A stretch of DNA of 64,000 bases, taken from positions 1,488,001 to 1,552,000 of the forward strand of contig NZ_JAGSHX010000006.1 of the NCBI RefSeq assembly GCF_018138715.1. Reading direction: 5' to 3'. Below, in pieces: positions 1-64,000 of the stretch (position 1 is its first letter; each line of letters opens with the position of its first letter). The position numbers and the translations under genes were made by a program. The notes below the pieces were generated by a model. The model was not told the DNA's origin and did no database searches. It was given only the letters and a program-made list of their open reading frames with translations. This DNA comes from Streptomyces asiaticus. Its GTDB lineage: Bacteria > Actinomycetota > Actinomycetes > Streptomycetales > Streptomycetaceae.

Positions 1-31
1 CGAGCCGCCACCGACCGACAGGAGGTATCCC

Positions 32-172
32 GTGTTCCGTGCCATCGCCGACGTGCTCCGTGCCATCGGTGCCGCCATCGCGACCGTGGTGACGCTTCCC
101 TTCCGCGCTGTGGCCCGCCTTTTCGGCGGTGTCTCCGACGCGGCGAGCGGACCGCGCCGCAGGCGGGTGTGA
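32..172 (+). CDS. small LPFR-motif peptide, 46 aa
   Basis: A short gene with a strong ribosome binding site, GGAGGT at 21-26, followed six bases later by a GTG start. The product is a 46-residue basic peptide. An amphipathic or hydrophobic N-terminal half (FRAIADVLRAIGAAIATVV) leads into the motif LPFRAVARLFGG and an arginine-rich tail (GPRRRRV). Short peptides with an LPFR...LFGG core recur in streptomycete genomes as far as I recall, but I know of no function. The layout (amphipathic helix plus polybasic end) would suit a membrane-surface peptide; that is inference. It precedes tex on the same strand by 141 bases. Confidence that it is a real gene rests on the ribosome binding site and G/C-rich third positions. 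Confidence 0.6.
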   Translation: MFRAIADVLRAIGAAIATVVTLPFRAVARLFGGVSDAASGPRRRRV

Positions 173-313
173 TGACCGTTTCCGGCTGATACCGGTGTCC
201 GCCCGGCCCGTACCCGGGCCTCCCCGGCCCGCCGAAAGCGTCGGCCGCGACCGCTTCGTCAGTGCCACCTGCCACAATGCAGGAGCAGTGCAGACCGAAA
301 GCGGAGCGTGATC

Positions 314-2698
314 GTGACGACGTCCATCGAAGGCAGGATCGCCGAGGAACTCGGCGTACGGGAACGGCAGGTCAAAGCCGCCGTCGAGCTGCTCGACGGC
401 GGCTCTACCGTGCCGTTCATCGCGCGCTACCGCAAGGAAGCGACGGAGATGCTCGACGACGCGCAGCTGCGCTCCCTGGAGGAGCGGCTGCGCTATTTGC
501 GGGAGCTGGAGGAGCGGCGCACCGCGATCCTCGACTCGATCCGCTCCCAGGGCAAGCTGGACGAGGCCCTGGAGGCGCAGATCCTCGCCGCGGACTCCAA
601 GGCCCGGCTGGAGGACATCTACCTCCCCTACAAGCCCAAGCGGCGCACGAAGGCGCAGATCGCCCGCGAGGCCGGGCTCGAGCCGCTCGCCGAAGGGCTG
701 CTGGGCGACCCGACGGTGGAGCCCACGGCCGCCGCGGCGGCCTTCGTGGACGCCGAGAAGGGCGTCGCGGACGCCGCCGCCGCGCTGGAGGGCGCGCGGG
801 CCATCCTCACCGAGCGGTTCAGCGAGGACGCGGACCTCATCGGCGAGCTGCGTGAGCGCATGTGGGAGCGCGGCCGGGTGGCCACCAAGGTGCGCGAGGG
901 CAAGGAGGAGGAGGGCGCCAAGTTCGCCGACTACTTCGACTTCGCCGAGCCGTTCACCGAGCTCCCCTCGCACCGGGTGCTGGCGATGTTCCGCGGTGAG
1001 AAGGAGGAGGTCCTCGACCTCACCCTGGAGCCGGAGGAGCCCTCCGAGGAGACCGGCCCCACCTCCTACGAGCGCTCCATCGCCCAGCGCTTCGGCATCG
1101 CGGACCGCGGCCGCCCCGCCGACAAGTGGCTGGCCGACACGGTGCGCTGGGCCTGGCGCACCCGCGTCCTGGTCCACCTCGGCATCGATCTGCGGCTGCG
1201 GCTGCGCCAGGCCGCCGAGGACGAGGCCGTCCGGGTCTTCGCCGCCAACCTCCGCGATCTGCTGCTCGCCGCCCCGGCCGGGACACGCGCCACGATGGGC
1301 CTCGACCCCGGCTTCCGTACGGGCGTGAAGGTGGCCGTGGTCGACGCGACCGGCAAGGTGGCGGCCACGGACACGATCTACCCCCACGTCCCCCGCAACC
1401 AGTGGGACGAGGCCCTCGCCAAGCTGGCCGCGCTGGCGCGTGAGCACAAGGTGGAGCTCATCGCGATCGGCAACGGCACGGCGTCCCGCGAGACCGACAA
1501 GCTGGCGGGCGACCTGTGCGGCAAGCACCCCGAGCTGAAGCTCACCAAGGTGATGGTCTCGGAGGCCGGCGCCTCCGTGTACTCGGCATCCGCCTTCGCC
1601 TCGCAGGAGCTGCCGGAGCTCGATGTCTCGCTGCGCGGCGCCGTCTCCATCGCGCGGCGGCTCCAGGACCCGCTGGCCGAGCTGGTCAAGATCGATCCCA
1701 AGTCGATCGGCGTCGGCCAGTACCAGCACGACCTCTCCGAGGTGAAGCTCTCCCGCTCGCTCGACGCGGTCGTCGAGGACTGTGTGAACGGTGTCGGGGT
1801 GGACGTCAACACGGCCTCCGCCCCGCTGCTCAGCCGGGTCTCGGGCATCGGCACCGGCCTCGCGGAGAACATCGTCTCCCACCGCGACACCAACGGCCCG
1901 TTCCGCAACCGTAAGGCGCTCAAGGACGTGGCCCGGCTCGGCCCCAAGGCGTATGAGCAGTGTGCGGGCTTCCTGCGCATCCGCGGCGGCGACGACCCGT
2001 TGGACGGGTCGAGCGTGCACCCCGAGGCGTATCCGGTGGTGCGGCGGATGGCCGCCACGGCGGGCGGCGACGTGACCACCCTCATCGGCAACACCTCGGT
2101 GCTGCGCGGTCTGCGGCCGAACGAGTTCGTGGACGACGCCTTCGGTCTGCCGACCGTCACCGACATCCTCAAGGAGTTGGAGAAGCCGGGCCGGGACCCG
2201 CGTCCCGCCTTCAAGACGGCGACCTTCAAGGAGGGCGTCGAGAAGATCGGCGACCTGTCGGCCGGGATGATCCTGGAGGGCGTCGTCACGAATGTGGCGG
2301 CGTTCGGCGCGTTCGTGGACGTCGGTGTGCACCAGGACGGTCTGGTGCACGTCTCCGCGATGTCCAAGACGTTCGTCAAGGACCCGCGGGACGTGGTCAA
2401 GCCCGGTGACATCGTCCGGGTGAAGGTCCTGGACGTCGACATCCCGCGCAAGCGGATCTCGCTGACGCTCCGGCTCGACGACGAGGCGGGCGCCCCGTCC
2501 GGCGGCGGCCGTGACCGCAACCGCTCCGACGAGGGCCGCGGCCAGCGCGGCGGGGGCCGTCGCGGAGCGCCCCAGCAGCGCCAGGGCGGCAGCCGTGGCG
2601 GCCAGCGTGGTGGCGGCGGCCGCGACGCGGCCCCGGTGAACGGCGCGATGGCCGACGCCCTGCGGAGGGCGGGCCTGCTGGACCCGAAGAAGCGGTAG
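314..2698 (+). CDS. tex: Tex-family S1 RNA-binding transcription accessory protein
   Basis: Full-length Tex protein of 794 residues, a cytoplasmic nucleic-acid-binding factor affecting transcription. The family order is visible: an N-terminal Tex region with [15 protein letters not shown] and [13 protein letters not shown]; a YqgF/RNase H-like domain near residue 326 ([17 protein letters not shown]); a helix-hairpin-helix near 495 ([18 protein letters not shown]); and an S1 domain near 650-720 ([20 protein letters not shown]). A Gly/Arg-rich tail (about 730-772), as in many actinobacterial homologues, may add RNA binding. I chose the GTG at 314 because GGAG at 303-306 gives a seven-base spacer; the in-frame GTG at 308 would be too close. 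Probably monocistronic: the next gene is convergent. Confidence 0.95.
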
Positions 2699-2775
2699 CC
2701 CTCTGAGAACGGTTCCGCCCCTGTTCCGCGCCGCCATGACGGCGAGGCCGCGCGGGGGCGGGCCGACGGCCGCCG

Positions 2776-3819
2776 TTACCGTTCCACGGGTGTGACCCGG
2801 ACGGCCTCGTTGGTGCGGGCCACCAGATAGGAGCGGCCGCGCAGCGCGCGGGGGTCCAGGGGAATGTGGTGGGTGCCCGGGTCCAGGACGGCGTCGAAGA
2901 GTTCGCGCGCATGGGGCCGGGACAGCCGGTTCAGGCGGTGGGCCGCGAGCGCCACCCGGCACGTGGCCGCGGCCTCGACCACCGCCTCGGCCCCGCCCGC
3001 CACCGTCGTCAGCCCGAGGAGGCGGCGGCGGTCGTGAGGGGTGCGGTCCAGGGCCTGTACGACCTGGGCGACGAGCAGGGGGACGATCGGGGCGAGCGCG
3101 GTGACGCACACCGCGTCGGAGCGCGCCGCCGCGAAGGCGTCCCGGACCGCGTCACGCTCGTCCTGACCCACCGTCCGGCCGAAGACCACCGCACCGTACT
3201 TGCGCAGCTCATCCGCGTGGGCGCCCGCCGCGTCCAGGGTGATCTCGGCGCCGATGCCGATGCGGCGCAGCGCGGCGGCCAGCTTGGCGAGGACGGCGGC
3301 GCGCGGCCCGATCAGCAGCGCCCTGGGGCCGTTCGGGATCGCGGGCGCGAGCGCGCCGTCGGCGGTCAGCAGCCCCTTCAGCGCGGTGCGGTACTGCTCG
3401 CCGTGGAAGCGGTAAGGGCCGAGGTCGTGGTAGCCGTCGCGCTCGATGTCCGGGGTCCCGCCGGTCTGCCGGACGAAGTCACGCCAGACGACGTCGGGGC
3501 CGTCCCGCTCGATGACGGCGGTGACGGCCCCGCATTCCGGACCCTCGCACTCCGGACAGCCGTAGAGGACGAACCGGCTCCCCTCCGGCGCCGGCTCCGT
3601 CTCCAGCAGCAGCCTCCGCACCTGTTCGGCGAGGGCGGAGGGCCCGATGTCGGCGGCGAGCGGTGAGACCGCGTCGAGGTCGGCCAGGCGCGCCAGCAGG
3701 GGCCTGCCGTCCACCACGAAGTCCAGGAAGTCGCGGTGGGTTTGGTACGCGCCGTCGGCCAGCACACCGCCCGCGCGCATCGCCGGGGCCAGCCCGAAGG
3801 TCACGTACTCGGAGGTCAT
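2776..3819 (-). CDS. conserved protein of unknown function with CPEC/PECG motif
   Basis: A 347-residue protein that I cannot place in a characterised family; similar streptomycete proteins are often loosely labelled oxidoreductase. The N-terminal half contains YGCPECEGPECGAVTAV, with three cysteines in C-x2-C-x5-C spacing that could bind a metal, and an HGEQY motif. The C-terminal half (from about residue 165) reads like an alpha/beta nucleotide-binding fold: RALLIGPRAAVLAKLAAAL, a glycine-containing strand-loop-helix, then YGAVVFGRTVG and a further helix-strand series. There is no signal peptide or membrane segment. It is convergent with tex, and upstream lies a dispersed repeat. Function is unknown; the metal site and Rossmann-like half are inference. 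Confidence 0.8.
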   Translation of the reverse strand: MTSEYVTFGLAPAMRAGGVLADGAYQTHRDFLDFVVDGRPLLARLADLDAVSPLAADIGPSALAEQVRRLLLETEPAPEGSRFVLYGCPECEGPECGAVTAVIERDGPDVVWRDFVRQTGGTPDIERDGYHDLGPYRFHGEQYRTALKGLLTADGALAPAIPNGPRALLIGPRAAVLAKLAAALRRIGIGAEITLDAAGAHADELRKYGAVVFGRTVGQDERDAVRDAFAAARSDAVCVTALAPIVPLLVAQVVQALDRTPHDRRRLLGLTTVAGGAEAVVEAAATCRVALAAHRLNRLSRPHARELFDAVLDPGTHHIPLDPRALRGRSYLVARTNEAVRVTPVER

Positions 3820-3970
3820 GCCCCAAGTATTCCCGCTTCGAGGTGGTATCAGGGGGTAACCGACGGTGCGCCGCCCGGACCGGTGGGTCCGGGCGGCAGG
3901 GCACGGCCGCGCCCGAAAGCGGCGGCCGGTACGCCTCAGCAGGTCGGAGGAAGTCCGCTACGGTTCGGGC

Positions 3971-4082
3971 AGCGCCCCGAAGGGGCGCGGGGCTGTGTCG
4001 ATGTGCGGCTCCGCCGCGTGGGCGCGACCAGCCACGATGCGGCCGCAGACGCACGACGGCATTTCGCGGCACTTCCCGCGGA
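3971..4082. repeat. dispersed streptomycete intergenic repeat with GC hairpin
   Basis: The 267-base gap between the unknown protein and the BCCT gene holds no gene. Its right part starts with a perfect hairpin, GCGCCCC-GAA-GGGGCGC (3972-3988), and continues with text containing GGCTCCGCCGCGTGGGCGCG and GACCAGCCACGATGCGGCC. From memory this hairpin-plus-CGACCAGCCACGA arrangement is a very common dispersed intergenic element in Streptomyces genomes. It ends five bases before the BCCT stop codon, so it probably serves as that gene's transcription end. The stretch 3820-3970 shows nothing recognisable. Confidence 0.6.
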
Positions 4083-4086
4083 GCGC

Positions 4087-5895
4087 TTAGCGGGTCTTGG
4101 CCGCGGCGGTGTGATCGTCCGGCCCGGCCGCGCCGTCCTGGTTCTCCGACGGGGAATCGGCCGGGGAATCGGCAGCCGACGGGGAGTCGGTGTCGGACGG
4201 GGTCACCGGGCCGATGCGGATCTCGAACTCGCCCGCGTACTTCTCATGGCCGGCGATGACCGCCATCTCGACGGCCTCCTCGCCCTTCTCGCCCCGGACG
4301 ATCAGCGGATCGCGGCGCAGATCCTTCAGCAGGGCCCAGCACAGCCCCACCATCACCAGTGTGAAGGGCGCCGCCACCAGGATCGTCAGGTTCTGCAACC
4401 CGGTGAGGGCGTCTCCCCCACCGCCGCCTATCAACAGCATGACGGCCGCCACCGCGCCCGTGACCACGCCCCAGAAGACCACCACGAAGCGGGTCGGCTC
4501 GAAGGCGCCCTTCTGCGAGAGCGTGCCCATCACGATGGACGCGGCGTCCGCGCCGGAGACGAAGAAGATGCCGACGAGGATCATCACCAGCACGCTCATC
4601 ACGCCGGCGATCGGGTACTGCTCCAGCACCCCGAACAGCTGTCCCTCGGGGGTGGATTCCTTCCCCAGCCGCCCCGCGGCCTGAAGCTTCATCGACGAAC
4701 CGCCGAAGATGGCGAACCAGATCAGGCTCACGGTGCTCGGGACCAGGATCACGCCGCCCACGAACTGCCGGATGGTGCGGCCACGGCTGATCCGGGCGAT
4801 GAACATGCCCACGAACGGCGTCCAGGAGATCCACCAGGCCCAGTAGAAGACCGTCCAGCTGCTCAGCCAGTCCGCGACCGACTTGCCACCGGTGGCCTCG
4901 GTGCGGCCCACCAGCTGCGGCAGATCGCCGATGTACGAGCCGATCGAGGTCGGCAGCAGATCGAGGATGATGATGGTCGGGCCCGCCACGAAGACGAAGA
5001 CCGCGAGGAAGAGCGCCAGCACCATATTGATGTTGGACAGCCACTGGATGCCCTTGGCGACACCCGAGACGGCGGACGCGATGAAGGCGACGGTAAGGAC
5101 CGCGATGACGGTGACCAGCAGCCCGGTGCCCACGTCGCTCTTCCAGCCCAGCACCTCGATACCGCTGCCGATCTGCAACGCGCCGAGGCCGAGCGAGGCG
5201 GCGGAGCCGAAGAGGGTGGCGAAGATGGCCAGGATGTCGATGACCCGGCCGCCCCAGCCGTTGGCGTTCTTGGAGCCGATCAGGGGCGTGAAGACCGCGC
5301 TGATGGTCTGTCGGCGGCCGCGGCGGAAGGTGCTGTACGCGATGGCCAGGCCGACGACCGCGTAGATGGCCCAGGGGTGCAGCGTCCAGTGGAAGAGCGT
5401 GGTGGACATCGCGGTCTGCATCTTCTCGGCCGCGGTGCCGGGGTCGGTCCCGGGCGGTGGGGTCATGAAGTGCGACAGCGGCTCGCTCACGCCGTAGAAC
5501 ATCAAACCGATGCCCATGCCCGCGCTGAACATCATCGCGACCCATGAGACGGTGCGGAATTCGGGTTCCTCGCCCTCCCTTCCGAGGGTGATCTTGCCGT
5601 AGCGGCTCATGGCCAGCCAGAGGGCGAATATCACGAATCCCGACGCGGCCAGGACGAAGGCCCATCCACCGTTGTGGATCAGCCCGGAGAGCATGCTGTT
5701 CGAGACGCTCTCCAGGGTGTCGGTGGCCACGGACCCCCAGACGACGAAGGCCAGCGTGAGCGCGGCGGAGACGCCGAAGACCACGCGGTCCGTCCGGGGA
5801 GTCCGATGGGGCCCGGCGTGGTCGGAGCCGGGGAGATCCACGGTCACCGGAGGATCGCCGCCGACGTCCCCCGTGGTTGTACCTGTCTGCGGCAC
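4087..5895 (-). CDS. BCCT-family betaine/choline/carnitine transporter
   Basis: Secondary transporter of 602 residues with about twelve membrane segments, taking up quaternary ammonium osmolytes such as glycine betaine or choline. Family hallmarks are visible: the glycine stretch FSAGMGIGLMFYGVSEPL in the first repeat and the signature WWISWTPFVGMFIARISRGR in the segment carrying the tryptophan substrate box. A further conserved stretch is FFVSGADAASIVMG. The N-terminus (about 35 residues) and the Asp/Ser-rich C-terminal tail are cytoplasmic and could be osmosensory, as in BetP-type proteins. GTG start with GAAAGG upstream. No biosynthetic partner is adjacent, but a choline oxidation set lies at 44-49 kb. 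The exact substrate cannot be told from sequence. Confidence 0.93.
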   Translation of the reverse strand: MPQTGTTTGDVGGDPPVTVDLPGSDHAGPHRTPRTDRVVFGVSAALTLAFVVWGSVATDTLESVSNSMLSGLIHNGGWAFVLAASGFVIFALWLAMSRYGKITLGREGEEPEFRTVSWVAMMFSAGMGIGLMFYGVSEPLSHFMTPPPGTDPGTAAEKMQTAMSTTLFHWTLHPWAIYAVVGLAIAYSTFRRGRRQTISAVFTPLIGSKNANGWGGRVIDILAIFATLFGSAASLGLGALQIGSGIEVLGWKSDVGTGLLVTVIAVLTVAFIASAVSGVAKGIQWLSNINMVLALFLAVFVFVAGPTIIILDLLPTSIGSYIGDLPQLVGRTEATGGKSVADWLSSWTVFYWAWWISWTPFVGMFIARISRGRTIRQFVGGVILVPSTVSLIWFAIFGGSSMKLQAAGRLGKESTPEGQLFGVLEQYPIAGVMSVLVMILVGIFFVSGADAASIVMGTLSQKGAFEPTRFVVVFWGVVTGAVAAVMLLIGGGGGDALTGLQNLTILVAAPFTLVMVGLCWALLKDLRRDPLIVRGEKGEEAVEMAVIAGHEKYAGEFEIRIGPVTPSDTDSPSAADSPADSPSENQDGAAGPDDHTAAAKTR

Positions 5896-5962
5896 GCAAA
5901 AGACCTTTCACTGAGGGTTTATCTGACGGATTTCCGGCTACCCAGGACTCCAGGATGCATGC

Positions 5963-5986
5963 CACCGGCCGCGGGGCCGGTGTTTT
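5963..5986 (+). terminator. stem-loop followed by TTTT
   Basis: Perfect 8-bp inverted repeat CACCGGCC-GCGG-GGCCGGTG followed directly by TTTT on the plus strand. Both flanking genes read on the minus strand, so the T-run is on the unexpected side. It may still act as a hairpin barrier downstream of the M14 gene, or stop antisense transcription. Confidence 0.45.
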
Positions 5987-5990
5987 CGTG

Positions 5991-6078
5991 CGCCGTCAGG
6001 GCGTCAGTTCAGCGCCGTCAGGGCGTCAGTTCAGCGCCGTCAGGGCGTCAGGTCAGCACCCTCAGCACGTCAGGTCAG
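5991..6078. repeat. 22-bp tandem repeat, four copies, overlapping M14 stop
   Basis: Four consecutive 22-base units start at 5991, 6013, 6035 and 6057. The first two are identical and the fourth has diverged. The shared core is CGTCAGGGCGTCAG. The last unit runs across the stop codon of the M14 peptidase gene (6075-6077). On the minus strand the units carry repeated TGA triplets, so the array looks like local duplication of the 3' end of that gene. Confidence 0.85.
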
Positions 6079-7397
6079 CACGCGTCCACCGGCTGCCCCT
6101 CTGTGAGGTGGTACGCGGCGCGGCCGTCCAGCAGCAGCGGCACCAGCGCGCGGGCCGACTGGCGCAGCGGTACGAAGGCGCTTCCATCGCGCTTGACGGG
6201 CCGCGCCGTCACCCCGTGCAGGGCCAGCTCGTCCCGCACCGCGCCGTAGCTCTCGGCGTCCAGCCGGTAGCCGCACGGCGGATCCTCGAGGACCGTGTCC
6301 TCCTCCGGCGGTTCGTTGTCGGCGCCGCCGAGGTAGACCGGGCCCCGGTCCGCGTAGCCGGCCAGCCGCGCCGCCGTCGTGGCCGCCTCGATCCTGGCGC
6401 GCCGCCGGCTGATGAAGTCGAAGGTGCCGTTCAGGGCCGCCAGATGGGAGCTCACCCGGCGGCGGTTGTTGAGGGCGGGGTCGGCCTTCTCGGCGTCGGT
6501 GAGCGGGTCGACCCGGGTCTCGGCCAGCAGCCCGATGGAGTGCTTGACGCCCGCGGTGTTGCGCAGGATCCGCTCCTGGCCGTCGCCCGCCACCTGCTTG
6601 ACCGGCTCGCCGGTCTCGGGGTCGGTCCAGATGCCGTAGACGCCGGTGGTGTGGCCCGCGGCCTCGACGCTCGGGCGCACATAGGCGTCCGACAGGGTCC
6701 GCGCCTCCCGGTGCACCGGGCCGTCGGTGTTGAGGTTGCGCGGCCACAGCGCCAGCAGGTCCTTCACGTAGTACGGGGCGGTCGCCCCGTACTCGTGCAG
6801 GTCGTGGACGGTGTCCGGGCGCCAGTCGCGGATGACGCCCGCCATCGCGCGGGACTCGGCGGTGGAGAGCGCGATGTGGTCGCGGTTGATGTCCACACCG
6901 TCGGAGTTGCCGCGGGTGTCGGCGGCGCGGCCGTCGGGGTTGGCGGTCGGGACCACGAGCACCTGGGTGCGCTCCAGGAAGCGCCGCGTCCGGTTGTCCT
7001 TGGCGTAGGCGAGGTCGCGGATGGTGGACAGACATGCTTCGCGGCCGGAGGGCTCGTCGCCGTGCTGGGAGCAGATCAGCAGCAGGACGTTGCCGCGCGC
7101 CGCCCGGGCCGGATCGGCGGGCGCGGCCGGTGCGCCGATCCGCACCAGCCGCAGCGGCCGCCCCTGCGCGGTGGCGCCGATCCGGTCGACGGCGACGCGC
7201 GGGGCGGCCTTGTCGACGGCCGTGAGGAAGTCCGCCTCCTCGGCCTGGCTGGTCCACCGTGCGCCATGGCTGATCTCGAACCCCGTACGCGGCGGGCGTT
7301 GTTCGGCCCGCGCGGGGGCGCTGAGGGACGACCCGGTCAGCAGCGCACCGATCGCACCGCAAGCGGCGCTGCGGATGAGGGGTGACCGCGAGAACAC
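6075..7397 (-). CDS. secreted M14-family zinc carboxypeptidase
   Basis: Predicted exported metallopeptidase of 440 residues. A signal peptide is clear (FSRSPLIRSAACGAIGALL, cleavage after SAPARA). The M14 zinc site is seen as LICSQHGDEPSGREA near residue 108 (His and Glu of HxxE) and the third ligand His in VHDLHEYGA near 199. ANPDGRAADTRGNSDGVDIN carries the family's N-P-D-G motif and the region that usually positions substrate. The upstream-extended frame starts at 7496, but GGAGGT five bases before the GTG at 7397 decides the start and places the signal peptide at the N-terminus. It likely trims peptides outside the cell along with the neighbouring X-Pro peptidase and M1 peptidase. Confidence 0.9.
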   Translation of the reverse strand: MFSRSPLIRSAACGAIGALLTGSSLSAPARAEQRPPRTGFEISHGARWTSQAEEADFLTAVDKAAPRVAVDRIGATAQGRPLRLVRIGAPAAPADPARAARGNVLLLICSQHGDEPSGREACLSTIRDLAYAKDNRTRRFLERTQVLVVPTANPDGRAADTRGNSDGVDINRDHIALSTAESRAMAGVIRDWRPDTVHDLHEYGATAPYYVKDLLALWPRNLNTDGPVHREARTLSDAYVRPSVEAAGHTTGVYGIWTDPETGEPVKQVAGDGQERILRNTAGVKHSIGLLAETRVDPLTDAEKADPALNNRRRVSSHLAALNGTFDFISRRRARIEAATTAARLAGYADRGPVYLGGADNEPPEEDTVLEDPPCGYRLDAESYGAVRDELALHGVTARPVKRDGSAFVPLRQSARALVPLLLDGRAAYHLTEGQPVDAC

Positions 7398-7461
7398 GAA
7401 GGACCTCCTGGGGTGAGGGGATACGGGGGCGATATCGGTGCTGGCGTCCTGCCGGGCCCGC

Positions 7462-7501
7462 CGCCGGTGGGCCCCCGCTCGGCGGCGGGGACCCACCGGC
7501 G
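7462..7501 (-). terminator. long nested hairpin after X-Pro peptidase gene
   Basis: Ten-bp stem CGCCGGTGGG / CCCACCGGCG (7462-7471 with 7492-7501) whose loop holds a smaller GC hairpin (CCCCGC...GCGGGG). It begins five bases beyond the stop codon of the minus-strand X-Pro peptidase gene and lies upstream of the M14 gene. There is no T-run, as is common for actinobacterial terminators. Confidence 0.7.
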
Positions 7502-7506
7502 CGGGT

Positions 7507-9534
7507 TCAGTCGTGGGTGGACATGGACGGGAGCGGGGTCCGGTGGTGCGGGGCCCGTACGCCCTTCAGGGGCGGTGCGGCCGCCGTGCGGGAGGGGGCG
7601 GCCGCGGCCTTCGGGGCACCGCCGACCAGCGGCAGACGGGCCGAGGTGCGGGGCAGGTCCAGGGTCAGCCGCGGGGTGGTGGACGGCGGTTCGATGAGGC
7701 CCGCGTCCGTACCGGCGATGATCAGACCGAGGCGGTGACCGGCCGGGACCACATGGTCGGTCGCCGCGAGGTCGAGGGTGATGGTGTACGCCTTGCCCGG
7801 GGTCAGCGGGCGGCCCTTGCCGTCGTCCGCGAAGTGACCGAGGTCGGCCCAGCCCCGGCTGAAGACCGTGTAGTCCACGTCCTCCTTGTCGGCGGCGGTC
7901 TCCTTGAAGCAGGCGCTGTCGCCCTCCGTGCTGCTGCCCCAGCAGGTGCGCCGGTCGAGGGTGGTGATCCCCTCGCCCGCCGCCGTGTAGTCGCGGATGG
8001 TGGCCGGGCCGAGGTCGACCAGGACCGCGGAGAGATGGGCGCTGGTGGTGGAGGGCGTGGCGGTGACGGTGACCGTGCCGGAGCCGGACAGCCGCAGGTC
8101 CTTCTCGAGCGGACCGGTGGTGAAGCCCGCCTTGCCGGGCGTCGAGGTGTCGATCGCCGCGGACCAGTCGGCCTCGCTCAGCGCGGGGTCGTCGGTGAAG
8201 GTCTCCGTGGCGCCGGGCTCGGCCTGCTCCGTGCCGAGCACACCCACTCCCGCCGTGGCGCCGCCGCGCGGGCGCAGGGTGGTCTGCCGGGTGCCGGAGG
8301 GGGGCCAGACCCGGTCGGTGGACCACTGGTCGGGGGCGCGCTCGACATCGGCCATCGGCTCGCGCTCGATGCCGTTGTCGATACCGAGGAGGTAGTGGTC
8401 GAACCAGCGGTGCAGGGTGCGCACCCACTCCCCGCGCCGGTAGTCGAACGGGTCGACATGCCCGGTCTGCGAGAGCCAGATCTTGCGCTCGACGCCCGCG
8501 TCGGCGAGGGCGTTCCACCACTGGCCGAGGTGCTTGGTGCGGACGTTGAGGTCCTGCGCCCCGTGGACGGCGAAGACGCTGGCCCGCACCTTGTCCGCGT
8601 CCGGTACGTAACTGCGGTCGGTCCACAGACCGGTCCAGTCGCCGTTGCGCGGGGCGCCCTCGACGAGACGCTTCTGTACGGCGGCGCAGCGGGCGTGGGC
8701 GTCATCGCTCTCGACGGCGTCCGAGAGCCCGTCGGGGCCGGAGTCGAAGAGCGCGGCGCCCTTGGCGAAGTAATAGTCGTACCAGGAGGAGATGGCGCCG
8801 ATGGGCACGATGGTCTTGAGCCCCTTGACGCCGGTGGCGGCGACCCCGTTGGCGATGGTGCCGTCGTAGCTCTTGCCGATCATGCCGGTGGCGCCGTTGG
8901 TCCAGCTCGCCGTGGTCCGCTCCCCGCCGGTGCGGGTGCGGTACGCGGTCCCACGGCCGTTCAGCCAGTCGACCACGGCCTTGGCGGAGAGGATGTCGGA
9001 GCGGCCGCCGATGTCCACACAGCCGTCGGAGCGGTTGGTTCCGGCGAGGTCGACCAGGACGGTGGCATAACCGCGCGGTACGAAGTAGTTGTCGTAGAAG
9101 AGCGGGAACCGGACCGGATTCCCGGCCGCGTCATAGGTCTTGGTCTGGCTCTCGTTGCCGCGCCCGCAGCAGGAGTAGTACGGACTGGCGTCCACGATGA
9201 CGGGGACGCGGCGGCCCTGGGCGGCGGGTTCGCGCGGCCGCACGATGTCGACGGCGACCCGGTCGGTCCGTCCGTCCGCGTCGCCGTCGATCGTGGTGTC
9301 CACCCATACGGATTCGCGGATGGCGTTCTCGTAGGAGTAGACGGGTCTGCTCTCTGATGGGCCTTTTGCTTTGCTGTCCGATCTGCTCTGCGCGGCGGAA
9401 GCGGCGGAAGCGGCGTGGGCGGCCGGGGCGCCGAGCGGTGGCAGCAGCGATACGGCGGCGGCGACCAGCGCGGTGACCGCCGACAGCACGAGTGTGGTCC
9501 AGGGGATGCGGGATCTCCGCGTCTGTAGCAGCAC
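7507..9534 (-). CDS. secreted X-Pro dipeptidyl-peptidase type (CocE/NonD) serine hydrolase
   Basis: Alpha/beta-hydrolase of 675 residues of the PepX/CocE type, which releases X-Pro dipeptides or cleaves related acyl bonds. It has an N-terminal signal region (RSRIPWTTLVLSAVTALVAA, then a run of AS repeats). The catalytic domain carries GSFxG-like nucleophile motif GKSYDG (Ser near residue 222) within GATGMIGKSYDGTIANGVA. The acid and histidine are probably in VHGAQDLNVRT and SQTGHVDPFD. The C-terminal jelly roll typical of PepX_C (about 430-640) ends with PAGHRLGLIIAGTDAG. The frame extends to an ATG at 9612 without a ribosome binding site; I prefer GTG 9534 because it gives a normal signal peptide, but this start is uncertain. 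Divergent from the M1 peptidase gene. Confidence 0.87.
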   Translation of the reverse strand: MLLQTRRSRIPWTTLVLSAVTALVAAAVSLLPPLGAPAAHAASAASAAQSRSDSKAKGPSESRPVYSYENAIRESVWVDTTIDGDADGRTDRVAVDIVRPREPAAQGRRVPVIVDASPYYSCCGRGNESQTKTYDAAGNPVRFPLFYDNYFVPRGYATVLVDLAGTNRSDGCVDIGGRSDILSAKAVVDWLNGRGTAYRTRTGGERTTASWTNGATGMIGKSYDGTIANGVAATGVKGLKTIVPIGAISSWYDYYFAKGAALFDSGPDGLSDAVESDDAHARCAAVQKRLVEGAPRNGDWTGLWTDRSYVPDADKVRASVFAVHGAQDLNVRTKHLGQWWNALADAGVERKIWLSQTGHVDPFDYRRGEWVRTLHRWFDHYLLGIDNGIEREPMADVERAPDQWSTDRVWPPSGTRQTTLRPRGGATAGVGVLGTEQAEPGATETFTDDPALSEADWSAAIDTSTPGKAGFTTGPLEKDLRLSGSGTVTVTATPSTTSAHLSAVLVDLGPATIRDYTAAGEGITTLDRRTCWGSSTEGDSACFKETAADKEDVDYTVFSRGWADLGHFADDGKGRPLTPGKAYTITLDLAATDHVVPAGHRLGLIIAGTDAGLIEPPSTTPRLTLDLPRTSARLPLVGGAPKAAAAPSRTAAAPPLKGVRAPHHRTPLPSMSTHD

Positions 9535-9719
9535 GGGCGGACGGTAGCGCGAGTCAACTCCTGTACAGAAGAGGGCGATACGTGTCGTGAGCGTGTCCGA
9601 GTCGATGCGCATTGCGTCCGGATGTCGATTGGATGTCGAACGGCGTGATGGACGTGAGGTGCGTGTGAGGAGTACATAAGGTCACGAGTGATCGTTCTCC
9701 CCTACGAGTTGGAGGACTC

Positions 9720-11210
9720 GTGCGTCACCACAGACTCCTCGTCCCGGGCGCGGCCGCGGCCTGCCTGCTGCTGGCGATCCCGGCATCGGCGGCCGATGCC
9801 ACGCCGGGCGCCCCCGGCATCGGGGACTCCTACTACCCCTCGTACGGCAACGGCGGGTATGACGTCTCCCATTACGACCTGCGGCTGAGGTACCAGCCGA
9901 AGACGGACCGGCTGGAGGGCACGGCGACGATCGTGGCCGACGCCCGGCAGGATCTGTCCCGGTTCAACCTGGACTTCGCGCTCGATGTGAGCGAGGTGCT
10001 GGTGGGCGGGAAGAAGGCCGCCTTCAAGGCGACCGGAGACCATGAGCTGGAGATCACCCCGGCCGCGCCGCTGACCTCCGGCCGCCCCTTCACCGTGGTC
10101 GTGCGCTACAGCGGTACGCCCTCGAAGGTCGTGGCGAACGGTTTCACCTCCTGGCTGCGCACCCCGGACGGCGGGATCGCGGCCAATGAGCCGGAGTCGG
10201 CGTGGTGGTGGTTCCCGAGCAATGATCACCCGCTGGACAAGGCCACCTACGACGTGTCGGTGACCGTGCCGGACGGAACGCAGGCGATCAGCAACGGCAC
10301 CCTCCAGTCGACCAGTTCGAAGCTGGGCTGGACCCGCTACGTCTGGCGCTCCAACAAGCCGCAGGCCACGTATCTGGCCACGCTGGCGGTCGGCAAGTTC
10401 GACATCACGACGGACACCACCGCCAACGGTCTGCCGGTGATCAACGCCTACAGCAAGGACCTCGGGGACAACGCGGGGGCGGCGCGGGCGAGCGTGGAGC
10501 GGTCGGCGGAGATCGTCGACTGGGAGTCCACGGTCTTCGGCCCGTACCCCTTCGACGCGCTGGGCGGCTATGTGCCCAATGTGCCCACGGGCTACGCACT
10601 GGAGACCCAGACCCGGCCGTTCTACAGCCCGAAGGGGTTCGCCAAGGGCGCCAACCCCTCGTTGATCGTGCATGAGCTGGCCCATCAATGGTTCGGCGAC
10701 AGCGTCTCGCTGAAGGACTGGCGTGACATCTGGATCAACGAGGGCTTCGCCAGCTACGCACAGTGGCTGTGGTCGGAGAAGGAGGGCGAGGGCACCGCGC
10801 AGGAGCTGGCGGACTACACCTACGCCTCCTACCCGGCCGACGACCCCTTCTGGAAGGTCGAGCCGGGCAACCCCGGGGCGGAGAACCAGTTCCATGACGC
10901 GGTGTACGACCGGGGCGCGCTGGCCCTCCAGGCGCTGCGGAACCACATCGGCGACAAGGACTTCTTCGCGATCCTGAAGGGCTGGGCGGCGGAGCACCGG
11001 TACGGGAACGCCTCCGTCAAGGAGTTCGTGACCTATGCGGAGAAGGTGTCGGGCAAGCCGCTGGCCTCGCTCTTCGAAACCTGGCTGTTCACCCCGTCGA
11101 AGCCGGCCGCGGCACAGGCGCGGGCGGCGGAGCTGAGCCCGGCCAAGGCGCCGGTGCGGCCGAAGTCGTGGCAGCGGATCCAGGACACCCACAGCGCCCA
11201 CGGACGCTGA
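9720..11210 (+). CDS. secreted M1-family metallopeptidase (aminopeptidase type)
   Basis: Exported zinc peptidase of 496 residues. The signal peptide RLLVPGAAAACLLLAIPASA is followed by the N-terminal beta-sandwich (YDVSHYDLRLRYQPKTDRLEG). The gluzincin domain carries HELAHQWFGDSVSLKDW (HExxH near 318-322) and the distal ligand in WINEGFASYAQWLW (Glu near 341). The usual M1 exopeptidase motif GAMEN is replaced by the loop TGYALETQTR, which keeps a Glu and is the form seen in many actinobacterial secreted M1 proteins. It is short: the large C-terminal helical domain of PepN is reduced. GTG start with GGAGG four bases upstream. Regulated from the 185-base region shared with the divergent X-Pro peptidase gene. 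Confidence 0.92.
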   Translation: MRHHRLLVPGAAAACLLLAIPASAADATPGAPGIGDSYYPSYGNGGYDVSHYDLRLRYQPKTDRLEGTATIVADARQDLSRFNLDFALDVSEVLVGGKKAAFKATGDHELEITPAAPLTSGRPFTVVVRYSGTPSKVVANGFTSWLRTPDGGIAANEPESAWWWFPSNDHPLDKATYDVSVTVPDGTQAISNGTLQSTSSKLGWTRYVWRSNKPQATYLATLAVGKFDITTDTTANGLPVINAYSKDLGDNAGAARASVERSAEIVDWESTVFGPYPFDALGGYVPNVPTGYALETQTRPFYSPKGFAKGANPSLIVHELAHQWFGDSVSLKDWRDIWINEGFASYAQWLWSEKEGEGTAQELADYTYASYPADDPFWKVEPGNPGAENQFHDAVYDRGALALQALRNHIGDKDFFAILKGWAAEHRYGNASVKEFVTYAEKVSGKPLASLFETWLFTPSKPAAAQARAAELSPAKAPVRPKSWQRIQDTHSAHGR

Positions 11211-11217
11211 GCCACCC

Positions 11218-11234
11218 GGACCCCGGCCGGGTCC
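11218..11234 (+). terminator. hairpin after M1 peptidase gene
   Basis: GGACCC-CGGCC-GGGTCC, a 6-bp stem with a 5-base loop starting eight bases after the M1 stop codon, followed shortly by a second self-complementary block CCCCGGCCGGGG. No T-run. Confidence 0.6.
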
Positions 11235-11284
11235 CCCCACCCCGGCCGGGGCCCGGCGCCTCCGCGACGCGGCGGCGCCGTCCC

Positions 11285-11360
11285 GTACGGCCCGCCGCTT
11301 CGCGTGGCGTCTTGTACGGCCCGCCGCATCCCGTGGCGTCCCGTACGGCCTACCGCCTTG
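11285..11360. repeat. 29-bp tandem repeat over the ABC permease stop codon
   Basis: The word GTACGGCC recurs at 11285, 11314 and 11343, exactly 29 bases apart, inside longer similar units (core GTACGGCCCGCCGC). The last copy contains the stop codon of the minus-strand permease gene (11350-11352). As at 5991 and 53919, this looks like tandem duplication of a gene's 3' end. Confidence 0.8.
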
Positions 11361-12162
11361 CGGAGCGCTGGTAGGCCGTCCGCGCCCAGAGATAGCCGCC
11401 GACCGTCAGGGCGACGCACCAGGCGAGGGAGACGAGGGCGCTGTTGCCGATCTCCGTGCCCATCAGCAGACCCCGCAGCGTCTCGATGACCGGGGTGAAG
11501 GGCTGGTACTCGGCGAACCAGCGGAGCCCGTCGGGCATGGACTCCGTGGGAACGATGGCGCTGCCCATGAAGGGGAGGAACTGGAGAGGCAGGGGTATGT
11601 TGCTCGCGGACTCGGGGGTCTTGGCCATCAGGCCGATCGCCGCCGAGACCCAGGTGAGCGCCAGCGTGACCAGGGCGAGCAGACCGGCGACCGCGAGCCA
11701 TTCGACGGGGGTGGCATCCGGCCGGAATCCGATGAGCAGCGCGATGCCGATGACGAAGGCGATACTGATCAGCGTCTGGATCACGCTGCCCACCACATGC
11801 CCGGTGAGGAAGGACGCCCGGGAGATCGCCATGGTGCGGAAGCGGTTGACGATGCCCTCGGTCATATCGACGCAGATGCCCACCGCGGTGACCAGGGACC
11901 CGGAGGTCGCGGCCATCAGGATGATGCCGGGCGCGACATAGTCGATATATCGATCACCGCTTCCCCCGCCGCCGGTGGCGCCGCCGGAGATCCCGCCGAT
12001 TCCGGCGCCGAGGGCCCCGCCGAAGGCGTAGTTGAACAGCAGCAGCATCAGCACGGGCATCGCCACGACGGAGGCGGTCATGGAGGGATAGCGCTGTGCG
12101 TGCTTCAGATTGCGGCGCAGCATCGTCAGCGAGTCGCGGGCGGCGTAGGACAGGGCGGTCAT
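11350..12162 (-). CDS. DrrB-like ABC-2 type exporter permease
   Basis: Integral membrane permease of 270 residues with about six membrane segments, the partner of the upstream ATPase. ABC-2 family features are visible: MLRRNLKHAQRYPSM at the N-terminal amphipathic helix, VAMPVLMLLLFNYAFGGALG in the first segment, then GIILMAATSGSLVTAVGICV, FRTMAISRASFLTGHVVG and FLPFMGSAIVPTESMPDGLR. A glycine-rich extracytoplasmic loop (GISGGATGGGGSGD) lies between segments one and two. The ATG overlaps the ATPase stop codon by four bases (ATGA), with GGAGAG upstream, so translation is coupled. Substrate is unknown. The DrrAB resemblance does not by itself show drug export. Confidence 0.9.
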   Translation of the reverse strand: MTALSYAARDSLTMLRRNLKHAQRYPSMTASVVAMPVLMLLLFNYAFGGALGAGIGGISGGATGGGGSGDRYIDYVAPGIILMAATSGSLVTAVGICVDMTEGIVNRFRTMAISRASFLTGHVVGSVIQTLISIAFVIGIALLIGFRPDATPVEWLAVAGLLALVTLALTWVSAAIGLMAKTPESASNIPLPLQFLPFMGSAIVPTESMPDGLRWFAEYQPFTPVIETLRGLLMGTEIGNSALVSLAWCVALTVGGYLWARTAYQRSARR

Positions 12163-13211
12163 CGGATGCTCTCCTTCGCGGCGGTGTCGGCGCGCTCGCC
12201 GGAACCGGAGTGGCCGGAGCCGGAGTGGCCGGAGCCGGAGTGGCCGGAGCCGGAGTGGCCGGAGCCGGAGTGGCCGGTGAGGGTGAGGAAGACGTCGTCG
12301 AGATCGGGGGTGTGCACGGTCAGCCCCTCGGGTTCTATCGACGCGTCGTCCAGGACGGCGAGGACGGCCCGCAGAGTGGGGACGCCGCCATCGCTGGGGA
12401 CCTGGAGGGTGAGCGCCTCGCGGTCGGGTGCGGCGACGCCGAAGAGGTCGGTGGCCGCGTCGAGTCCGGCCGTATCGGCGAACCGGAGCCGGATGTGGCC
12501 GCCGGGGATCCGGCACTTCAGCTCCTCCGCGGTGCCCTCGGCGACCAGCGTGCCCTGGTCCAGGACGGCGATGCGGTCGGCGAGTTGATCGGCCTCGTCC
12601 AGATACTGCGTGGTCAGGAAGATGGTGACGCCGTCGTCGGCGACCAGGCCGCGGATGATCTCCCACATGGTGCGGCGGCTGCGCGGATCGAGTCCGGTGG
12701 TGGGCTCGTCGAGGAAGATGATGCGCGGATCGCCGACCAGGGTCATCGCCAGGTCGAGCTTGCGGCGCATCCCGCCCGAGAAGGTGACGACGGGCTTGCG
12801 GGCGGCCTCGGTGAGATCGAAGCGGCGCAGTAGTTCGGCGGCGCGCCGCCGCCCCTCTCGGCGGTCCAGATGGTGCAGATCCGCCATGAGGAGCAGGTTC
12901 TCCTCCGCGGTCAGCAGATTGTCCACGGCCGAGAACTGCCCGGTGACGCCGATCGCGGCGCGCACGGCGTCGGCGTCGCGGACCAGATCGTGGCCCGCGA
13001 CCCGGGCCTGGCCGGAGTCGGCGGAAATCAGCGTGGAGAGGATCTGCACGGTGGTGGTCTTGCCCGCGCCGTTGGGCCCGAGCATGGCGAAGATCGTGCC
13101 CTCGGGGATGCTCAGGTCGATGCCCTTGAGCACTGGCTTGTCACCGTAGGACTTGGTCAGTCCGGTGGCCGTGATCGCCACCGGAAGGGTGGCGGTGGAA
13201 GACGCGGTCAT
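12159..13211 (-). CDS. DrrA-like ABC transporter ATP-binding protein with GHSGS-repeat tail
   Basis: ATPase of 350 residues energising the adjacent permease. Walker A is GPNGAGKTT (45-53), the signature is FSGGMRRKLDLA, and Walker B with D-loop is RIIFLDEPTTGLDP. The H-loop region reads TIFLTTQYLDEADQLAD. The DrrA-type C-terminal domain follows. The extreme C-terminus is unusual: about five GHSGS pentapeptides encoded by a 15-bp tandem repeat, then a short end. The frame could extend to an ATG at 13241, but AGGA five bases before ATG 13211 and the family's usual N-terminus favour the shorter form. Likely last-but-one gene of an operon beginning with the ribbon-helix-helix regulator. Confidence 0.92.
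   Translation of the reverse strand: MTASSTATLPVAITATGLTKSYGDKPVLKGIDLSIPEGTIFAMLGPNGAGKTTTVQILSTLISADSGQARVAGHDLVRDADAVRAAIGVTGQFSAVDNLLTAEENLLLMADLHHLDRREGRRRAAELLRRFDLTEAARKPVVTFSGGMRRKLDLAMTLVGDPRIIFLDEPTTGLDPRSRRTMWEIIRGLVADDGVTIFLTTQYLDEADQLADRIAVLDQGTLVAEGTAEELKCRIPGGHIRLRFADTAGLDAATDLFGVAAPDREALTLQVPSDGGVPTLRAVLAVLDDASIEPEGLTVHTPDLDDVFLTLTGHSGSGHSGSGHSGSGHSGSGHSGSGERADTAAKESIR
12201..12277. repeat. 15-bp coding minisatellite in the ABC ATPase tail
   Basis: Near-perfect 15-base units of TGGCCGGAGCCGGAG start at 12211, 12226, 12241 and 12256, with partial units on both sides. The length is a multiple of three, so copy-number change would add or remove whole GHSGS pentapeptides without a frameshift. 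Confidence 0.9.
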
Positions 13212-13228
13212 GGCGGTCCTGTCTCTTC

Positions 13229-13262
13229 CATGGGCTGTCATGGGCTGTCATGCATGGGCTGT
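13229..13262. repeat. 10-bp tandem repeats upstream of the ABC ATPase
   Basis: CATGGGCTGT occurs at 13229, 13239 and 13253 (the third offset by four bases) in the 86-base gap between the DUF4097 gene and the ATPase gene. Could be an operator or simple slippage; nothing else is seen in this gap. Confidence 0.6.
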
Positions 13263-13297
13263 CTCGGGCGGTGCGTGATCGGGGTGCGGGAGGGTCG

Positions 13298-14134
13298 TCA
13301 GGCGCGGCGGATCACGATGTCGCCGAACGCGGTGCGGGCGCGGATCTCGACCGTCTCCTCGGAGGCTTCGGGGCCCTCGGCCGGCCCGAGGGAGGTGTGC
13401 ACGGTGCCGAACCGGGTGTGGACGTCGAGCCAGGCGGCGGTGGACTCGCGGACGCCGACTTCGACATCGCCCGTGGCGGCCTGGAGCCCGATCTGCCCGC
13501 GCACCGCCTCGTCGATCCGGATGCTGCCGTTGGCCGACTTGGCGTCCACTCCCGCATGGGCGACGCCGACGGAGATGAGCCCGTTGGAGGAAGTGGCCCG
13601 CAGTTCGCCGACGACCTCGCCGACGACGGTGTCCCCGTTGCCGTTCTTGACCGTGGCCGCGCCCGCGACCGTGCCTATCTCGACCCGGCCGGAGCCGACG
13701 ACATCGGCCTCTCCCGTGGCGCGGGACAGGCGGACATCGCCGTGCGAGGTCCTGAGATGGGCGGCCGCCGCCTCGTCGACCTGGATGTCGCCGAGCGAGG
13801 TCTTGACCCGGCAGTCCCCCAGACGGCCCTCGCAGAGGAAGTCCGCCAGCGGGGAGGTGGCCTGGAGGTCCGAGCCCGCCGGGAGCTCGATGGTCACCTC
13901 GATCGAGCCGGGCTTGCCGAACAGACCGCGCTTCTTGGGCCCCTTGACCAGCAGGGTGCCGCCCGAGCAGCTGACCTTGGTCTGCTCGGCGGCCCGGATG
14001 TCGGCCTCCTCGGCGGGGTCGTGCGGCCGGACCTCGACGACCGTGTCCAGGCGCTTTCCGGCGGTGATCCGGGCGGCGCCCATGTCGAATTCCAGGGTTA
14101 CGGAGAGCGGTTCGGGTGTGTCGAAAGCAGGCAT
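13298..14134 (-). CDS. DUF4097-family beta-strand repeat protein
   Basis: A 278-residue protein made of repeated short beta strands. A turn containing G-D/S repeats every 15-20 residues (KTSLGDIQVDEAAAAHL, RTSHGDVRLSRATGEAD, KNGNGDTVVGEVVGEL, KSANGSIRIDEAVRGQIG, ARTAFGDIVIRRA). This is typical of DUF4097 proteins, expected to fold as a right-handed beta solenoid. There is no signal peptide, so this copy is probably cytoplasmic. It lies between the ribbon-helix-helix gene and the DrrAB-like exporter on the same strand, an arrangement I recall from other streptomycetes. That suggests a functional link with the exporter, but its role is unknown. Confidence 0.88.
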   Translation of the reverse strand: MPAFDTPEPLSVTLEFDMGAARITAGKRLDTVVEVRPHDPAEEADIRAAEQTKVSCSGGTLLVKGPKKRGLFGKPGSIEVTIELPAGSDLQATSPLADFLCEGRLGDCRVKTSLGDIQVDEAAAAHLRTSHGDVRLSRATGEADVVGSGRVEIGTVAGAATVKNGNGDTVVGEVVGELRATSSNGLISVGVAHAGVDAKSANGSIRIDEAVRGQIGLQAATGDVEVGVRESTAAWLDVHTRFGTVHTSLGPAEGPEASEETVEIRARTAFGDIVIRRA

Positions 14135-14217
14135 GGCTGTCCCGTCCTCATGGCTGTGGTACGCGTTCCCGCTGGTCGTGCGGGTGAGATGGAAGGTGGT
14201 GCGCTACTGCCGCTGAG

Positions 14218-14766
14218 TCAGCGGACCCAGCCCTTGTAGCTCTGCCGGCCCTTGGGGCGGCCATGAGCGGCCGCGGCCGGGCGGGCCCGCTCGGCGGGCT
14301 CGAGCGCGGCGGCGACGGCCCGGACCAGCCAGGCGTTGACCGAGAGACCCTCGGCCCCGGCGGCCTCCTCCACCCGGGTCTTGAGATGGGTGGGGAGACG
14401 GAGGTTGATGCGCGCCGTGCCGCCCTCGTCGGCCTCGGCGGGGACCGGCGGTATGGGCGACGCCAGGGCGGCACCACCCGGCAGCTCCTCCGGCTCCTCG
14501 GCCTCCTCGTACGCCACCGCGAGCGGCGGAGGTGTCACCACGAACTCGGGGTCGAGCCCGCGCAGCCGCACATCGACCGAGCCGGGCGCGAGCTCACGGG
14601 TCACCTCGTCCATGGCGGCGGACAGGGCGTTGAGCAGGGTGAGCCGGACGGCCGACTCCAGAGGTGTGGTGAGCCGCTCGGCCAGGGCGCGGGCTTCGTC
14701 GCCGCCCGCGTCCGCGGCCACCGCGAGCTCATGGCGGAGATTGTCGACGTACCGGGTGAGGTCCAT
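14218..14766 (-). CDS. ribbon-helix-helix (HicB-type C-terminus) DNA-binding regulator
   Basis: A 182-residue protein whose C-terminal third has the Arc/HicB-type ribbon-helix-helix pattern: RINLRLPTHLKTRVEEAAGAEGLSVNAWLVRAVAAALE (strand, then two helices). The N-terminal part (about 1-85) is helical and of unknown role. Automated annotation would probably call it a HicB antitoxin, but no HicA toxin is near and the partners downstream are a DUF4097 protein and an ABC exporter. A transcriptional regulator of that operon is more likely. ATG 14766 is chosen over ATG 14796 because the shorter form starts directly at the conserved MDLTRYVDNLRHEL. Three phased TGGCRCCA boxes lie immediately upstream (14788-14837). 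Confidence 0.82.
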   Translation of the reverse strand: MDLTRYVDNLRHELAVAADAGGDEARALAERLTTPLESAVRLTLLNALSAAMDEVTRELAPGSVDVRLRGLDPEFVVTPPPLAVAYEEAEEPEELPGGAALASPIPPVPAEADEGGTARINLRLPTHLKTRVEEAAGAEGLSVNAWLVRAVAAALEPAERARPAAAAHGRPKGRQSYKGWVR

Positions 14767-14787
14767 GGCATCATCATGGCACATCTC

Positions 14788-14837
14788 TGGCGCCACGTCG
14801 AGACTTTATGGCACCACGCGTGCCAGCGATGGCGCCA
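14788..14837. promoter_or_regulatory. three TGGCRCCA boxes at 21-bp spacing (putative operator)
   Basis: TGGCGCCA at 14788-14795, TGGCACCA at 14809-14816 and TGGCGCCA at 14830-14837. The starts are exactly 21 bases apart, two helical turns, so all boxes face the same side of the DNA. They begin 22 bases upstream of the ribbon-helix-helix start codon; a degenerate copy (TGGCATCA) sits over the start at 14766. Ribbon-helix-helix proteins typically bind short repeated boxes cooperatively, so autoregulation is a reasonable inference. Confidence 0.65.
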
Positions 14838-14892
14838 TCATGGCTCCGGGCCTGACATCACCCCTGGTCATGTCCCTATCGCGCGGCACCAA

Positions 14893-14941
14893 GCCATGCG
14901 CCACACCTGTGCCACACCAAGCGACACGCCATGCGCCACAC
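14893..14941. repeat. 14-bp direct repeat GCCATGCGCCACAC
   Basis: Identical copies at 14893-14906 and 14928-14941, 35 bases apart, with a further GCCACAC at 14911. They lie in the 203-base region between the MpaB-type gene and the ribbon-helix-helix gene. Possibly an extension of the operator region. Confidence 0.6.
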
Positions 14942-14969
14942 CACCTGCCACGCCGCGGAAAGCCACTGA

Positions 14970-15830
14970 TCACGGCCGTCCGGCGCGGGCGCGGCGCCGG
15001 GCCTCGCGCGCGATGGGCAGATAGCGCAGCCGCTCGGGCAGCAGCGGGACCACCACCCGCGCGGCCCTCCCGAACCACCGCAGCCGCCACTCCTGACCGC
15101 GCGTCCACTCCAGCCCGATCGCCTCCCGCGCGTCCGGCGGCATCAGCCCGACGGTGAGGAACGCGCGGAAGCGGGTGAACAGCGGGCGCAGCAGCGGCCA
15201 CAGCAGACGGACCGGCAGCGCGTCCGGCGGAGGCACGGCCGCGTCGGGCTCGGCCAGTTCACGCGCGACGACGGTCGGCTCCAGCCGTTCCCGCACCATC
15301 GCGCGGTAGTAGGGCCAGAACTCCTCGACGGATCCCGGTATCTCGTGCTCGTCGATGCCCAGCACCTGCCCGATCCGCAGCCATTCCCCGTACAGCTGCC
15401 GCTCCTCGGCCGCGGTGAAGGGGCGGGTGCCCAGATAGCGCTGGGCGCGCAGATAGACCGGATAGCCGGTGGCGTGCACCCACGCGTAGACGGGCGGGTC
15501 CAGCGCCCGGTAGGAGCGGCCGTGCGCGTCCACGCCCTGTATGGACGCGTGGAGCCTGCGCAGCCGGTGGCCCTCCGTCTCGGCCCGCGCGCCGCCGTAC
15601 ACCCACAGCTGCACCGACCGCAGCGACCGCTCCCCGCGCCCCCAGGGGTCGGTGCGGAAGACGGAGTGCTGGTCCACGCCCGCCCCGACGGCCGGATGCG
15701 CCACCTGCATGGTCATCGCGGCCGGCAGGGCGAGCACACTCCGCAGCTCCCCCGCCACGGCCCACAGGATGCCGCCCACAGGGGGCGGATCGTGGCCTTC
15801 GGCGGTGTGGCGGGGGCTCTGCGTGCTCAT
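14970..15830 (-). CDS. MpaB-family (DUF2236) oxygenase
   Basis: A 286-residue protein of the MpaB/latex-clearing-protein-like DUF2236 family, haem-dependent oxygenases or their relatives. Family motifs are MTMQVAHPAVGAGVDQHSVF (containing the conserved His of AHP), WVYGGARAETEGHRLRRLHA, and YAWVHATGYPVYLRAQRYLG with the second conserved His. PEEFWPYYR-like text (SVEEFWPYYRAMVRERLEP) follows. No signal peptide or clear membrane anchor. It starts 19 bases beyond the stop of the GH2 gene, so both may be cotranscribed, although no functional link is obvious. Substrate unknown. Confidence 0.88.
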   Translation of the reverse strand: MSTQSPRHTAEGHDPPPVGGILWAVAGELRSVLALPAAMTMQVAHPAVGAGVDQHSVFRTDPWGRGERSLRSVQLWVYGGARAETEGHRLRRLHASIQGVDAHGRSYRALDPPVYAWVHATGYPVYLRAQRYLGTRPFTAAEERQLYGEWLRIGQVLGIDEHEIPGSVEEFWPYYRAMVRERLEPTVVARELAEPDAAVPPPDALPVRLLWPLLRPLFTRFRAFLTVGLMPPDAREAIGLEWTRGQEWRLRWFGRAARVVVPLLPERLRYLPIAREARRRARAGRP

Positions 15831-15849
15831 GGGTCCATCGGTGGTGCGG

Positions 15850-18800
15850 CTACTTCCCTCCTGTCCCAGTGTGCGCGCTCGCGCCGCCGTCGAGCGGGCG
15901 CAGGGTGAGCGTGTAGTCGTAGGCGCCGTCGGCCTTCACCCGGTACTGGTCGCGCACCGGGTTGGGGGTGTCGCCCACGCCGGTGACCGCGTGGTCGGCG
16001 TGCAGGGTGTTCCAGCCGTCGTTGCGCTTGAGGAAGTGCGGGTAGGCGGCGCGGTCGAGTTCGTCGTACGCGCTGGCACCCGCCTCCAGATCGCCGGAGA
16101 CCAGCAGTCCGGCGCCGCCGCGGTCGGTGAGGGACGCCCAGCGCACATCGTCGTGGTTGCCGTGGTCCTGGGGCTTCAGATACTCCACGTACTGGTCCTC
16201 GACCGAGGAGGACCAGACGCCCATGGGGGTGCCGTCCTTACGGTCGTTGAGGTTCTCCACCGGTCCGCGCCCGTACCAGCGGAACGTTCCGTACCGCTCG
16301 GGCACCTTCAGCTTGAGGCCGATCCTGGGCAGATAGGGCAGGGTGCGGAAGTCGCCGCGCGCCTCGACCTGGTGCCGGATCCGGACCTGGCCCGCGCCGT
16401 CGACCCGGTAGGCCACGGTCTGTCCGAAGGACGCGCCGGTCACATCGGGCGCGGCGGCCGTGGAGCGGACGGTGACGGTGACCGTGCCGTCGTCGCCGGG
16501 GGTCACCTCGATCCCGTCGACGGTGGTGCGCAGCCGGTCAAGCCCCAGGGAGCGCCAGCGCTTGCCCTCGGCGGTGCCCCAGTCGGAGCGCTCATTGCTG
16601 ATCGGGGCGCGCCAGGCGTCCAGTTCGGGGCCGGAGCGGAGCAGTTCGCGGCCCGCCACGCGCATCGAGGTGAGCGTGCCCTCCTTCTTGCCGAAGGTGT
16701 AGCGGAAGCCCTCGCCGCTGACCTGTACGGCCTCCCCGCTCTCGGCGGCCTTGGCGGGGCTTTCCGCGGCCGGGGCGGGGGCCGGCTCGGGCACCTTGTC
16801 GCCGCCGACCGCGAACTGGCCGAAGGAGACCACATGCCCGGCCTTCGCCCAGTCGGTGGAGTGCGCGGTGACGGCCCGTACGGTCAGATGGCGCTCATAG
16901 CCACCGGGGTTGGCGGGCGGGGCCGGGAGCTGGACCACGGCGCTCTCACCGGGCCCGACGTCCAGGGCGCGGGTGCCGCTCGCGACGGTCCGCGCGCCCT
17001 CGGTCACCGTCCAGCGCAGCCGGAGGTCGTCGATGCCGGTGAAGGCGCGCTCATTGGTGACCTTCACCTTGCCGGCGCGGGCGCCCTCGCCGCCCGGGTC
17101 GGTGATGCGGATCGGGGCCTGCGCCCAGGCCAGCTGGGCGGTCTCCGGCTCCGGGTCGCGGTCGGCGGTGACCAGGCCGTCCACACCGGATTCATAGAGC
17201 CCGTAGGAGAGATAGCTGCCCTTACGGGTGAAGTCGTCGAAGTTCAGCGCGATCAGGGCGTCGCGCTCGGGGTCCTGGCCGGCGGCGAGCCGCTCCGCGC
17301 CGAGTGCCGTGTCATAGACCCGGACCTGGTCGATGGTGCCCTTGGCGGTCCGGCCGGTCCAGCCGTCCTCCATGGTGTCGTTGTTCCGGCCGACGCCGAG
17401 GTCGAAGCCGGTGTAGTCGATATGCCCGCTCCACTCGGTCCTGGCGAGCTCCTTACCGTCGGCATAGAGGCGCAGCGCGCCGCCGTCGTAGGTGCCGGTG
17501 ACCCGGTGCCAGGCGCCGGTCCAGCCGTCGGGCACGGGGGCCGTGACGGTGCGGGGCTTGCCGCCGCTGGTGATCGTGAATTCGAGGGTGTCCTCGTCCT
17601 TCATCCGCAGGACGTACTGGTCGCCCTTGCTGACGATGGTGAAGTCCCCGGTCCAGGGCTCGGCCGGTTTCACGCGGGCGTCGAGGGTGACGGCGGTGCC
17701 GGTGAGGTCGAGCTTCGGATCGCGGTAGGTCTCGACGAAGTCGTCAAGACCGGACAGATACAGCGCCTTGCCCTTGCCTCCGTAGCCGTCGACCACCTTG
17801 GGCTTGCCGGACAGGGAGGCGGCGATGTCATGGCCGGAGGAGTCGGGGGTGGTGATCAGCGGACGGCGGATGTTCTGCTCGGCCCAGTCCCAGATGAACC
17901 CGCCCTGGGCGCTGGGGTAGGCGCGCATCACCTCCCAGAACTCCCGGAAGTTGCCCAGGCTGTTGCCCATGGCGTGGGCGTACTCGCCCATCACGATGGG
18001 CTTGGTGAAGGTCTTGGCCTTGGCCTCGAGGGAGGCCGGGGTGGGATAGCGGGGACCCGCGATGTCCGCGTAGGGGGCGTCGCCGTCGGGGCTGTTGGAC
18101 TGGTGGTAGAGCGGGCGGGTGGGCTCGTTCGCCCGGGTCCACTCCGCCATCGCGTAGTGCGCCTTGCCCAGCCCGGCCTCGTTCCCGGTGTCCCACATGA
18201 TCACGCTGGGGTGGTTCTTGTCGCGCTCCACCATGCCCTGGTGGCGCTCGAGGAACGCCTTCTGCCATTCGGGGCGCTCGGCCAGGCAGTCGTCCGGGCA
18301 GTTCTCATGGCTGTGGGTCTCGACCTCCATCTCGTCGTCGATCAGGATGCCCTCGCGGTCGGCGAACTCGTAGAGGTACGGGTCCGAGGGGTAGTGCGAG
18401 GTGCGGATCGCGTTGACGTTCAGCCGCTTCATCAGCCGGATGTCCTGCTCCATCCGGGCACGGGTGGCATGGCGTCCGGTGGCCGGGTCGGTCTCGGCGC
18501 GGTTGACGCCGCGGATCAGGATCCGCTTGCCGTTGAGCGTGAGCTGCTTGTTCTTGACCTCGACCTCACGGAAACCGACGCTTTGGCGCACGGTCTGGAT
18601 CGCCTTGCCCTCCGGATCGCGCAGGGTGAGCACCAGCGCATAGAGGTTCGGCGTCTCGTCGGACCACTTGGCGGGGTTGGCGATCTGTCCCGTCAGCTCC
18701 ACCTTCCCGGCCTTCTCCTCGGCGATCAGCCGCCGTACCTCACGTCCCTTGGGGTCGTAGAGCACACCGGTGACCTGATGGGGGCCGCTCTTGTCGCTTC

Positions 18801-19647
18801 CGGTGCGCGCGATGTCCACTTCGGTACGCAGGGTGGCGTCCCGGTAGGAGGCGTCGAGGTCGGTGGTGACGTACGCGTCCTCCATCCGGGTCGTCGGCGT
18901 GGAGTACAGCGATACCGAGCGGAAGATGCCCGCGTAGCGCCACTGGTCGTAGTCCTCCAGATACGATCCCGCGCTCCAGCGGTGCGCCTGGACGGCGATC
19001 CGGTTGGTGGCGCCGGGCCGCAGATAGTCGGTCACATCGAACTCGGCGGGCACATAGCCGCCCTGGTCGTAGCCGACGTAGTGGCCGTTGATCCACAGGA
19101 ACCAGCCGGAGGTGACCCCGTCGAAGCGGATCACCTGCCGCCGCCCGTCCCAGTCCCGGGGCACCGTGATGTCCCTGATGTACGCCCCGGTCGGGTTGGT
19201 GTCACGGGGCACCTTGGGCGGGTCGTCGGGCGACATCTCGCTCTGTACGTTCCGGAACACCGGATGGTCGAGGTCGTCGGTCTGCCAGGTGTGCGGGACC
19301 TGGACCCGCTGCCACGCCGAGGCGTCGTAGCCGGCCTTCCAGAAGCCGCCCGGGGCGTCCTCCGGCCGGTCGGCCAGGGCGAACCGCCAGGATCCGTCCA
19401 GGCTGCGCTCCCACCGCGCGCGGTCGGGCCCGTCCGGCCGCAGCCGGGTGTGCGGGGGCTCCTGGCCCTCGCCGGTGCGTTCCGGGTCCTCGAGGTAGGT
19501 GTGCACATCGGCGGGGAACTTGCCCGCGTCCGGCGACCTCCCGACGGCCGTGTCCGCGGCCGTGAGACCGAGGCCGACGGCGGTGGTCATGGCCAGCACC
19601 GCCCCGATCAATCGCCGTATTCGATACCTGCCGCGTTCCGAGCTCAA
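15850..19647 (-). CDS. secreted GH2 beta-galactosidase (LacZ type) with LamG-like insert
   Basis: Large exported glycoside hydrolase of 1265 residues. The signal peptide is RRLIGAVLAMTTAVGLGLTA. The LacZ-type order follows: sugar-binding jelly roll (WRFALADRPEDAPGGFWKAG...QVPHTWQ), immunoglobulin-like domain, and TIM barrel. The acid/base Glu is in IMWDTGNEAGLGKAHY (near 487) and the nucleophile Glu in VMGEYAHAMGNSLGNF (near 553). A concanavalin/LamG-like module (about residues 630-790, with TVTLDARVKPAE and HRVTGTYDGGALRLYADGK) is inserted after the barrel; the C-terminal beta-gal small chain closes the protein. The start is TTG with GAGGTGGGG upstream. It probably removes galactose from polysaccharides outside the cell. 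Divergent from the MerR gene, its likely regulator. Confidence 0.93.
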   Translation of the reverse strand: MSSERGRYRIRRLIGAVLAMTTAVGLGLTAADTAVGRSPDAGKFPADVHTYLEDPERTGEGQEPPHTRLRPDGPDRARWERSLDGSWRFALADRPEDAPGGFWKAGYDASAWQRVQVPHTWQTDDLDHPVFRNVQSEMSPDDPPKVPRDTNPTGAYIRDITVPRDWDGRRQVIRFDGVTSGWFLWINGHYVGYDQGGYVPAEFDVTDYLRPGATNRIAVQAHRWSAGSYLEDYDQWRYAGIFRSVSLYSTPTTRMEDAYVTTDLDASYRDATLRTEVDIARTGSDKSGPHQVTGVLYDPKGREVRRLIAEEKAGKVELTGQIANPAKWSDETPNLYALVLTLRDPEGKAIQTVRQSVGFREVEVKNKQLTLNGKRILIRGVNRAETDPATGRHATRARMEQDIRLMKRLNVNAIRTSHYPSDPYLYEFADREGILIDDEMEVETHSHENCPDDCLAERPEWQKAFLERHQGMVERDKNHPSVIMWDTGNEAGLGKAHYAMAEWTRANEPTRPLYHQSNSPDGDAPYADIAGPRYPTPASLEAKAKTFTKPIVMGEYAHAMGNSLGNFREFWEVMRAYPSAQGGFIWDWAEQNIRRPLITTPDSSGHDIAASLSGKPKVVDGYGGKGKALYLSGLDDFVETYRDPKLDLTGTAVTLDARVKPAEPWTGDFTIVSKGDQYVLRMKDEDTLEFTITSGGKPRTVTAPVPDGWTGAWHRVTGTYDGGALRLYADGKELARTEWSGHIDYTGFDLGVGRNNDTMEDGWTGRTAKGTIDQVRVYDTALGAERLAAGQDPERDALIALNFDDFTRKGSYLSYGLYESGVDGLVTADRDPEPETAQLAWAQAPIRITDPGGEGARAGKVKVTNERAFTGIDDLRLRWTVTEGARTVASGTRALDVGPGESAVVQLPAPPANPGGYERHLTVRAVTAHSTDWAKAGHVVSFGQFAVGGDKVPEPAPAPAAESPAKAAESGEAVQVSGEGFRYTFGKKEGTLTSMRVAGRELLRSGPELDAWRAPISNERSDWGTAEGKRWRSLGLDRLRTTVDGIEVTPGDDGTVTVTVRSTAAAPDVTGASFGQTVAYRVDGAGQVRIRHQVEARGDFRTLPYLPRIGLKLKVPERYGTFRWYGRGPVENLNDRKDGTPMGVWSSSVEDQYVEYLKPQDHGNHDDVRWASLTDRGGAGLLVSGDLEAGASAYDELDRAAYPHFLKRNDGWNTLHADHAVTGVGDTPNPVRDQYRVKADGAYDYTLTLRPLDGGASAHTGTGGK

Positions 19648-19863
19648 TCCGACCCCACCTCACAGATTCGGAAGAAAACCAACACAGCTGAACGGCGTCG
19701 CACGCTATTCATCGGTAAAGAGAGCGTCAACAGGTCCTACCGATCCCGGTGTTCACCGTGTGGCGGTGGGAGGTTTCACAGCGATGATGCGACAGCAATA
19801 CTGATGAACCCGATCGGGCAGCAGCACAGCGGAGCAGGACGACGCGGAAGCGAGGCACGACCG

Positions 19864-20607
19864 ATGACCACCCCCGGCACCGAGGAACCCACCCTCACCG
19901 TCGACGAGCTGGCGGCCCGCGCCGGGGTGACCGTGCGCACCGTGCGCTTCTACAGCACCCGCGGGCTGCTTCCGCCGCCCGCGATCGGCCCGCGCCGGGT
20001 CGGCCACTACGGCGCCGAGCACCTCTCCCGGCTCGCACTGATCGAACAGTTGCAGCGCCACGGCATGACCCTGTCCGCCATCGAGCGCTATCTGAGCCAA
20101 TTGCCACCGGATCTGAGCGAGAACGATCTGGCGATCCACCGCGCCCTGGTCGCCACCTGGGGCCCGGACGCCCCCGAGGAGGCGACCCGCGAGCAGCTGG
20201 ACCGGCGGGCCGGGCGGGAGCTCACCGAGGAGGACATCGACCGGCTGGCCGCACTGGACGCGCTGGAGCGCACCGACGACCCGGAGCGGTTCCGGATCGA
20301 CCCCAAGGCGCTCCATCTGGGGCTGCGGCTGCTGGAGGTGCCGATCGAGCTGGAGACGATACGCACCGCCCACACGGTCGTCCTGGAACACACCCGCTCC
20401 GCGGCGCGCGAGCTCAGCCGGCTGTTCCGGGACGAGGTGTGGGGGCCCGAGCGCGATCATGAGTCCGGGAGCGGGCCGGAGCGGATGCAGGCGAAGAAGT
20501 CGCTGTCGGCCCATATGCAGCCGCTGGTGGTGGAGGCGCTGGTGATCGCGTTCCAGCGGTCGATGAAGCAGGAGCTGCGCGCCTGGTACGGGCAGGACGC
20601 GGACTGA
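19864..20607 (+). CDS. MerR-family transcriptional regulator
   Basis: A 247-residue regulator. The N-terminal winged helix-turn-helix is typical: LTVDELAARAGVTVRTVRFYSTRGLLPPP, then GHYGAEHLSRLALIEQLQRHGMTLSAIERYL. After the dimerisation helix comes a domain of about 150 residues without the cysteines of metal sensors and without a recognisable drug-binding domain, so the effector is unknown. An in-frame ATG at 19804 exists; I prefer 19864 because GAGG lies eight bases upstream and the protein then begins just before the HTH. It faces the GH2 gene across 216 bases and may control it. Confidence 0.88.
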   Translation: MTTPGTEEPTLTVDELAARAGVTVRTVRFYSTRGLLPPPAIGPRRVGHYGAEHLSRLALIEQLQRHGMTLSAIERYLSQLPPDLSENDLAIHRALVATWGPDAPEEATREQLDRRAGRELTEEDIDRLAALDALERTDDPERFRIDPKALHLGLRLLEVPIELETIRTAHTVVLEHTRSAARELSRLFRDEVWGPERDHESGSGPERMQAKKSLSAHMQPLVVEALVIAFQRSMKQELRAWYGQDAD

Positions 20608-20639
20608 GCGGGCCCGGGGGCGGTACGGCGGCCGCCCCG

Positions 20640-20803
20640 GGGGAACCGGCCGGTCAGCGGCCGCCGGTGAACTGGGCAGGGGCCGCGCGGTGAGTGGTTG
20701 CCGGCCTCCGGTGAGCGGTTGTCGACCACCGATAAGCGGTTGCCGACCACCGGTGAGTGGGTCAGCGGCCGTCGGTGAGTGGGTCAGCGGCCGCCGATGA
20801 GCG
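20640..20803. repeat. degenerate 21-23 bp tandem repeats over the alpha/beta hydrolase stop
   Basis: The gap after the MerR gene is filled by about six or seven imperfect units; on the plus strand a typical unit contains GACCACCGGTGAGTGGGTCA. The right-most unit includes the last codons and stop (20784-20786) of the minus-strand hydrolase, so the array appears to derive from the gene's own 3' end (codons for LIGGR and stop). Confidence 0.75.
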
Positions 20804-21677
20804 CGGTGGCGAGCTCCTCGGGGCGGGCGGCGAACGGCGAGTGGCTGCCCGGCAGCGGCCGCACGGTGAAGGGCCGGTCCGGCATGGCCGCGTCGGCCTC
20901 CGCGATCATCAGATCCTGCATCGCGGGGGTGCACGCCCAGTCCTCGGCGCACCGGATGAAGGTGCGCGGGATCCGGCCCCACCGCTCCCGGGTCAGGGCG
21001 ATCGGGGTGGTCGGCACCGCGAAGGGCAGATCCGGGCTCAGGGCCTGGTACCAGCGGGCGAAGGACTCGGCGGGGACGTCGTCGTAGAAGGCCATCCGCA
21101 GCTCCTCCACATACGCCGGATCGGCGGAGCGCGGATTGATCCGGAACGCGCCGATGGCCTCCGGGTCGCCCAGCATCAGCCCCTGCCCCCGCGCGGTCGC
21201 GGTCTGCTCGGGGGACGTCAGATAGTCGGCGAAGCGCGGGCGCCCGGCGGGGACGAAGGACGACAGATGGATCAGCTCGTCGACCAGCTCGGGCGCCCGC
21301 TCCGCGGCCAGGGACGCGGGGGCGCCACCGGCGCTGTGCGAGACCAGGGCGACCTTCGGACACCGGCGGACCGATCGCAGCGCGGTGACGACGGCCTCCG
21401 CGCACTCCTCCAGGGTCACCCCGGCCAGCGCCGACTTCTCGGTCGCCAGACCCGGCTGGCCGGGGAGGAGGAGGCCCGAGGGCAGCGGTGCCTCGAAGCC
21501 GTGCCCCGGCAGATCGACGGCGAGGCTCGCCGCGCCGAGCCGGGCCAGGGCGCGCTGGGTGGACGCCCACTGCCAGGAGGCGTGCCAGGCGCCGTGGACC
21601 AGCACGAACACGGTCCCGGACGGAACCGGGCCGGGGCGGGAATCGGTGAGAGGGGTTCTGGGGCTCGTGGCACTCAT
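20784..21677 (-). CDS. alpha/beta-fold hydrolase
   Basis: A 297-residue cytoplasmic hydrolase. The oxyanion and strand motif is TVFVLVHGAWHASWQW. The nucleophile elbow is VSHSAGGAPA (Ser in S-x-S/G context H-S-A-G-G), with the acid probably in RCAEDWACTP and the catalytic His in LPGSHSPFAARPEEL. It resembles plant-type esterase/methylesterase-like HGAWH proteins common in streptomycetes; substrate unknown. The frame extends to ATG 21728, but ATG 21677 gives the usual short lead to the first strand. Divergent from a LysR gene, which probably regulates it through the 99-base intergenic region. Confidence 0.87.
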   Translation of the reverse strand: MSATSPRTPLTDSRPGPVPSGTVFVLVHGAWHASWQWASTQRALARLGAASLAVDLPGHGFEAPLPSGLLLPGQPGLATEKSALAGVTLEECAEAVVTALRSVRRCPKVALVSHSAGGAPASLAAERAPELVDELIHLSSFVPAGRPRFADYLTSPEQTATARGQGLMLGDPEAIGAFRINPRSADPAYVEELRMAFYDDVPAESFARWYQALSPDLPFAVPTTPIALTRERWGRIPRTFIRCAEDWACTPAMQDLMIAEADAAMPDRPFTVRPLPGSHSPFAARPEELATALIGGR

Positions 21678-21737
21678 GAGCACAGTCCACCGGCCCGGCC
21701 AGGCGTTATCCACCCTCATAGCTGACAACCCCGTCGC

Positions 21738-21756
21738 CGATATCTCCTGAATATCG
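21738..21756. promoter_or_regulatory. CGATAT-N7-ATATCG inverted repeat (putative LysR operator)
   Basis: Six-bp arms separated by seven bases, containing the T-N11-A arrangement typical of LysR-type sites, located 21 bases before the LysR start and 61 bases before the divergent hydrolase start. It is the only symmetric element in this region. Confidence 0.6.
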
Positions 21757-21776
21757 CCTCGGCTATCCTCGGTCCG

Positions 21777-22715
21777 ATGGAGTCACGTCATCTGCGCTAC
21801 GCCCTGGCGCTGGCCGAGCATCAGCACTTCGGACGGGCGGCGGCCGCCCTCGGCATCGCCCAGCCCCCGCTGTCCCAGCAGATCGCGGCGCTGGAGCGGG
21901 AGCTGGGCGCGCGACTCTTCGACCGTACGGCGCGCGGGGTGTTCCCGACCGCCGCGGGTGAGGCGTTCCTGGCCAGGGCGCGCCGGGCGCTGGCCGAGAT
22001 GTCGGCCGCCGTGTCGGACACCGGCCGGGCCGCCCGGGGTGAGACGGGGCGGCTGCGGCTCGGCTTCATCGGCTCGGCGCTGCTGGAGCTTCTGCCGTCC
22101 GTGCTGGGCACGTTCATCCGCGACCGACCCGAGGTACGGCTGGGGCTTCAGGAGATGTCCACCCGCCGGTCCACGGCGGCGCTGCTCGCGGGCGAGCTGG
22201 ACCTCGCCATCGGGCGCGGGGCGCCCCGGGGCGCCGGTGCCGAGGATCTGGTGTCGGTCACGGTCGGCCGGGACCATCTGGTGGCGGTCGTGGGGGCCGC
22301 CCATCCCTTCGCCGGGCAGGCCAAGGTGAGCCTCGAACAGCTCAAGGGGCAGCATCTGATCGTCGCGCCCGCGGAGGAGGAGCCGACGGTCGCCGCCTGG
22401 CTGGCCGGGCTGCTGGGCGAGGGCCTCGACGTGCCCGCGCGGGCCGGTGGGGTCACCGAGGCATGGGACGCGCACACCATCGTCGGGCTGGCCTCGTGTG
22501 GGGTCGGGGTGGGGCTGGGCCCGGCCTGTCTGCGGGTGGCGGCGCGGCCGGACGTCCGGGTGTGCGAGGTGAGTCCGCGGGTGGAACTGCCGGAGCTGGT
22601 GATGTCGTTCCGCGCCCAGGACCGCTCCCCCGTGCTGGCGGCCTTCCTGGACATCACGAGGGAGCGGTGCCCGGGGGTGGCCGAGCGGCTGGAACGCCGT
22701 CTGGGCGCGCGCTGA
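21777..22715 (+). CDS. LysR-family transcriptional regulator
   Basis: A 312-residue LysR regulator. The winged HTH is at the N-terminus (LRYALALAEHQHFGRAAAALG, then IAQPPLSQQIAALERELGARLF), followed by the linker helix and a periplasmic-binding-like effector domain (RLRLGFIGSALLELLPSVLG, ELDLAIGRGAPRG). The ALALAEHQHFGRAA form is shared with regulators of aromatic or chlorinated compound pathways, but the effector cannot be inferred. Divergent from the alpha/beta hydrolase, which is the natural target. Its stop is followed by the inverted-repeat element at 22735-22953. Confidence 0.92.
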   Translation: MESRHLRYALALAEHQHFGRAAAALGIAQPPLSQQIAALERELGARLFDRTARGVFPTAAGEAFLARARRALAEMSAAVSDTGRAARGETGRLRLGFIGSALLELLPSVLGTFIRDRPEVRLGLQEMSTRRSTAALLAGELDLAIGRGAPRGAGAEDLVSVTVGRDHLVAVVGAAHPFAGQAKVSLEQLKGQHLIVAPAEEEPTVAAWLAGLLGEGLDVPARAGGVTEAWDAHTIVGLASCGVGVGLGPACLRVAARPDVRVCEVSPRVELPELVMSFRAQDRSPVLAAFLDITRERCPGVAERLERRLGAR

Positions 22716-22734
22716 CGGGCGGCCGGACCGGCCG

Positions 22735-22953
22735 GGCGCCTGCGGCGGGCTGTTCCCCTCCCCGCCCCTTCCCGAAACGATGGGGCTGCGCCCCCTCGCA
22801 CCCCCCGGGGCTCCGCCCCCGACCCCGCTCCTCAAACGCCGCAGGGGCTGGAAAGCGGGGTCCAGGGGCGGAGCCCCTGCCACGCGGCGGGGCCGCGTAT
22901 CGATGCAGCGGGAAGGGGCGGGGAGGGGAGGGGAACAGCCCGCCGCGGGCGCC
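22735..22953. repeat. 219-bp MITE-like element with about 35-bp terminal inverted repeats
   Basis: The space between the convergent LysR and FadB-type genes is occupied by an element whose ends are inverted copies. The left end reads GGCGCCTGCGGCGGGCTGTT (from 22735) and the right end is its reverse complement with one mismatch (ending 22953). The match continues through the CCCCTCCCCGCCCCTTCCC block. The interior has the GGGGCTCCGCCCC / GGGGCGGAGCCCC pairs seen widely in streptomycete intergenic DNA. No coding capacity. It could fold as one long hairpin and stop transcription from both sides. Confidence 0.7.
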
Positions 22954-22977
22954 AGGATCCGCCGGGCCCCCTAGTCG

Positions 22978-25185
22978 TCAGTCCGTGAAGCGCTCCCCGC
23001 GCTCCGCCTTCTCCAGCAGCAGCGCGGGCGGGGCGAACCGCTCCCCGTACGCCGCTTCCAGCTGCCGGGCACGGGCCACGAAACCGGCCACGCCGCCCTC
23101 GTACCCGTTGATGTACTGGAGCACCCCGCCCGTCCAGCCGGGGAAGCCGATGCCGAGGATGGAGCCGATGTTGGCGTCGGCGACGGAGGTCAGCACGCCC
23201 TCCTCCAGCAGCCGCACGGTGTCGATGGCCTCGCAGAAGAGCATCCGCTCCTTCATGTCCTCGAAGGGGATGCGGGTGCCCTCGCGCACGGCGTCTCCGG
23301 ACCCGCCCGGTGCGAAGTGCTCGCGCAGCCCCGGCCACAGCCCGGTGCGCTTGCCGGTCGTCGCGTCGTAGTCGTAGAAGCCCGCGCCGCCGCTGCGGCC
23401 GGGGCGCCCGAACTCCACCACCATGCGGTCGATGACCGCGTCGGCCGGATGCGGCCGCCACTCGCCGCCCGCCTCCTCGGTGGCCCGGCGCGTCTCCTCA
23501 CGGATCTTGCGCGGCAGGGTGAGGGTCAGCTCGTCCATCAGGGAGAGCACCTTGGCCGGGTATCCGGCCTGGGCGGCGGCCTGCTCCACGGAGGCCGGGT
23601 CGATGCCCTCCCCCACCATCGCCACGCCCTCGTTGAGGAAGTGGCCGATGACGCGGGAGGTGAAGAAGCCCCGGGAGTCATTGACCACGATCGGGGTCTT
23701 GCTGATCTGCCGCACCAGATCGAAGGCGCGGGCCAGCGCCTTGTCGCCGGTGCGCCCGCCCTTGATGATCTCGACCAGCGGCATCTTGTCGACGGGCGAG
23801 AAGAAGTGCAGCCCGATGAAGTCGTCGGCGCGCTGCACGCCTTCCGCGAGCAGCGTGATGGGGAGGGTGGAGGTGTTCGAGCACAGCAAGGCGTCCGGGG
23901 CGACGACGCCCTCGATCTCCTGGAACACCTTGTGCTTGAGCGCCGGGTCCTCGAAGACCGCCTCGATGACCGCGTCACAGCCCTCGAGGTCGCGCGGATC
24001 GGCGGTCGGGGTGATCCGGGCCAGCAGCTGGTCCCGCTCGGCCTCGGTGGTGCGGCCCTTGGCGAGCGCCTTGGCCAGCAGTCCCTCGGAGTACGCCTTG
24101 CCCTTGGCTGCGGCCTCCACCGACACGTCCTTGAGGACGACCTCGATGCCCGCCTTGGCGCACGCGAACGCGATGCCCGCGCCCATCATCCCGGCGCCCA
24201 GCACCGCGACCTTGCGGACCTGGCTGGGCTCGATCCCCTGCGGCCGGTTGGCACCGGAGTTGACCGCCTGTAGTTCGAAGAAGAACGCCTGAATCATGTT
24301 CTTGGCGGTCTGGCCGACGACCAGCTCGGTGAAGTACCGGGCCTCGATGGTCTGCGCGGTCTCGAAGTCCACCTGGGACCCCTCGACGGCGGCGGCCAGG
24401 ATGTTGCGCTGCGCCGGGTAGGGGGCGCCGTTCAGCTGCTTCCGCAGATTGGCGGGGAAGGCGGGCAGATTGACGGCGAACTTCGGATGCGCCGGGGTGC
24501 CGCCCGGAATCCGGTAGTCCTTGTCGTCCCACGGCTGCGCCGACTCGGGGTGGGCGGCGATGAAGGCGCGCGCCCGGGTCAGCAACTCCTCGCGGGTGGT
24601 CACCACGTCATGCACCAGCCCCGCCTCCTGGGCGCGCAGGGGGCTGTATCGCGTGCCCTGGAGCAGCCACTTGAGCAGCGCGTCGGTGACGCCGAGCAGC
24701 CGTACGGTACGGGCGACGCCCCCGCTGCCGGGGAGCAGGCCCAGGGTGACCTCGGGGAAGCCGATGCGGGCCCCGGGGGCGTCGAGGGCGATGCGGTGGT
24801 GACAGGCGAGGGCGATCTCCAGCCCGCCGCCGAGCGCCGCGCCGTTGATCGCGGCCACCACGGGCCTGCCGAGGGTCTCGATCCGGCGCAGCGCGCGCTT
24901 GACGCGGAGGTTCTTCTCGTAGACCTCCTGGGCCTGGCCGGGCCCGACCTGGATGAGGTCGTTGAGGTCGCCACCGGCGAAGAACGTCTTCTTGGCGGAG
25001 GTGACGATGATGCCGCGAATGGCGTCCCGCTCGGCCTCGACGCGGTCGGCGATCGCGTCGAGGGAGTCGATGAACGCGGCGTTCATGGTGTTGGCGGACT
25101 GATCGGGGTCGTCGAGCACCAGGGTGACGACGCCTTCGTCGTCCTGCTCCCAGCGGATGGTCGAGGCGGTGGTGGGGTGGGTCAT
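22978..25185 (-). CDS. fadB: FadB-type enoyl-CoA hydratase / 3-hydroxyacyl-CoA dehydrogenase
   Basis: Multifunctional beta-oxidation enzyme of 735 residues. The N-terminal crotonase domain (1-195) has AINGAALGGGLEIALACHHR with the oxyanion Gly and IGFPEVTLGLLPGSGGVART with the catalytic Glu region. The NAD-binding domain starts near 328 (VAVLGAGMMGAGIAFACAKA) and contains CSNTSTLPIT and IGLHFFSPVDKMPLVEII. The C-terminal dehydrogenase domain includes VNDSRGFFTSRV. It hydrates enoyl-CoA and oxidises the hydroxyacyl-CoA with NAD. Thiolase and a CaiB/BaiF CoA-transferase lie upstream on the same strand, giving a coherent fatty-acid or branched-chain degradation set, though a 286-base repeat-rich gap separates it from thiolase. 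Confidence 0.95.
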   Translation of the reverse strand: MTHPTTASTIRWEQDDEGVVTLVLDDPDQSANTMNAAFIDSLDAIADRVEAERDAIRGIIVTSAKKTFFAGGDLNDLIQVGPGQAQEVYEKNLRVKRALRRIETLGRPVVAAINGAALGGGLEIALACHHRIALDAPGARIGFPEVTLGLLPGSGGVARTVRLLGVTDALLKWLLQGTRYSPLRAQEAGLVHDVVTTREELLTRARAFIAAHPESAQPWDDKDYRIPGGTPAHPKFAVNLPAFPANLRKQLNGAPYPAQRNILAAAVEGSQVDFETAQTIEARYFTELVVGQTAKNMIQAFFFELQAVNSGANRPQGIEPSQVRKVAVLGAGMMGAGIAFACAKAGIEVVLKDVSVEAAAKGKAYSEGLLAKALAKGRTTEAERDQLLARITPTADPRDLEGCDAVIEAVFEDPALKHKVFQEIEGVVAPDALLCSNTSTLPITLLAEGVQRADDFIGLHFFSPVDKMPLVEIIKGGRTGDKALARAFDLVRQISKTPIVVNDSRGFFTSRVIGHFLNEGVAMVGEGIDPASVEQAAAQAGYPAKVLSLMDELTLTLPRKIREETRRATEEAGGEWRPHPADAVIDRMVVEFGRPGRSGGAGFYDYDATTGKRTGLWPGLREHFAPGGSGDAVREGTRIPFEDMKERMLFCEAIDTVRLLEEGVLTSVADANIGSILGIGFPGWTGGVLQYINGYEGGVAGFVARARQLEAAYGERFAPPALLLEKAERGERFTD

Positions 25186-25260
25186 CTGAGGTCTCCAGGG
25201 CGAAGGGGCGTGGGGAAGGGCGGGAAGGAAGGGGCAACGGCGGTGTCTTGAGAGCGGCCC

Positions 25261-25340
25261 GGCTCTACGCGGCGTCCGGCCGATCTACGCGGCGTCCGGC
25301 GGCTCTACGCGGTGTCCGGCGGCTCTACGCGGTGTCCGGC
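25261..25340. repeat. 20-bp tandem repeat, four copies
   Basis: Four units of 20 bases start at 25261, 25281, 25301 and 25321 (core TCTACGCGGYGTCCGGC). They lie in the gap between the FadB-type gene start and the thiolase stop. No promoter-like pattern is evident in them. Confidence 0.85.
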
Positions 25341-25344
25341 GGAC

Positions 25345-25474
25345 CATGCGGCGGAGCCGTGTGGCAGGGCTCCGCCCCTGGACCCGGGGTCCGGGGCAGA
25401 GCCCCAGTCGAGGGAAGGGGCGGGGAGGGGAAAGCAACCCGCCACAGGCGTCAGGATCCGTCGGACACCCCCTA
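25345..25474. repeat. second, partial copy of the 22735 intergenic element
   Basis: Shares with the element at 22735-22953 the block GAAGGGGCGGGGAGGGGAA, the word CAGGATCCG followed by CGG and a CCCCCTAG end, and an inverted GGGCTCCGCCCCTGGACC segment. Only one terminal half is present, so it is a truncated or rearranged copy. Its final CTAG contains the thiolase stop codon (25472-25474), which suggests a transcription-end role there. Confidence 0.65.
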
Positions 25475-26686
25475 GAGCCGCTCGACCACCGTCGCGATGC
25501 CCATCCCGCCTCCCACGCACAGCGTCACCAGCCCGAACCGCCCGCCGCGCCGCTCCAGCTCGTCGATCACCGTGCCGAGGATCATCGCGCCGGTGGCGCC
25601 CAGCGGATGGCCCATGGCGATCGCGCCGCCGTTGACGTTGACCTTGTCCAGGCTCAGCCCCATGTCGTCCACGAAGCGCAGCACCACCGCCGCGAACGCC
25701 TCGTTGATCTCGACCAGATCGATGTCGTCGATGGTCAGCCCGGCCTTGCCGAGCGCCTTACGGGTGGCGGGAGCCGGGCCGGTGAGCATGATGGTGGGGT
25801 CGGCGCCGGAGACGGCGGCGGAGACGATCCGGGCGCGCGGCGTCAGCCCGAAGCGCTCACCGACCTCACGGCTGCCGATGGCCACCAGGGCGGCACCGTC
25901 CACCATCCCCGAGGAGTTGCCCGCGTGGTGGACATGGTCGATCGCCTCGACCCAGTGGTACCTCTGTAGCGCCACCGCGTCGAAGCCGCCCGCCTCGCCG
26001 ATGGCGGCGAACGACGGCTTCAGCCCCGCCAGGGTTTCGGGGGTGGTGCCGGGGCGGATGTGCTCGTCCCTGTCGAGGACGGTCAGCCCGCTGCGGTCGC
26101 GGACCGGGACCACCGAGCGGTCGAAGTGCCCCTCCTTCCAGGCGCGGGCGGCCCGCTCCTGGGAGAGCGCGGCGTAGCTGTCCACGTCATGGCGGCTGTA
26201 GCCGCCGATGGTGGCGATGAGGTCGGCCCCGATGCCCTGCGGTACGAAGCCGGTCTCGTAGTTGGTCATCGGGTCCGCGAACCAGGCTCCGCCGTCGGAG
26301 CCCATCTTCACGCGCGACATCGACTCGACCCCGCCCGCGAGCACGAGGTCCTCCCAGCCGGAACGGACTTTGGCCGCCGCCAGGTTGACCGCCTCCAGGC
26401 CCGAGGCACAGAAGCGGTTCTCCTGGACGCCCGCGACGGTGTCCGGGAGCCCGGCCGCGATGGCCGCGATCTTGGCGATGTCGGAGCCTTGGTCGCCGAG
26501 CGGGCTGACGACGCCGAGGACCACGTCGTCGATCGCCGCCGGATCGAGCTCGGGGAACCGCCGCCGCAGCTCGTGGATGAGGCCCACCACCAGATCGACG
26601 GGCTTGGTGCCGTGCAGGGCACCGTCGGCCTTCCCGCGCCCGCGCGGGGTGCGGATGGCGTCGTACACATACGCTTCGGTGCTCAC
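25472..26686 (-). CDS. fadA: acetyl-CoA C-acyltransferase (thiolase)
   Basis: Degradative-type thiolase of 404 residues that cleaves 3-ketoacyl-CoA to acetyl-CoA and a shortened acyl-CoA. The acyl-carrying cysteine is Cys93 in [13 protein letters not shown]. The other active-site motifs are [25 protein letters not shown] (His) and TLCVGGGMG (second Cys). Length matches the family. It lies between the CaiB/BaiF-type gene (72-base gap) and the FadB-type gene on the same strand, so the two enzymes of the beta-oxidation core are encoded together. Confidence 0.95.
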
Positions 26687-26758
26687 GTCAGCGGCCTTTC
26701 GGGGAAGGGTTGGGGCGGTGACGGCTCAGTGGTCCGGCGGGAAGCGCGGACATGGGGC

Positions 26759-27904
26759 TCACGACGGGTTTCCCTCGATGAGTGAGGTGACTCCCCAGTC
26801 GCGGGCCACCTCGTCGGTGTCCGCCCCGGGCCGGGCGGGCGCGCGGCGCACCGCGCCCGGAGTGGCGGAGAAGCGCGGGGCGGGCGCGGGCTGGGTGATC
26901 CCGCCGTGGTCGACGAAGGTGGAGCGGGCGGCGAGCTGCGGATGGGCCGGGGCCTCCCGCAGCGACAGCACGGGGGCGACGCAGGCGTCCGAGGCGCCGA
27001 AGACGGCGGTCCACTCCTCGCGGGTGCGCTCCTTGAAGCGGTCGGCGATGGCGGCGCGCAGCGCGGCCCAGCTGTCGAAGTCATCGCGGGCCGGGGCCCG
27101 GTCGGCGATCCCCAGCAGCTCGATGAACTCCGCGTAGAACTTGCGCTCCAGCGGCCCGACCGCCATATAGCCGCCATCGGCGGTCTCATAGGTGCCGTAG
27201 AAGGGGCAACCGCCGTCGAGGAGGTTGCTGCCGCGCTGGTCCCGCCAGCCGCCGGCGGCCATCATGCCGTGGATGACGGCGGTCAGATGGGCGGTGCCGT
27301 CGACGATCGCGGCGTCCACGACCTGGCCGGGGCCGCCCGCGCGGGCGTGGTGCAGGGCGGCGAGGAGGCCGATGACGAGGTAGAGCGAGCCTCCCGCGTA
27401 GTCCCCCAGGAGGTTGACGGGGGCGACGGGCGGGCCGTCGGCGGCGCCGATCATGCTCAGGGCGCCGGTGACGGCGATATAGCCGATGTCATGGCCGGCG
27501 GTCCGAGCGAGCGGGCCCTCCTGGCCCCAGCCGGTCATCCGGCCGTAGACCAGCTTGGGGTTGCGGGCCAGGCAGTCGTCCGGGCCGAGGCCCAGCTTCT
27601 CGGCGACCCCCGGGCGGTAGCCCTCGACGAGGATGTCGGCGCGCTCGACGAGGTCGAGCACGACGGCCGTGCCCCCGTCGGACTTCAGGTCGATCAGCAC
27701 CGAGCGCTTGTTGCGGTTGGCGAGATCGTAGTCCGGGTCGATCCGCAGACCCCCGGCGCCTCCGGGGCGGTCGACGCGCACGACGTCGGCTCCGAGGTCG
27801 GCGAGGACCATGGCGGCGAACGGACCCGGCCCGATCCCGGCCAGCTCCACCACCCGCACCCCGGCCAGCGGGCCGCTCGCCGCCCCTTCCTCCGCGACCG
27901 TCAT
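26759..27904 (-). CDS. CaiB/BaiF CoA-transferase family protein, alpha-methylacyl-CoA racemase type
   Basis: A 381-residue protein of the family III CoA-transferase fold, closest in pattern to alpha-methylacyl-CoA racemases. The N-terminus LAGVRVVELAGIGPGPFAAM and LADLGADVVRVDRPGGAG are characteristic; catalytic candidates are the His in TAGHDIGYIAVTGALSM and the Asp in NLLGDYAGGSLYL. Racemases make 2-methylacyl-CoA accessible to beta-oxidation, which fits the thiolase and FadB-type genes directly downstream. A well-spaced promoter and an inverted repeat lie upstream. First gene of the likely operon. Confidence 0.9.
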   Translation of the reverse strand: MTVAEEGAASGPLAGVRVVELAGIGPGPFAAMVLADLGADVVRVDRPGGAGGLRIDPDYDLANRNKRSVLIDLKSDGGTAVVLDLVERADILVEGYRPGVAEKLGLGPDDCLARNPKLVYGRMTGWGQEGPLARTAGHDIGYIAVTGALSMIGAADGPPVAPVNLLGDYAGGSLYLVIGLLAALHHARAGGPGQVVDAAIVDGTAHLTAVIHGMMAAGGWRDQRGSNLLDGGCPFYGTYETADGGYMAVGPLERKFYAEFIELLGIADRAPARDDFDSWAALRAAIADRFKERTREEWTAVFGASDACVAPVLSLREAPAHPQLAARSTFVDHGGITQPAPAPRFSATPGAVRRAPARPGADTDEVARDWGVTSLIEGNPS

Positions 27905-27918
27905 TCCGTCCCCCCATC

Positions 27919-27941
27919 GTGTGACACCACCGCTGTAACAC
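27919..27941. promoter_or_regulatory. GTGTGACA-N7-TGTAACAC inverted repeat (putative operator)
   Basis: Eight-base arms with one mismatch separated by seven bases, located between the -10 element and the start codon of the racemase-type gene, overlapping the expected transcription start. Suits a repressor of TetR or GntR type acting on the beta-oxidation operon; the regulator is not in the window. Confidence 0.55.
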
Positions 27942-27946
27942 CGCCG

Positions 27947-27975
27947 ATGCTAAGAACGCGTCCCGCATTCCACAA
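27947..27975 (-). promoter_or_regulatory. sigma-70 type promoter for the racemase-thiolase-fadB genes
   Basis: On the minus strand TTGTGG (27975-27970) and TAGCAT (27952-27947) are separated by 17 bases, good -35 and -10 matches for a streptomycete housekeeping promoter. The start codon at 27904 would leave a leader of about 35 bases. Confidence 0.6.
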
Positions 27976-28079
27976 GCCCTCTCCTGGGTCTGTGGACAAC
28001 CAAGCCCCGTGACCGGAAAGGGGGTTCGGCCGTGCGGGCGCGCGGCGGGCCGGGTGTGGCGCCGACCGGGCCTTTCGGA

Positions 28080-29537
28080 TCAGGTCTTCTTCAGGTCGGG
28101 CCCCGCCATCGACAGCGGCTGTCCGTTTACCAGATGGTCCTCGTCGCCCTCCGGATCGGTCAGCCGGCCCAGCCGGCGCGGCACATCGGCGCCGACCAGC
28201 ACGATCACCACCAGCGTCAGCCCGAAGGTGAGCACTGCCAGCGCCCGTCCGAGGGACATGCCCTCGGCCAGATGGGCGCCGAGCACCGGCGCCACCGCGC
28301 CGCCGAGCGCCCCGGTGTTGTAGACGAAGCCGAGCGAGGCCGCCCGGCTCCCGGTCGGGAAGTGGCCCGCGATGTACTTCGGCAGGATGCCCGAGATCCC
28401 CTGGCTCAGCGCGAGCAGGAAGAACAGCAGCACACCCAGCCCGACCAGCGAGTCCTGCACCGCGAACACCGGGAAGACGAAGGCCAGCGAGGCGAGCAGG
28501 GTCACGGCGTAGGCGCGCCGGGTGCCGAGCCAGTCACCCACGAAGCCCGCCAGCCAGCAGCCGGCCATGGTCCCGAACCCGGCGTAGAACATCACATCGG
28601 TGACCTCGGAAGGGGAGTACTCGAGCTGCTCCTTCAGATAGGTGGGCAGCAGCGCCTGGATCGGCCAGCTGTAGAGGAACGCGCAGAAGACCGTGCACAT
28701 CAGGGACACGTACAGCGGCCAGCGGCGCCGTCCGCCGAGCTGGGCCGCGAAGGCGAACAGGCACCCCGCCGCCAGGACCGACAGCGGCCAGCGCCAGCCC
28801 GCCCCCGCCGGGGTGAAGACCAGGAACAGCGCGACGTTCGCGGCCACGGTCAGCGCCGTGTTGACGCTCGCGCGGATGCGTCCGGCGAACAGCGGCCGGA
28901 AGGGGTTCGGCCGCCTCCGCGCCGCCGCCACCTCCTCGTGCCAGTCCCCGGCCTCCGGGAGCGCGCGCCGCACCCACAGGGCGACCACCACCGGCAGCAC
29001 ACCGATCCAGAACATCCAGCGCCAGCCCCAGTGCGGCACCACCCACTTGTAGAGCTCGGAGGCGATGATGGTGCCGCCCGAGTAGCCCGAGATGAGGAAG
29101 CCGGAGGCGCGGTTGCGCAGCCGCGCGGGCCAGCTCTCCAGGACGTAGGTGGCGCTTGCGCTGTACTCACCAGCCATGCCCATGCCAATCACTAGGCGGG
29201 CCGTGAACAGGCTGATGTAGTTCCAGGCGAACCCGCAGGCGAAGGTGGCGAGCGAGTAGAGCAGAATGCTGACGATCATGGCGGCCTTGCGCCCGTAGCG
29301 GTCGCCCAGCGCGCCCAGCACCGCGCCGCCGAGCCAGCGGGTGATGAAGGCGCCCGAGACCAGGCTCGCCGCCGACGCCGTGCTCAGGTCGAACTCGTCG
29401 GCTATCTCGGTCAGGACGAGCGTGATCAGCACAAAGTCGAAACCGTCGAGCAGATAGCCGATCCAGGCGGCGAACAGGGACTTCCACTGACCGGGTGAGA
29501 CCTCGCGGTACCAGGGCACCCTGGCGGCTTCGGTCAC
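28080..29537 (-). CDS. MFS transporter, sialate:H+ symporter (SHS)-like
   Basis: A 485-residue major facilitator protein with about twelve membrane segments. Family motifs: GYLLDGFDFVLITLVLTEIAD in the first helix, LGALGDRYGRKAAMI in the loop 2-3 (canonical G-x3-D-RxGR), and RLVIGMGMAGEYSASATYV, which resembles NanT and related organic-acid carriers. The GTG start overlaps the stop of the aldolase-family gene by four bases (GTGA), so the two are translationally coupled. The likely substrate is a sugar acid or alpha-keto acid processed by that enzyme; sialic acid is possible but not proven. Confidence 0.9.
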   Translation of the reverse strand: MTEAARVPWYREVSPGQWKSLFAAWIGYLLDGFDFVLITLVLTEIADEFDLSTASAASLVSGAFITRWLGGAVLGALGDRYGRKAAMIVSILLYSLATFACGFAWNYISLFTARLVIGMGMAGEYSASATYVLESWPARLRNRASGFLISGYSGGTIIASELYKWVVPHWGWRWMFWIGVLPVVVALWVRRALPEAGDWHEEVAAARRRPNPFRPLFAGRIRASVNTALTVAANVALFLVFTPAGAGWRWPLSVLAAGCLFAFAAQLGGRRRWPLYVSLMCTVFCAFLYSWPIQALLPTYLKEQLEYSPSEVTDVMFYAGFGTMAGCWLAGFVGDWLGTRRAYAVTLLASLAFVFPVFAVQDSLVGLGVLLFFLLALSQGISGILPKYIAGHFPTGSRAASLGFVYNTGALGGAVAPVLGAHLAEGMSLGRALAVLTFGLTLVVIVLVGADVPRRLGRLTDPEGDEDHLVNGQPLSMAGPDLKKT

Positions 29538-30472
29538 GACAACAGCCCTCCCTCCTCCAGGAGTTGACGCACGATCTTGACGGCGGCCTCGCCCAGCGGC
29601 ACCTGGGGCGCGGCGGTGTCCGCGCAGTCGATCACGCCCAGCAGCCGCAGCGCTGCCTTGAAGCCGCCCAGGCCCGAGGAACTGCCGCCCATGTGGGTGG
29701 GATCCCCGGCGTCGGTGATGGCGAAGAGCGCGGCCAGCCGGTCCTGTTCGGCGGCCGCCTGCTCCCAGCGCCCCGCGCGCGCGTGCTCGTACAGCCGGAC
29801 GAACCCGGCCGGATCGACGTTGGCCAGCCCCGGGACGACGCCATGGACGCCCGCCAGCAGGGCGCCGTCCACCGCCAGTTCGGAGCCGGTGAGCACGGTG
29901 AAGGTGTCGGCGAGACCGCGCCGGCGAACCTCGACCAGCAGCCGCCGCAGCGCCCCGTCGTCCCCGCTGCTGTCCTTGACCCCGGCCAGCGTGGCGTCGG
30001 CGGCCAGCGGCAGCAGGATCGAAGTCGTCAGCTTGGAGTGGACGGAGGCCGGGATGTCATACGCGAACAGCGGCCTGTCCACGCCGTCGCGCAGCCGCCG
30101 GAAGTGGTCGGCGATCTCCAGGGGGTGGGTGCGGGTGTAGAAGGGCGCGGTGGCCACGATGCCGTCCGCGCCCAGCTCCGCCGCCGTACGGGCATGATCG
30201 AGCACCCGCGCGGTCGTCATGTCGATCGCCCCCGCGAGCACGGGAACCCGGCCGCCCGCGGCCTCGATGACCGCCGTAAGGGCCGTACGGCGGCTGCGGT
30301 CGCTCAGATAGGCAGCCTCTCCGCTGGAGCCGAGCGCGAACAACGCGCTCACCCCCGCGTCGATCAGCCGCTCGGCGAGCGCGGCGAGGGAACGCGTGTC
30401 GACCTCGCCCGTGGGCGTGAGCGGGGTGCACAGGGGCGGAACGACACCGGTAAGGGGAGCCGGAAGACTCAT
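29534..30472 (-). CDS. DHDPS / N-acetylneuraminate lyase family class I aldolase
   Basis: A 312-residue class I aldolase-family enzyme. The family motifs are FALGSSGEAAYLS (the GxxGE loop), FAYDIPASVHSKL with the conserved Tyr, and LAGVKDSSGDDGAL with the Schiff-base Lys. Members condense or cleave pyruvate-containing substrates (dihydrodipicolinate synthase, sialate lyase, keto-deoxy sugar acid enzymes). Coupling to an SHS-like importer points to catabolism of an imported sugar acid rather than lysine biosynthesis. I chose ATG 30472 over ATG 30502 because AAGG lies about eleven bases upstream and the protein then begins at the conserved strand. A palindrome upstream may be the operator. Confidence 0.9.
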   Translation of the reverse strand: MSLPAPLTGVVPPLCTPLTPTGEVDTRSLAALAERLIDAGVSALFALGSSGEAAYLSDRSRRTALTAVIEAAGGRVPVLAGAIDMTTARVLDHARTAAELGADGIVATAPFYTRTHPLEIADHFRRLRDGVDRPLFAYDIPASVHSKLTTSILLPLAADATLAGVKDSSGDDGALRRLLVEVRRRGLADTFTVLTGSELAVDGALLAGVHGVVPGLANVDPAGFVRLYEHARAGRWEQAAAEQDRLAALFAITDAGDPTHMGGSSSGLGGFKAALRLLGVIDCADTAAPQVPLGEAAVKIVRQLLEEGGLLS

Positions 30473-30505
30473 CGACACCCAGCCTTCTGGATAGCGGGAC
30501 AATAC

Positions 30506-30520
30506 GGACGTGGGACGTCC
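30506..30520. promoter_or_regulatory. GGACGT-GGG-ACGTCC palindrome (putative operator)
   Basis: Perfect 6-bp inverted repeat with a 3-base centre, 34 bases upstream of the aldolase-family start and next to a TATTGT sequence that could be a -10 element on the minus strand. A regulator gene is not adjacent, so the binding protein is unknown. Confidence 0.5.
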
Positions 30521-30635
30521 TATGTTCGGGCCCGAATCTGACGGAGCGCCATCGCCCTGTCAAGTACATTCCCGCCGCAGCGCCTCGTCCGAATCCCGCC
30601 AGCGCGCCGCGACCCCACCGGCCAGGCTTGACCGC

Positions 30636-31139
30636 ATGGACGAAAACTATGAAATGCGGGCCATCGCGCCCGAGGTGCTGAAGCAGCTGCGGATCACCGA
30701 TGACGCGGGCAACGTGCCGCGGCCGGTGGTGGAGGACGAGGAGGGCGGCAGCCCGATGCGCTGCTGCCTGGGCCGGAGCCGGCCGCACGAGACCATCGCG
30801 CTCGTCTCCTACGCCCCGCTGCGCCGCTGGGCGCGGGAGACGGGGGCCAGGCCCGGCCCCTACGACGAGGTCGGCCCGGTCTTCATCCACCTCGACGAGT
30901 GCGACGGCTGGACCGGCCCCGGCGTCGCGGACGGCATCCGGGGCCGGCGGCGGGTGCTGCGGGCGTACACGGCCGAGGGCAACATCCTCGGCGGGCGGCT
31001 GCTGAACGACTTGCCGAACGACGGCCAACCGACGATCGAGGAGGGGCTGGCCGAGCTGTACGGGGACCCGCGGGTGGCGGCGGTGCATGTGCGGGCCGTC
31101 GAGTTCGGCTGCTTCCTGGCCGAGACGCGGCGGGTCTGA
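30636..31139 (+). CDS. DUF1203 domain protein
   Basis: A 167-residue cytoplasmic protein of the DUF1203 family. Typical segments are RCCLGRSRPHETIALVSYAPL near residue 46, GPVFIHLDEC and VRAVEFGCFLAE at the C-terminus. Two adjacent cysteines (RCCL) and a further Cys in DEC are conserved in this family, but no activity is known to me. The start at ATG 30636 is chosen over an upstream in-frame GTG at 30510 because the protein then starts directly at the conserved region. Divergent from the aldolase-family gene and convergent with endonuclease V. Confidence 0.85.
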   Translation: MDENYEMRAIAPEVLKQLRITDDAGNVPRPVVEDEEGGSPMRCCLGRSRPHETIALVSYAPLRRWARETGARPGPYDEVGPVFIHLDECDGWTGPGVADGIRGRRRVLRAYTAEGNILGGRLLNDLPNDGQPTIEEGLAELYGDPRVAAVHVRAVEFGCFLAETRRV

Positions 31140-31257
31140 GGCATCCGGCACCCCGGGGGCAGGCGACGCCGGGGGGTACAGGGGTTCGCCCGGCGCCGCG
31201 CTCGGAGTACCGCGTGCACAGCCGCCACGTCCGGACGTCGGGCTCACCACACCGCGT

Positions 31258-31980
31258 TCAGAGCGTGGCGGCTTTCAGGGCCCGGCGGCACAGCGCGTCC
31301 GCGCGCCGTGTCGTCTCGGGCTGCCGGAAGCCGCGGGCCAGGTGCAGGGTGTAAGCGCAGGCGTCCGCGATGGTGACCCGATGGCCGACGGAGACGAAGA
31401 GCGGCTTCACCGCGTCGCGGGTGCGCAGCGCCCGGCCGACCTCCTCGTCCCTGTCGAGCAGGGGCGACCAGTCGCCACGGCGCGGCCCCGGGTCGGCGTG
31501 GCGGAAGCCGAAGGGGTTCTTTGCGACGCCGATGGTGGGCAGCCCGGTGAGCACCCCGAGATGGCTGGCCAGCCCGAACCGCCGGGGGTGGGCGAGGCCG
31601 TAGCCGTCGCACACCACCAGGTCGGGGCGGCGGCCGAGCCGCCGGTCGAGGTCGCCGAGCGCGTCGAGGACGGCCGGGATCTCACGGAACGCCAGCAGCC
31701 CGGGGACGTACGGGAAGGAGACGCGGCCCACCGCGGTCGCCTCCGCGACGACGTCGAGGCTATGGGCGTCCAGGGCGACGGCGGCCGCCGCGACCAGGTC
31801 GTGCTCGTCGTCGTACGCCACGTCCGCCCCGACGACCGCGCCGGTGCCGGTGCCCGGCTCGGGCACCTCGCCGCCGACGACCACGGACGCCCGCGTCCGC
31901 TCCTGGACGGCGATGGCCTCGGCCTCGGTCGTGGGCCAGTCGCGGGGCAGTTCATATCGTGGATCGACGGCGCTGGTCAT
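31258..31980 (-). CDS. nfi: endonuclease V (deoxyinosine 3' endonuclease)
   Basis: A 240-residue DNA repair nuclease that nicks the second phosphodiester bond 3' of deoxyinosine. Diagnostic motifs are present: VVGADVAYDD (first catalytic Asp), YVPGLLAFREIPAVLDAL, DLVVCDGYGLAHPRRFGLASHLG (second catalytic Asp and the AHPR motif), PTIGVAKNPFG, and VKPLFVSVGHRV. The usual DGHG appears here as DGYG. ATG 31980 lies only 30 bases from the divergent YciI-like gene, so both promoters must overlap and both transcripts are likely leaderless or nearly so. Confidence 0.94.
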   Translation of the reverse strand: MTSAVDPRYELPRDWPTTEAEAIAVQERTRASVVVGGEVPEPGTGTGAVVGADVAYDDEHDLVAAAAVALDAHSLDVVAEATAVGRVSFPYVPGLLAFREIPAVLDALGDLDRRLGRRPDLVVCDGYGLAHPRRFGLASHLGVLTGLPTIGVAKNPFGFRHADPGPRRGDWSPLLDRDEEVGRALRTRDAVKPLFVSVGHRVTIADACAYTLHLARGFRQPETTRRADALCRRALKAATL

Positions 31981-32010
31981 CGTGCGGTTCACGTTACTAG
32001 CCTGCCCGTC

Positions 32011-32307
32011 ATGTTCGTACTGGAGATCACGTACACCGCCTCGGCGGACCGCGTCGAGGCCGCCCTCCCCGAACACCTCGTCTGGGTGGACGATCACTTC
32101 GCGAACGGCGCCTTCCTCGCCTCCGGGCCCAAGAACCCCCGCGACGGCGGGGTCATCCTGGCGCTCGGCGACGACCGGGCGAAGATCGAGGAGATGCTGG
32201 CGAGCGACCCCTTCGTGGTCGCGGGCGTCGGCGAGTACACCATCACCGAGTTCCTTGCCACGCGTACGGCCCCGGCCCTCGCCGATTACCGCCAGCAGCG
32301 ACCGTAA
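32011..32307 (+). CDS. YciI-family protein
   Basis: A 98-residue protein with the ferredoxin-like YciI/YCII fold. Characteristic text is FVLEITYTASADRVEAALPEHLVWVDDHFANGAFLASGPKNP, including the conserved His of EHLVW and the SGP turn, and SDPFVVAGVGEYTITEF near the end. Family members may be small enzymes or dimeric binding proteins; the His-Asp pair suggests acid-base chemistry, but no reaction is assigned. Divergent from nfi. Confidence 0.9.
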   Translation: MFVLEITYTASADRVEAALPEHLVWVDDHFANGAFLASGPKNPRDGGVILALGDDRAKIEEMLASDPFVVAGVGEYTITEFLATRTAPALADYRQQRP

Positions 32308-32322
32308 GGAGCCCGTTTCGGC

Positions 32323-32520
32323 TTACGCCTTGAGGGAGGCTATGAACACGCCCCACGATTCGGTGGGGAACAGGAGGGCGGGACCGTCGGGGTCCTTGGA
32401 GTCGCGGACGGGGACGAGGCCCGGGAGGTTGTCGGCGACCTCGACGCATTCGCCGCCGTCACCATTGCTGTAACTGCTCTTGCACCACGCGGCAGTGCTC
32501 AGGTCCGGGTTGATCGGCAT
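32323..32520 (-). CDS. DUF397 protein
   Basis: A 65-residue DUF397 protein with the standard pattern WCKSSYSNGDGGECVEVA, then VPVRDSKDPDGPALLF and a terminal SWGVFIASLK. DUF397 genes in streptomycetes normally follow an XRE regulator with a DUF5753 domain, as here, and are thought to form regulator/partner pairs of the WhiJ type affecting development. The ATG lies inside the 3' end of that regulator gene (62-base overlap in a different frame), with AAGGA upstream within the regulator coding sequence, so translation is probably coupled. Confidence 0.9.
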   Translation of the reverse strand: MPINPDLSTAAWCKSSYSNGDGGECVEVADNLPGLVPVRDSKDPDGPALLFPTESWGVFIASLKA

Positions 32521-33349
32521 GGGTCCAGTCCTTCATGACGGCTCGGATCATCGCCTCCGAGTCGCGAGGCGAGAGGGCCATGGCCCTGAGCAGATCGTAG
32601 TTCTCCCGGCGCACTGCGACTCCCTCTCGGTCCTCGATGATGGTCCCGGACCGACTGCCTTCCTCGTAGGCCACTTGCGGTCCCTCGGGCACCGTGTAGA
32701 GCGTCAGCGCGCCACCCAGCATCTCTGGGTGCTCACCCACCGCGAAGGGAAGCACCTGGATGGTCACGTGTGACTCTGTCCCACGCCAAATCAAAGACGC
32801 CAACTGATTGCGCATTACCTCTGATCCACCAACGGGGCGGCGTAGTACTGCCTCGTCGAGGATGAACCAGCAGCGTGGTGGCTTGGGTCGACCCAGCAAC
32901 GCCTGCCGGTCGACACGGGCCTTGACCATCGCCTCGATCTCCGCGTACGGCGCATGCGGATGGACACCGCGCATCAATGACTCCGCGTACTTCGGTGTCT
33001 GGAGCAGTCCGGAAGCACTTCCGCTGATGTACTGCTCGATGACGACCGCCCGGCTTTCGATCTCCACCACCCGCCGGTATTTACCGGGAAACGGCTCGTT
33101 CTTGGCGAGCGCGTGCAGCCTCGCGAATAACCCATCCGTGCCGAAGCACGCGTCCAGCTTCGCCGGTAGGTCGTCGTACGGCAGCGACTCCGCCGCCTCG
33201 ATCCGCGCGAGGTGGGACTTGCTGTAGTTCAGCACCTCGGACAGCCGCCGCAGCGACATGTCCGCCTTCTCGCGGTGGCGGCGGATCTCCGCGCCGAACA
33301 GGTCGCGTGCGGAGCGGTCGGGGAAGAGTTCGCGCGGCTGGAACGTCAT
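32459..33349 (-). CDS. XRE-family regulator with DUF5753 domain
   Basis: A 296-residue regulator. The helix-turn-helix lies at about residues 18-70 (GAEIRRHREKADMSLRRLSEVLNYSKSHLARIEAAE), followed by the DUF5753 domain with VVIEQYISGSASGLLQTPKYAESL, CWFILDEAVLRRPVGG and TIQVLPFAVGEHPEM. The WhiJ-like family pairs with DUF397 proteins and often acts on its own locus. ATG 33349 with GGAGG nine bases upstream; the longer frame to 33457 has no such signal. Together with 32323-32520 it forms one pair; a second pair sits at the right edge of the window. Confidence 0.92.
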   Translation of the reverse strand: MTFQPRELFPDRSARDLFGAEIRRHREKADMSLRRLSEVLNYSKSHLARIEAAESLPYDDLPAKLDACFGTDGLFARLHALAKNEPFPGKYRRVVEIESRAVVIEQYISGSASGLLQTPKYAESLMRGVHPHAPYAEIEAMVKARVDRQALLGRPKPPRCWFILDEAVLRRPVGGSEVMRNQLASLIWRGTESHVTIQVLPFAVGEHPEMLGGALTLYTVPEGPQVAYEEGSRSGTIIEDREGVAVRRENYDLLRAMALSPRDSEAMIRAVMKDWTHADQPGPEHCRVVQEQLQQW

Positions 33350-33496
33350 CGGTCCATCCCTCCTGGTCCCGCTGTCCGGCTGGGACCGCCGGCTTGTTTT
33401 GAGCTTACGCTCCGGAGGGCAACGCACCTGATACGTTCCGTAATTGACTCTGGGCAAATTGAACCCCGGGGACCGCGCACGGCCCCCGGGGCAAGG

Positions 33497-34951
33497 TCAG
33501 CGCACGCAGAGCCGGACCACGAGCGAGACGCAGTCCCGGGAGTCGCCGGACCCGGAGCCGGAGTCGGAGCCGGGGTCGGTCGGCTTGGCCGTGGGCCGCT
33601 GCGTCGGCTCGTCCGTGGGCTGCCGCGTCGGCTGCCCGCTCGGGGTGCCCTCCGGGTCCGACGTGCCGCCGTCCGTCGGCTTCTCGGTCGGCCGGTGCGA
33701 TGGACCGCTCGACTCGGTCGGCGAAGACGGTCGCGACGAGGGCGATTCGGAGGAACCGGACGTCGGCGCCTTGCGCGAGGGGGACACGGCGCTGGACGGC
33801 ACATCCGTCGGGGAGTGCCCGGTGGGCACGCTCGCGGTGGTCGGCCGGTTCCGGGACGCCTCCCCCGGAACGCCCGCCCGCGAGCCCTCCGAGTGCCGCG
33901 AGGCCCCGGACGCGGTGGACGACCCGGAAGAAGCGGAAGAAGCGGAAGAGCTGGAAGGGTCAGCGGAGTCGGATGTGTCCGATATGGACGGCTCCGAGGC
34001 CGCCGCCGGCTGCTGCGCTGCCGCCGAGCCGCCGTCCGTCAGCGCCAGCCCCGTCATGACCGCCGCCCCCGCGACCAACAGCACACCGCCCGCGGCCGCC
34101 GCGACCGCCACCGGCCCCGCCTGGCGCACCTGCCCGCGGACGAGGTGGTGCATGGAACGGCGGGAGGAGACCAGCGGCCCGTTCGAGGGCGCCGCGTGCG
34201 CACCGCCGCCGGTCGCCAGGGCACCCGCTCCGGCGGCCCCCACCGCACCGGCGGCGGCCAGCGGCGCCAGGAAGCGCGCCATGTCCCGGTCGTACAGCGC
34301 GAGCAGCGCCGGGCCGGTCAGCGCGGACAGCCGGTCGTCGGCCGCGACCAGCTGCTCCATCCGGCCCCGGCAGTCCTGGCAGCCGTCGATGTGCACGGCG
34401 ATCTGTTCGGCCTGATGCGGGGAGTCCGTGCCCCGCACATGGTCGGGCAGCCCCTCCCAGTGCCCACCGCACGCGGCACTCGCCGGATAGCCGGGCTGGG
34501 CGCGCAGGAACTCCTGGCGCACGCTCTCCCGGACGCGCTCCACCAGGGCCGCCGCGCCATCCGGGCTCGCCCCGGCCCGCCACGCCACCTCCTCCGGCGG
34601 GAGCCCGTCCACCTCGGCGAGCCACAGCACCTTGACCCAGCGCTGCGGCAGCTCGCCGAGGACCTGGACGAGCGGTTCGAGATACGACGCCTGCTGCGAA
34701 GGACCCCCGTTCCTCACCCCGGCCGACAGCGCCCTTACGGCGCCCGTCAGCTCGGCCGGGACGGCATCGGCACCGAGGGGATGCCCGGCGCGGATCCGAC
34801 GCCACACGCTGTAGTGCGCCTCGGCCACCAGGTCTCCCGCAACCCAGGGGTTGCCGGTGAGAGTTCGGGCATATCCGCACAGACGCGAATATTCGGCTTC
34901 GTAGATTCGGCTGTAGGCGGCCGTGTCGAGCGCCGCGTGACCTTCGGTCAT
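33497..34951 (-). CDS. membrane-anchored ECF-type sigma factor fused to zinc-finger anti-sigma module
   Basis: A 484-residue fusion. The N-terminal region (about 17-60) has a sigma-70 region 2 pattern (YEAEYSRLCGYARTL) and 92-145 a region 4 helix-turn-helix (LGELPQRWVKVLWLAEVDGL, PPEEVAWRAGAS). Then comes a zinc-binding anti-sigma-like motif H-x3-C-x2-C (VHIDGCQDCRGRM, 187-194). One or two hydrophobic segments follow (about 229-250 and 279-304), then a 180-residue Ser/Thr/Pro-rich tail with KPTD/RPT repeats ending in two cysteines. Sigma factor, anti-sigma and sensor are thus in one chain, as described for the ECF52-like group of actinobacteria. The extracytoplasmic tail could sense cell wall state. 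Divergent from an SsgA-like gene. Confidence 0.85.
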   Translation of the reverse strand: MTEGHAALDTAAYSRIYEAEYSRLCGYARTLTGNPWVAGDLVAEAHYSVWRRIRAGHPLGADAVPAELTGAVRALSAGVRNGGPSQQASYLEPLVQVLGELPQRWVKVLWLAEVDGLPPEEVAWRAGASPDGAAALVERVRESVRQEFLRAQPGYPASAACGGHWEGLPDHVRGTDSPHQAEQIAVHIDGCQDCRGRMEQLVAADDRLSALTGPALLALYDRDMARFLAPLAAAGAVGAAGAGALATGGGAHAAPSNGPLVSSRRSMHHLVRGQVRQAGPVAVAAAAGGVLLVAGAAVMTGLALTDGGSAAAQQPAAASEPSISDTSDSADPSSSSASSASSGSSTASGASRHSEGSRAGVPGEASRNRPTTASVPTGHSPTDVPSSAVSPSRKAPTSGSSESPSSRPSSPTESSGPSHRPTEKPTDGGTSDPEGTPSGQPTRQPTDEPTQRPTAKPTDPGSDSGSGSGDSRDCVSLVVRLCVR

Positions 34952-35077
34952 GGTGGAACAACCCCTGGGGTGGGTGCCTCGTCATGGCCGACGTTTCTGT
35001 AACAGCTCCGCACGGCGTCCGAGACCTTGCATGGATTGGCAAGCCTAAATGCCCTATGTCCCCTCGAAAAATCAGTC

Positions 35078-35091
35078 GTGACGCACGTCAC
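35078..35091. promoter_or_regulatory. GTG-N6-GTCAC palindrome, Crp-like site
   Basis: GTGACGCACGTCAC, 6-bp arms with a 2-base centre, fits the Crp recognition pattern GTG-N6-GNCAC reported for Streptomyces coelicolor. It lies in the 228-base region between the divergent sigma-factor and SsgA-like genes, 102 bases upstream of the latter. Binding is inference from the pattern only. Confidence 0.5.
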
Positions 35092-35179
35092 GTCGAAAGT
35101 GGGTGCACTGGCCTGATCGCTCAAACGTCTTAACGGTCGTAAGGGCGACGCGCCCCGCACCTATCGCAAGGGAGCCGAC

Positions 35180-35593
35180 GTGACCACTGTCATCGACCAA
35201 GCCGTCCAGGCACAGCTGATCGCGTCGACGCCCGAGTCACGCGCGATTCCGGCGTGCCTGCACTACGAGCGGGACGACCCGTTCGCCGTCCACATCTCCT
35301 TCCCGCCCTCCGCGTCCCTGGACGGCTCCGCGGTGGAGTGGACGTTCGGGCGCGAGCTGCTCGCGGCCGGGCTGCGTGGCCCCGCGGGCAGCGGGGATGT
35401 GCAGATGTGGCCGAGCGGACCGCAGGGGACGGTCCTGGAGTTCCATGCCCCCGAGGGCATGGCCATGGTCCAGTTCGACACCGCCGACCTCCGCAGATTC
35501 CTCGGCCGGTCGTACGCGGTCGTCCCCGAGGGCAGCGAGGCCGGGGAGCTCGACCTGGACGAGGGGCTGGCATCCCTGCTGAGAGACGCCTGA
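35180..35593 (+). CDS. SsgA-like protein (SALP), sporulation and cell division
   Basis: A 137-residue SsgA/SsgB-family protein, restricted to morphologically complex actinobacteria, where members steer septum placement, peptidoglycan remodelling and spore maturation. Visible family pattern: PACLHYERDDPFAVHISFPP, VEWTFGRELLAAGLRGPAGSGDVQMWPS, VLEFHAPEGMAMVQFDTADLRRFL and the acidic end LDLDEGLASLLRDA. GTG start with AGGGAG upstream. Which SALP it is cannot be decided; the EFHAPEG text resembles SsgD/E-type more than SsgB. Divergent from the membrane sigma factor, suggesting a common developmental or envelope signal. Confidence 0.93.
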   Translation: MTTVIDQAVQAQLIASTPESRAIPACLHYERDDPFAVHISFPPSASLDGSAVEWTFGRELLAAGLRGPAGSGDVQMWPSGPQGTVLEFHAPEGMAMVQFDTADLRRFLGRSYAVVPEGSEAGELDLDEGLASLLRDA

Positions 35594-35628
35594 GGTCCGT
35601 ACGGAAGCCCGGGCCGGGCCGGAACGGA

Positions 35629-35691
35629 GGCTCGGGCCCGTACGGGCGCCTGGCCCGTACCGACGTCCTGGCCCGTACGGGCGCCCGAGCC
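35629..35691. terminator. long bidirectional hairpin between SsgA-like and GPP34 genes
   Basis: Arms GGCTCGGGC...and ...GCCCGAGCC enclose a second pair of CCCGTACGGG blocks; the stem is about 20 bp with a 2-base bulge and a loop holding a further CCCGTACCG copy. It sits between the stop codons of convergent genes and probably terminates both. Confidence 0.7.
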
Positions 35692-35713
35692 CGCCCCACC
35701 GGTGAGGGAGGGG

Positions 35714-36394
35714 TCAGGTGGCGGTCACGGCCGTGGTCGACGCCAGCATGGTCGTGACGACGGCGGCGGCGAGCGCCGTCCGCACCTGCGCGATGACCTT
35801 CTCCAGCACCGGGCCCATGCCCCCGCAGCGCTCCCCCAGCTCCAGGATCCGGCGCTTGCGGACCTTGGCGTCCGTGGCCGTCACCACGGACCTCAGCTCA
35901 CCCGCCGCCGCCAGGGTGACCAACGCCGCGTCCCGTTCGGACACTTCGGCCGCCGGCTGCTCACCGTGCAGCACGCGCACCGCGTCGTCCCGCATCCCGG
36001 CCACCTGGTCGGGCCGTTCCAGCAGGTACTCCTTGGCGGGGAACAGCCCCAGCATCCGCTTTCCCTTCGCCCGCACATATCCGGCCGTCACCATCTGGTC
36101 GCGGACCGCGTGCTCGGTCAGCCGCGGCTGATGGCCCACCCAGATCTGCCAGCTGCGCGGCCGGGATTCGCCGATCAGCTCCAGCAGCCCGTCGAGCGCT
36201 TGGTCGCCGGTGGTGGCGTCAGGCACGGGGCAAGGGCTGCCGTCGGCGTCGGTGAGCATGCCCCGCTGAACGAGTTCGGTGAGGGCGGCGGCGCGGACGA
36301 GGAGGGCGGTGTGAGCACCGGCGGGTTGGCCGGTCTCGGGGTCGTAGGAGAGCAGGTAGAGCGAGGCGGCTAGGGAGAGCGATCCGTTCGGCAC
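35714..36394 (-). CDS. GPP34 (Golgi phosphoprotein 3 fold) protein
   Basis: A 226-residue GPP34-family protein. Pattern: SLAASLYLLSYDPETGQPAG at the N-terminus, ALLVRAAALTELVQRGMLTDADG, WQIWVGHQPRLTEHAVRDQM, LLGLFP-like text (KRMLGLFPAKEY) and a hydrophobic C-terminal helix. Eukaryotic members bind phosphatidylinositol-4-phosphate at the Golgi; actinobacterial members are numerous and of unknown role, probably membrane-associated. GTG 36394 is decided by GGAGG six bases upstream; the open frame extends further but has no start signal. Confidence 0.9.
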   Translation of the reverse strand: MPNGSLSLAASLYLLSYDPETGQPAGAHTALLVRAAALTELVQRGMLTDADGSPCPVPDATTGDQALDGLLELIGESRPRSWQIWVGHQPRLTEHAVRDQMVTAGYVRAKGKRMLGLFPAKEYLLERPDQVAGMRDDAVRVLHGEQPAAEVSERDAALVTLAAAGELRSVVTATDAKVRKRRILELGERCGGMGPVLEKVIAQVRTALAAAVVTTMLASTTAVTAT

Positions 36395-36938
36395 GGGAAA
36401 CCTCCGACGGTCGGGCGTCCGGTGGGGCGGCGTACTTCGACCATATCGGCCACGCACCCTCATGATCGACCCTCCGCCACGGGGTCTCCGCGGCTCCTGG
36501 GAACACGTCACCTGACCGAGGCCCGGTTGCCCTGAACACGTCACCTCCCCGGGTCTTGGCAACCCCCGGGTGACATGGCCACTCCCCGAACACCGTGGCC
36601 CCCGGGACGGCGGCCCCGGAACACGTGGAGGTAGCGACACGCGGAACTGGCGACACACGGAGGTGGCGGCGACGCGTACCCCCGTGTGTACGCGTGGCCG
36701 CCACCGGTCCCCGCCCCCGTCGCCCCCTCGGGCCGTGTCCCCCACGTCCCCCGTCGGCCCGCTCGGGGCCTCTCCCCCGTCCCCCGTCGGGCCCGAGCCA
36801 GTCACCCCCGTGGACTCACTCGGGCCCGCGTCCCCCGTCAGGGCACGTCCCCCGTCCCCCGCCGCCCCCTCGGGCCGCCCCCGTCAGCCCGATCGGCCCG
36901 CGTCCCCCGTCCCCCGTAAGACCCCCGTCAGGCCCCGC
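36395..36938. other. gene-free stretch rich in CCCCCGT repeats
   Basis: No credible gene is seen in these 544 bases. The right part (36700-36938), directly after the stop of the secreted protein gene (minus strand), contains more than a dozen CCCCC or CCCCCGT words. On the minus strand these read as runs of five G, with TGACGGGGG recurring. The left part holds a direct repeat GAACACGTCACCT at 36501 and 36534, upstream of the GPP34 gene. The G-run density would allow G-quadruplexes. Confidence 0.7.
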
Positions 36939-37646
36939 TCACGGGTGGTACAGCTTGACCACGGCAGTCGTGGCGGTGCGCTTGAAGTCGGCCAGCGGCG
37001 CCTGGTCGTAGCCGCCCATCTCGCCCCACGTCACGACGGTGACGGTCCGGCCGTCGCGGCCCACGCCGAAGAGATGGATGCCGGGCTCCGAGTCCGGATA
37101 CGAGGTGTGGACGCCGTAGACATGGGCGCCGTCCTCGGCCGTCAGGGCGCCGTAGTCCCGCCATGAGGCGGTGCCCTCCGGGTACTGGCGCTCCCAGTCG
37201 GCGGCGCAGTTCCGGATCTTCTTCTCGGCCGCGGCGGCGAGCTTGCGGGCCGCGTCCACCGTGCCGGTCCTGACGACGATCTGGGTGGCGCCGGTGTCGT
37301 ACTCGGTCCAGAAGGTGCGGTGGGTCGCCCCGGCCGACGGGAAGGTCTTCTCCACGCAGAACGGAGGGGTCTCGGGCAGGCCCTTGGTGACATCACTCGC
37401 GTACCAGTCGGAGCTCGGATGCGGCGGGAGCTCCCTGGGCACGAGGTGGCCGGGGGTGCGCAGGGGCACGGCCACCCGCACCTCCCCCCGGGCCTGGGCC
37501 TGGGCCTGGGCCTGGGCCTGGGCCTGGGCCTGGGCCGACGGTGCATGGGCCAGGGCCGGCCCGGTCCCGGCCACGGCCACGATCCCGACGGCCGCTGCCA
37601 CGACGCCGAGCGCGGCGCCGCGGAATGAGTGCGTGGGCTTGCGCAT
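36939..37646 (-). CDS. secreted protein of unknown function with AQ-repeat
   Basis: A 235-residue exported protein. The signal peptide (RGAALGVVAAAVGIVAVAGT, cleavage near ALA-HA) is followed by an alternating Ala-Gln run (about eight AQ) encoded by a GGCCTG hexamer repeat at 37491-37536. The mature domain has two or three cysteines (FCVEKTF, RNCAADW) and ends GRTVTVVTWGEMGGYDQAPL. The strand-helix layout recalls the small PknH-type extracellular sensor domains of actinobacteria, but I cannot confirm this. Divergent from the membrane HTH protein. Confidence 0.75.
   Translation of the reverse strand: MRKPTHSFRGAALGVVAAAVGIVAVAGTGPALAHAPSAQAQAQAQAQAQAQARGEVRVAVPLRTPGHLVPRELPPHPSSDWYASDVTKGLPETPPFCVEKTFPSAGATHRTFWTEYDTGATQIVVRTGTVDAARKLAAAAEKKIRNCAADWERQYPEGTASWRDYGALTAEDGAHVYGVHTSYPDSEPGIHLFGVGRDGRTVTVVTWGEMGGYDQAPLADFKRTATTAVVKLYHP
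37491..37536. repeat. GGCCTG hexamer repeat, coding
   Basis: About seven consecutive GGCCTG hexamers in the secreted protein gene, encoding the alternating Ala-Gln linker just after the signal peptide. Hexamer copy change keeps the frame. Confidence 0.9.
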
Positions 37647-37891
37647 GAGGTGTTTCCCCGTCTCTTCCCGATCTCAGGGTTTCAGCATGTCGCCGTCGCA
37701 CCGGGAGGTCGCGGCGGCAGGACAAGCGTGTGCGCCACCTGGCCGTGGCGGCTACGACCGGCGGGGCATTCGGGACGCTGGAACGCCTGCACGTACGCTG
37801 ACTTGGGGGTATGACAACACCCTGGAACGCGCTCGTGGGACGCCCACGGGACGATGCGCGGCGCCGGGGACGATATTGGGGGGTGGAGGGC

Positions 37892-39976
37892 GTGGGGAAC
37901 GCCAAAGAGGTAGAGGACTTCGCCGAGAGACTGCGGGCACTGAAGGAGCGCTCGGGCCGCAGTTACGGCTCGCTGGCCACACGACTGCACGTCAGCACGT
38001 CCACGCTGCACCGCTACTGCAACGGCGACGCGGTCCCGGCGGACTACGCCCCCGTCGAGCGCTTCGCCCGGCTGTGCGGCGCCGCCCCGGAGGAGCTGGT
38101 CGCGCTCCACCGCCGCTGGATCCTCGCGGACGCCGCGAAGCGCCGCGCGCGGGAGCGTGCGATGTCGGCTCCGCGCGGGGGCGAGGACGCGTCCGGCGGC
38201 CGCGCCGCGGATGGCACCGCGCGGAGGATGGACGCCCGGTCCGGCGGCGGTGAGCCTCGGCAGTCGGCCGGCGTACGAGGCGCCGACGCCGCCTCGGACG
38301 CGTCCGGGACCACCGCGACGCCCGGCCCGGGCCCGATGACGGGCCCGCACCCGGATGCGGCCACGGCCACCGGCCCGGCCGGAGACAGCAGCGGCGGGCC
38401 GGAGGCCGGGGCGCGCTCGCGCGACGCTCAGCCGGGCGCCGCAGCCGATGAGCGACACGACACCGCCGACCCGGCCGACGCGTCGAGGGCCACTCCGCCG
38501 TCCGACGCCCACCCGGCCGCGCGCCGCGCGTCCGCCGCGGCCGACCCCGCGTCGGGCCGCCCCGGAGACGACAACGGCCCGGACCGGTCGGCACAGGCCC
38601 ATGGCACCGCGCACCGCGGCGCGGCCGCATACCCGTACGGCGACCCGCACCAGCGCGCCGACGCCACCGACCGGGCCGACGGCACCGACCGCGCCGACGG
38701 CACCTTGACCGACGGCACCCGCACCCAACCGCCCGGCGCGACCACGGACGAGGCCGAACCCACGGCCACCGGCCAAGCCCAACCACCCCGCCCATGGCCC
38801 CCGGCCACCGACCGCGCCGACGGCACCGACCGCGCCGACGACCCCCAGCCCCGACCGCCCGGCGCGCCCACGGGCGAGACCGGGCCCGCACCCACGGCCG
38901 AGACCGAACCCGCGGCCGCCGACAAGACCGGACCCACGCCCACGGACGAGACCGGCCCCCCGCCCGCCAAGCGAGCCCGTTTGCGGGCCGTGGCGGCAGG
39001 CACCACCGACACCGCCACCACCTCACGCGCACGCCGGCCATGGGCGCTGCTCGCCGGGGCCGCCGCCGTTGTCGTGCTCGCCGTCACCGCGGTCGAGGTG
39101 CGGCCGCCCGGGGAGGACAGCCGTAAGGACGCCGCGGCCGTGCCTCCCTCCGCCGCGCCCACCTCCACCTCACCCGCCGGGCCGACCGCCCGGGGCCATC
39201 TGGACCGTCAGAAGACGGACGGCGACAAGGAGTCCGGCTCGCCGCGCGGCGGCGATGAGGGGAAGGGCGAACGCGGTAAGGAGCGGAGGGCCAAGGAGGG
39301 CGCCTCCGGCTCCCCCGCGCCCGGCGCGTCCAAGGGGACGGACCACGGCGGGTCCACCCAGGTCCCGCTCACCCTCGCCACCCGCTCCCATGTCTGGGAG
39401 AACGGCTGCGGCCACCGCTATCTCATCGACCGGCCCCCGGCCCAGGTCGCCCCGCCGCCCACCGAGCAGGACGCCCCGACCTGGGCCGCCGCCCATGACG
39501 CGGTGCACGGCGGGACCACCAATGTGGAGGTCACGGTGCAGGGCCGGGCCTCGTCGGCCGTCGTCCTTCAGGCCCTGCACGTACGGGTGGTGGGCCGCCG
39601 CACCCCGCTCGCGTGGTCGTCGTTCGCCATGGACAACGGCTGCGGGGGATCCCTCACCCCGCGCGCCTTCTCGGTGAATCTGGACGCCGCCCGTCCGCTG
39701 GCCCGGCCCACGGACGGCAATGACGCGGGCAAGCCGATCCCCGCCGTCCACTTCCCCTACCGCGTCTCGGCATCCGACCCCGAGGTGTTATTGGTCAACG
39801 CCCGGACGGCGGGCTGCGACTGTAGCTGGTACCTGGAGCTGGACTGGTCGAGCGGGGACCGCTCGGGGACAGTGCGGATCGACGACCACGGCTCGCCGTT
39901 CCGCACCAGCAGCATCAAGGGGCGCCCCGCCTACGCCTACGACTACGCCGACGGCACCTGGCACAAGAGCGACTGA
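37892..39976 (+). CDS. membrane-anchored HTH protein with long disordered linker and outer domain
   Basis: A 694-residue protein. The N-terminal XRE-type HTH (about 5-70) reads FAERLRALKERSGRSYGSLATRLHVSTSTLHRYCNGDAVPADYAPVE with its recognition helix in VSTSTLHRY. A 290-residue linker of low complexity (A/P/T/D/G, with tracts such as DRADGTDRADG) leads to one membrane segment (RRPWALLAGAAAVVVLAVTAV, about 382-404). Outside the membrane are a charged linker and a 200-residue domain with paired cysteines (VWENGCGHRYLIDRPPAQVA, MDNGCGGSLTP, AGCDCSWYLELDW). This is a DNA-binding domain wired to an extracytoplasmic domain. The start is uncertain: GTG 37892 begins at the conserved N-terminus, but an ATG at 37811 follows a TACGCT -10-like element. 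Confidence 0.75.
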   Translation: MGNAKEVEDFAERLRALKERSGRSYGSLATRLHVSTSTLHRYCNGDAVPADYAPVERFARLCGAAPEELVALHRRWILADAAKRRARERAMSAPRGGEDASGGRAADGTARRMDARSGGGEPRQSAGVRGADAASDASGTTATPGPGPMTGPHPDAATATGPAGDSSGGPEAGARSRDAQPGAAADERHDTADPADASRATPPSDAHPAARRASAAADPASGRPGDDNGPDRSAQAHGTAHRGAAAYPYGDPHQRADATDRADGTDRADGTLTDGTRTQPPGATTDEAEPTATGQAQPPRPWPPATDRADGTDRADDPQPRPPGAPTGETGPAPTAETEPAAADKTGPTPTDETGPPPAKRARLRAVAAGTTDTATTSRARRPWALLAGAAAVVVLAVTAVEVRPPGEDSRKDAAAVPPSAAPTSTSPAGPTARGHLDRQKTDGDKESGSPRGGDEGKGERGKERRAKEGASGSPAPGASKGTDHGGSTQVPLTLATRSHVWENGCGHRYLIDRPPAQVAPPPTEQDAPTWAAAHDAVHGGTTNVEVTVQGRASSAVVLQALHVRVVGRRTPLAWSSFAMDNGCGGSLTPRAFSVNLDAARPLARPTDGNDAGKPIPAVHFPYRVSASDPEVLLVNARTAGCDCSWYLELDWSSGDRSGTVRIDDHGSPFRTSSIKGRPAYAYDYADGTWHKSD

Positions 39977-40060
39977 CCCCAGGGTCCCCGAAGCCCCCAG
40001 GGCCCCGAAGCCCCCAAGGGGCCCCGAAGCCCCAGGGGTCCACAGGATCCCGGGGCCCCG
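39977..40060. repeat. degenerate CCCCGAAGCCCC repeats after the HTH gene
   Basis: Directly after the stop codon of the membrane HTH gene, units related to GGGCCCCGAAGCCCC recur about every 17-20 bases. They may act as a terminator and resemble the other stop-codon-adjacent repeats of this window. Confidence 0.6.
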
Positions 40061-40081
40061 GGCCCCGGCCTCACCGCCACC

Positions 40082-43000
40082 TCACTCCACCGTCGTCGTA
40101 AGCCGCAGCGCCGCGTCCCGCACATCCGCGTGCGGATGGCCGCGCAGCGTGCGCAGCCGCTCCCGCCAGTGCTCCGCCCAATCCGTACGGGCCCCGGCCA
40201 CCTCGGTGAGGGTAGCGGCGAACAGCCCGGAGGCGTGGCCGCCGTCCTCGTCGAGCTCCCGCGCGGCGCGCAGCAGGGCCGCGTCGGAGCCCGGCCGCGC
40301 GGCGGTGTTCAGCCGTCGCCGCAGGGCGTCGGCGGTACGGACGGCGAGCGCGGGGCGGGTGGTGTGCAGCCGGGCGAGGCGGGCGAGGGCGGCGGCCAGC
40401 GGGCCGGGGCGGGAGTCCAGGTCGATGGCGTTCACCAGCACATGGGCCGCCTCCTGGACGAACGTCTCGTACCCGGCGAGGAGTTCACCGGCGGCCCGCG
40501 CGGTGCGCCGGGTCACCCGCGGCCGCATCCGGGCCAGGGTGGCGAGCCGGTCGGCCAGGTGCCGGATGCGGCGGTGCGCGGGGCGGTCCCGGTCCGGTTC
40601 GGCGTCGGGGCCGCCGGGCCGGGCGTCGGCGGTGGCGAGCGCGGCGAGCGCCCAGGCCAGCGGGTTGTCACCGGGCGAACCGTCGGGCGCCGCGGCCATC
40701 AGGTCCAGCAGGGCGTCGGCGGCGGGCCGCCAGCTCGCCCGGTTGCCCAGGTCGGTGACGGCCGTCACCAGCACGGCCGCCGCGTCCGGCGCCCATGGCG
40801 ACCAGCGGGCCAGCGCGCCGTATCCGGCCGCGGCCACCTCGGGGTCGTCGGTGTCGTAGACGGCGCGTATGAGCTGGGCGTAGCGGCCGCGGTGGGCCTC
40901 GGCGAGGTCCAGCGGGCGGGTGCGCAGCACGGCGTGGCGCAGCTCGCGCCGGCCGCTCGCGGCGGCGGTCAGCAGCTCCCAGGCGCGTTTGGTGTCGAGC
41001 AGCCCGGTGCCGAAGGCGACACAGGCGGCCTGCACATCGGGGTGCTGGCCGGGCAGTTCGAAGGCGTCGGCGAGCAGCGCGGCGGCGTCGGCCACCGGGA
41101 GCAGGGTGGCGGCGAGCCGGACGGCCTCCTTACGGCTGGTGACCTTCGCCGGGACGGGCGGTACGGCGGTGGCGACCCCGTCCGGTGCGAGCACCCCGCG
41201 CACCAGCCGCCCCAGCCGTGACGGCTCGACGTACCGGGACGCCCTCGTGGCCGCGTACATCGCGACCCGGGCCCGGTCGCCGCCCGCGTGGGCGAACAGG
41301 ACGGGCAGGGCCTCGCCGGGGCGGTCGGTGCGGGCGAGGGCGGCGAGCGCGGTCTCGGCCAGGACCACATCGTCGGTGTCCGTCCAGGTCCGGACGGTGG
41401 CCGCGCCGTGGCCGGGGATCGGCGCGGCGTCGGCGACGGCGGCCGCCCGCTGCCCCGGCCGCAGGGAGGTGTCGGCGGCGGCCCGGTCCAGGACGCGGGC
41501 GGCGGCGGCCTGCTGACGGGGCAGCCAGCGGCCGGTGTCCCGCCCGGTGGGCGGGGTCCAGTGGGTGCCGGGGGTCAGAAAGCGCCCGTACGGCGGGGTG
41601 TCGCCGAGGACGAGGTCGAGCAGATCGGTGCGACGGCGGGTCAGCACGGCCAGGACGGGCGGCAGCACGGCCGCCGAGGGCTCGTGCGCGAGCAGTTCGG
41701 CCACGCGGGCGTCCCGCTCGGCCGGTGGTTCCAGCCACAGCCCGATGGCGGTGCGGGCCGTCGCGTCGCTGCCGAACGAGATGGCCTGCCACAGGAGTTC
41801 CTGGAGCTCGGGGAGGGTGTGGGCGCGCCGTCCGAGGGAGCGGGCGAGGGCGAAGGTCAGCTCGTGGTCGACCCGTTCGGCGCCCGCTTCCAGCCAGGGC
41901 CGCAACGCCTCGAACACCGCCTGCTCCTGGCCGCGCCGCAGCTGGTGGTCGAGGCGGCCCAGGTCGGCAGCGCCGACGCTGCCCGCGAGCCGGGTGAGGG
42001 TGCGCAGCGCCCAGCCCAGCAGCTGCCGCCGCCCGGTGACGGCGTGTTCGCGCAGCAGCGCCACGGCCAGGTGGCGCAGCGCCTGGCGGGTGGCGGAGGA
42101 CGAGTCGCGGGCGGAGATCGCGTCGGCGGCGATCCGGTCCAGCTGCTCGGCGGCGTCGTCGGTGAACAGCGCGGGGTGGGTGTGGGCGAGCGCGCCGAGC
42201 ACCGCGGAGCGCACCGGGTCCTGCTCGTTGCGCAACCGCTCCAGCTGCCGCAGCAGCTCGGTGAGGGCGTCCGGGTCGCCGGAGCGTGCGACGCACCGGA
42301 TCAGCAGCGGATGGGCCAGGGCGCGGTCCTCGGCCGAGGAGCGGCGCACGGCGGCCGCCAGCTCCTCGCGCGCCTCCTCGACCGGCAGATGGGCCACCGA
42401 CTCCAGCACGGTGGTCCAGGGCGCGCCGCGTTCGCGCGCCTGGACGGCCATCCGGCGGGCCTCGGCCTGGCGGCGGGGGCGCGGCAGGACCTCGAGCACG
42501 GCAGGCTCGATCACGGTGTGGTCGGCGTGGGCGGCATGGGCGGCATGGGCGGCGTCGCGTCCGCCGGTGGACTGGTCGTACGTGGCTTGGCCGTCGGCGG
42601 CCTGGCCGTACGTGGCCTGATCGCCGCTGAACTGGCCGTACATGGCCTGGCCGTCGGCGGCCTGGCCGCCGGTGGCCCGGTCGCCAGTGGCCCGGTCGCC
42701 AATGGCCTGGCCGCCAATGGCCTGGCCGCCAATGGCCTGGCCGTACATAGCCTGATCGCCGGTGGCCCGATCGCCAGTGGCCTGGCCGTACATGGCCTGA
42801 TCGCCGCTGGACTGGTCGTACGTGGCCCGGTCGTAGAGCGCGGAGCGGCGGGCGGGCGGCAGCGCGGCCAGCAGCCGGGCGAGGGCTTCGGGGTCCGCGT
42901 CGTGCCGCAGTGCACGGCCGAGCTCGGCGAGCTCCGGCGGGTCGGCGCGGACCATCCGGCGCAGCACGGCCCGGTCCAGCCGCCGCCGGGTGCCGCTGTG

Positions 43001-43957
43001 CTCGGGGGCGAGCAGCAGCCGCAGCGTACCGCTCGGATCGGCGGTCACCAGCGCGGACAGCCGGGCCCGTACGGGGGTCGGCAGCGGGCCCTGGCCGTAG
43101 TCCTCCAGCAGCTCCAGCACCCGCTCGGGCTCGACGGGCGCGGCGAGCGCGACGCAGGGCGCGTAGCGGGTCCACCAGTCGGCGCGCAGCGGCGCGGGCA
43201 GCGCGGCGAGCTGGCGCGCCGCCTCGTCCAGGACGGCCACCGGGTGCCGGGAGACGAGGGGCCGCCAGCCACGGACGGCGTGGAACAGCCCGGGCAGCAG
43301 CCGCGCCACGGTCTCGGCGCCGCATCCGGGGAGCAGCCGGGCGGCCTCGCCGTCGCCCCAGCGCTCCCGGAACGGCTCGATCAGCCGGTCCGCGAGCGCG
43401 GTGCGCCGCCCGGCCACGACGGTGCGGGCCAGTTCGCGCCGTACGGTGGCGGGCGCGTCCTCGAAGGCCGCCTCGAGCGCGGCGTCCGGGACCGCTCCGG
43501 GGCCGCCGCGGCGGGCGGTGTCGAGGGCGCGGTGCCGCACCACGGGGTCCGGGTCGGCGAGCCGCGCCGCGAGGTGGCCGGTGCGCCCGCCGGCGGCCGC
43601 GGCCACGGCCGCCAGCCGCCGCTCGTAGGTCCCGCGCCGCTCCAACTCCTCGATCAGCGCCCCCAGCCGCCCCTCGGCACTCGCCGCCCGCGCCCGCCCG
43701 GCCAGCTCCCGCATCCGGCGCGGAAAGGGCAGCGGATCGAGGGCGGCGAGCAATTCGTCGGCGAGGGCGCGCCGGGAATCGGGAGCGCCGAGGGCTTGGG
43801 AGCCGCCGTCAGCTCCGGGAGCGCCGAGGGCTTGGGAGCCGCCGTCAGCTCCGGGAGCGCCGAGGGCTTGGGAGCCGCCGTCGGCTCCGGGAGCGCCGTG
43901 GGCTTCGGGAGCGCGGGGAGGCTCGGGGCCGCGGTGGGCTTCGGACGCGTTGACCAT
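40082..43957 (-). CDS. giant HEAT/ARM-repeat-like alpha-solenoid protein with coding minisatellites
   Basis: A 1291-residue, almost wholly helical protein built of Ala/Leu/Arg-rich helix pairs (for example AARLADPDPVVRHRALDTAR and GHPHADVRDAALRLTTTVE), the look of HEAT repeats, which usually scaffold protein partners. No signal peptide or membrane segment. Two regions interrupt it: a 12-residue GADGGSQALGAP repeat in residues 15-59, and a GxQAx pentapeptide array of about 18 units (374-466). I chose ATG 43957 because upstream text is unlike protein and overlaps the divergent aldehyde dehydrogenase leader; no clear ribosome binding site is visible, so the start is uncertain. No function can be assigned. 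Confidence 0.8.
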   Translation of the reverse strand: MVNASEAHRGPEPPRAPEAHGAPGADGGSQALGAPGADGGSQALGAPGADGGSQALGAPDSRRALADELLAALDPLPFPRRMRELAGRARAASAEGRLGALIEELERRGTYERRLAAVAAAAGGRTGHLAARLADPDPVVRHRALDTARRGGPGAVPDAALEAAFEDAPATVRRELARTVVAGRRTALADRLIEPFRERWGDGEAARLLPGCGAETVARLLPGLFHAVRGWRPLVSRHPVAVLDEAARQLAALPAPLRADWWTRYAPCVALAAPVEPERVLELLEDYGQGPLPTPVRARLSALVTADPSGTLRLLLAPEHSGTRRRLDRAVLRRMVRADPPELAELGRALRHDADPEALARLLAALPPARRSALYDRATYDQSSGDQAMYGQATGDRATGDQAMYGQAIGGQAIGGQAIGDRATGDRATGGQAADGQAMYGQFSGDQATYGQAADGQATYDQSTGGRDAAHAAHAAHADHTVIEPAVLEVLPRPRRQAEARRMAVQARERGAPWTTVLESVAHLPVEEAREELAAAVRRSSAEDRALAHPLLIRCVARSGDPDALTELLRQLERLRNEQDPVRSAVLGALAHTHPALFTDDAAEQLDRIAADAISARDSSSATRQALRHLAVALLREHAVTGRRQLLGWALRTLTRLAGSVGAADLGRLDHQLRRGQEQAVFEALRPWLEAGAERVDHELTFALARSLGRRAHTLPELQELLWQAISFGSDATARTAIGLWLEPPAERDARVAELLAHEPSAAVLPPVLAVLTRRRTDLLDLVLGDTPPYGRFLTPGTHWTPPTGRDTGRWLPRQQAAAARVLDRAAADTSLRPGQRAAAVADAAPIPGHGAATVRTWTDTDDVVLAETALAALARTDRPGEALPVLFAHAGGDRARVAMYAATRASRYVEPSRLGRLVRGVLAPDGVATAVPPVPAKVTSRKEAVRLAATLLPVADAAALLADAFELPGQHPDVQAACVAFGTGLLDTKRAWELLTAAASGRRELRHAVLRTRPLDLAEAHRGRYAQLIRAVYDTDDPEVAAAGYGALARWSPWAPDAAAVLVTAVTDLGNRASWRPAADALLDLMAAAPDGSPGDNPLAWALAALATADARPGGPDAEPDRDRPAHRRIRHLADRLATLARMRPRVTRRTARAAGELLAGYETFVQEAAHVLVNAIDLDSRPGPLAAALARLARLHTTRPALAVRTADALRRRLNTAARPGSDAALLRAARELDEDGGHASGLFAATLTEVAGARTDWAEHWRERLRTLRGHPHADVRDAALRLTTTVE
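42559..42834. repeat. 15-bp coding minisatellite (GxQAx array)
   Basis: About 18 imperfect 15-base units, each encoding a pentapeptide of the type GDQAM, YGQAT, GDRAT, GGQAI or DGQAA, in the middle of the HEAT-like gene. Neighbouring units are more alike than distant ones (for example three successive GGQAI/GGQAI/GDRAT blocks), which suggests recent slippage. Confidence 0.88.
43781..43910. repeat. 36-bp coding tandem repeat, three and a half copies
   Basis: Units start at 43781, 43817 and 43853, nearly identical, with a diverged partial copy after 43889. They encode the 12-residue unit GADGGSQALGAP close to the N-terminus of the HEAT-like protein. Confidence 0.92.
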
Positions 43958-44354
43958 GCCAGGGATTGTGCCGCCCACACGTCCGGTCACACCTACCGCC
44001 GGCAGATGGTTTCCCGGAGCACCCGTAGCCCGGCCCGTCGCGCGAGGCCGCGCCCGCCCGCGCGCCACACTCCGGGCCGCGAACCGCACGGCCCCGGTGA
44101 CCCACCGCCCGCCGAGCCGCACCCCGGCGACGACCCCAGGCGCCCCTGGCGCGCACCCGGCCGATCTCGCCGGGGCCGTCGGGGCCCTCGGGCCCCGCTC
44201 ACACCCCACCGCTCCCGCGCCCGCGGCCCCCGCCCCCGCCCTCCGTACGCCGTGCGCGAGGGACCGGTGCCGCTTACGCTCGGTATGTGGGCCGGACGGG
44301 TGCGTCGATGGATCCACTCGGGACCGGCCCTGTCGTCCGAGCCCGGAGGAACCC
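43958..44354. other. divergent regulatory gap without a gene
   Basis: These 397 bases separate the HEAT-like gene from the divergent aldehyde dehydrogenase gene. No believable gene is seen on either strand. TACGCT at 44275-44280 could be the -10 of the betaine operon promoter, 75 bases before its start. GGAGGA at 44345-44350 is the ribosome binding site of that gene. Confidence 0.6.
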
Positions 44355-45824
44355 ATGCCGGAGCTGTTCATCGGCGGCCACTGGACGACCGCCCTCGACG
44401 GACACAGCCGCGAGATCCGCTGCCCGGCGGACGGCTCGCTGGTCGCCGTGGTCGACGAGGCGGGGCCGAAGGACGCCGCCGCGGCGGTGGCGGCCGCCCG
44501 GGACGCGTTCGACCGCGGATCGTGGCCCGGCACCCCGGCCGGTGACCGGGGCGGGCTGCTGCTGCGGGTGGCCGAACTGCTGGAGCGCGAGAAGCCGACG
44601 CTCGCCCGCGCCGAGTCCCTGGACACCGGGAAGCGGCTGGTCGAGAGCGAGTACGACCTCGACGACATCGCGAACTGCTTCCGCTACTTCGGCACCCTCG
44701 CCGCCTCCGGGAGCGGTGGCCGCGTGGTGGAGGTGGGCAGCCCGGAGATCGACAGCAGGGTGGTGCACGAACCGGTCGGGGTGTGTGTGCTGATCACGCC
44801 GTGGAACTACCCGCTGCTCCAGACGGCCTGGAAGGTGGCGCCCGCGCTGGCGGCCGGGAACACCTTCGTCCTCAAGCCCAGCGAGCTGACCCCGCACACC
44901 GCGATCCATCTGATGCGGCTGCTGACCGAGGCCGGGCTGCCGGGCGGCGCCGCCAATCTGATCCTCGGCTCGGGGGCCACCGCGGGCGCGCCGCTGGTCA
45001 CGGACGAACGCGTGGACATGGTGTCCTTCACCGGCGGGGTGGTCACCGGACGCTGGATCATGTCGGCCGTCGCGCCCACGGTGAAGAAGCTCGCCCTGGA
45101 GCTGGGCGGCAAGAACCCCAACATCGTCTTCACCGACTGCGATTTCGACACCGCGGTGGACTACGCGCTCACGGCGGTGTTCCTGCACTCCGGGCAGGTG
45201 TGCTCGGCCGGTGCCCGGCTGCTGGTGCAGGAGCAGCTGCATGACGCGTTCGTCGACGAGATCGTCCATCGGGCCCGGAGCATCCGGCTGGGCGGGCCGT
45301 TCGACGAGAACGCCCGCACCGGGCCGCTGATCTCCGCCCAGCACCGCCAGAAGATCGCCGACTATGTGGCGGCGGGGGTCGACGAGGGCGCGGTGCTGCG
45401 CTGCGGCGGGACCCCGCCCGACGACCCGGACCTGGCGAAGGGCTTCTACTACCTGCCGACCGTGCTGGACGACTGCACCCCGGACATGTCGGTGGTGCAG
45501 GACGAGTCGTTCGGCCCGGTGCTCACCGTGGAGCGGTTCCGGGACGAGGACGAGGCGGTGGCGCTCGCCAACGACACGGTGTACGGCCTGGCGGGCGGGG
45601 TGTGGACGCAGGACACCGAGAAGGCGCACCGGGTGGCGTCCCGGCTGCGGGCCGGGACCGTATGGATCAACGACTTCCATCCGTATGTCCCGCAGGCCGA
45701 GTGGGGCGGGATGAAGCAGTCCGGTTTCGGCCGGGAGCTGGGCCCGTCCGGGTTGCACGAGTACCAGGAGCTCAAGCACATCTGGCGCAACACCGCGCCC
45801 CGTCCGCAGCGATGGTTCGAGTGA
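44355..45824 (+). CDS. betB: aldehyde dehydrogenase, betaine-aldehyde type
   Basis: NAD(P)-dependent aldehyde dehydrogenase of 489 residues. Motifs: ITPWNYPLLQTAWKVAPALA (cofactor region), VLKPSELTP, SFTGGVVTGRWI, LELGGKNPNIVF with the general-base Glu, and HSGQVCSAGARL with the catalytic Cys; ESFGPVLTVERF follows. Its cluster with a GMC oxidoreductase of choline-dehydrogenase type and a permease makes betaine aldehyde the likely substrate, giving glycine betaine as osmoprotectant; other amino-aldehydes cannot be excluded. ATG 44355 with GGAGGA four bases upstream. First gene of a three-gene operon. Confidence 0.88.
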   Translation: MPELFIGGHWTTALDGHSREIRCPADGSLVAVVDEAGPKDAAAAVAAARDAFDRGSWPGTPAGDRGGLLLRVAELLEREKPTLARAESLDTGKRLVESEYDLDDIANCFRYFGTLAASGSGGRVVEVGSPEIDSRVVHEPVGVCVLITPWNYPLLQTAWKVAPALAAGNTFVLKPSELTPHTAIHLMRLLTEAGLPGGAANLILGSGATAGAPLVTDERVDMVSFTGGVVTGRWIMSAVAPTVKKLALELGGKNPNIVFTDCDFDTAVDYALTAVFLHSGQVCSAGARLLVQEQLHDAFVDEIVHRARSIRLGGPFDENARTGPLISAQHRQKIADYVAAGVDEGAVLRCGGTPPDDPDLAKGFYYLPTVLDDCTPDMSVVQDESFGPVLTVERFRDEDEAVALANDTVYGLAGGVWTQDTEKAHRVASRLRAGTVWINDFHPYVPQAEWGGMKQSGFGRELGPSGLHEYQELKHIWRNTAPRPQRWFE

Positions 45825-47368
45825 CGGCGACCGAACCGGACGGACCGCCGCCGGAGCCACGGCCGGACGGTGCGCACGACGACGACTCGCTCACCGAGCT
45901 CGGCTACCGTCCGGAACTCAAGCGCACCCTGGGCAACTTCCACACCTTCGCCGCCGGGATCAGCTACATCTCCATCCTGACCGGCACCTTCCAGCTGTTC
46001 TACTTCGGCGTGGCGCACGGCGGCCCGGCGTACTGGTGGTCGTGGCCGATGGTGTTCACCGGACAGCTGATGGTGGCGCTGTGCTTCGCCGAGCTGGCCG
46101 GCCGCTATCCGGTGGCCGGTTCGGTCTACAACTGGTCCAAGCTGCTGGGCGGTCCGCATGTGGGCTGGCTGGGCGGCTGGATGATGATGACGGCCTCGAT
46201 GGTGTCGCTGGCGGCCGTGGCGCTCGCGTACCAGGTGACGCTGCCGCAGATCTCCTCGTTGTTCCAGTTCATCGGCGACGGCTCCACCGGGACCGAGCGC
46301 GCGGCCAACGCGGTGCTGCTCGGCAGTGTGCTGATCCTGTTCACCATGATGGTCAACGGCTTCGGGGTGAAGCTGATGGCCCGTATCAACTCCGCGGGCG
46401 TGGCCATCGAGCTGATCGCCACGGTGGTGCTGATCCTGCTGCTGGCCGCGAACATCGCCCGCGGCCCGTCCGTGGTGCTGGACACCTTCGGCCGTGGCCA
46501 GGGGCAACCGCTGGGCTACCTCGGCGCGTTCCTCACCGCCTCGCTCGCCTCGGCGTATGTGATGTACGGCTTCGACACGGCGTCCTCGCTGGGCGAGGAG
46601 TCCGTGGACCCGGGCCGTAACGCGCCGCGCGCCATCCTGCGGGCGCTGGTGGCGTCGTTCGCCCTCGGCGGGCTCATCCTGCTCTTCGCCCTCATGGCGG
46701 TGCCGAATCCGCGCGACAAACGGCTGGCAGTGGACGGCCTGCAGTTCGTGGTGCTCTCCACGCTCGGCCACGGCGTGGGCCTGATGGTGCTGTGGTGCGT
46801 GGTCGTCGCGATCACCGTATGCGCGCTGGCCGTGCACACCGCCGCCATCCGGCTGATGTTCGCCATGGCCCGGGACAACAACCTGCCCGGCGGCTCCCGG
46901 CTGGCCCGGGTCCATCCGCGGTTCCAGACCCCGCTGCTGCCGGCGGTGCTGATCGGGCTGGTGGCCATCGCGATCCTGGTCCTCAACATCAACCAGCCGC
47001 AGATCTTCTCCGTGGTCACCAGCATCGCGATCATCATGATCTACTTCGCCTATCTGATGGTCACCCTGCCCATGCTGGTACGGCGGCTGAGGGGCCAATG
47101 GCGCCCGGCCGAGGGCCGCTTCTCGCTGGAGCGGCTGGGGCTGCCGGTCAATGTCCTGGCCGTGCTGTGGGGCACCGCGATGACCGTCAACCTCGCCTGG
47201 CCCCGGGCCCAGGTCTACAACGCCACCGGACCGCAGCACTGGTATCTGCGCTGGGGGGCGGTCCTGTTCGTCGGCGCGGTCGCACTGGGCGGCTTCACCT
47301 ACTACTGGTTCGTCCAGCGAACCCGTACGGGTGTGCTCGCCGAACACGCGGCCGCCACCACCCCGTGA
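45821..47368 (+). CDS. APC-family permease
   Basis: A 515-residue transporter with about twelve membrane segments of the amino acid-polyamine-organocation family. Motifs include FHTFAAGISYISILTGTFQLFYFG in the first segment, GRYPVAGSVYNWSKLLGG and VMYGFDTASSLGEESVDPGRNAPRA, which carries the family's FDT/EE helix break region. The start is placed at GTG 45821 because it overlaps the upstream stop (GTGA); an ATG nine bases earlier is possible. Position between the betaine aldehyde dehydrogenase and choline oxidase-type genes implies import of choline or a related amine, in contrast to BCCT-type choline carriers usually found in bet operons. Confidence 0.9.
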   Translation: MTATEPDGPPPEPRPDGAHDDDSLTELGYRPELKRTLGNFHTFAAGISYISILTGTFQLFYFGVAHGGPAYWWSWPMVFTGQLMVALCFAELAGRYPVAGSVYNWSKLLGGPHVGWLGGWMMMTASMVSLAAVALAYQVTLPQISSLFQFIGDGSTGTERAANAVLLGSVLILFTMMVNGFGVKLMARINSAGVAIELIATVVLILLLAANIARGPSVVLDTFGRGQGQPLGYLGAFLTASLASAYVMYGFDTASSLGEESVDPGRNAPRAILRALVASFALGGLILLFALMAVPNPRDKRLAVDGLQFVVLSTLGHGVGLMVLWCVVVAITVCALAVHTAAIRLMFAMARDNNLPGGSRLARVHPRFQTPLLPAVLIGLVAIAILVLNINQPQIFSVVTSIAIIMIYFAYLMVTLPMLVRRLRGQWRPAEGRFSLERLGLPVNVLAVLWGTAMTVNLAWPRAQVYNATGPQHWYLRWGAVLFVGAVALGGFTYYWFVQRTRTGVLAEHAAATTP

Positions 47369-47378
47369 GGAGAGGCCC

Positions 47379-48923
47379 GTGGACCAGTTCGACTACGTGG
47401 TGGTCGGCGGCGGTACGGCCGGATCGGTGGTCGCGGCGCGGCTGTCCGAGGACCCCTCGGTGAGCGTCTGCCTGCTGGAGGCGGGCCCGTCCGACGTCGG
47501 GGACGACAACATCCTGCGGCTGAACCGCTGGATGTGGCTGCTGGAGTCCGGCTACGACTGGGATTACCCGGTCGAACCGCAGGAGAAGGGCAACAGCTTT
47601 CTGCGCCACGCCCGCGCCAAGGTGCTCGGCGGCTGCTCCTCGCACAACTCCTGCATCGCCTTCTGGGCCCCCGCCGAGGACCTCGACGAATGGGCCGCCA
47701 TGGGCCTGGACGGCTGGTCGGCCGCCGACTGCTTCCCGCTCTACCAGCGCCTGGAGGACAACGACGCGCCCGGCGACCACCACGGCCGCGGCGGCCCGGT
47801 CCGGATCCGCACCGTGCCGCCCGAGGACCCGTGCGGCAGGGCGGTGCTGGCGGCCTGCGAGGAGGTGGGCATCCCGATCACCCCGTTCAACACCGGGACG
47901 ACGGTGCTGGACGGCGCCAACTGGTTCCAGATCAATGCCCGCGAGGACGGCACCCGCTGCTCCGCCTCGGTCGCCTACCTCCACCCCGTCATGGACTCCC
48001 GGCCCCATCTGGAGGTGCGCACCGGACTGCAGGCCAAGCGGCTCGTCCTGGACGAGAACCTGCGCTGTACCGGTGTCGACTACCTCTCCCCGGATCTCAT
48101 CCGCACCCTGCGGGTGCACGCCCGGCGCGAGGTCATCGTCTCCTGCGGCGCCATCGACACCCCGAAGCTGCTGATGCTCTCCGGTATCGGCCCCGCCGGA
48201 CATCTGCGGGAGACGGGGGTGGAGGTGCTCGTGGACTCCCCCGGTGTCGGTGGCAACCTCCAGGACCATCCCGAGGGCGTCATCATGTGGAACGCCGAGC
48301 AACCCATGATCAAGAGTTCCACCCAGTGGTGGGAGATCGGCATCTTCACCACCACCGAGCCCGATCTGGACCGCCCGGACCTGATGTTCCACTACGGCGC
48401 GATGCCCTTCGACCTGAACACCTACCGCCGTGGCTACCCCACCTCCGAGAACGCCTTCTCCCTCACCCCGAACGTCACCCGGGCCCGCTCCCGGGGCACC
48501 GTGCGGCTGGCCTCCCGCGACTTCCGTGACAAGGCGCGCGTCGATCCCCGCTACTTCACCGATTCCTACGACATGGACATCATGACCCGCGGGCTGCTAC
48601 TGGCACGCAAGATCGCCGCCCGTCCCGCGCTGGCCATGTGGGCGGGCACCGAACTCGCCCCCGGGACCGATGTGAACAGCGGCGACGAGCTGGCCGGCTA
48701 CATCCGCGCGACCCACAACACCGTCTACCACCCGGCGTGCACGGTGCGGATGGGCGCGCCCGACGACCCGGACGCCCCGCTGGATCCGGAACTGAGGGTC
48801 AAGGGGGTGACGGGGCTGCGGGTGGCGGACGGCTCGGCGATGCCGTATCTCATCGCCGTCAATCCGTGCATCACGACGATGATGATCGGCGAGAAGTGCG
48901 CGGACATGATCAAGCGGGCGTGA
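47379..48923 (+). CDS. betA: GMC-family oxidoreductase, choline dehydrogenase type
   Basis: FAD enzyme of 514 residues that oxidises an alcohol such as choline. FAD-binding N-terminus DYVVVGGGTAGSVVAARLSE; GMC signature 1 text ARAKVLGGCSSHNSCIAFWA; signature 2 GAIDTPKLLMLSGIGPAGHL; and the C-terminal active-site region TVYHPACTVRMG (His) with a second conserved segment VADGSAMPYLIAVNPCITTMMIGEK. Length agrees with bacterial choline dehydrogenases. GTG start with GAGGAGAGG upstream, ten bases after the permease stop, so the genes are cotranscribed. It would produce betaine aldehyde for the first gene of the operon. Confidence 0.9.
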   Translation: MDQFDYVVVGGGTAGSVVAARLSEDPSVSVCLLEAGPSDVGDDNILRLNRWMWLLESGYDWDYPVEPQEKGNSFLRHARAKVLGGCSSHNSCIAFWAPAEDLDEWAAMGLDGWSAADCFPLYQRLEDNDAPGDHHGRGGPVRIRTVPPEDPCGRAVLAACEEVGIPITPFNTGTTVLDGANWFQINAREDGTRCSASVAYLHPVMDSRPHLEVRTGLQAKRLVLDENLRCTGVDYLSPDLIRTLRVHARREVIVSCGAIDTPKLLMLSGIGPAGHLRETGVEVLVDSPGVGGNLQDHPEGVIMWNAEQPMIKSSTQWWEIGIFTTTEPDLDRPDLMFHYGAMPFDLNTYRRGYPTSENAFSLTPNVTRARSRGTVRLASRDFRDKARVDPRYFTDSYDMDIMTRGLLLARKIAARPALAMWAGTELAPGTDVNSGDELAGYIRATHNTVYHPACTVRMGAPDDPDAPLDPELRVKGVTGLRVADGSAMPYLIAVNPCITTMMIGEKCADMIKRA

Positions 48924-48946
48924 TCGATCACGCCTGATTGATCAGG
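48917..48946. terminator. two consecutive palindromes over the GMC stop codon
   Basis: GGCGTGATCGATCACGCC (48917-48934) is a perfect 18-base palindrome that includes the stop codon, overlapping the next one, CCTGATTGATCAGG (48933-48946). Likely the end of the betaine operon transcript; the TGATC words also look like local duplication. Confidence 0.65.
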
Positions 48947-49133
48947 CATGATCGAGCGCCGCCGTCCGTGACCCACCGCCGCGCTCCTCTGCCGTTCCCC
49001 AACTCCTGTGGCCGTTCAGGGCGTTGGCACGCCCCGGCCACAGGATTCGCTTGAGCACATCCGCTCGCGGCCACCACTCTGATCGCACCTTCCGACAGGA
49101 GAGTCGGATTGCGATGAGGGAGGAAGCCAGCCG

Positions 49134-52100
49134 ATGCGAAGATTGCGTCGCTTCTTGGCTGTGGTGGGCGCCGCCGGTGTGATGGGCGCCATGGCCGCTC
49201 CGGTGGCCAGCGGGCGGCCGTCCCAGGCCGCCGCGGAGGCCCCACCGGCCCGTACGCAGCAGCACACGGTCACCCTGATCACCGGCGACACGGTCAGCGT
49301 CACCACCGGCGCCGACGGAAAGTACGCGGTGGAGGTGGAGCGGGCGCCGGGCCGCGAGTCGGCGGAGTTCGTGACCACCCAGCAGGACAAGGACATCAGC
49401 GTCGTACCCGTGGACGCGCTCCGGCTGATGTCCAAGGGCCGGGTCGACGCGGGCCTGTTCAACATCACCCAGCTGGTGAAGCAGGGCTACGACGACCGGA
49501 AGACCGACTCGATCCCGGTCATCGCCTCCTACCGCGCCGACGGCGCGCACCCGACCCCCGAGGGCGCGCGCAAGACCCTCGCCCTCACCAGCGTGGACGG
49601 TGCGGCGCTCAGCGCCAGGAAGGCCGACGCGGCGGACTTCTGGGCCGACGTCACACGCGACAAGGGGTTACGGAAGCTCTGGCTGGACCGGAAGGTCAAG
49701 GCGTCGCTCGACGTCAGCGTCCCGCAGATCGGCGCCCCGGAGATGTGGAAGGCCGGATACGACGGCAAGGGCGTGAAGGTCGCCGTGCTGGACACCGGCA
49801 TCGACGCCACGCATCCGGACGTCAAGGACGCCGTCGCCGACTCCAAGAGCTTCGTCCCGGACCAGACCGTCAAGGACGGCCATGGCCACGGCACCCATGT
49901 GGCCGACACCATCGTGGGCAGCGGCGCCGGATCCGACGGGAAGTACAGGGGTGTGGCCCCGGGCGCGAAGCTGCTGGTCGGCAAGGTGATGAACGACGCG
50001 GGCGAGGGCTACTCGTCGTGGATCATCGAGGGCATGGAGTGGGCCGCCGCCTCCGGTGCCAAGGTCGTCTCCATGTCGCTCGGCGGCACGGCGTCCGGCC
50101 CCTCGGATCCCCTGAGCGAGGCGGTCGACCAGCTGTCGGCGTCCTCCGGGGCGCTGTTCGTGATCGCGGCGGGCAACTCCGGGCCGTTCGAAGGGACCGT
50201 GGAGACTCCCGGCATCGCCGACTCGGCCCTCACCGTCGGCGCCGTCGACAAGTCCGACAAGTGGGCCACCTTCTCCAGCCGTGGGCCGCGCTCCGGGGAC
50301 TACGCGATCAAGCCCGAGATCACCGCCCCCGGTGTGAACATCACGGCGGCCCGCGCGGCCGGCACGTCCATGGGCACCCCCGTCAACGACCTGTACACCA
50401 CGGCGAGCGGCACCTCCATGGCGACGCCGCATGTGGCGGGCGCGGCGGCGATCGTCGCGCAGGTCCACCCCGACTGGACCGGCTCGCAGCTCAAGGAGGC
50501 CCTGGCCGGCACCGCCAGGACCAGTACGGCGGACGGTCCCTTCACCCAGGGCGACGGCCGGGTCGACGTGCCGCGCGCGGCCACACAGAACGTCTTCGGG
50601 ACCCCGATCCTCAGCTACGGCCAGTACGCGTACGACGCCGACAAGGCCGACCCCAAGGCCATCACGTACACCAACGCCACCGACAAGCCGGTGACGCTGA
50701 AGCTGGCGTCCTCGGTCGGCGACGACTCCCTGACCCTCGGCGCCGACACCGTGACCGTGCCCGCGAACGGCGAGGTGAAGGCCCTGGTCACCGTCGACCC
50801 GGCCAGGGCGAAAGCGGGCCGCCACGCCGGATACATCACCGCCACCGGCGACGACGGCGCGGGCGGCACGGTCAAGGTGACCACGGCCGTCGCCTACGAG
50901 AAGGCCGAGAAGCTCTACGACCTCAACGTCACGCTGCTGGACCGCGAGGGCAAGCAGTCGCCCGGGGCGGCGCTCTTCACCCTCCAGCGGCTCAGTGACG
51001 CGAGCCAGAACCAGTTCGGCTACATGAACGCCTCCGACTCCTTCCAGCTGCCGCCCGGCACCTACTCCCTCGCCACCTGGATCCCGGTCTACGACAGCGG
51101 GAAACACGAGGTCGCGACCAGCGTCGTGGGCGATCCGCAGATCGAGCTGAACCGCGACACCTCGCTCACCCTCGATGCCCGCAAGGCCGTCGAGATCAAG
51201 CCACAGACCAAGGAGAAGGACGCCGAATCCCAGGGCGTGACGACCTCCTGGCACCGGGAGCTGAAGGGCGGCAGTTCCTTCGGCCTGACCTACTCCATGG
51301 GCAAGTGGAGGAAACACATCTACGCGGCGCCGACCGAGAAGGTCACCGAGGGCTTCTTCGAGTTCTACAGCCGCTGGCGGCTGGAGAAGACGAAGCTGAC
51401 CGCGAGCGTCACCAGTCCCGAGCGGGTCACGCTGAACCCGGAGTACGCGGATACGTACACCGGCTGGCCCGTCAAGATCGACGGTAAGCGGAAGGTGCGG
51501 CTGGTGTCGGCCGGGGCCGGTACGCCCGAGGACTTCGAGGGCCTGGACGTGAAGGGCAAGGCCGTGCTGGTGGGCCTGGCACCCGACGGATGGCCCGACG
51601 AAGCGGTCATCAACGCCACCAAGGCGGGCGCCGCGTACGTCCTCGTCTACCGCAAGACCACGCTCGGCCTGTGGATCACCGCGGTCGACAGCGCGACTAT
51701 TCCCGTCATGTCCGTACCCGGCGAGGAGGGCGACAAGCTGCTCTCGCTGCTGGACGGCCAGTCCAAGGGGGTGACCCTCGAACTGGGCGGCACGGCCAAC
51801 AGCCCGTACCTGTACGACGTCCTGCTGCCCGAGCGGGACGCCATCGGCGAGAACCTCACGTACCCCATCGACAGCCGCACCACCCACAAGGTCACCGCCC
51901 GCTACCACGCCCCCGGGAAGGATCAGCTCGGCGCCGAGGCCACCCACACCTACCGCCCCTACCAGCTCTTCTCGGTGGAGCAGAAGTCCGAGGTGCCGCT
52001 CGGCACCCAGCGCACCGAGTACTACAGCGCCGACCCCGACACCCGCGTCTGGCGCACCGCGATGCAGGACTACGACGGCGCCGGACGACAGTGGTCGCCG

Positions 52101-52820
52101 TTGCGGACCTATGCGCCCGGGACGAAGGAGACGGTGGACTGGCTGTCGCCGGTCATCCGGCCCACCACCGCGGCCGAGTTCGGCACCTCGGAGCGCGAGG
52201 GTGACCAACTCACCGTCGCCATACCGGAGTTCTCCGACTCGGGCACCGGACACTACGGCTCCGCGGGCGCGGCCAAGGACGGCATCGACGCGGTGAAGAC
52301 CAGCCTGTACGCGGACGGCAAGCCGGTCGGCGAGGCCCCGTACGGCTCCGGCACCTTCCAGGTGCCCGCCGAGAAGGCCGCGTACCGGCTGACGATCGAC
52401 GCCCGGCGGAAGGCCGACTGGTCGGCGTACTCGACCAGGACCACCACGCAATGGGACTTCGCCTCCGCGCACACCGCCCAGGCGACGGCGCTCCCCCTGC
52501 TCTCCGTCGACTACGACCTCGGCGTGGACCTGCTCGGCCGGGCCAAGGCGGGACGAAAGTTCGGCTTCGGCCTGACCCTTCGCCACCAGGAGGGCGCCGA
52601 CACCGCGAAGTTCACCGGTGCGAAGGCATGGGTGTCCTACGACGACGGCACGACCTGGAAGAGGGTCGAGCTCACCCGCTCCGGCACGGGCTACCGGGCC
52701 GCGGTCGGCCATCCCCCGCTCGGCGCCACCAACGGCTTCGTCAGCCTGCGCGTCCAGGCCGCCGACGCGGACGGCAATCGAATCGATCAAACGGTCATTC
52801 GCGCATATGGCCTGAAGTAG
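49134..52820 (+). CDS. large secreted S8 (subtilisin) serine protease
   Basis: Exported subtilase of 1228 residues. The signal peptide LRRFLAVVGAAGVMGAMAAP is followed by a pro-region and the catalytic domain: Asp near 219 in VKVAVLDTGIDATHPD, His near 252 in GHGHGTHVADTI, oxyanion Asn in VIAAGNSGPFEG and Ser near 427 in ASGTSMATPHVAGAAA. The C-terminal 700 residues are beta-rich with a protease-associated-like segment (LDVKGKAVLVGLAPDG, near 805), typical of large actinobacterial subtilases acting on extracellular protein. GGGAGGA nine bases upstream supports ATG 49134. The LuxR/TrmB-like gene 86 bases downstream is its usual neighbour and probable regulator. Confidence 0.94.
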   Translation: MRRLRRFLAVVGAAGVMGAMAAPVASGRPSQAAAEAPPARTQQHTVTLITGDTVSVTTGADGKYAVEVERAPGRESAEFVTTQQDKDISVVPVDALRLMSKGRVDAGLFNITQLVKQGYDDRKTDSIPVIASYRADGAHPTPEGARKTLALTSVDGAALSARKADAADFWADVTRDKGLRKLWLDRKVKASLDVSVPQIGAPEMWKAGYDGKGVKVAVLDTGIDATHPDVKDAVADSKSFVPDQTVKDGHGHGTHVADTIVGSGAGSDGKYRGVAPGAKLLVGKVMNDAGEGYSSWIIEGMEWAAASGAKVVSMSLGGTASGPSDPLSEAVDQLSASSGALFVIAAGNSGPFEGTVETPGIADSALTVGAVDKSDKWATFSSRGPRSGDYAIKPEITAPGVNITAARAAGTSMGTPVNDLYTTASGTSMATPHVAGAAAIVAQVHPDWTGSQLKEALAGTARTSTADGPFTQGDGRVDVPRAATQNVFGTPILSYGQYAYDADKADPKAITYTNATDKPVTLKLASSVGDDSLTLGADTVTVPANGEVKALVTVDPARAKAGRHAGYITATGDDGAGGTVKVTTAVAYEKAEKLYDLNVTLLDREGKQSPGAALFTLQRLSDASQNQFGYMNASDSFQLPPGTYSLATWIPVYDSGKHEVATSVVGDPQIELNRDTSLTLDARKAVEIKPQTKEKDAESQGVTTSWHRELKGGSSFGLTYSMGKWRKHIYAAPTEKVTEGFFEFYSRWRLEKTKLTASVTSPERVTLNPEYADTYTGWPVKIDGKRKVRLVSAGAGTPEDFEGLDVKGKAVLVGLAPDGWPDEAVINATKAGAAYVLVYRKTTLGLWITAVDSATIPVMSVPGEEGDKLLSLLDGQSKGVTLELGGTANSPYLYDVLLPERDAIGENLTYPIDSRTTHKVTARYHAPGKDQLGAEATHTYRPYQLFSVEQKSEVPLGTQRTEYYSADPDTRVWRTAMQDYDGAGRQWSPLRTYAPGTKETVDWLSPVIRPTTAAEFGTSEREGDQLTVAIPEFSDSGTGHYGSAGAAKDGIDAVKTSLYADGKPVGEAPYGSGTFQVPAEKAAYRLTIDARRKADWSAYSTRTTTQWDFASAHTAQATALPLLSVDYDLGVDLLGRAKAGRKFGFGLTLRHQEGADTAKFTGAKAWVSYDDGTTWKRVELTRSGTGYRAAVGHPPLGATNGFVSLRVQAADADGNRIDQTVIRAYGLK

Positions 52821-52840
52821 GCCGAAAGCCTTCCTTCGGC
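52821..52840 (+). terminator. hairpin after the S8 protease gene
   Basis: GCCGAA-AGCCTTCC-TTCGGC, a 6-bp stem with an 8-base loop, starting directly after the TAG stop of the protease gene. No T-run follows. Confidence 0.65.
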
Positions 52841-52906
52841 GGTAACGAACAACGTCTAGCGTGCCGTTGATCGCATCGTTGCATCGACGCGCTGGAGCCG
52901 CCGCCA

Positions 52907-53926
52907 GTGGACAGCAGAGCATCCGTATCCGCATCCGACGAGACCCCTGCCACGAGCCCGAGCCCCTGGGCCGCGGCAGGGGTCTCCGACTTCGACGAAG
53001 CGCTGTACCACGCGATCCTCCACCAGCCCGAGGCGGGCATCACCGGCTGGTCGCGACTGCTCGGCGCCTCCCCGCCGCGGGTACGCCGCGCCTGCGCCCG
53101 GCTGCTCCGCCTCGGCCTGATCCAGGCCCCCGACTCCACCGGGGGGCTGCGGCCCGTCGACCCCCGTATCGCCGTACGGGCCCTCATCCGCAAGCGCGAG
53201 AGCGAATCCGACCTGCTCGCCGCCACCGCCGACGACATGGCCAAGATCTACGCCGCCGGGCTGCTGCGCGCCGAGCCGTCCTCGCTCGTCGAGGTCGTAC
53301 GCGGCGAGAGCGCCAACGCCGCCCGGCTGGAGGAGCTGTACGCCCGCGCCGAACACGAGGTCTGCCTCTTCGACTCCCCGCCCTACCTCGCCCCGCTCAC
53401 CCCGCAGCTGGACCTCCAGAGCGAGGTGCTGCGCCGTGGGGTCGCCTACCGCACCGTGTACTCCGTCACCTCGCTGGAGTCCCCCGACCTGCTGGCGTAC
53501 GCGGAGGGCATGGTCGCGCTCGGCGAACAGGCCCGGGTGCTGCCGACCGTCCCCATGAAGCTGCTGGTGGTCGACGGCCGGACCGCGATGCTGCCGCTGA
53601 CCAGCGCGGACGTCGGTCCGGCCTACTGCGCGGTGATCGTGCGGCACTCCGCCCTCACCGATGCCCTCCAGACGCTCTTCGAGACCTTCTGGCAGCAGGG
53701 GACCCCGCTGAGCGGTACGCCGGACGACGGTGCCGAGGAGCTCAGCGCGGCGGACCGTCGGCTGATCGGCCTGCTGGCGGCGGGCATGAAGGACGAGGCC
53801 ATCGCCCGTCACCTCGGCGTGAGTCTGCGCACCCTGCGCCGCCGGGTCAGCGACCTCCAGCTCCGCCTCGCCGCCGCCGGGCGCTTCCAGGCGGGCGTCC
53901 GCGCCGCCCAACGGGGCTGGGCCTGA
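52907..53926 (+). CDS. LuxR-type HTH regulator with TrmB-like N-terminus
   Basis: A 339-residue regulator. The N-terminal winged-helix region (about 25-75, FDEALYHAILHQPEAGITGWSRLLGASPPRVRRACARLLRLGLI) is TrmB-like, the middle is a sensory alpha/beta part (SSLVEVVRGESANAARLEELYARAE), and the C-terminal LuxR-type HTH is at 265-320 (LSAADRRLIGLLAAGMKDEAIARHLGVSLRTLRRRVSDLQ). This architecture commonly accompanies secreted S8 proteases in streptomycetes. GTG start; same strand as the protease, with a hairpin between. The effector is unknown. Confidence 0.88.
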   Translation: MDSRASVSASDETPATSPSPWAAAGVSDFDEALYHAILHQPEAGITGWSRLLGASPPRVRRACARLLRLGLIQAPDSTGGLRPVDPRIAVRALIRKRESESDLLAATADDMAKIYAAGLLRAEPSSLVEVVRGESANAARLEELYARAEHEVCLFDSPPYLAPLTPQLDLQSEVLRRGVAYRTVYSVTSLESPDLLAYAEGMVALGEQARVLPTVPMKLLVVDGRTAMLPLTSADVGPAYCAVIVRHSALTDALQTLFETFWQQGTPLSGTPDDGAEELSAADRRLIGLLAAGMKDEAIARHLGVSLRTLRRRVSDLQLRLAAAGRFQAGVRAAQRGWA

Positions 53927-54017
53927 CGCCGTGCGGAACCCGGGCCTGACGCCGTGCGGAACCCGGGCCTGGCACCGTGCGGAACCCGGGCCTGACACCG
54001 CGCGAAACCAGGGCCTA
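53919..54017. repeat. 23-bp tandem repeats spanning two convergent stop codons
   Basis: Units of 23 bases start at 53919, 53942, 53965 and 53988 (beginning GGGCCTGACGCCGTGCGG), followed by a partial fifth unit. The first unit contains the stop codon of the LuxR/TrmB-like gene (TGA, 53924-53926). The partial fifth contains that of the convergent IclR gene (54015-54017). The whole intergenic region is therefore repeat. Confidence 0.92.
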
Positions 54018-54809
54018 CGGGCGCCACTGCGGCCCCGTGCCGCTCCCCCTCGGCACGACCGTCTCGATCTTCGCCCGGATCTCCCGCATCACCGCGACGA
54101 TCCGCTCCTCCCGCCCCTCCGTCAGCCGGGCCGTCGGCACCGAGCAGCTGATCGCGTCCACCGCGGGTACGTCGTACCGCAGGGCGAACCCGAAGCCCAC
54201 GATGCCCAGGACCCCCTCCTCCCGGTCGATGGCGTGGCCGCGCTCCCGCACCCGCTTCAGATCGGCCAGGAGCGAGGCGCGGGTGCGGTGGGTGTTGGGT
54301 GTCGCCTGGTCCAACTCCTCGCTCATCAACGGGAGTTCACGGTCGATCCGCTCGGCGAGCAGCGCCTTCCCCAGGGCCCCCACATGGGCCGGGAGCCGCC
54401 GCCCGACGCGGCTGAAGGGGCGCAGGTACTCATGCGATTCCCGCGTGGCGAGGTAGACGACATCGCCGCCGTCCAGCCGGGCGAAGTGAATGGTCTCGCC
54501 CAGCGCGTCGGACGCCTCGTCCAGATACGGGCGCGCCGCCCGCACCCGTGGATCGCTGTCCAGATAGCTGGTGCCGGTGAGCAGCGCGCGGATGCCGATG
54601 CCGTACAGCGAGCCGGTGACATCGGTGCGCACCCAGCCGCGGTCGATCAGGGTCTTGAGGAGGGCGTACATACTGCTGCGCGGAACGCCGAGCTCCTCGG
54701 CGAGCTCGCGCAGCCGGGCCGGCTGCTCGCCGCGCGCGGCGAGCAGCTCCAGCAGTTCCACGGTGCGGCCCGCGGACTTCACTTCGCGCACCCCACCGGT
54801 TTCCGCCAT
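54015..54809 (-). CDS. IclR-family transcriptional regulator
   Basis: A 264-residue IclR regulator. The winged HTH at the N-terminus reads TVELLELLAARGEQPARLRELAEELGVPRSSMYALLKTLIDRGW. The C-terminal effector domain has YLDEASDALGETIHFARLDGGDVVYLA, RVGRRLPAHVGALGKALLA and FGFALRYDVPAVDAISCSVPT, the usual pattern around the ligand pocket. IclR members commonly repress catabolic genes until a sugar acid or aromatic ligand binds. It is divergent from the duplicated CE2-like esterase, with a 14-base inverted repeat between them that fits an IclR-type site. The esterase promoter also carries a CebR-type box, so control may be dual. Confidence 0.92.
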   Translation of the reverse strand: MAETGGVREVKSAGRTVELLELLAARGEQPARLRELAEELGVPRSSMYALLKTLIDRGWVRTDVTGSLYGIGIRALLTGTSYLDSDPRVRAARPYLDEASDALGETIHFARLDGGDVVYLATRESHEYLRPFSRVGRRLPAHVGALGKALLAERIDRELPLMSEELDQATPNTHRTRASLLADLKRVRERGHAIDREEGVLGIVGFGFALRYDVPAVDAISCSVPTARLTEGREERIVAVMREIRAKIETVVPRGSGTGPQWRP

Positions 54810-54844
54810 GGCTCACATCGTAACTGTCGCCGTACACCTTGACG

Positions 54845-54858
54845 TTGAACCGATTCAA
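54845..54858. promoter_or_regulatory. TTGAA-CCGA-TTCAA inverted repeat
   Basis: Five-bp arms with a 4-base spacer, directly downstream of a TTGACG hexamer (54839-54844) that may be the -35 of the esterase promoter. A reasonable operator for the divergent IclR regulator. Confidence 0.5.
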
Positions 54859-54884
54859 GGCTTCCATCGTGGGGCCACGACGCC

Positions 54885-54898
54885 TGGGAGCGCTCCCA
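54885..54898. promoter_or_regulatory. CebR-type operator TGGGAGCGCTCCCA
   Basis: A perfect 14-base palindrome identical to the published CebR box of Streptomyces (LacI-family repressor released by cellobiose or cellotriose). It lies 37 bases before the start of the esterase gene, in the position expected for a repressor blocking transcription. No cebR gene is in the window. Confidence 0.75.
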
Positions 54899-54935
54899 GA
54901 CCTCCCCGGCAGCCCCCTCCCCCGAGAGGACCCCC

Positions 54936-56939
54936 ATGCGATCGATCCCGCACTCCATACGCAGACTCTTCGCTCTTGTCATGACCGCGTCGCTCTGCGC
55001 GCTGGGGCTGAGCCTCGGCGTCACCTCCACCGCGCGGGCGGCGGCCCTGGGGAACGGCTCGGTGACCGACCCCAACATCGTCTACACCGGCCGCTGGGAC
55101 CTCGGCTCCGCCGGCGCAGCCGTCCCCAACTGGACCGGCGGCTACCTCCAGACGGCGTTCACCGGCACCACCGTGAAGGTCAAGGCCCGCGAGGCGGTGA
55201 ACTTCTACGCGAGCGTCGACGGCGGCCCCGATGTCTTCTACGCGGGCGTCAAGGGCACCGTCACCCTCACCCCGCAGCCGCTCCCCCAGGGCACCCACAC
55301 CCTCCGCGTCTCCTACCGCTCCGGCGACACCGTCTTCCAGGGCCTGGTCCTGGACGCGGGCGCGGGCACGGTCGCCCCGCGCGTCCCGTCCGGGCTCATC
55401 GAGTTCGTGGGCGACTCCATCACCGCGGGCGCCCTCACCGACCGGCTCGCGCTGGACTCGTACGGCTGGAAGACCGGCGAGCGGCTGGGCATGCTCCACA
55501 CCCAGATCGCCCGCTCGGGCTACTGCCTGGTCGGCAAGGACGGCTGTACGGGCCTGGCCACGCAGTTCTTCAAGACGGCCTCCACCGGCGATCAGAACTG
55601 GGACTTCTCCCGCTACCAGGCCAGTGCGGTGGTCATCAACCTGGGCACCAATGACATCGGGCACGGCGTCACCGGGCCTGAGTTCCAGTCCGCGTACACC
55701 GGCCTCCTCCGCGACATCCGCGCCACGTACCCGAACGCCGCGCTCTTCGCCGTCCAGACCCTCAAGAAGCGCTATGTGACGGAGACCAAGGCGGCCGTGA
55801 GCGCGCGCAACGCGGCGGGCGACGCCAAGGTGACGTACGTCGACACCACCGGCTGGCTGACCGACGGCACGGACTACGAGGACGGCAACGGCCACCCCAA
55901 CGAGGCGGGCCACACCAAGTTCGCCGACCGCCTGGCGCCGATCATCGCCGCGAAACTCGGCACCGCGCCCCTGAAGGCCGCGCCCGGCCAGCCGGGCGAC
56001 CCCAACATCCGGTTCACCGGCCGCTGGGACACCAAGAGCTCGGCCACCGCCTACACCCCCTACTGGGCGGGCGCGTACTTCCGCACCGGCTTCACCGGCC
56101 GCACCGTCAAGCTCAAGCAGCGCAACGCGATCGACCTGTGGGCCAGCATCGACGGCGGCCCCGCCACCTTCTACGACGAGGCCAAGGGCACGGTGAACCT
56201 CACCCCGGCCCCGCTCGCCGCCGGAAACCACACGCTCCAGGTCAACTACCAGGTGGTCGCGGGCTCCTACCACGGTGACGCGGTCTTCCAGGGCCTGGCG
56301 CTCGACAGCGGCGCCACCACCTTCGCGCCGCCCGGCCCCAAGAACCTCATCGAATTCGTCGGCGACTCGATCACTGTCGGCACCACCACCTCGCAGAACG
56401 CCCGCACCGCCTACGGATGGCTCATCGGCGAACGGCTCGGCGCCGACCACACCCAGATCGCCCAGGGCGGCGCGGCCCTGGTCGACACGGCGGACGACCG
56501 GATGAGCCTGGAGCAGCAGTTCACCAAGCTGAACCCGAACGCCGCCACGCCCGACTGGGACTTCTCCCGCTACCAGGCGAGCGCGGTGGTCATCAACCTC
56601 GGCACCAACGATGTGGGCCGCGGGGTGACCCCGGCGCAGTTCCAGGCGTCCTACGCGAGTCTGCTGCGCAAGGTCCGCACCGCCTACCCGAACGCCTGGA
56701 TCTTCGCGCTGCGCACCTTCAGCGGCCGGTTCGGCGCCGAGACCAAGGCCGCCGTGACGGCCTCCGGCGACACCAGGGCTTCCTACGTCGACACCACCGG
56801 CTGGCTCGCCGCCGACGACCTCTCGGACTCCGTCCACCCCAATGACAAGGGCCACCGCACCATCGCCGACCGCCTGGCCCCGGTCATCTCCGAGCGTCTC
56901 CCGGGCCTACCGCACGTGAGCCGCCACGACCCACGGTGA
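54936..56939 (+). CDS. secreted tandem-duplicated CE2-like SGNH esterase
   Basis: A 667-residue exported protein with a signal peptide (LFALVMTASLCALGLSLGVT). It contains the same two-part unit twice: a beta-sandwich like the CE2 N-terminal domain (TGRWDLGSAGAAVPNWTGGY; TGRWDTKSSATAYTPYWAGAY) followed by an SGNH hydrolase. Catalytic blocks are intact in both: GDSIT with Ser near 158 and 475; GTND near 236 and 556; and the Asp/His block DGNGHPNEAGH near 319 and DSVHPNDKGH near 633. CE2 enzymes deacetylate xylan or manno-oligosaccharides, so plant polysaccharide deacetylation is likely. AGAGGA precedes ATG 54936. Two active sites in one chain is unusual. Divergent IclR gene and CebR box suggest carbohydrate control. 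Confidence 0.88.
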   Translation: MRSIPHSIRRLFALVMTASLCALGLSLGVTSTARAAALGNGSVTDPNIVYTGRWDLGSAGAAVPNWTGGYLQTAFTGTTVKVKAREAVNFYASVDGGPDVFYAGVKGTVTLTPQPLPQGTHTLRVSYRSGDTVFQGLVLDAGAGTVAPRVPSGLIEFVGDSITAGALTDRLALDSYGWKTGERLGMLHTQIARSGYCLVGKDGCTGLATQFFKTASTGDQNWDFSRYQASAVVINLGTNDIGHGVTGPEFQSAYTGLLRDIRATYPNAALFAVQTLKKRYVTETKAAVSARNAAGDAKVTYVDTTGWLTDGTDYEDGNGHPNEAGHTKFADRLAPIIAAKLGTAPLKAAPGQPGDPNIRFTGRWDTKSSATAYTPYWAGAYFRTGFTGRTVKLKQRNAIDLWASIDGGPATFYDEAKGTVNLTPAPLAAGNHTLQVNYQVVAGSYHGDAVFQGLALDSGATTFAPPGPKNLIEFVGDSITVGTTTSQNARTAYGWLIGERLGADHTQIAQGGAALVDTADDRMSLEQQFTKLNPNAATPDWDFSRYQASAVVINLGTNDVGRGVTPAQFQASYASLLRKVRTAYPNAWIFALRTFSGRFGAETKAAVTASGDTRASYVDTTGWLAADDLSDSVHPNDKGHRTIADRLAPVISERLPGLPHVSRHDPR

Positions 56940-56988
56940 CCAGCCGTTCGTCCCGTTTGGACGGCGCGGGGAGCGGTACTCGGGGGTC

Positions 56989-57954
56989 ATGGTTCGATGG
57001 GGATACACGATGATGACCGAGCAGGCCGGTCCACGTCAGCTCGTCGACGACGTGGTCCGGGCCGAGCAGGTCGGGTTCGACTTCTCGGTGACGTCCGACC
57101 ACTACTTCCCGTGGCTGGACTCCCAGGGGCACGCCCCGTACGCCTGGAGCGTGCTGGGCGCCGCCGCGCAGGCCACGTCCTCGATCCCGCTGACGACGTA
57201 TGTCACCTGCCCCACCGTGCGCTACCACCCGGCGGTGGTGGCGCAGAAGGCGGCGACGCTCCAGCTGCTGTCCGAGGGGCGGTTCCGGCTGGGGCTCGGG
57301 TCCGGCGAGAACCTGAACGAGCATGTGGTCGGGCAGGGCTGGCCGTCGGCGGATGTGCGGCACGAGATGCTGGAAGAGGCGATCGAGATCATCCGGGCGC
57401 TGTTCGGCGGTGGCTATGTCAACCATCACGGCACCCACTACGACGTCGACTCGGCGAAGCTGTGGGATCTGCCGGACCAGCCGCCGCCCATCGGCGTGGC
57501 CGTCTCCGGGCCGCAGTCCTGCCGGCTGGCCGGGCGGCTGGCCGACATCCTGATCGCCACGGAGCCCAAGTCCGAGCTGGTGGGGGACTTCGAGCGCAAC
57601 GGCGGCGGCGGGAAGCCCCGGATCGGCCAGATCCCGGTCTGTTACGACCCCGACCGGGACGCGGCGATCGCGCGCGCCCATGACCAGTTCCGCTGGTTCG
57701 GGAGCGGCTGGAAGGTCAACTCGGAGCTGCCGGGGCCCGCCTCCTTCGCGGGCGCCACCCAGTTCGTCCGGCCCGAGGACGTGGCCGCGTCCATTCCGTG
57801 CGGTGATGATGTCGGGGAGTTCACGGAGCTGATCCGGCCCTTCGTCGACGCGGGCTTCACCGATGTCGCCCTCGTCCAGATCGGCGGCGACCATCAGCGG
57901 CCGTTCCTGGACTGGGCCGAGAAGCGGCTGCTGCCCGCGCTCAGGGAGCTATAG
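56989..57954 (+). CDS. LLM-class F420-dependent oxidoreductase
   Basis: A 321-residue luciferase-like TIM-barrel enzyme of the F420-dependent branch, similar to F420-dependent glucose-6-phosphate dehydrogenase-like proteins. Visible text: AEQVGFDFSVTSDHYFPWLD, SSIPLTTYVTCPTVRYHPAVVAQKAATLQLLSEGRFRLGLGSGENLNEHV (typical of TIGR03557-type members), and FVDAGFTDVALVQIGGD. It uses reduced cofactor F420 on an unknown substrate. The stop codon region CTATAG is shared with the convergent LysR gene. Its closeness to the sulfur cluster may be coincidental. Confidence 0.88.
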   Translation: MVRWGYTMMTEQAGPRQLVDDVVRAEQVGFDFSVTSDHYFPWLDSQGHAPYAWSVLGAAAQATSSIPLTTYVTCPTVRYHPAVVAQKAATLQLLSEGRFRLGLGSGENLNEHVVGQGWPSADVRHEMLEEAIEIIRALFGGGYVNHHGTHYDVDSAKLWDLPDQPPPIGVAVSGPQSCRLAGRLADILIATEPKSELVGDFERNGGGGKPRIGQIPVCYDPDRDAAIARAHDQFRWFGSGWKVNSELPGPASFAGATQFVRPEDVAASIPCGDDVGEFTELIRPFVDAGFTDVALVQIGGDHQRPFLDWAEKRLLPALREL

Positions 57955-58881
57955 CCCCCGGGGCGCCCGGGGAGTCGCAGGAGTCTCCGCGCGCCGTACG
58001 AAGAGCTCGTGCAGGTCGCGTACGGCGCGCGGCACCGAGCCCGAGCGGCGGCGCTGGACCATCAGCAGCACCTCGGTGGCCTCGCCGTCCGCGAGCGTCC
58101 GGTGGGTGATCGCGCCCCCGCGCTCCAGGGGGTCGCCGATGACGCTGAAGTCGGGGAGCACGGTGACACCGAGCCCCTCGGCCACCATCAGCTTGCCCAT
58201 CTCGGCCCCGTCGGTGGAGTACGAGAAGGACGGGGTGCGCCCGGCCAGCAGCCGGTGGATGAAGCGGTGCATCAGATAGCCGGAGCGCATCACGATCAGC
58301 GGCTCCCGCCCGTCCAGCAGATCCGCCGCGCTCACCGTCGGCCGGGCGGCCAGCGGGCTGTCCGGGCGCAGACAGACCACCGGGCGGCCGCGCAGCAGCA
58401 CGGTGGTCTCCAGGGCGGGCGGAACGTCGTCGCCCTGGAGGCAGTTGACCAGCCCCAGGTCGAAACTCCCCTCCAGCAGCGCCCGGTGGATCTCGGCCTG
58501 CTGCGCGCCCACCACCTCGACCTGGGTCGCCGGGTGGGTGGCGCGGAACTCCCGGACGGCCGGGATCAGCAGCGGGACGGTCGCGGTGTTGACCGTGCCC
58601 AGCCGGATCATCCGGCTGACCCGGTGCTGGTCCCCGGCGGCGCCGCGCAGCCGGTCGACGGCCTCGATGACGCCCGCGATATGCGGCAGCAGCTCCCGTC
58701 CCTCCGCGCTGATCGTCGCGCCGGAGCGCTTGCGCTCCAGCAGATCCACGCCGAGTTCGCGTTCGAGATTGCGCACCGTCTCGCTGAGCGCCGGCTGGGA
58801 CAGATGCAGTTCCTCGGCGGCGCGGCGGAGCGATCCGAGGCGGGTGACGGCGGCGATGTATTCCAGCTGTTCAATTCGCAC
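57949..58881 (-). CDS. LysR-family regulator, probable activator of the organosulfur operon
   Basis: A 310-residue LysR regulator. The HTH is VRIEQLEYIAAVTRLGSLRRAAEELHLSQPALSETVRNLERELG, then the effector domain (MIRLGTVNTATVPLLIPAVREF, EGLGVTVLPDFSVIGDP). GTG 58881 is preferred to GTG 58890 because AGGG lies eight bases upstream. It is divergent from the sfnG-ssuD operon, and organosulfur operons in other bacteria are run by CysB/Cbl/SfnR-type activators, so control of that operon is a sound inference. A perfect 19-base palindrome lies between them. The ligand is unknown. Confidence 0.9.
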   Translation of the reverse strand: MRIEQLEYIAAVTRLGSLRRAAEELHLSQPALSETVRNLERELGVDLLERKRSGATISAEGRELLPHIAGVIEAVDRLRGAAGDQHRVSRMIRLGTVNTATVPLLIPAVREFRATHPATQVEVVGAQQAEIHRALLEGSFDLGLVNCLQGDDVPPALETTVLLRGRPVVCLRPDSPLAARPTVSAADLLDGREPLIVMRSGYLMHRFIHRLLAGRTPSFSYSTDGAEMGKLMVAEGLGVTVLPDFSVIGDPLERGGAITHRTLADGEATEVLLMVQRRRSGSVPRAVRDLHELFVRRAETPATPRAPRGL

Positions 58882-58991
58882 ACTGCGCACCCTGCCCGCG
58901 CGGGCCCGCCCGCTTCAAGGGAATCCCTGTCACGGTCTCATGAATACCGACTCACGCCCCGGCCCGCCTCCCGGGTAATCTCGAAGCGGGC

Positions 58992-59010
58992 GCCGCGGAA
59001 ATTCCGCGGC
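58992..59010. promoter_or_regulatory. perfect 19-bp palindrome GCCGCGGAAATTCCGCGGC
   Basis: Nine-base arms around a central A, 43 bases upstream of the putative -35 of the leader/sfnG promoter and about 110 bases before the LysR start. Position and symmetry fit an activator or repressor binding site. Confidence 0.65.
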
Positions 59011-59052
59011 CCGGCCCACGCGTCCGGGATATGGAATGACACCCGGGCCTTC

Positions 59053-59082
59053 TTGACCGGCAGGACTTCCCCCTGGTTGGAT
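59053..59082 (+). promoter_or_regulatory. putative promoter of the leader peptide and sfnG operon
   Basis: TTGACC (59053-59058) and TTGGAT (59077-59082) with an 18-base spacer. Transcription would begin around 59089-59090, which is the first base of the leader peptide ATG, implying a leaderless transcript. Confidence 0.5.
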
Positions 59083-59089
59083 CGGTGAC

Positions 59090-59170
59090 ATGAAGCGACA
59101 GGACCTCACGCGGCGACGCCACGTCGACCTCGCGCGTGTCTCCAGCGCGTCCTGTTGCTGTCCGGCCTGA
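59090..59170 (+). CDS. Cys-rich leader peptide, 26 aa (putative attenuator)
   Basis: A 27-codon frame too short for usual gene callers. The peptide carries RRRHVDLARVSSASCCCP at its C-terminal end, followed by Ala and stop. The RRHxDLxRxxSxxC pattern matches the short putative leader peptides that precede sulfur and cysteine genes in streptomycetes, as I recall them. Polycysteine leader peptides have been shown to control sulfur genes by attenuation in mycobacteria. Ribosomes stalled at three successive Cys codons when cysteine is scarce would favour expression of the downstream operon. It lies 234 bases before sfnG. The ATG coincides with the predicted transcription start. The regulatory mechanism here is inference. 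Confidence 0.8.
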   Translation: MKRQDLTRRRHVDLARVSSASCCCPA

Positions 59171-59330
59171 CCCGCCGTACGGGTCCGAGCGAGCCCTGAG
59201 GGATCGCCTCCGCTTCGCTCCCCGTCGCCTCCCATGATCGGGAAAGGCTTCTAGCCGCCGCCACCGAAAAAATGCGGCCGCGCCGTCCCGCCTTTGCGCC
59301 CATTCGCGCTGCCCGGTCTTTCCGCGCCCC

Positions 59331-59373
59331 CGCCCCGGATGAATTCCGCTCGACGCCGGGGCGCCGATTCGCC
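59331..59373 (+). promoter_or_regulatory. mutually exclusive hairpins before sfnG (possible attenuator)
   Basis: CGCCCCGG (59331-59338) can pair perfectly with CCGGGGCG (59356-59363). The end of that right arm, GGCG (59360-59363), can instead pair with CGCC (59370-59373) around CCGATT. Such competing stems between a leader peptide and the first structural gene are what attenuation needs. Pairing was found by eye only. Confidence 0.35.
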
Positions 59374-59404
59374 ATGCCCGTATTCGTTCCACCGGGAGTT
59401 CCTC

Positions 59405-60514
59405 ATGCCCGCAGAACCCCTCCGTTTCGCCTATTGGGTACCCAATGTCAGCGGCGGACTGGTCACCAGCACCATCGAGCAGCGCACCGACTGGGGCTAC
59501 GACTACAACCGCGATCTGGCCGTGCTCGCCGAGAACAACGGCTTCGACTACGCCCTCAGCCAGGTCCGCTACATGGCCAGCTACGGCGCCGAGTACCAGC
59601 ACGAGTCGACCAGTTTCAGCCTCGCGCTGCTGCTGGCCACCCAGCGGCTGAAGGTCATCGCCGCCGTCCACCCCGGACTGTGGCACCCCGGCGTCCTGGC
59701 CAAGCTGGGTGCCACCGCCGATCACCTGTCCGACGGGCGGTTCGCGGTGAACGTGGTCAGCGGCTGGTTCAAGGGCGAGTTCACCGCGCTGGGCGAGCCC
59801 TGGCTGGAGCACGACGAGCGCTACCGCCGCTCCGAGGAGTTCATCCGGGCGCTGCGCGCCATCTGGACGCAAGACCACGCCGAACTGGCCGGGGACTTCT
59901 ACCGGATCCGTGACTTCTCCCTCAAGCCCAAGCCGCTGAGCAGCCCCGGGCGCCCGCATCCGGAGATCTTCCAGGGCGGCAACTCCACCGCCGCCCGCGC
60001 CATGGCGGGCCGGGTCTCGGACTGGTACTTCAGCAACGGCAAGGACTTCGACGGCGTCACCGAGCAGATCAGGGACGTCCGCGCCTCCGCCGCCACCGTC
60101 GGCCGCCCCGCCCCCGGCTTCGCCCTCAACGCCTTCCTCATCGCCCGCGACACCGAGGCCGAGGCCCGCGAGACCCTCCGCGAGATCGTCGCCAAGGCCG
60201 ACACCGAGGCCGTGGCCGGATTCCGTGGCGCCGTCCAGCAGGCGGGCCGGTCCACCGCCGACGGCAAGGGCATGTGGCAGGACTCCTCCTTCGAGGACCT
60301 GGTCCAGTACAACGACGGCTTCCGTACGGGGCTGATCGGCACCCCCGAGCAGATCGCCGAGCGCATCGTGGCGTACAAGCGGCTCGGCGTGGACCTCTTC
60401 CTCCTGGGCTTCCTGCACTACCTGGAGGAGGTCGAGTACTTCGGCGAGCGGGTGCTGCCGCTGGTCCGCGAGCTGGAGGCGGAGCTGCCGGAGCCCGTGC
60501 CCGCGCTGCCCTGA
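59405..60514 (+). CDS. sfnG: SfnG-type dimethylsulfone monooxygenase (LLM flavin enzyme)
   Basis: FMNH2-dependent monooxygenase of 369 residues that converts dimethylsulfone to methanesulfinate. The LLM barrel text is typical of SfnG: RFAYWVPNVSGGLVTSTIEQRTDWGYDYN at the N-terminus, KVIAAVHPGLWHPGVLAKLGAT, RFAVNVVSGWFKGEF and LGEPWLEHDERYRRSEEFI. The C-terminus carries GTPEQIAERIVAYKRLGVDLFLLGFLHYLEE. ATG 59405 with GGGAG six bases upstream; the open frame extends further but only into the leader region. First structural gene of the sulfur operon, needing FMNH2 from the reductase encoded next. Confidence 0.9.
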   Translation: MPAEPLRFAYWVPNVSGGLVTSTIEQRTDWGYDYNRDLAVLAENNGFDYALSQVRYMASYGAEYQHESTSFSLALLLATQRLKVIAAVHPGLWHPGVLAKLGATADHLSDGRFAVNVVSGWFKGEFTALGEPWLEHDERYRRSEEFIRALRAIWTQDHAELAGDFYRIRDFSLKPKPLSSPGRPHPEIFQGGNSTAARAMAGRVSDWYFSNGKDFDGVTEQIRDVRASAATVGRPAPGFALNAFLIARDTEAEARETLREIVAKADTEAVAGFRGAVQQAGRSTADGKGMWQDSSFEDLVQYNDGFRTGLIGTPEQIAERIVAYKRLGVDLFLLGFLHYLEEVEYFGERVLPLVRELEAELPEPVPALP

Positions 60515-60590
60515 CCGCCGCCGGCGTTCCCGCCGCCGTTCCCGCCGGCTCACGATCCCACCGCCTCGACCGCCTCACGAAGGGTTGCTC

Positions 60591-61145
60591 ATGGCCACCG
60601 TCCTGTCCCTCTCCGGCTCCCCCTCCGCCACCTCCCGCACCGCCCGGCTGCTGCGCCATCTGGACGCCCGGCTCACCGCCCAGGGCCATCATGTGATCCC
60701 ACTCGACGTCCGCACCCTGCCCGCCGCCGCGCTGCTCGGCGCGGACTTCTCGCATCCGGCCATCGTCCGGGCCAAGGCGCTGGTCGAGCAGGCGGACGGG
60801 CTCGTGGTGGGGACGCCGGTCTACAAGGCCGCCTACTCCGGGCTGCTGAAGTCCCTGCTGGACCTGTTGCCGCAGTACGCGCTCGCGGGCAAGACCGTGC
60901 TGCCGCTGGCCACCGGTGGCACCACCGCCCATGTCCTGGCCATCGACTACGCATTGCGGCCGGTGCTGTCCTCCATGGGCGCGGCCCATATCGTCCAGGG
61001 CTGGTTCACCCTGGACAAGGACATCACGGTCGAGCCGGACGGCGGGGTGAGCGTGGCGGCGGGGGCCGCCGAAGCGCTGGAGCAGGTCGTCGACCAGTTC
61101 TCGGCGGCGCTCGGCCACACCACCGTACTGGCCGCGGCGAGCTGA
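60591..61145 (+). CDS. ssuE: NAD(P)H-dependent FMN reductase (SsuE type)
   Basis: A 184-residue flavodoxin-like reductase. The FMN phosphate loop is LSLSGSPSATSRTARLL, followed by GTPVYKAAYSGLLKSLLDLLP, the SsuE/MsuE signature that contacts the flavin ring, and TVLPLATGGTTAHVLAIDYALRPVL. It supplies reduced FMN to the sfnG and ssuD monooxygenases and perhaps to the sfnB product. ATG 60591 with AAGGG six bases upstream; the next gene starts two bases after its stop, so translation is coupled. Confidence 0.92.
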   Translation: MATVLSLSGSPSATSRTARLLRHLDARLTAQGHHVIPLDVRTLPAAALLGADFSHPAIVRAKALVEQADGLVVGTPVYKAAYSGLLKSLLDLLPQYALAGKTVLPLATGGTTAHVLAIDYALRPVLSSMGAAHIVQGWFTLDKDITVEPDGGVSVAAGAAEALEQVVDQFSAALGHTTVLAAAS

Positions 61146-61147
61146 CC

Positions 61148-62347
61148 GTGTCGTCCCTGCCCGAGCCCGCCCATGTCATCGCCGATGACACCGAGGCGCT
61201 GAAGGTGGCCGCGGCGCTGGCCGAGGAGTTCCGTACCGGCGCCGCCGAGCGCGACGCACGGCGCCGGCTGCCGCGTGCCGAACTGGACCGGCTGTCCGCG
61301 TCCGGGCTGCCGGCGATCACCGTCCCCGCGGAGTACGGCGGGGCGGACGTGTCGGCCGTGACCCTCGCCGAGGTGTTCCGGCTGCTCGCCGCCGCCGACG
61401 CCAGCCTCGCCCAGATCCCGCAGAGCCACTTCGTGTACATCAATGTGCTGCGCCGTCAGGGCACGCAGGCGCAGCAGGCGTTCTTCTTCGGCGAGGTGCT
61501 GGCGGGGAAGCGGTTCGGCAACGCCCAGTCGGAGGCGGGCACCCGCCACATCCAGGACATCCGCACCCGCCTCGCCCCGGCCGCCGACGGCTCGTACACC
61601 CTGACCGGTGTCAAGCACTACTCCACCGGCGCGCTGTTCGCCGACTGGATCCCGGTGCTGGCCCGCGCGGAGGACGACGACCTGCACGTGGCCTATGTGC
61701 CACGGGACGCGCCCGGTCTGACCGTCGTGGACGACTGGGACGGCATGGGCCAGCGCACGACCGCGAGCGGCACCGTCCGGCTGGAGGCCGTGCCCGTCCC
61801 AGCCGACCGGGTCGTACCGCACCATCTCACCTTTCGCGGGCCCCAACTGCACGGCGCGGTAGCGCAGTTGCTGCACGCGGCCATCGACGCCGGGATCGCC
61901 TCGGGGGCACTGGCGGAGGCGGTGGCCTTCGTCCGCACCAAGAGCCGCCCCTGGTTCGAGAGCGGCTTCGAGACCGCCGCCGAGGATCCGCTGCTCATCC
62001 AGCGCTTCGGCGAGCTGGCCCTCCAGGTCCGGGGCGCCGAGGCCCTGCTGTCCGCCGCCGCCCGGGCCGTGGACACCGCCCGTGGCCACCTCGACGAGGA
62101 CACCGCCGCCGAGGCGTCGATCGCGGTGGCCGCGGCCAAGGTGGCGGCGGCCACCGCGGCCGTGGAGACGGGCAGTTCGCTGTTCGAGGTGTCCGGCACC
62201 CGCTCGGCCCTGGACGCTCTGGGCCTGCACCGCCACTGGCGGGACGCCCGTACCCACACCCTGCACGACCCGGCCCGCTGGAAGGTCCAGCACATCGGCC
62301 GCTATGTGCTGAACGGCACGAAACCGCCCCGCCACGGCCTTCTGTAG
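61148..62347 (+). CDS. sfnB: SfnB-family acyl-CoA dehydrogenase-like sulfur acquisition enzyme
   Basis: A 399-residue flavoprotein of the acyl-CoA dehydrogenase/DszC fold, SfnB type. Segments: LSASGLPAITVPAEYGGADVSAVTLAE, LAQIPQSHFVYINVLRRQGT, FGNAQSEAGTRHIQDIRTRL (where acyl-CoA dehydrogenases have their substrate loop), YTLTGVKHYSTGALFADWIPVLA, and SSLFEVSGTRSALDALGLHRHWRDARTHTLHDPARWK. DszC-like relatives are FMNH2-dependent S-oxygenases, so it may act on methanesulfinate or another organosulfur intermediate rather than an acyl-CoA. GTG start two bases after the reductase stop. Confidence 0.88.
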   Translation: MSSLPEPAHVIADDTEALKVAAALAEEFRTGAAERDARRRLPRAELDRLSASGLPAITVPAEYGGADVSAVTLAEVFRLLAAADASLAQIPQSHFVYINVLRRQGTQAQQAFFFGEVLAGKRFGNAQSEAGTRHIQDIRTRLAPAADGSYTLTGVKHYSTGALFADWIPVLARAEDDDLHVAYVPRDAPGLTVVDDWDGMGQRTTASGTVRLEAVPVPADRVVPHHLTFRGPQLHGAVAQLLHAAIDAGIASGALAEAVAFVRTKSRPWFESGFETAAEDPLLIQRFGELALQVRGAEALLSAAARAVDTARGHLDEDTAAEASIAVAAAKVAAATAAVETGSSLFEVSGTRSALDALGLHRHWRDARTHTLHDPARWKVQHIGRYVLNGTKPPRHGLL

Positions 62348-62383
62348 CCCCCACCCCCGCACACCCCTGAACGGAGCCGCACC

Positions 62384-63544
62384 ATGTCCCTCACCTTCCA
62401 CTGGTTCCTGCCCACCAACGGCGACAGCCGCCATGTCGTCGGCGGTGGCCATGGCACCCCCGTCACCTCGGCCGGAGGGGACCGTCCGCCATCCGTCGGC
62501 TATCTCTCCCAGATCGCCCGCGCCGCCGAACACCTCGGCTTCGCCGGTGCGCTGACCCCGACCGGCGCCTGGTGCGAGGACGCCTGGCTGACCACCGCGA
62601 TGGTCAGCCAGCACACCGAGCGGCTGAAGTTCCTGGTGGCGTTCCGCCCCGGCTTTCTCTCGCCCACCTTCGCCGCCCAGATGGCCTCCACCTACCAGCG
62701 GCAGACCGGCGGACGGCTGATGCTCAACGTGGTCACCGGCGGCGAGAGCCAGGAGCAGCGCGGCTACGGCGACTTCCTCGACAAGGAGGCCCGCTACGCC
62801 CGCACCGGCGAGTTCCTGGGCATCGTCCGCGACCTGTGGGACGGCAAGACCGTCGACCACACCGGCGAACACCTCCATGTCGAGGGCGCCAAGCTGGCCC
62901 GGTTCCCCGACCCGATCCCCCAGGTCTACTTCGGCGGCTCGTCCCCCGCCGCCGGTCAGGTCGCCGCCCGCCACTCCGATGTCTACCTCACCTGGGGCGA
63001 GCCGCCCGCCCAGGTCGCGAAGAAGATCGCCTGGATCCGCTCCCTCGCCGCCGAGCAGGGCCGTACGATCCGCTTCGGCATCCGGCTGCACGTCATCACC
63101 CGCGACACCGCCGAGCAGGCGTGGGCCGAGGCACGCCGACTGCTCGACGGCTTCGACCCGGAGACCGTGCGCTCCATCCAGGCCGGCCTCGGCCGCAGCG
63201 AGTCCGAGGGCCAGCAGCGCATGCTCGCCCTGCACGGCGGCAGCCTGGACAACCTCGAGATCTACCCCAACCTCTGGGCCGGTGTCGGCCTGGTCCGCGG
63301 CGGCGCGGGCACGGCGCTGGTGGGCAGCCACGCCGAGGTCGCCGAGCGGATCACCGAGTACCACCGCCTCGGCATCGACGAGTTCATCCTGTCCGGCTAT
63401 CCGCACCTGGAGGAGGCGTACTGGTTCGGCGAGGGCGTCCTGCCCCTGCTGCGACGGCAGGGCCTGTGGTCCCACCCCTTCCAGCCCGCCGCCCCCGAAC
63501 AGCCCACCGTGCAGGTCCCCTTCGCGGCTGCCGGGAGCTCCTGA
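62384..63544 (+). CDS. ssuD: SsuD/MsuD-type FMNH2-dependent alkanesulfonate monooxygenase
   Basis: A 386-residue LLM-class monooxygenase cleaving the C-S bond of alkanesulfonates to sulfite and an aldehyde. Typical text: FHWFLPTNGDSRHVVGGGHG, ARAAEHLGFAGALTPTGAWCEDAW (containing the conserved Cys), RLKFLVAFRPGFLSPTFAAQMASTYQR, LMLNVVTGGESQEQRGYGDF and FILSGYPHLEEAYWFGEGVLP near the C-terminus. With SfnG producing methanesulfinate, it would complete release of sulfite from dimethylsulfone. 36 bases after sfnB; last gene of the operon. No sulfonate ABC transporter is present in the window. Confidence 0.93.
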   Translation: MSLTFHWFLPTNGDSRHVVGGGHGTPVTSAGGDRPPSVGYLSQIARAAEHLGFAGALTPTGAWCEDAWLTTAMVSQHTERLKFLVAFRPGFLSPTFAAQMASTYQRQTGGRLMLNVVTGGESQEQRGYGDFLDKEARYARTGEFLGIVRDLWDGKTVDHTGEHLHVEGAKLARFPDPIPQVYFGGSSPAAGQVAARHSDVYLTWGEPPAQVAKKIAWIRSLAAEQGRTIRFGIRLHVITRDTAEQAWAEARRLLDGFDPETVRSIQAGLGRSESEGQQRMLALHGGSLDNLEIYPNLWAGVGLVRGGAGTALVGSHAEVAERITEYHRLGIDEFILSGYPHLEEAYWFGEGVLPLLRRQGLWSHPFQPAAPEQPTVQVPFAAAGSS

Positions 63545-63601
63545 TGTCCCGGTGACGTCGGGTGGCGTGCCCGCGGTCGAGTCCGCGGGCGCGCCTCCGG
63601 C

Positions 63602-63787
63602 TCAGCCGTGTGCGGCGAACCGGACGAACCGCGCCCAGCCGTCACGGCTGACGGCGAGACCGGGGCGCGCCGTGTCCTTGGAGTCCCGTACGTGGACGGC
63701 TCCTTCGGTGACGGCGACCTCCACGCAGTCGTCTCCTTGACTGCCGCTGTAGCTGGACTTGAACCAGGTGAGTTCCGCCCTACTCAT
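63602..63787 (-). CDS. DUF397 protein (second copy)
   Basis: A 61-residue DUF397 protein: TWFKSSYSGSQGDDCVEVAV, VHVRDSKDTARPGLAVSRDGWARFVRF. The ATG overlaps the upstream XRE regulator stop by four bases (ATGA), the normal coupling, in contrast to the 62-base overlap at 32459. Convergent with the sulfur operon. Confidence 0.92.
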   Translation of the reverse strand: MSRAELTWFKSSYSGSQGDDCVEVAVTEGAVHVRDSKDTARPGLAVSRDGWARFVRFAAHG

Positions 63788-64000
63788 AGGTCTCCTCGCA
63801 GTCGCTCCAGCAGGCCACGGGAGTCTTGGGGTGTCAGGGCCTGCGAGCGCAGTGTGTCATAGCGCTGGTGGAGGAGGCGTACCTCTATCGAGTCGGCAAT
63901 CAGCCGTCCGTTCTGCTGACCCTCCGAGTAGGCATAGCGCCGCCCTTCCAGTGTTTCCAGCAGCCGAACAGGTCCGTCCAGGCACGCGTGCAACTCAGCT
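63784..64000 (-). CDS. XRE-family DUF5753 regulator, C-terminal part, cut by window end
   Basis: The frame is open to the right edge of the window. The visible 70 or so residues are the end of a DUF5753 domain: LLETLEGRRYAYSEGQQNGRLIADSIEVRLLHQRYDTLRSQALTPQDSRGLLERLRGDL, the standard closing segment of WhiJ-like regulators. The HTH lies outside the window. Paired with the DUF397 gene downstream. Confidence 0.85.
   Translation of the reverse strand, partial: AELHACLDGPVRLLETLEGRRYAYSEGQQNGRLIADSIEVRLLHQRYDTLRSQALTPQDSRGLLERLRGDL

Follow-up and report, generated by a model that had tools for sequence, protein, structure and literature searches.

A fixed UGU cysteine codon in a putative leader ORF ahead of the sfnG operon of Streptomyces asiaticus

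The frame ahead of sfnG and its neighbourhood

In front of the genes for dimethylsulfone and sulfonate scavenging of Streptomyces asiaticus lies a 26-residue reading frame with a cluster of cysteine codons near its end, which raises two questions: is this frame a regulatory leader and, if so, which of its features would do the sensing? The frame (MKRQDLTRRRHVDLARVSSASCCCPA, 59090-59170 on the forward strand of the window, i.e. the whole 64,000-nucleotide stretch of DNA that was analysed) runs from ATG to TGA and is backed by orthologues and by NCBIfam matches below cut-off. It contains the codons for RRRHVDLAR (59111-59137), a motif conserved at the peptide level whose synonymous sites vary across leaders, and three cysteine codons, TGT TGC TGT, at 59153-59161. 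Three cysteines in a row are found in 2 of the 548 short ORFs (10-60 amino acids) of the window. The first-pass annotation had placed a 26-residue frame with three cysteine codons between a LysR gene and sfnG, and this location proved exact.

Downstream, all on the forward strand, come an untranslated spacer of 234 nt (59171-59404), the Shine-Dalgarno (SD) sequence GGGAG of sfnG (59394-59398), sfnG itself (59405-60514; dimethylsulfone monooxygenase, TIGR04021, 624.7 bits against a cut-off of 382.95), the gene of an NADPH-dependent FMN reductase of the SsuE type (60591-61145; TIGR03567, 224.4 bits against 164.05) and sfnB (61148-62347; sulfur acquisition oxidoreductase, TIGR04022, 568.7 bits against 430.9). 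They are followed by the gene of an SsuD-like alkanesulfonate monooxygenase (62384-63544), which scores below cut-off in two models (TIGR03565, 457.7 bits against 518.2; NF001939, 470.4 bits against 510). The LysR-type regulator is divergent (57949-58890 on the reverse strand; PF03466 and PF00126). Pfam holds no model for the leader peptide, and an Rfam scan of 58850-59500 returned nothing meaningful, its one match lying far under the gathering score.

The frame is preceded by a probable leaderless promoter on the same strand, with a −35-like box, TTGACC (59053-59058), and a −10-like hexamer, TTGGAT (59077-59082), that are separated by an 18-nt spacer; the hexamer lies 7 nt before the ATG, which is 37 nt from the start of TTGACC. 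A scan for the leader promoter with a strict sigma-70 consensus gave no match. The distance from the box to the ATG is kept in relatives: when 83 Streptomyces loci were compared, 9 had no ATG in range, and 67 of the remaining 74 have TTGAC starting 36 or 37 nt ahead of the ATG and a hexamer that ends in AT, the other 7 being without TTGAC. Because this spacing is constant, the leader mRNA is probably leaderless, with its start point at the ATG, and the geometry thus agrees with the promoter that had been proposed to start transcription on this codon.

Within the genus, the frame accompanies sfnG closely. The gene was found in 35 of 150 genomes of a Streptomyces draw, and an orthologous peptide is encoded ahead of it in all 35, which settles that the frame is a real ORF rather than a chance one. 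A draw that overlaps with this one comprised the best 80 of 586 named loci, the closest of which is that of S. rugosispiralis (98% identity); here, the leader precedes sfnG in 60 of 60 Streptomyces loci, 59 of them recognized by pattern and one (L126) missed by the pattern but sharing its contig with L030, which has the leader. Close relatives with the operon and without the frame, which would have spoken against the leader, were therefore not seen among these 60 loci. Outside Streptomyces, 9 of the 20 sfnG loci in the same best 80 of 586 carry a leader (in Actinacidiphila, Nocardia, Goekera, Actinokineospora, Actinomycetospora, Saccharothrix and an unclassified member of the Pseudonocardiaceae), and the pattern detected none in the other 11 (seven Actinomadura, two Microbispora and two Gordonia), nor in 13 of the 14 new sfnG loci of a draw from the phylum. 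Altogether, 24 of 94 sfnG loci (80 named and 14 from the phylum draw) have no leader by pattern, and a rescan to the locus edge was empty as well. A separate observation is an sfnG-type leader (LDLTRRRHVDLARVSSAACRTAA, L233) in a genome (G087) without sfnG at E 1e-115.

The leader family and its cysteine codon

The peptide scores 25.4 bits against NF042933, the Ms5788A-family cysteine-rich leader (cut-off 45, E 8.4e-6), 23.2 bits against NF042934, named cis_reg_atten (cut-off 27, E 3.7e-5; 19.8 bits in a six-frame search), and 17.7 bits against NF042936 (cut-off 45), so that it stays under the cut-off of all three models. The sfnG leaders of two other genomes, G056 and G067, pass NF042934 with 31.4 and 30.9 bits, their positions matching L028 and L055. 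NF042934 is described as a ‘putative leader peptide’, with neither a tested function nor a codon rule. By our reading of its hits, the family consists of an RxHVDLxR core and a cysteine at a fixed spacing, and both are found in the present leader as RRHVDLAR-VSSAS-C. The spacing from core to cysteine is identical in 117 of the 119 parsed leaders from family searches. The model matches and the synteny agree with the proposal of the first-pass annotation that the frame is a leader of the known actinobacterial cysteine kind before a C-S bond cleaving operon.

The same annotation had described a polycysteine leader with three consecutive cysteine codons, and such a run is not what the orthologues conserve: the number of cysteines ranges from one to three among 83 Streptomyces sfnG leaders (one in 21, two in 45, three in 17), and the two extra codons of S. 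asiaticus (TGC and TGT, 59156-59161 on the forward strand) are not kept in relatives. The constant element is VD(L/F)xR followed by a cysteine six residues after the arginine, which in the present leader corresponds to the UGU codon at 59153-59155 on the forward strand, with T as the next base. We propose this codon as the sensor. Across the sfnG leaders, the cysteine at this position is encoded by UGU in 92 of 92 distinct sequences, and the next base is always a pyrimidine (T in 49, C in 43). In the wider family, searched with protein models that are blind to codons, it is UGU in 116 of 117 leaders from 44 genomes, whereas the other cysteine positions of the same leaders have 94 UGC and 31 UGU (Fisher's exact test, 2.4e-38). 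A pyrimidine follows the fixed UGU in 111 of 116 family leaders, compared with 170 of 411 cysteine codons in genes. When identical peptides are merged, the fixed position comprises 110 UGU, 1 UGC and 1 non-cysteine codon.

The rule was seen in the sfnG leaders, in the S. asiaticus genome and in one early draw, which together account for 31 of the 119 parsed leaders; the other 88 were fetched afterwards, and the fixed codon is UGU in 87 of the 87 that have a cysteine there. A draw with NF042936 (30 loci, 29 parsed, 27 with the cysteine, including the repeats L329, L332 and L339) gave UGU in 27 of 27, of which 24 are new, with a pyrimidine next in all. Its other cysteine positions have 23 UGC and 19 UGU, a smaller contrast, and in the sfnG leaders UGU is common at the other positions too (29 of 85). 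The background frequency of UGU is 85 of 413 cysteine codons in 133 S. asiaticus ORFs, which were picked with a simple rule based on GC content by codon position.

These counts depend on the following choices. The sfnG set consists of 92 distinct stretches, identical ones having been merged; L030 and L126 were excluded from it by a length limit, and L030 also has TGT. The family set consists of 123 stretches, four of which were not parsed: L231 and L193, read by hand, have TGT, and L257 and L011 have no cysteine at the position. Two of the 119 parsed leaders (L259 and L013) lack the cysteine, and the sole non-UGU codon among the remaining 117, which include the window's own leader (L014), is that of L182. 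Of the 25 family hits in the S. asiaticus genome, 18 were used; L017, L021 and L023-L027 were left out, none of them having a cysteine at the position. From the NF042934 search that yielded G056 and G067, we used the rows over cut-off and the returned loci and left out two sfnG rows.

The commonest codon accounts for 65%, 72%, 70% and 61% of leaders at the V, D, L and R positions of the core, respectively, and for 99% at the cysteine. As synonymous codons vary at V, D, L and R and not at the cysteine, the VD(L/F)xR core seems to be maintained as a peptide sequence and the cysteine as a codon. For the leader as a whole, the four-fold sites have a conservation of 0.774, compared with 0.682 (sd 0.066, max 0.832) for windows of sfnG. 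A strong RNA-level constraint on the entire leader is not supported, as its four-fold sites fall within the range of the sfnG windows. A separate feature of the arginine stretch is that its second codon (59114-59116) is CGA in 65 of the 83 Streptomyces sfnG leaders, and CGA makes up 2.7% of the arginine codons in ORFs of the S. asiaticus genome.

A proposed cysteine-dependent pause and its alternatives

The tRNA genes of S. asiaticus (67 Rfam matches) include a single cysteine anticodon, GCA, in two clearly different genes on contig C6 of the genome (G000 C6:1299257-1299327 and C6:3538104-3538175; L348 and L354). This anticodon reads UGC by Watson-Crick pairing and UGU by wobble pairing, and 3′ pyrimidines are known from nonsense-suppression work to weaken codon reading. 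The fixed UGU and the pyrimidine that follows it are in line with a reading as a weaker decoding context. For attenuators, the choice among codons has been attributed to isoacceptors that differ in their charging (PMC1183508). Since both cysteine codons are read by anticodon GCA, selective charging offers no ready explanation for the choice of UGU.

Combining these findings, we propose that 59090-59170 regulates the sfnG operon in cis as a leaderless ORF, in which a cysteine-dependent pause at UGU would raise sfnG expression, a reading to which we assign, from sequence comparisons, a probability of about 0.7. In this model, ribosomes would begin translating the leader directly at the 5′ end of the message and, when charged tRNA-Cys is scarce, would pause as the fixed UGU occupies the A site. 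The wobble-read UGU with its pyrimidine neighbour would be the sensor, the RRxVDLxR segment, which would sit 5 to 12 residues away from the peptidyl-transferase centre, may strengthen the pause, and the pause would raise expression of the operon from sfnG onwards. We infer the pausing, its cysteine dependence, the direction of control and the role of the nascent chain, as well as a direct control of sfnG by the supply of Cys-tRNA, from the conserved features described above. The model commits to the cysteine-dependent pause as the input alone; the output step may be control of translation or of transcription. It is left between these two modes because, at the S. asiaticus locus, the cysteine tract shares four pairs with the SD region, the accessibility of the latter is flat upon simulated stalling, and a U-tailed terminator was not seen. 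If the model is true, replacing UGU by its synonym UGC should weaken the response despite the shared anticodon, and sensing by a single cysteine codon becomes directly testable and needs an explanation beyond selective tRNA charging.

A bolder version, which we advance tentatively and consider somewhat doubtful, extends to the actinobacterial cysteine leaders in general: they might be conditional arrest peptides in which RRxVDLxR in the exit tunnel acts together with one weakly decoded cysteine codon, the polycysteine run being optional. Such leaders would sense the strength of decoding, to which the sulfur-dependent modification state of tRNA-Cys perhaps belongs, and would thereby report sulfur status in addition to charging.

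Among the alternatives, an outcome by transcription attenuation, in which read-through competes with termination (intrinsic without a U-tail, or Rho-dependent) in the 234-nt spacer, is a possibility that we consider unlikely, if not markedly so. Hairpins do form 3′ of the leader stop in the predicted fold of the S. asiaticus locus and in the related group of leaders (GAGGGAAACCCUC), where a group denotes similar leaders, as known from similarity and not from a tree, and the excerpted S. lividans reannotation describes hairpins lacking a U tract behind several leader ORFs (PMC8079986). Nevertheless, no U-tailed terminator-like site was found in 58900-59500, and the sequence and length of the spacer are strongly divergent between relatives.

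According to the model for mycobacteria, as outlined in the excerpted reports, an RNA structure hides the downstream ribosome-binding site until ribosomes stall on cysteine codons and open it (PMC9031893, PMC13236596 and PMC4633059, the last being Shell et al.). Applied to sfnG, the cysteine codons would constitute an anti-SD arm, from which a ribosome stalled on cysteine would free the SD sequence. Many orthologues are in line with this. In 31 of 92 loci, the cysteine tract can form an uninterrupted Watson-Crick helix of at least 8 pairs with the SD region of sfnG (10 or 11 pairs in 23 loci), and the pairing is significant against shuffled flanks (p<0.01) in 29 of 92; the folds of L029, L034 and L044 give it a probability of about 1. 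In this pairing group, the Ser-Cys-Cys codons CUCCUGUUGC perfectly complement the SD region GCAACAGGAG, and two loci over the NF042933 cut-off have the same arrangement, with UGUUGC opposite GCAACAGGAG. The pairing occurs, however, almost exclusively in a single set of leaders that resemble each other. At the S. asiaticus locus, the two regions share 4 contiguous pairs, and simulated cover of the UGU by a ribosome changes the SD accessibility from 0.28 to 0.25. Even within the pairing group, simulated stalling raises the accessibility from under 0.1 to at least 0.15 in 7 of 15 loci, the others remaining flat or falling (in L041 from 0.39 to 0.17). Covariation is weak as well: the helix is kept in L032 with a changed pair, but a C-A mismatch occurs at that pair in L046, L052, L040, L104, L128 and L131. 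The masking mechanism of the published type fits many orthologues and not the S. asiaticus locus; as a general rule, pairing of the cysteine tract with the SD region was rejected, failing in S. asiaticus and in about two thirds of the sfnG loci, and as the explanation of the present leader we regard it as unlikely.

Another hairpin was considered. In the minimum free energy fold of the S. asiaticus locus, AGCGACAGGAC (59094-59104 on the forward strand), a possible alternative hairpin arm, pairs with GTCCTGTTGCT (59149-59159) over 11 bp with one G-U, which is not significant (p 0.05). The cysteine tract can pair with leader codons 2 to 5 in the leader's own group, with modest statistics. As a general switch, a hairpin of the 5′ arm with the cysteine tract was rejected, reaching p<0.01 in 1 of 92 loci, and it is kept as a lead.

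A third alternative accounts for the UGU rule itself, stating that UGU is kept not by decoding but by a constraint on the RNA, either pairing with an RACA element or a protein-binding site. RACA shows a mild downstream enrichment, being present in 30 of 54 UTRs compared with 23.0 (sd 3.7), and RACAGG is found in 7 compared with 1.8 (sd 1.4). In 8 of 54 cases, the UGU window can form a helix of 7 bp or more with its own UTR, compared with 6.6% for other UTRs, and in one sfnG group UGU pairs with the SD region. On the other hand, 24 of the 54 UTRs have no RACA, the mean helix length with the own UTR (5.22) is hardly higher than with other UTRs (5.11), and the codons ahead of UGU vary widely. Given the weak enrichment, we rejected pairing with RACA as the sole reason for UGU; as RACA is slightly enriched downstream, RNA pairing may nevertheless contribute to the rule. 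Overall, an RNA constraint in place of decoding appears quite improbable.

Finally, a trans-acting small protein, or a conserved ORF without a regulatory role, is very improbable: conservation at the peptide level and four-fold sites that are not exceptional relative to sfnG windows would suit it, but the leader stays between the promoter and sfnG, its C-terminal tail is variable, and one synonymous position is fixed as one cysteine codon, a restriction that a protein acting in trans would not require.

Related leaders in other bacteria and elsewhere in the genome

With the proposed cysteine-dependent pause at UGU, dimethylsulfone and sulfonate scavenging in Streptomyces would join the operons that are fronted by cysteine leaders. 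The sfnG leader is a further case of a known kind, and the main interest lies in the family-wide UGU signature, which works at the codon level and is able to find and define such leaders. Mycobacterial polycysteine leaderless ORFs are reportedly described by Canestrari et al. 2020 (Mol Microbiol, doi 10.1111/mmi.14498). Analogous to Ms5788A and the mycobacterial leaders, the S. asiaticus frame is a short ORF with a leaderless-type promoter, an RRxVDLxR core, cysteines near the C-terminus, three of them consecutive, and sulfur genes next to it (sfnG, the SsuE-type reductase, sfnB and the SsuD-like gene). One group of sfnG leaders shares with two Ms5788A-family loci the pairing of the cysteine tract with the SD region. 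The present leader differs from the Ms5788A family in its score under the NF042933 cut-off, in a cysteine run that is not conserved (a single cysteine in 21 of 83 Streptomyces orthologues), in having sfnG downstream, and in its four pairs at the SD region, which do not amount to a structure masking the ribosome-binding site and opened by stalling. With NF042934, the leader has the core and the spacing in common and differs in its score below cut-off.

Two other known systems offer partial parallels. The uORFC-8-2 leader of cysS in Rhodobacterales is also an upstream ORF with conserved cysteine codons and presumed ribosome-mediated attenuation; it differs in having two tandem cysteine codons, a dominance of UGC and an intrinsic terminator, and a VDLxR core is not described in the excerpted text (PMC8632094). 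In the leu attenuator with its rare CUA codons, a synonymous regulatory codon likewise sets the sensitivity; there, according to the excerpt, the effect depends on selective charging of isoacceptors (PMC1183508), whereas here both tRNA-Cys genes have the anticodon GCA. Neither the UGU rule nor an sfnG leader was found among the literature matches listed, which are mostly titles and abstracts, with Canestrari et al. 2020 outside their scope. The excerpted reannotation of S. lividans describes eight leader peptides, none with a VDLxR-type core (PMC8079986).

Further members of the family are present in the 11.9-Mb genome of S. asiaticus (G000), in which the family search gave 25 hits, 8 of them over cut-off. 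A fixed cysteine is found in 16 of 17 parsed leaders, and its codon is UGU in 16 of 16. Leaders within a genome may share a common origin, although they differ at their other synonymous sites. The genes behind 15 other leaders were inspected by Pfam, one of them being without a hit, and include ThiS, a cysteine dioxygenase, two luciferase-type monooxygenases, an ABC permease, an NMT1-type binding protein, a dicarboxylate symporter, a peptide-type binding protein and DUF4395. Six of the genes match NCBIfam models, all below the curated cut-offs: nitrite/sulfite reductase, taurine dioxygenase, NtaA/DmoA monooxygenase, flavin reductase, SsuC permease and sulfurtransferase. The set is rich in sulfur types and comprises other genes too.

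Some of these leaders stand apart. One with three UGU codons (L004, G000 C6:2252861-2252914) precedes a gene of cysteine dioxygenase type I, which would be unexpected if cysteine shortage induces; this odd target counts against cysteine shortage always being the inducer. Leader-like peptides of the type LTRRLHIDLLR without the fixed cysteine (L011, G000 C1:632194-632238; L013, G000 C6:343765-343812; and L257) could be read as degenerate or differently tuned leaders. On the 1.3-Mb contig C1, seven family hits, L011 among them, lie within about 33 kb (G000 C1:608391-641026), and the genes behind the leaders of this cluster include a taurine-dioxygenase-like one and monooxygenase-like ones.
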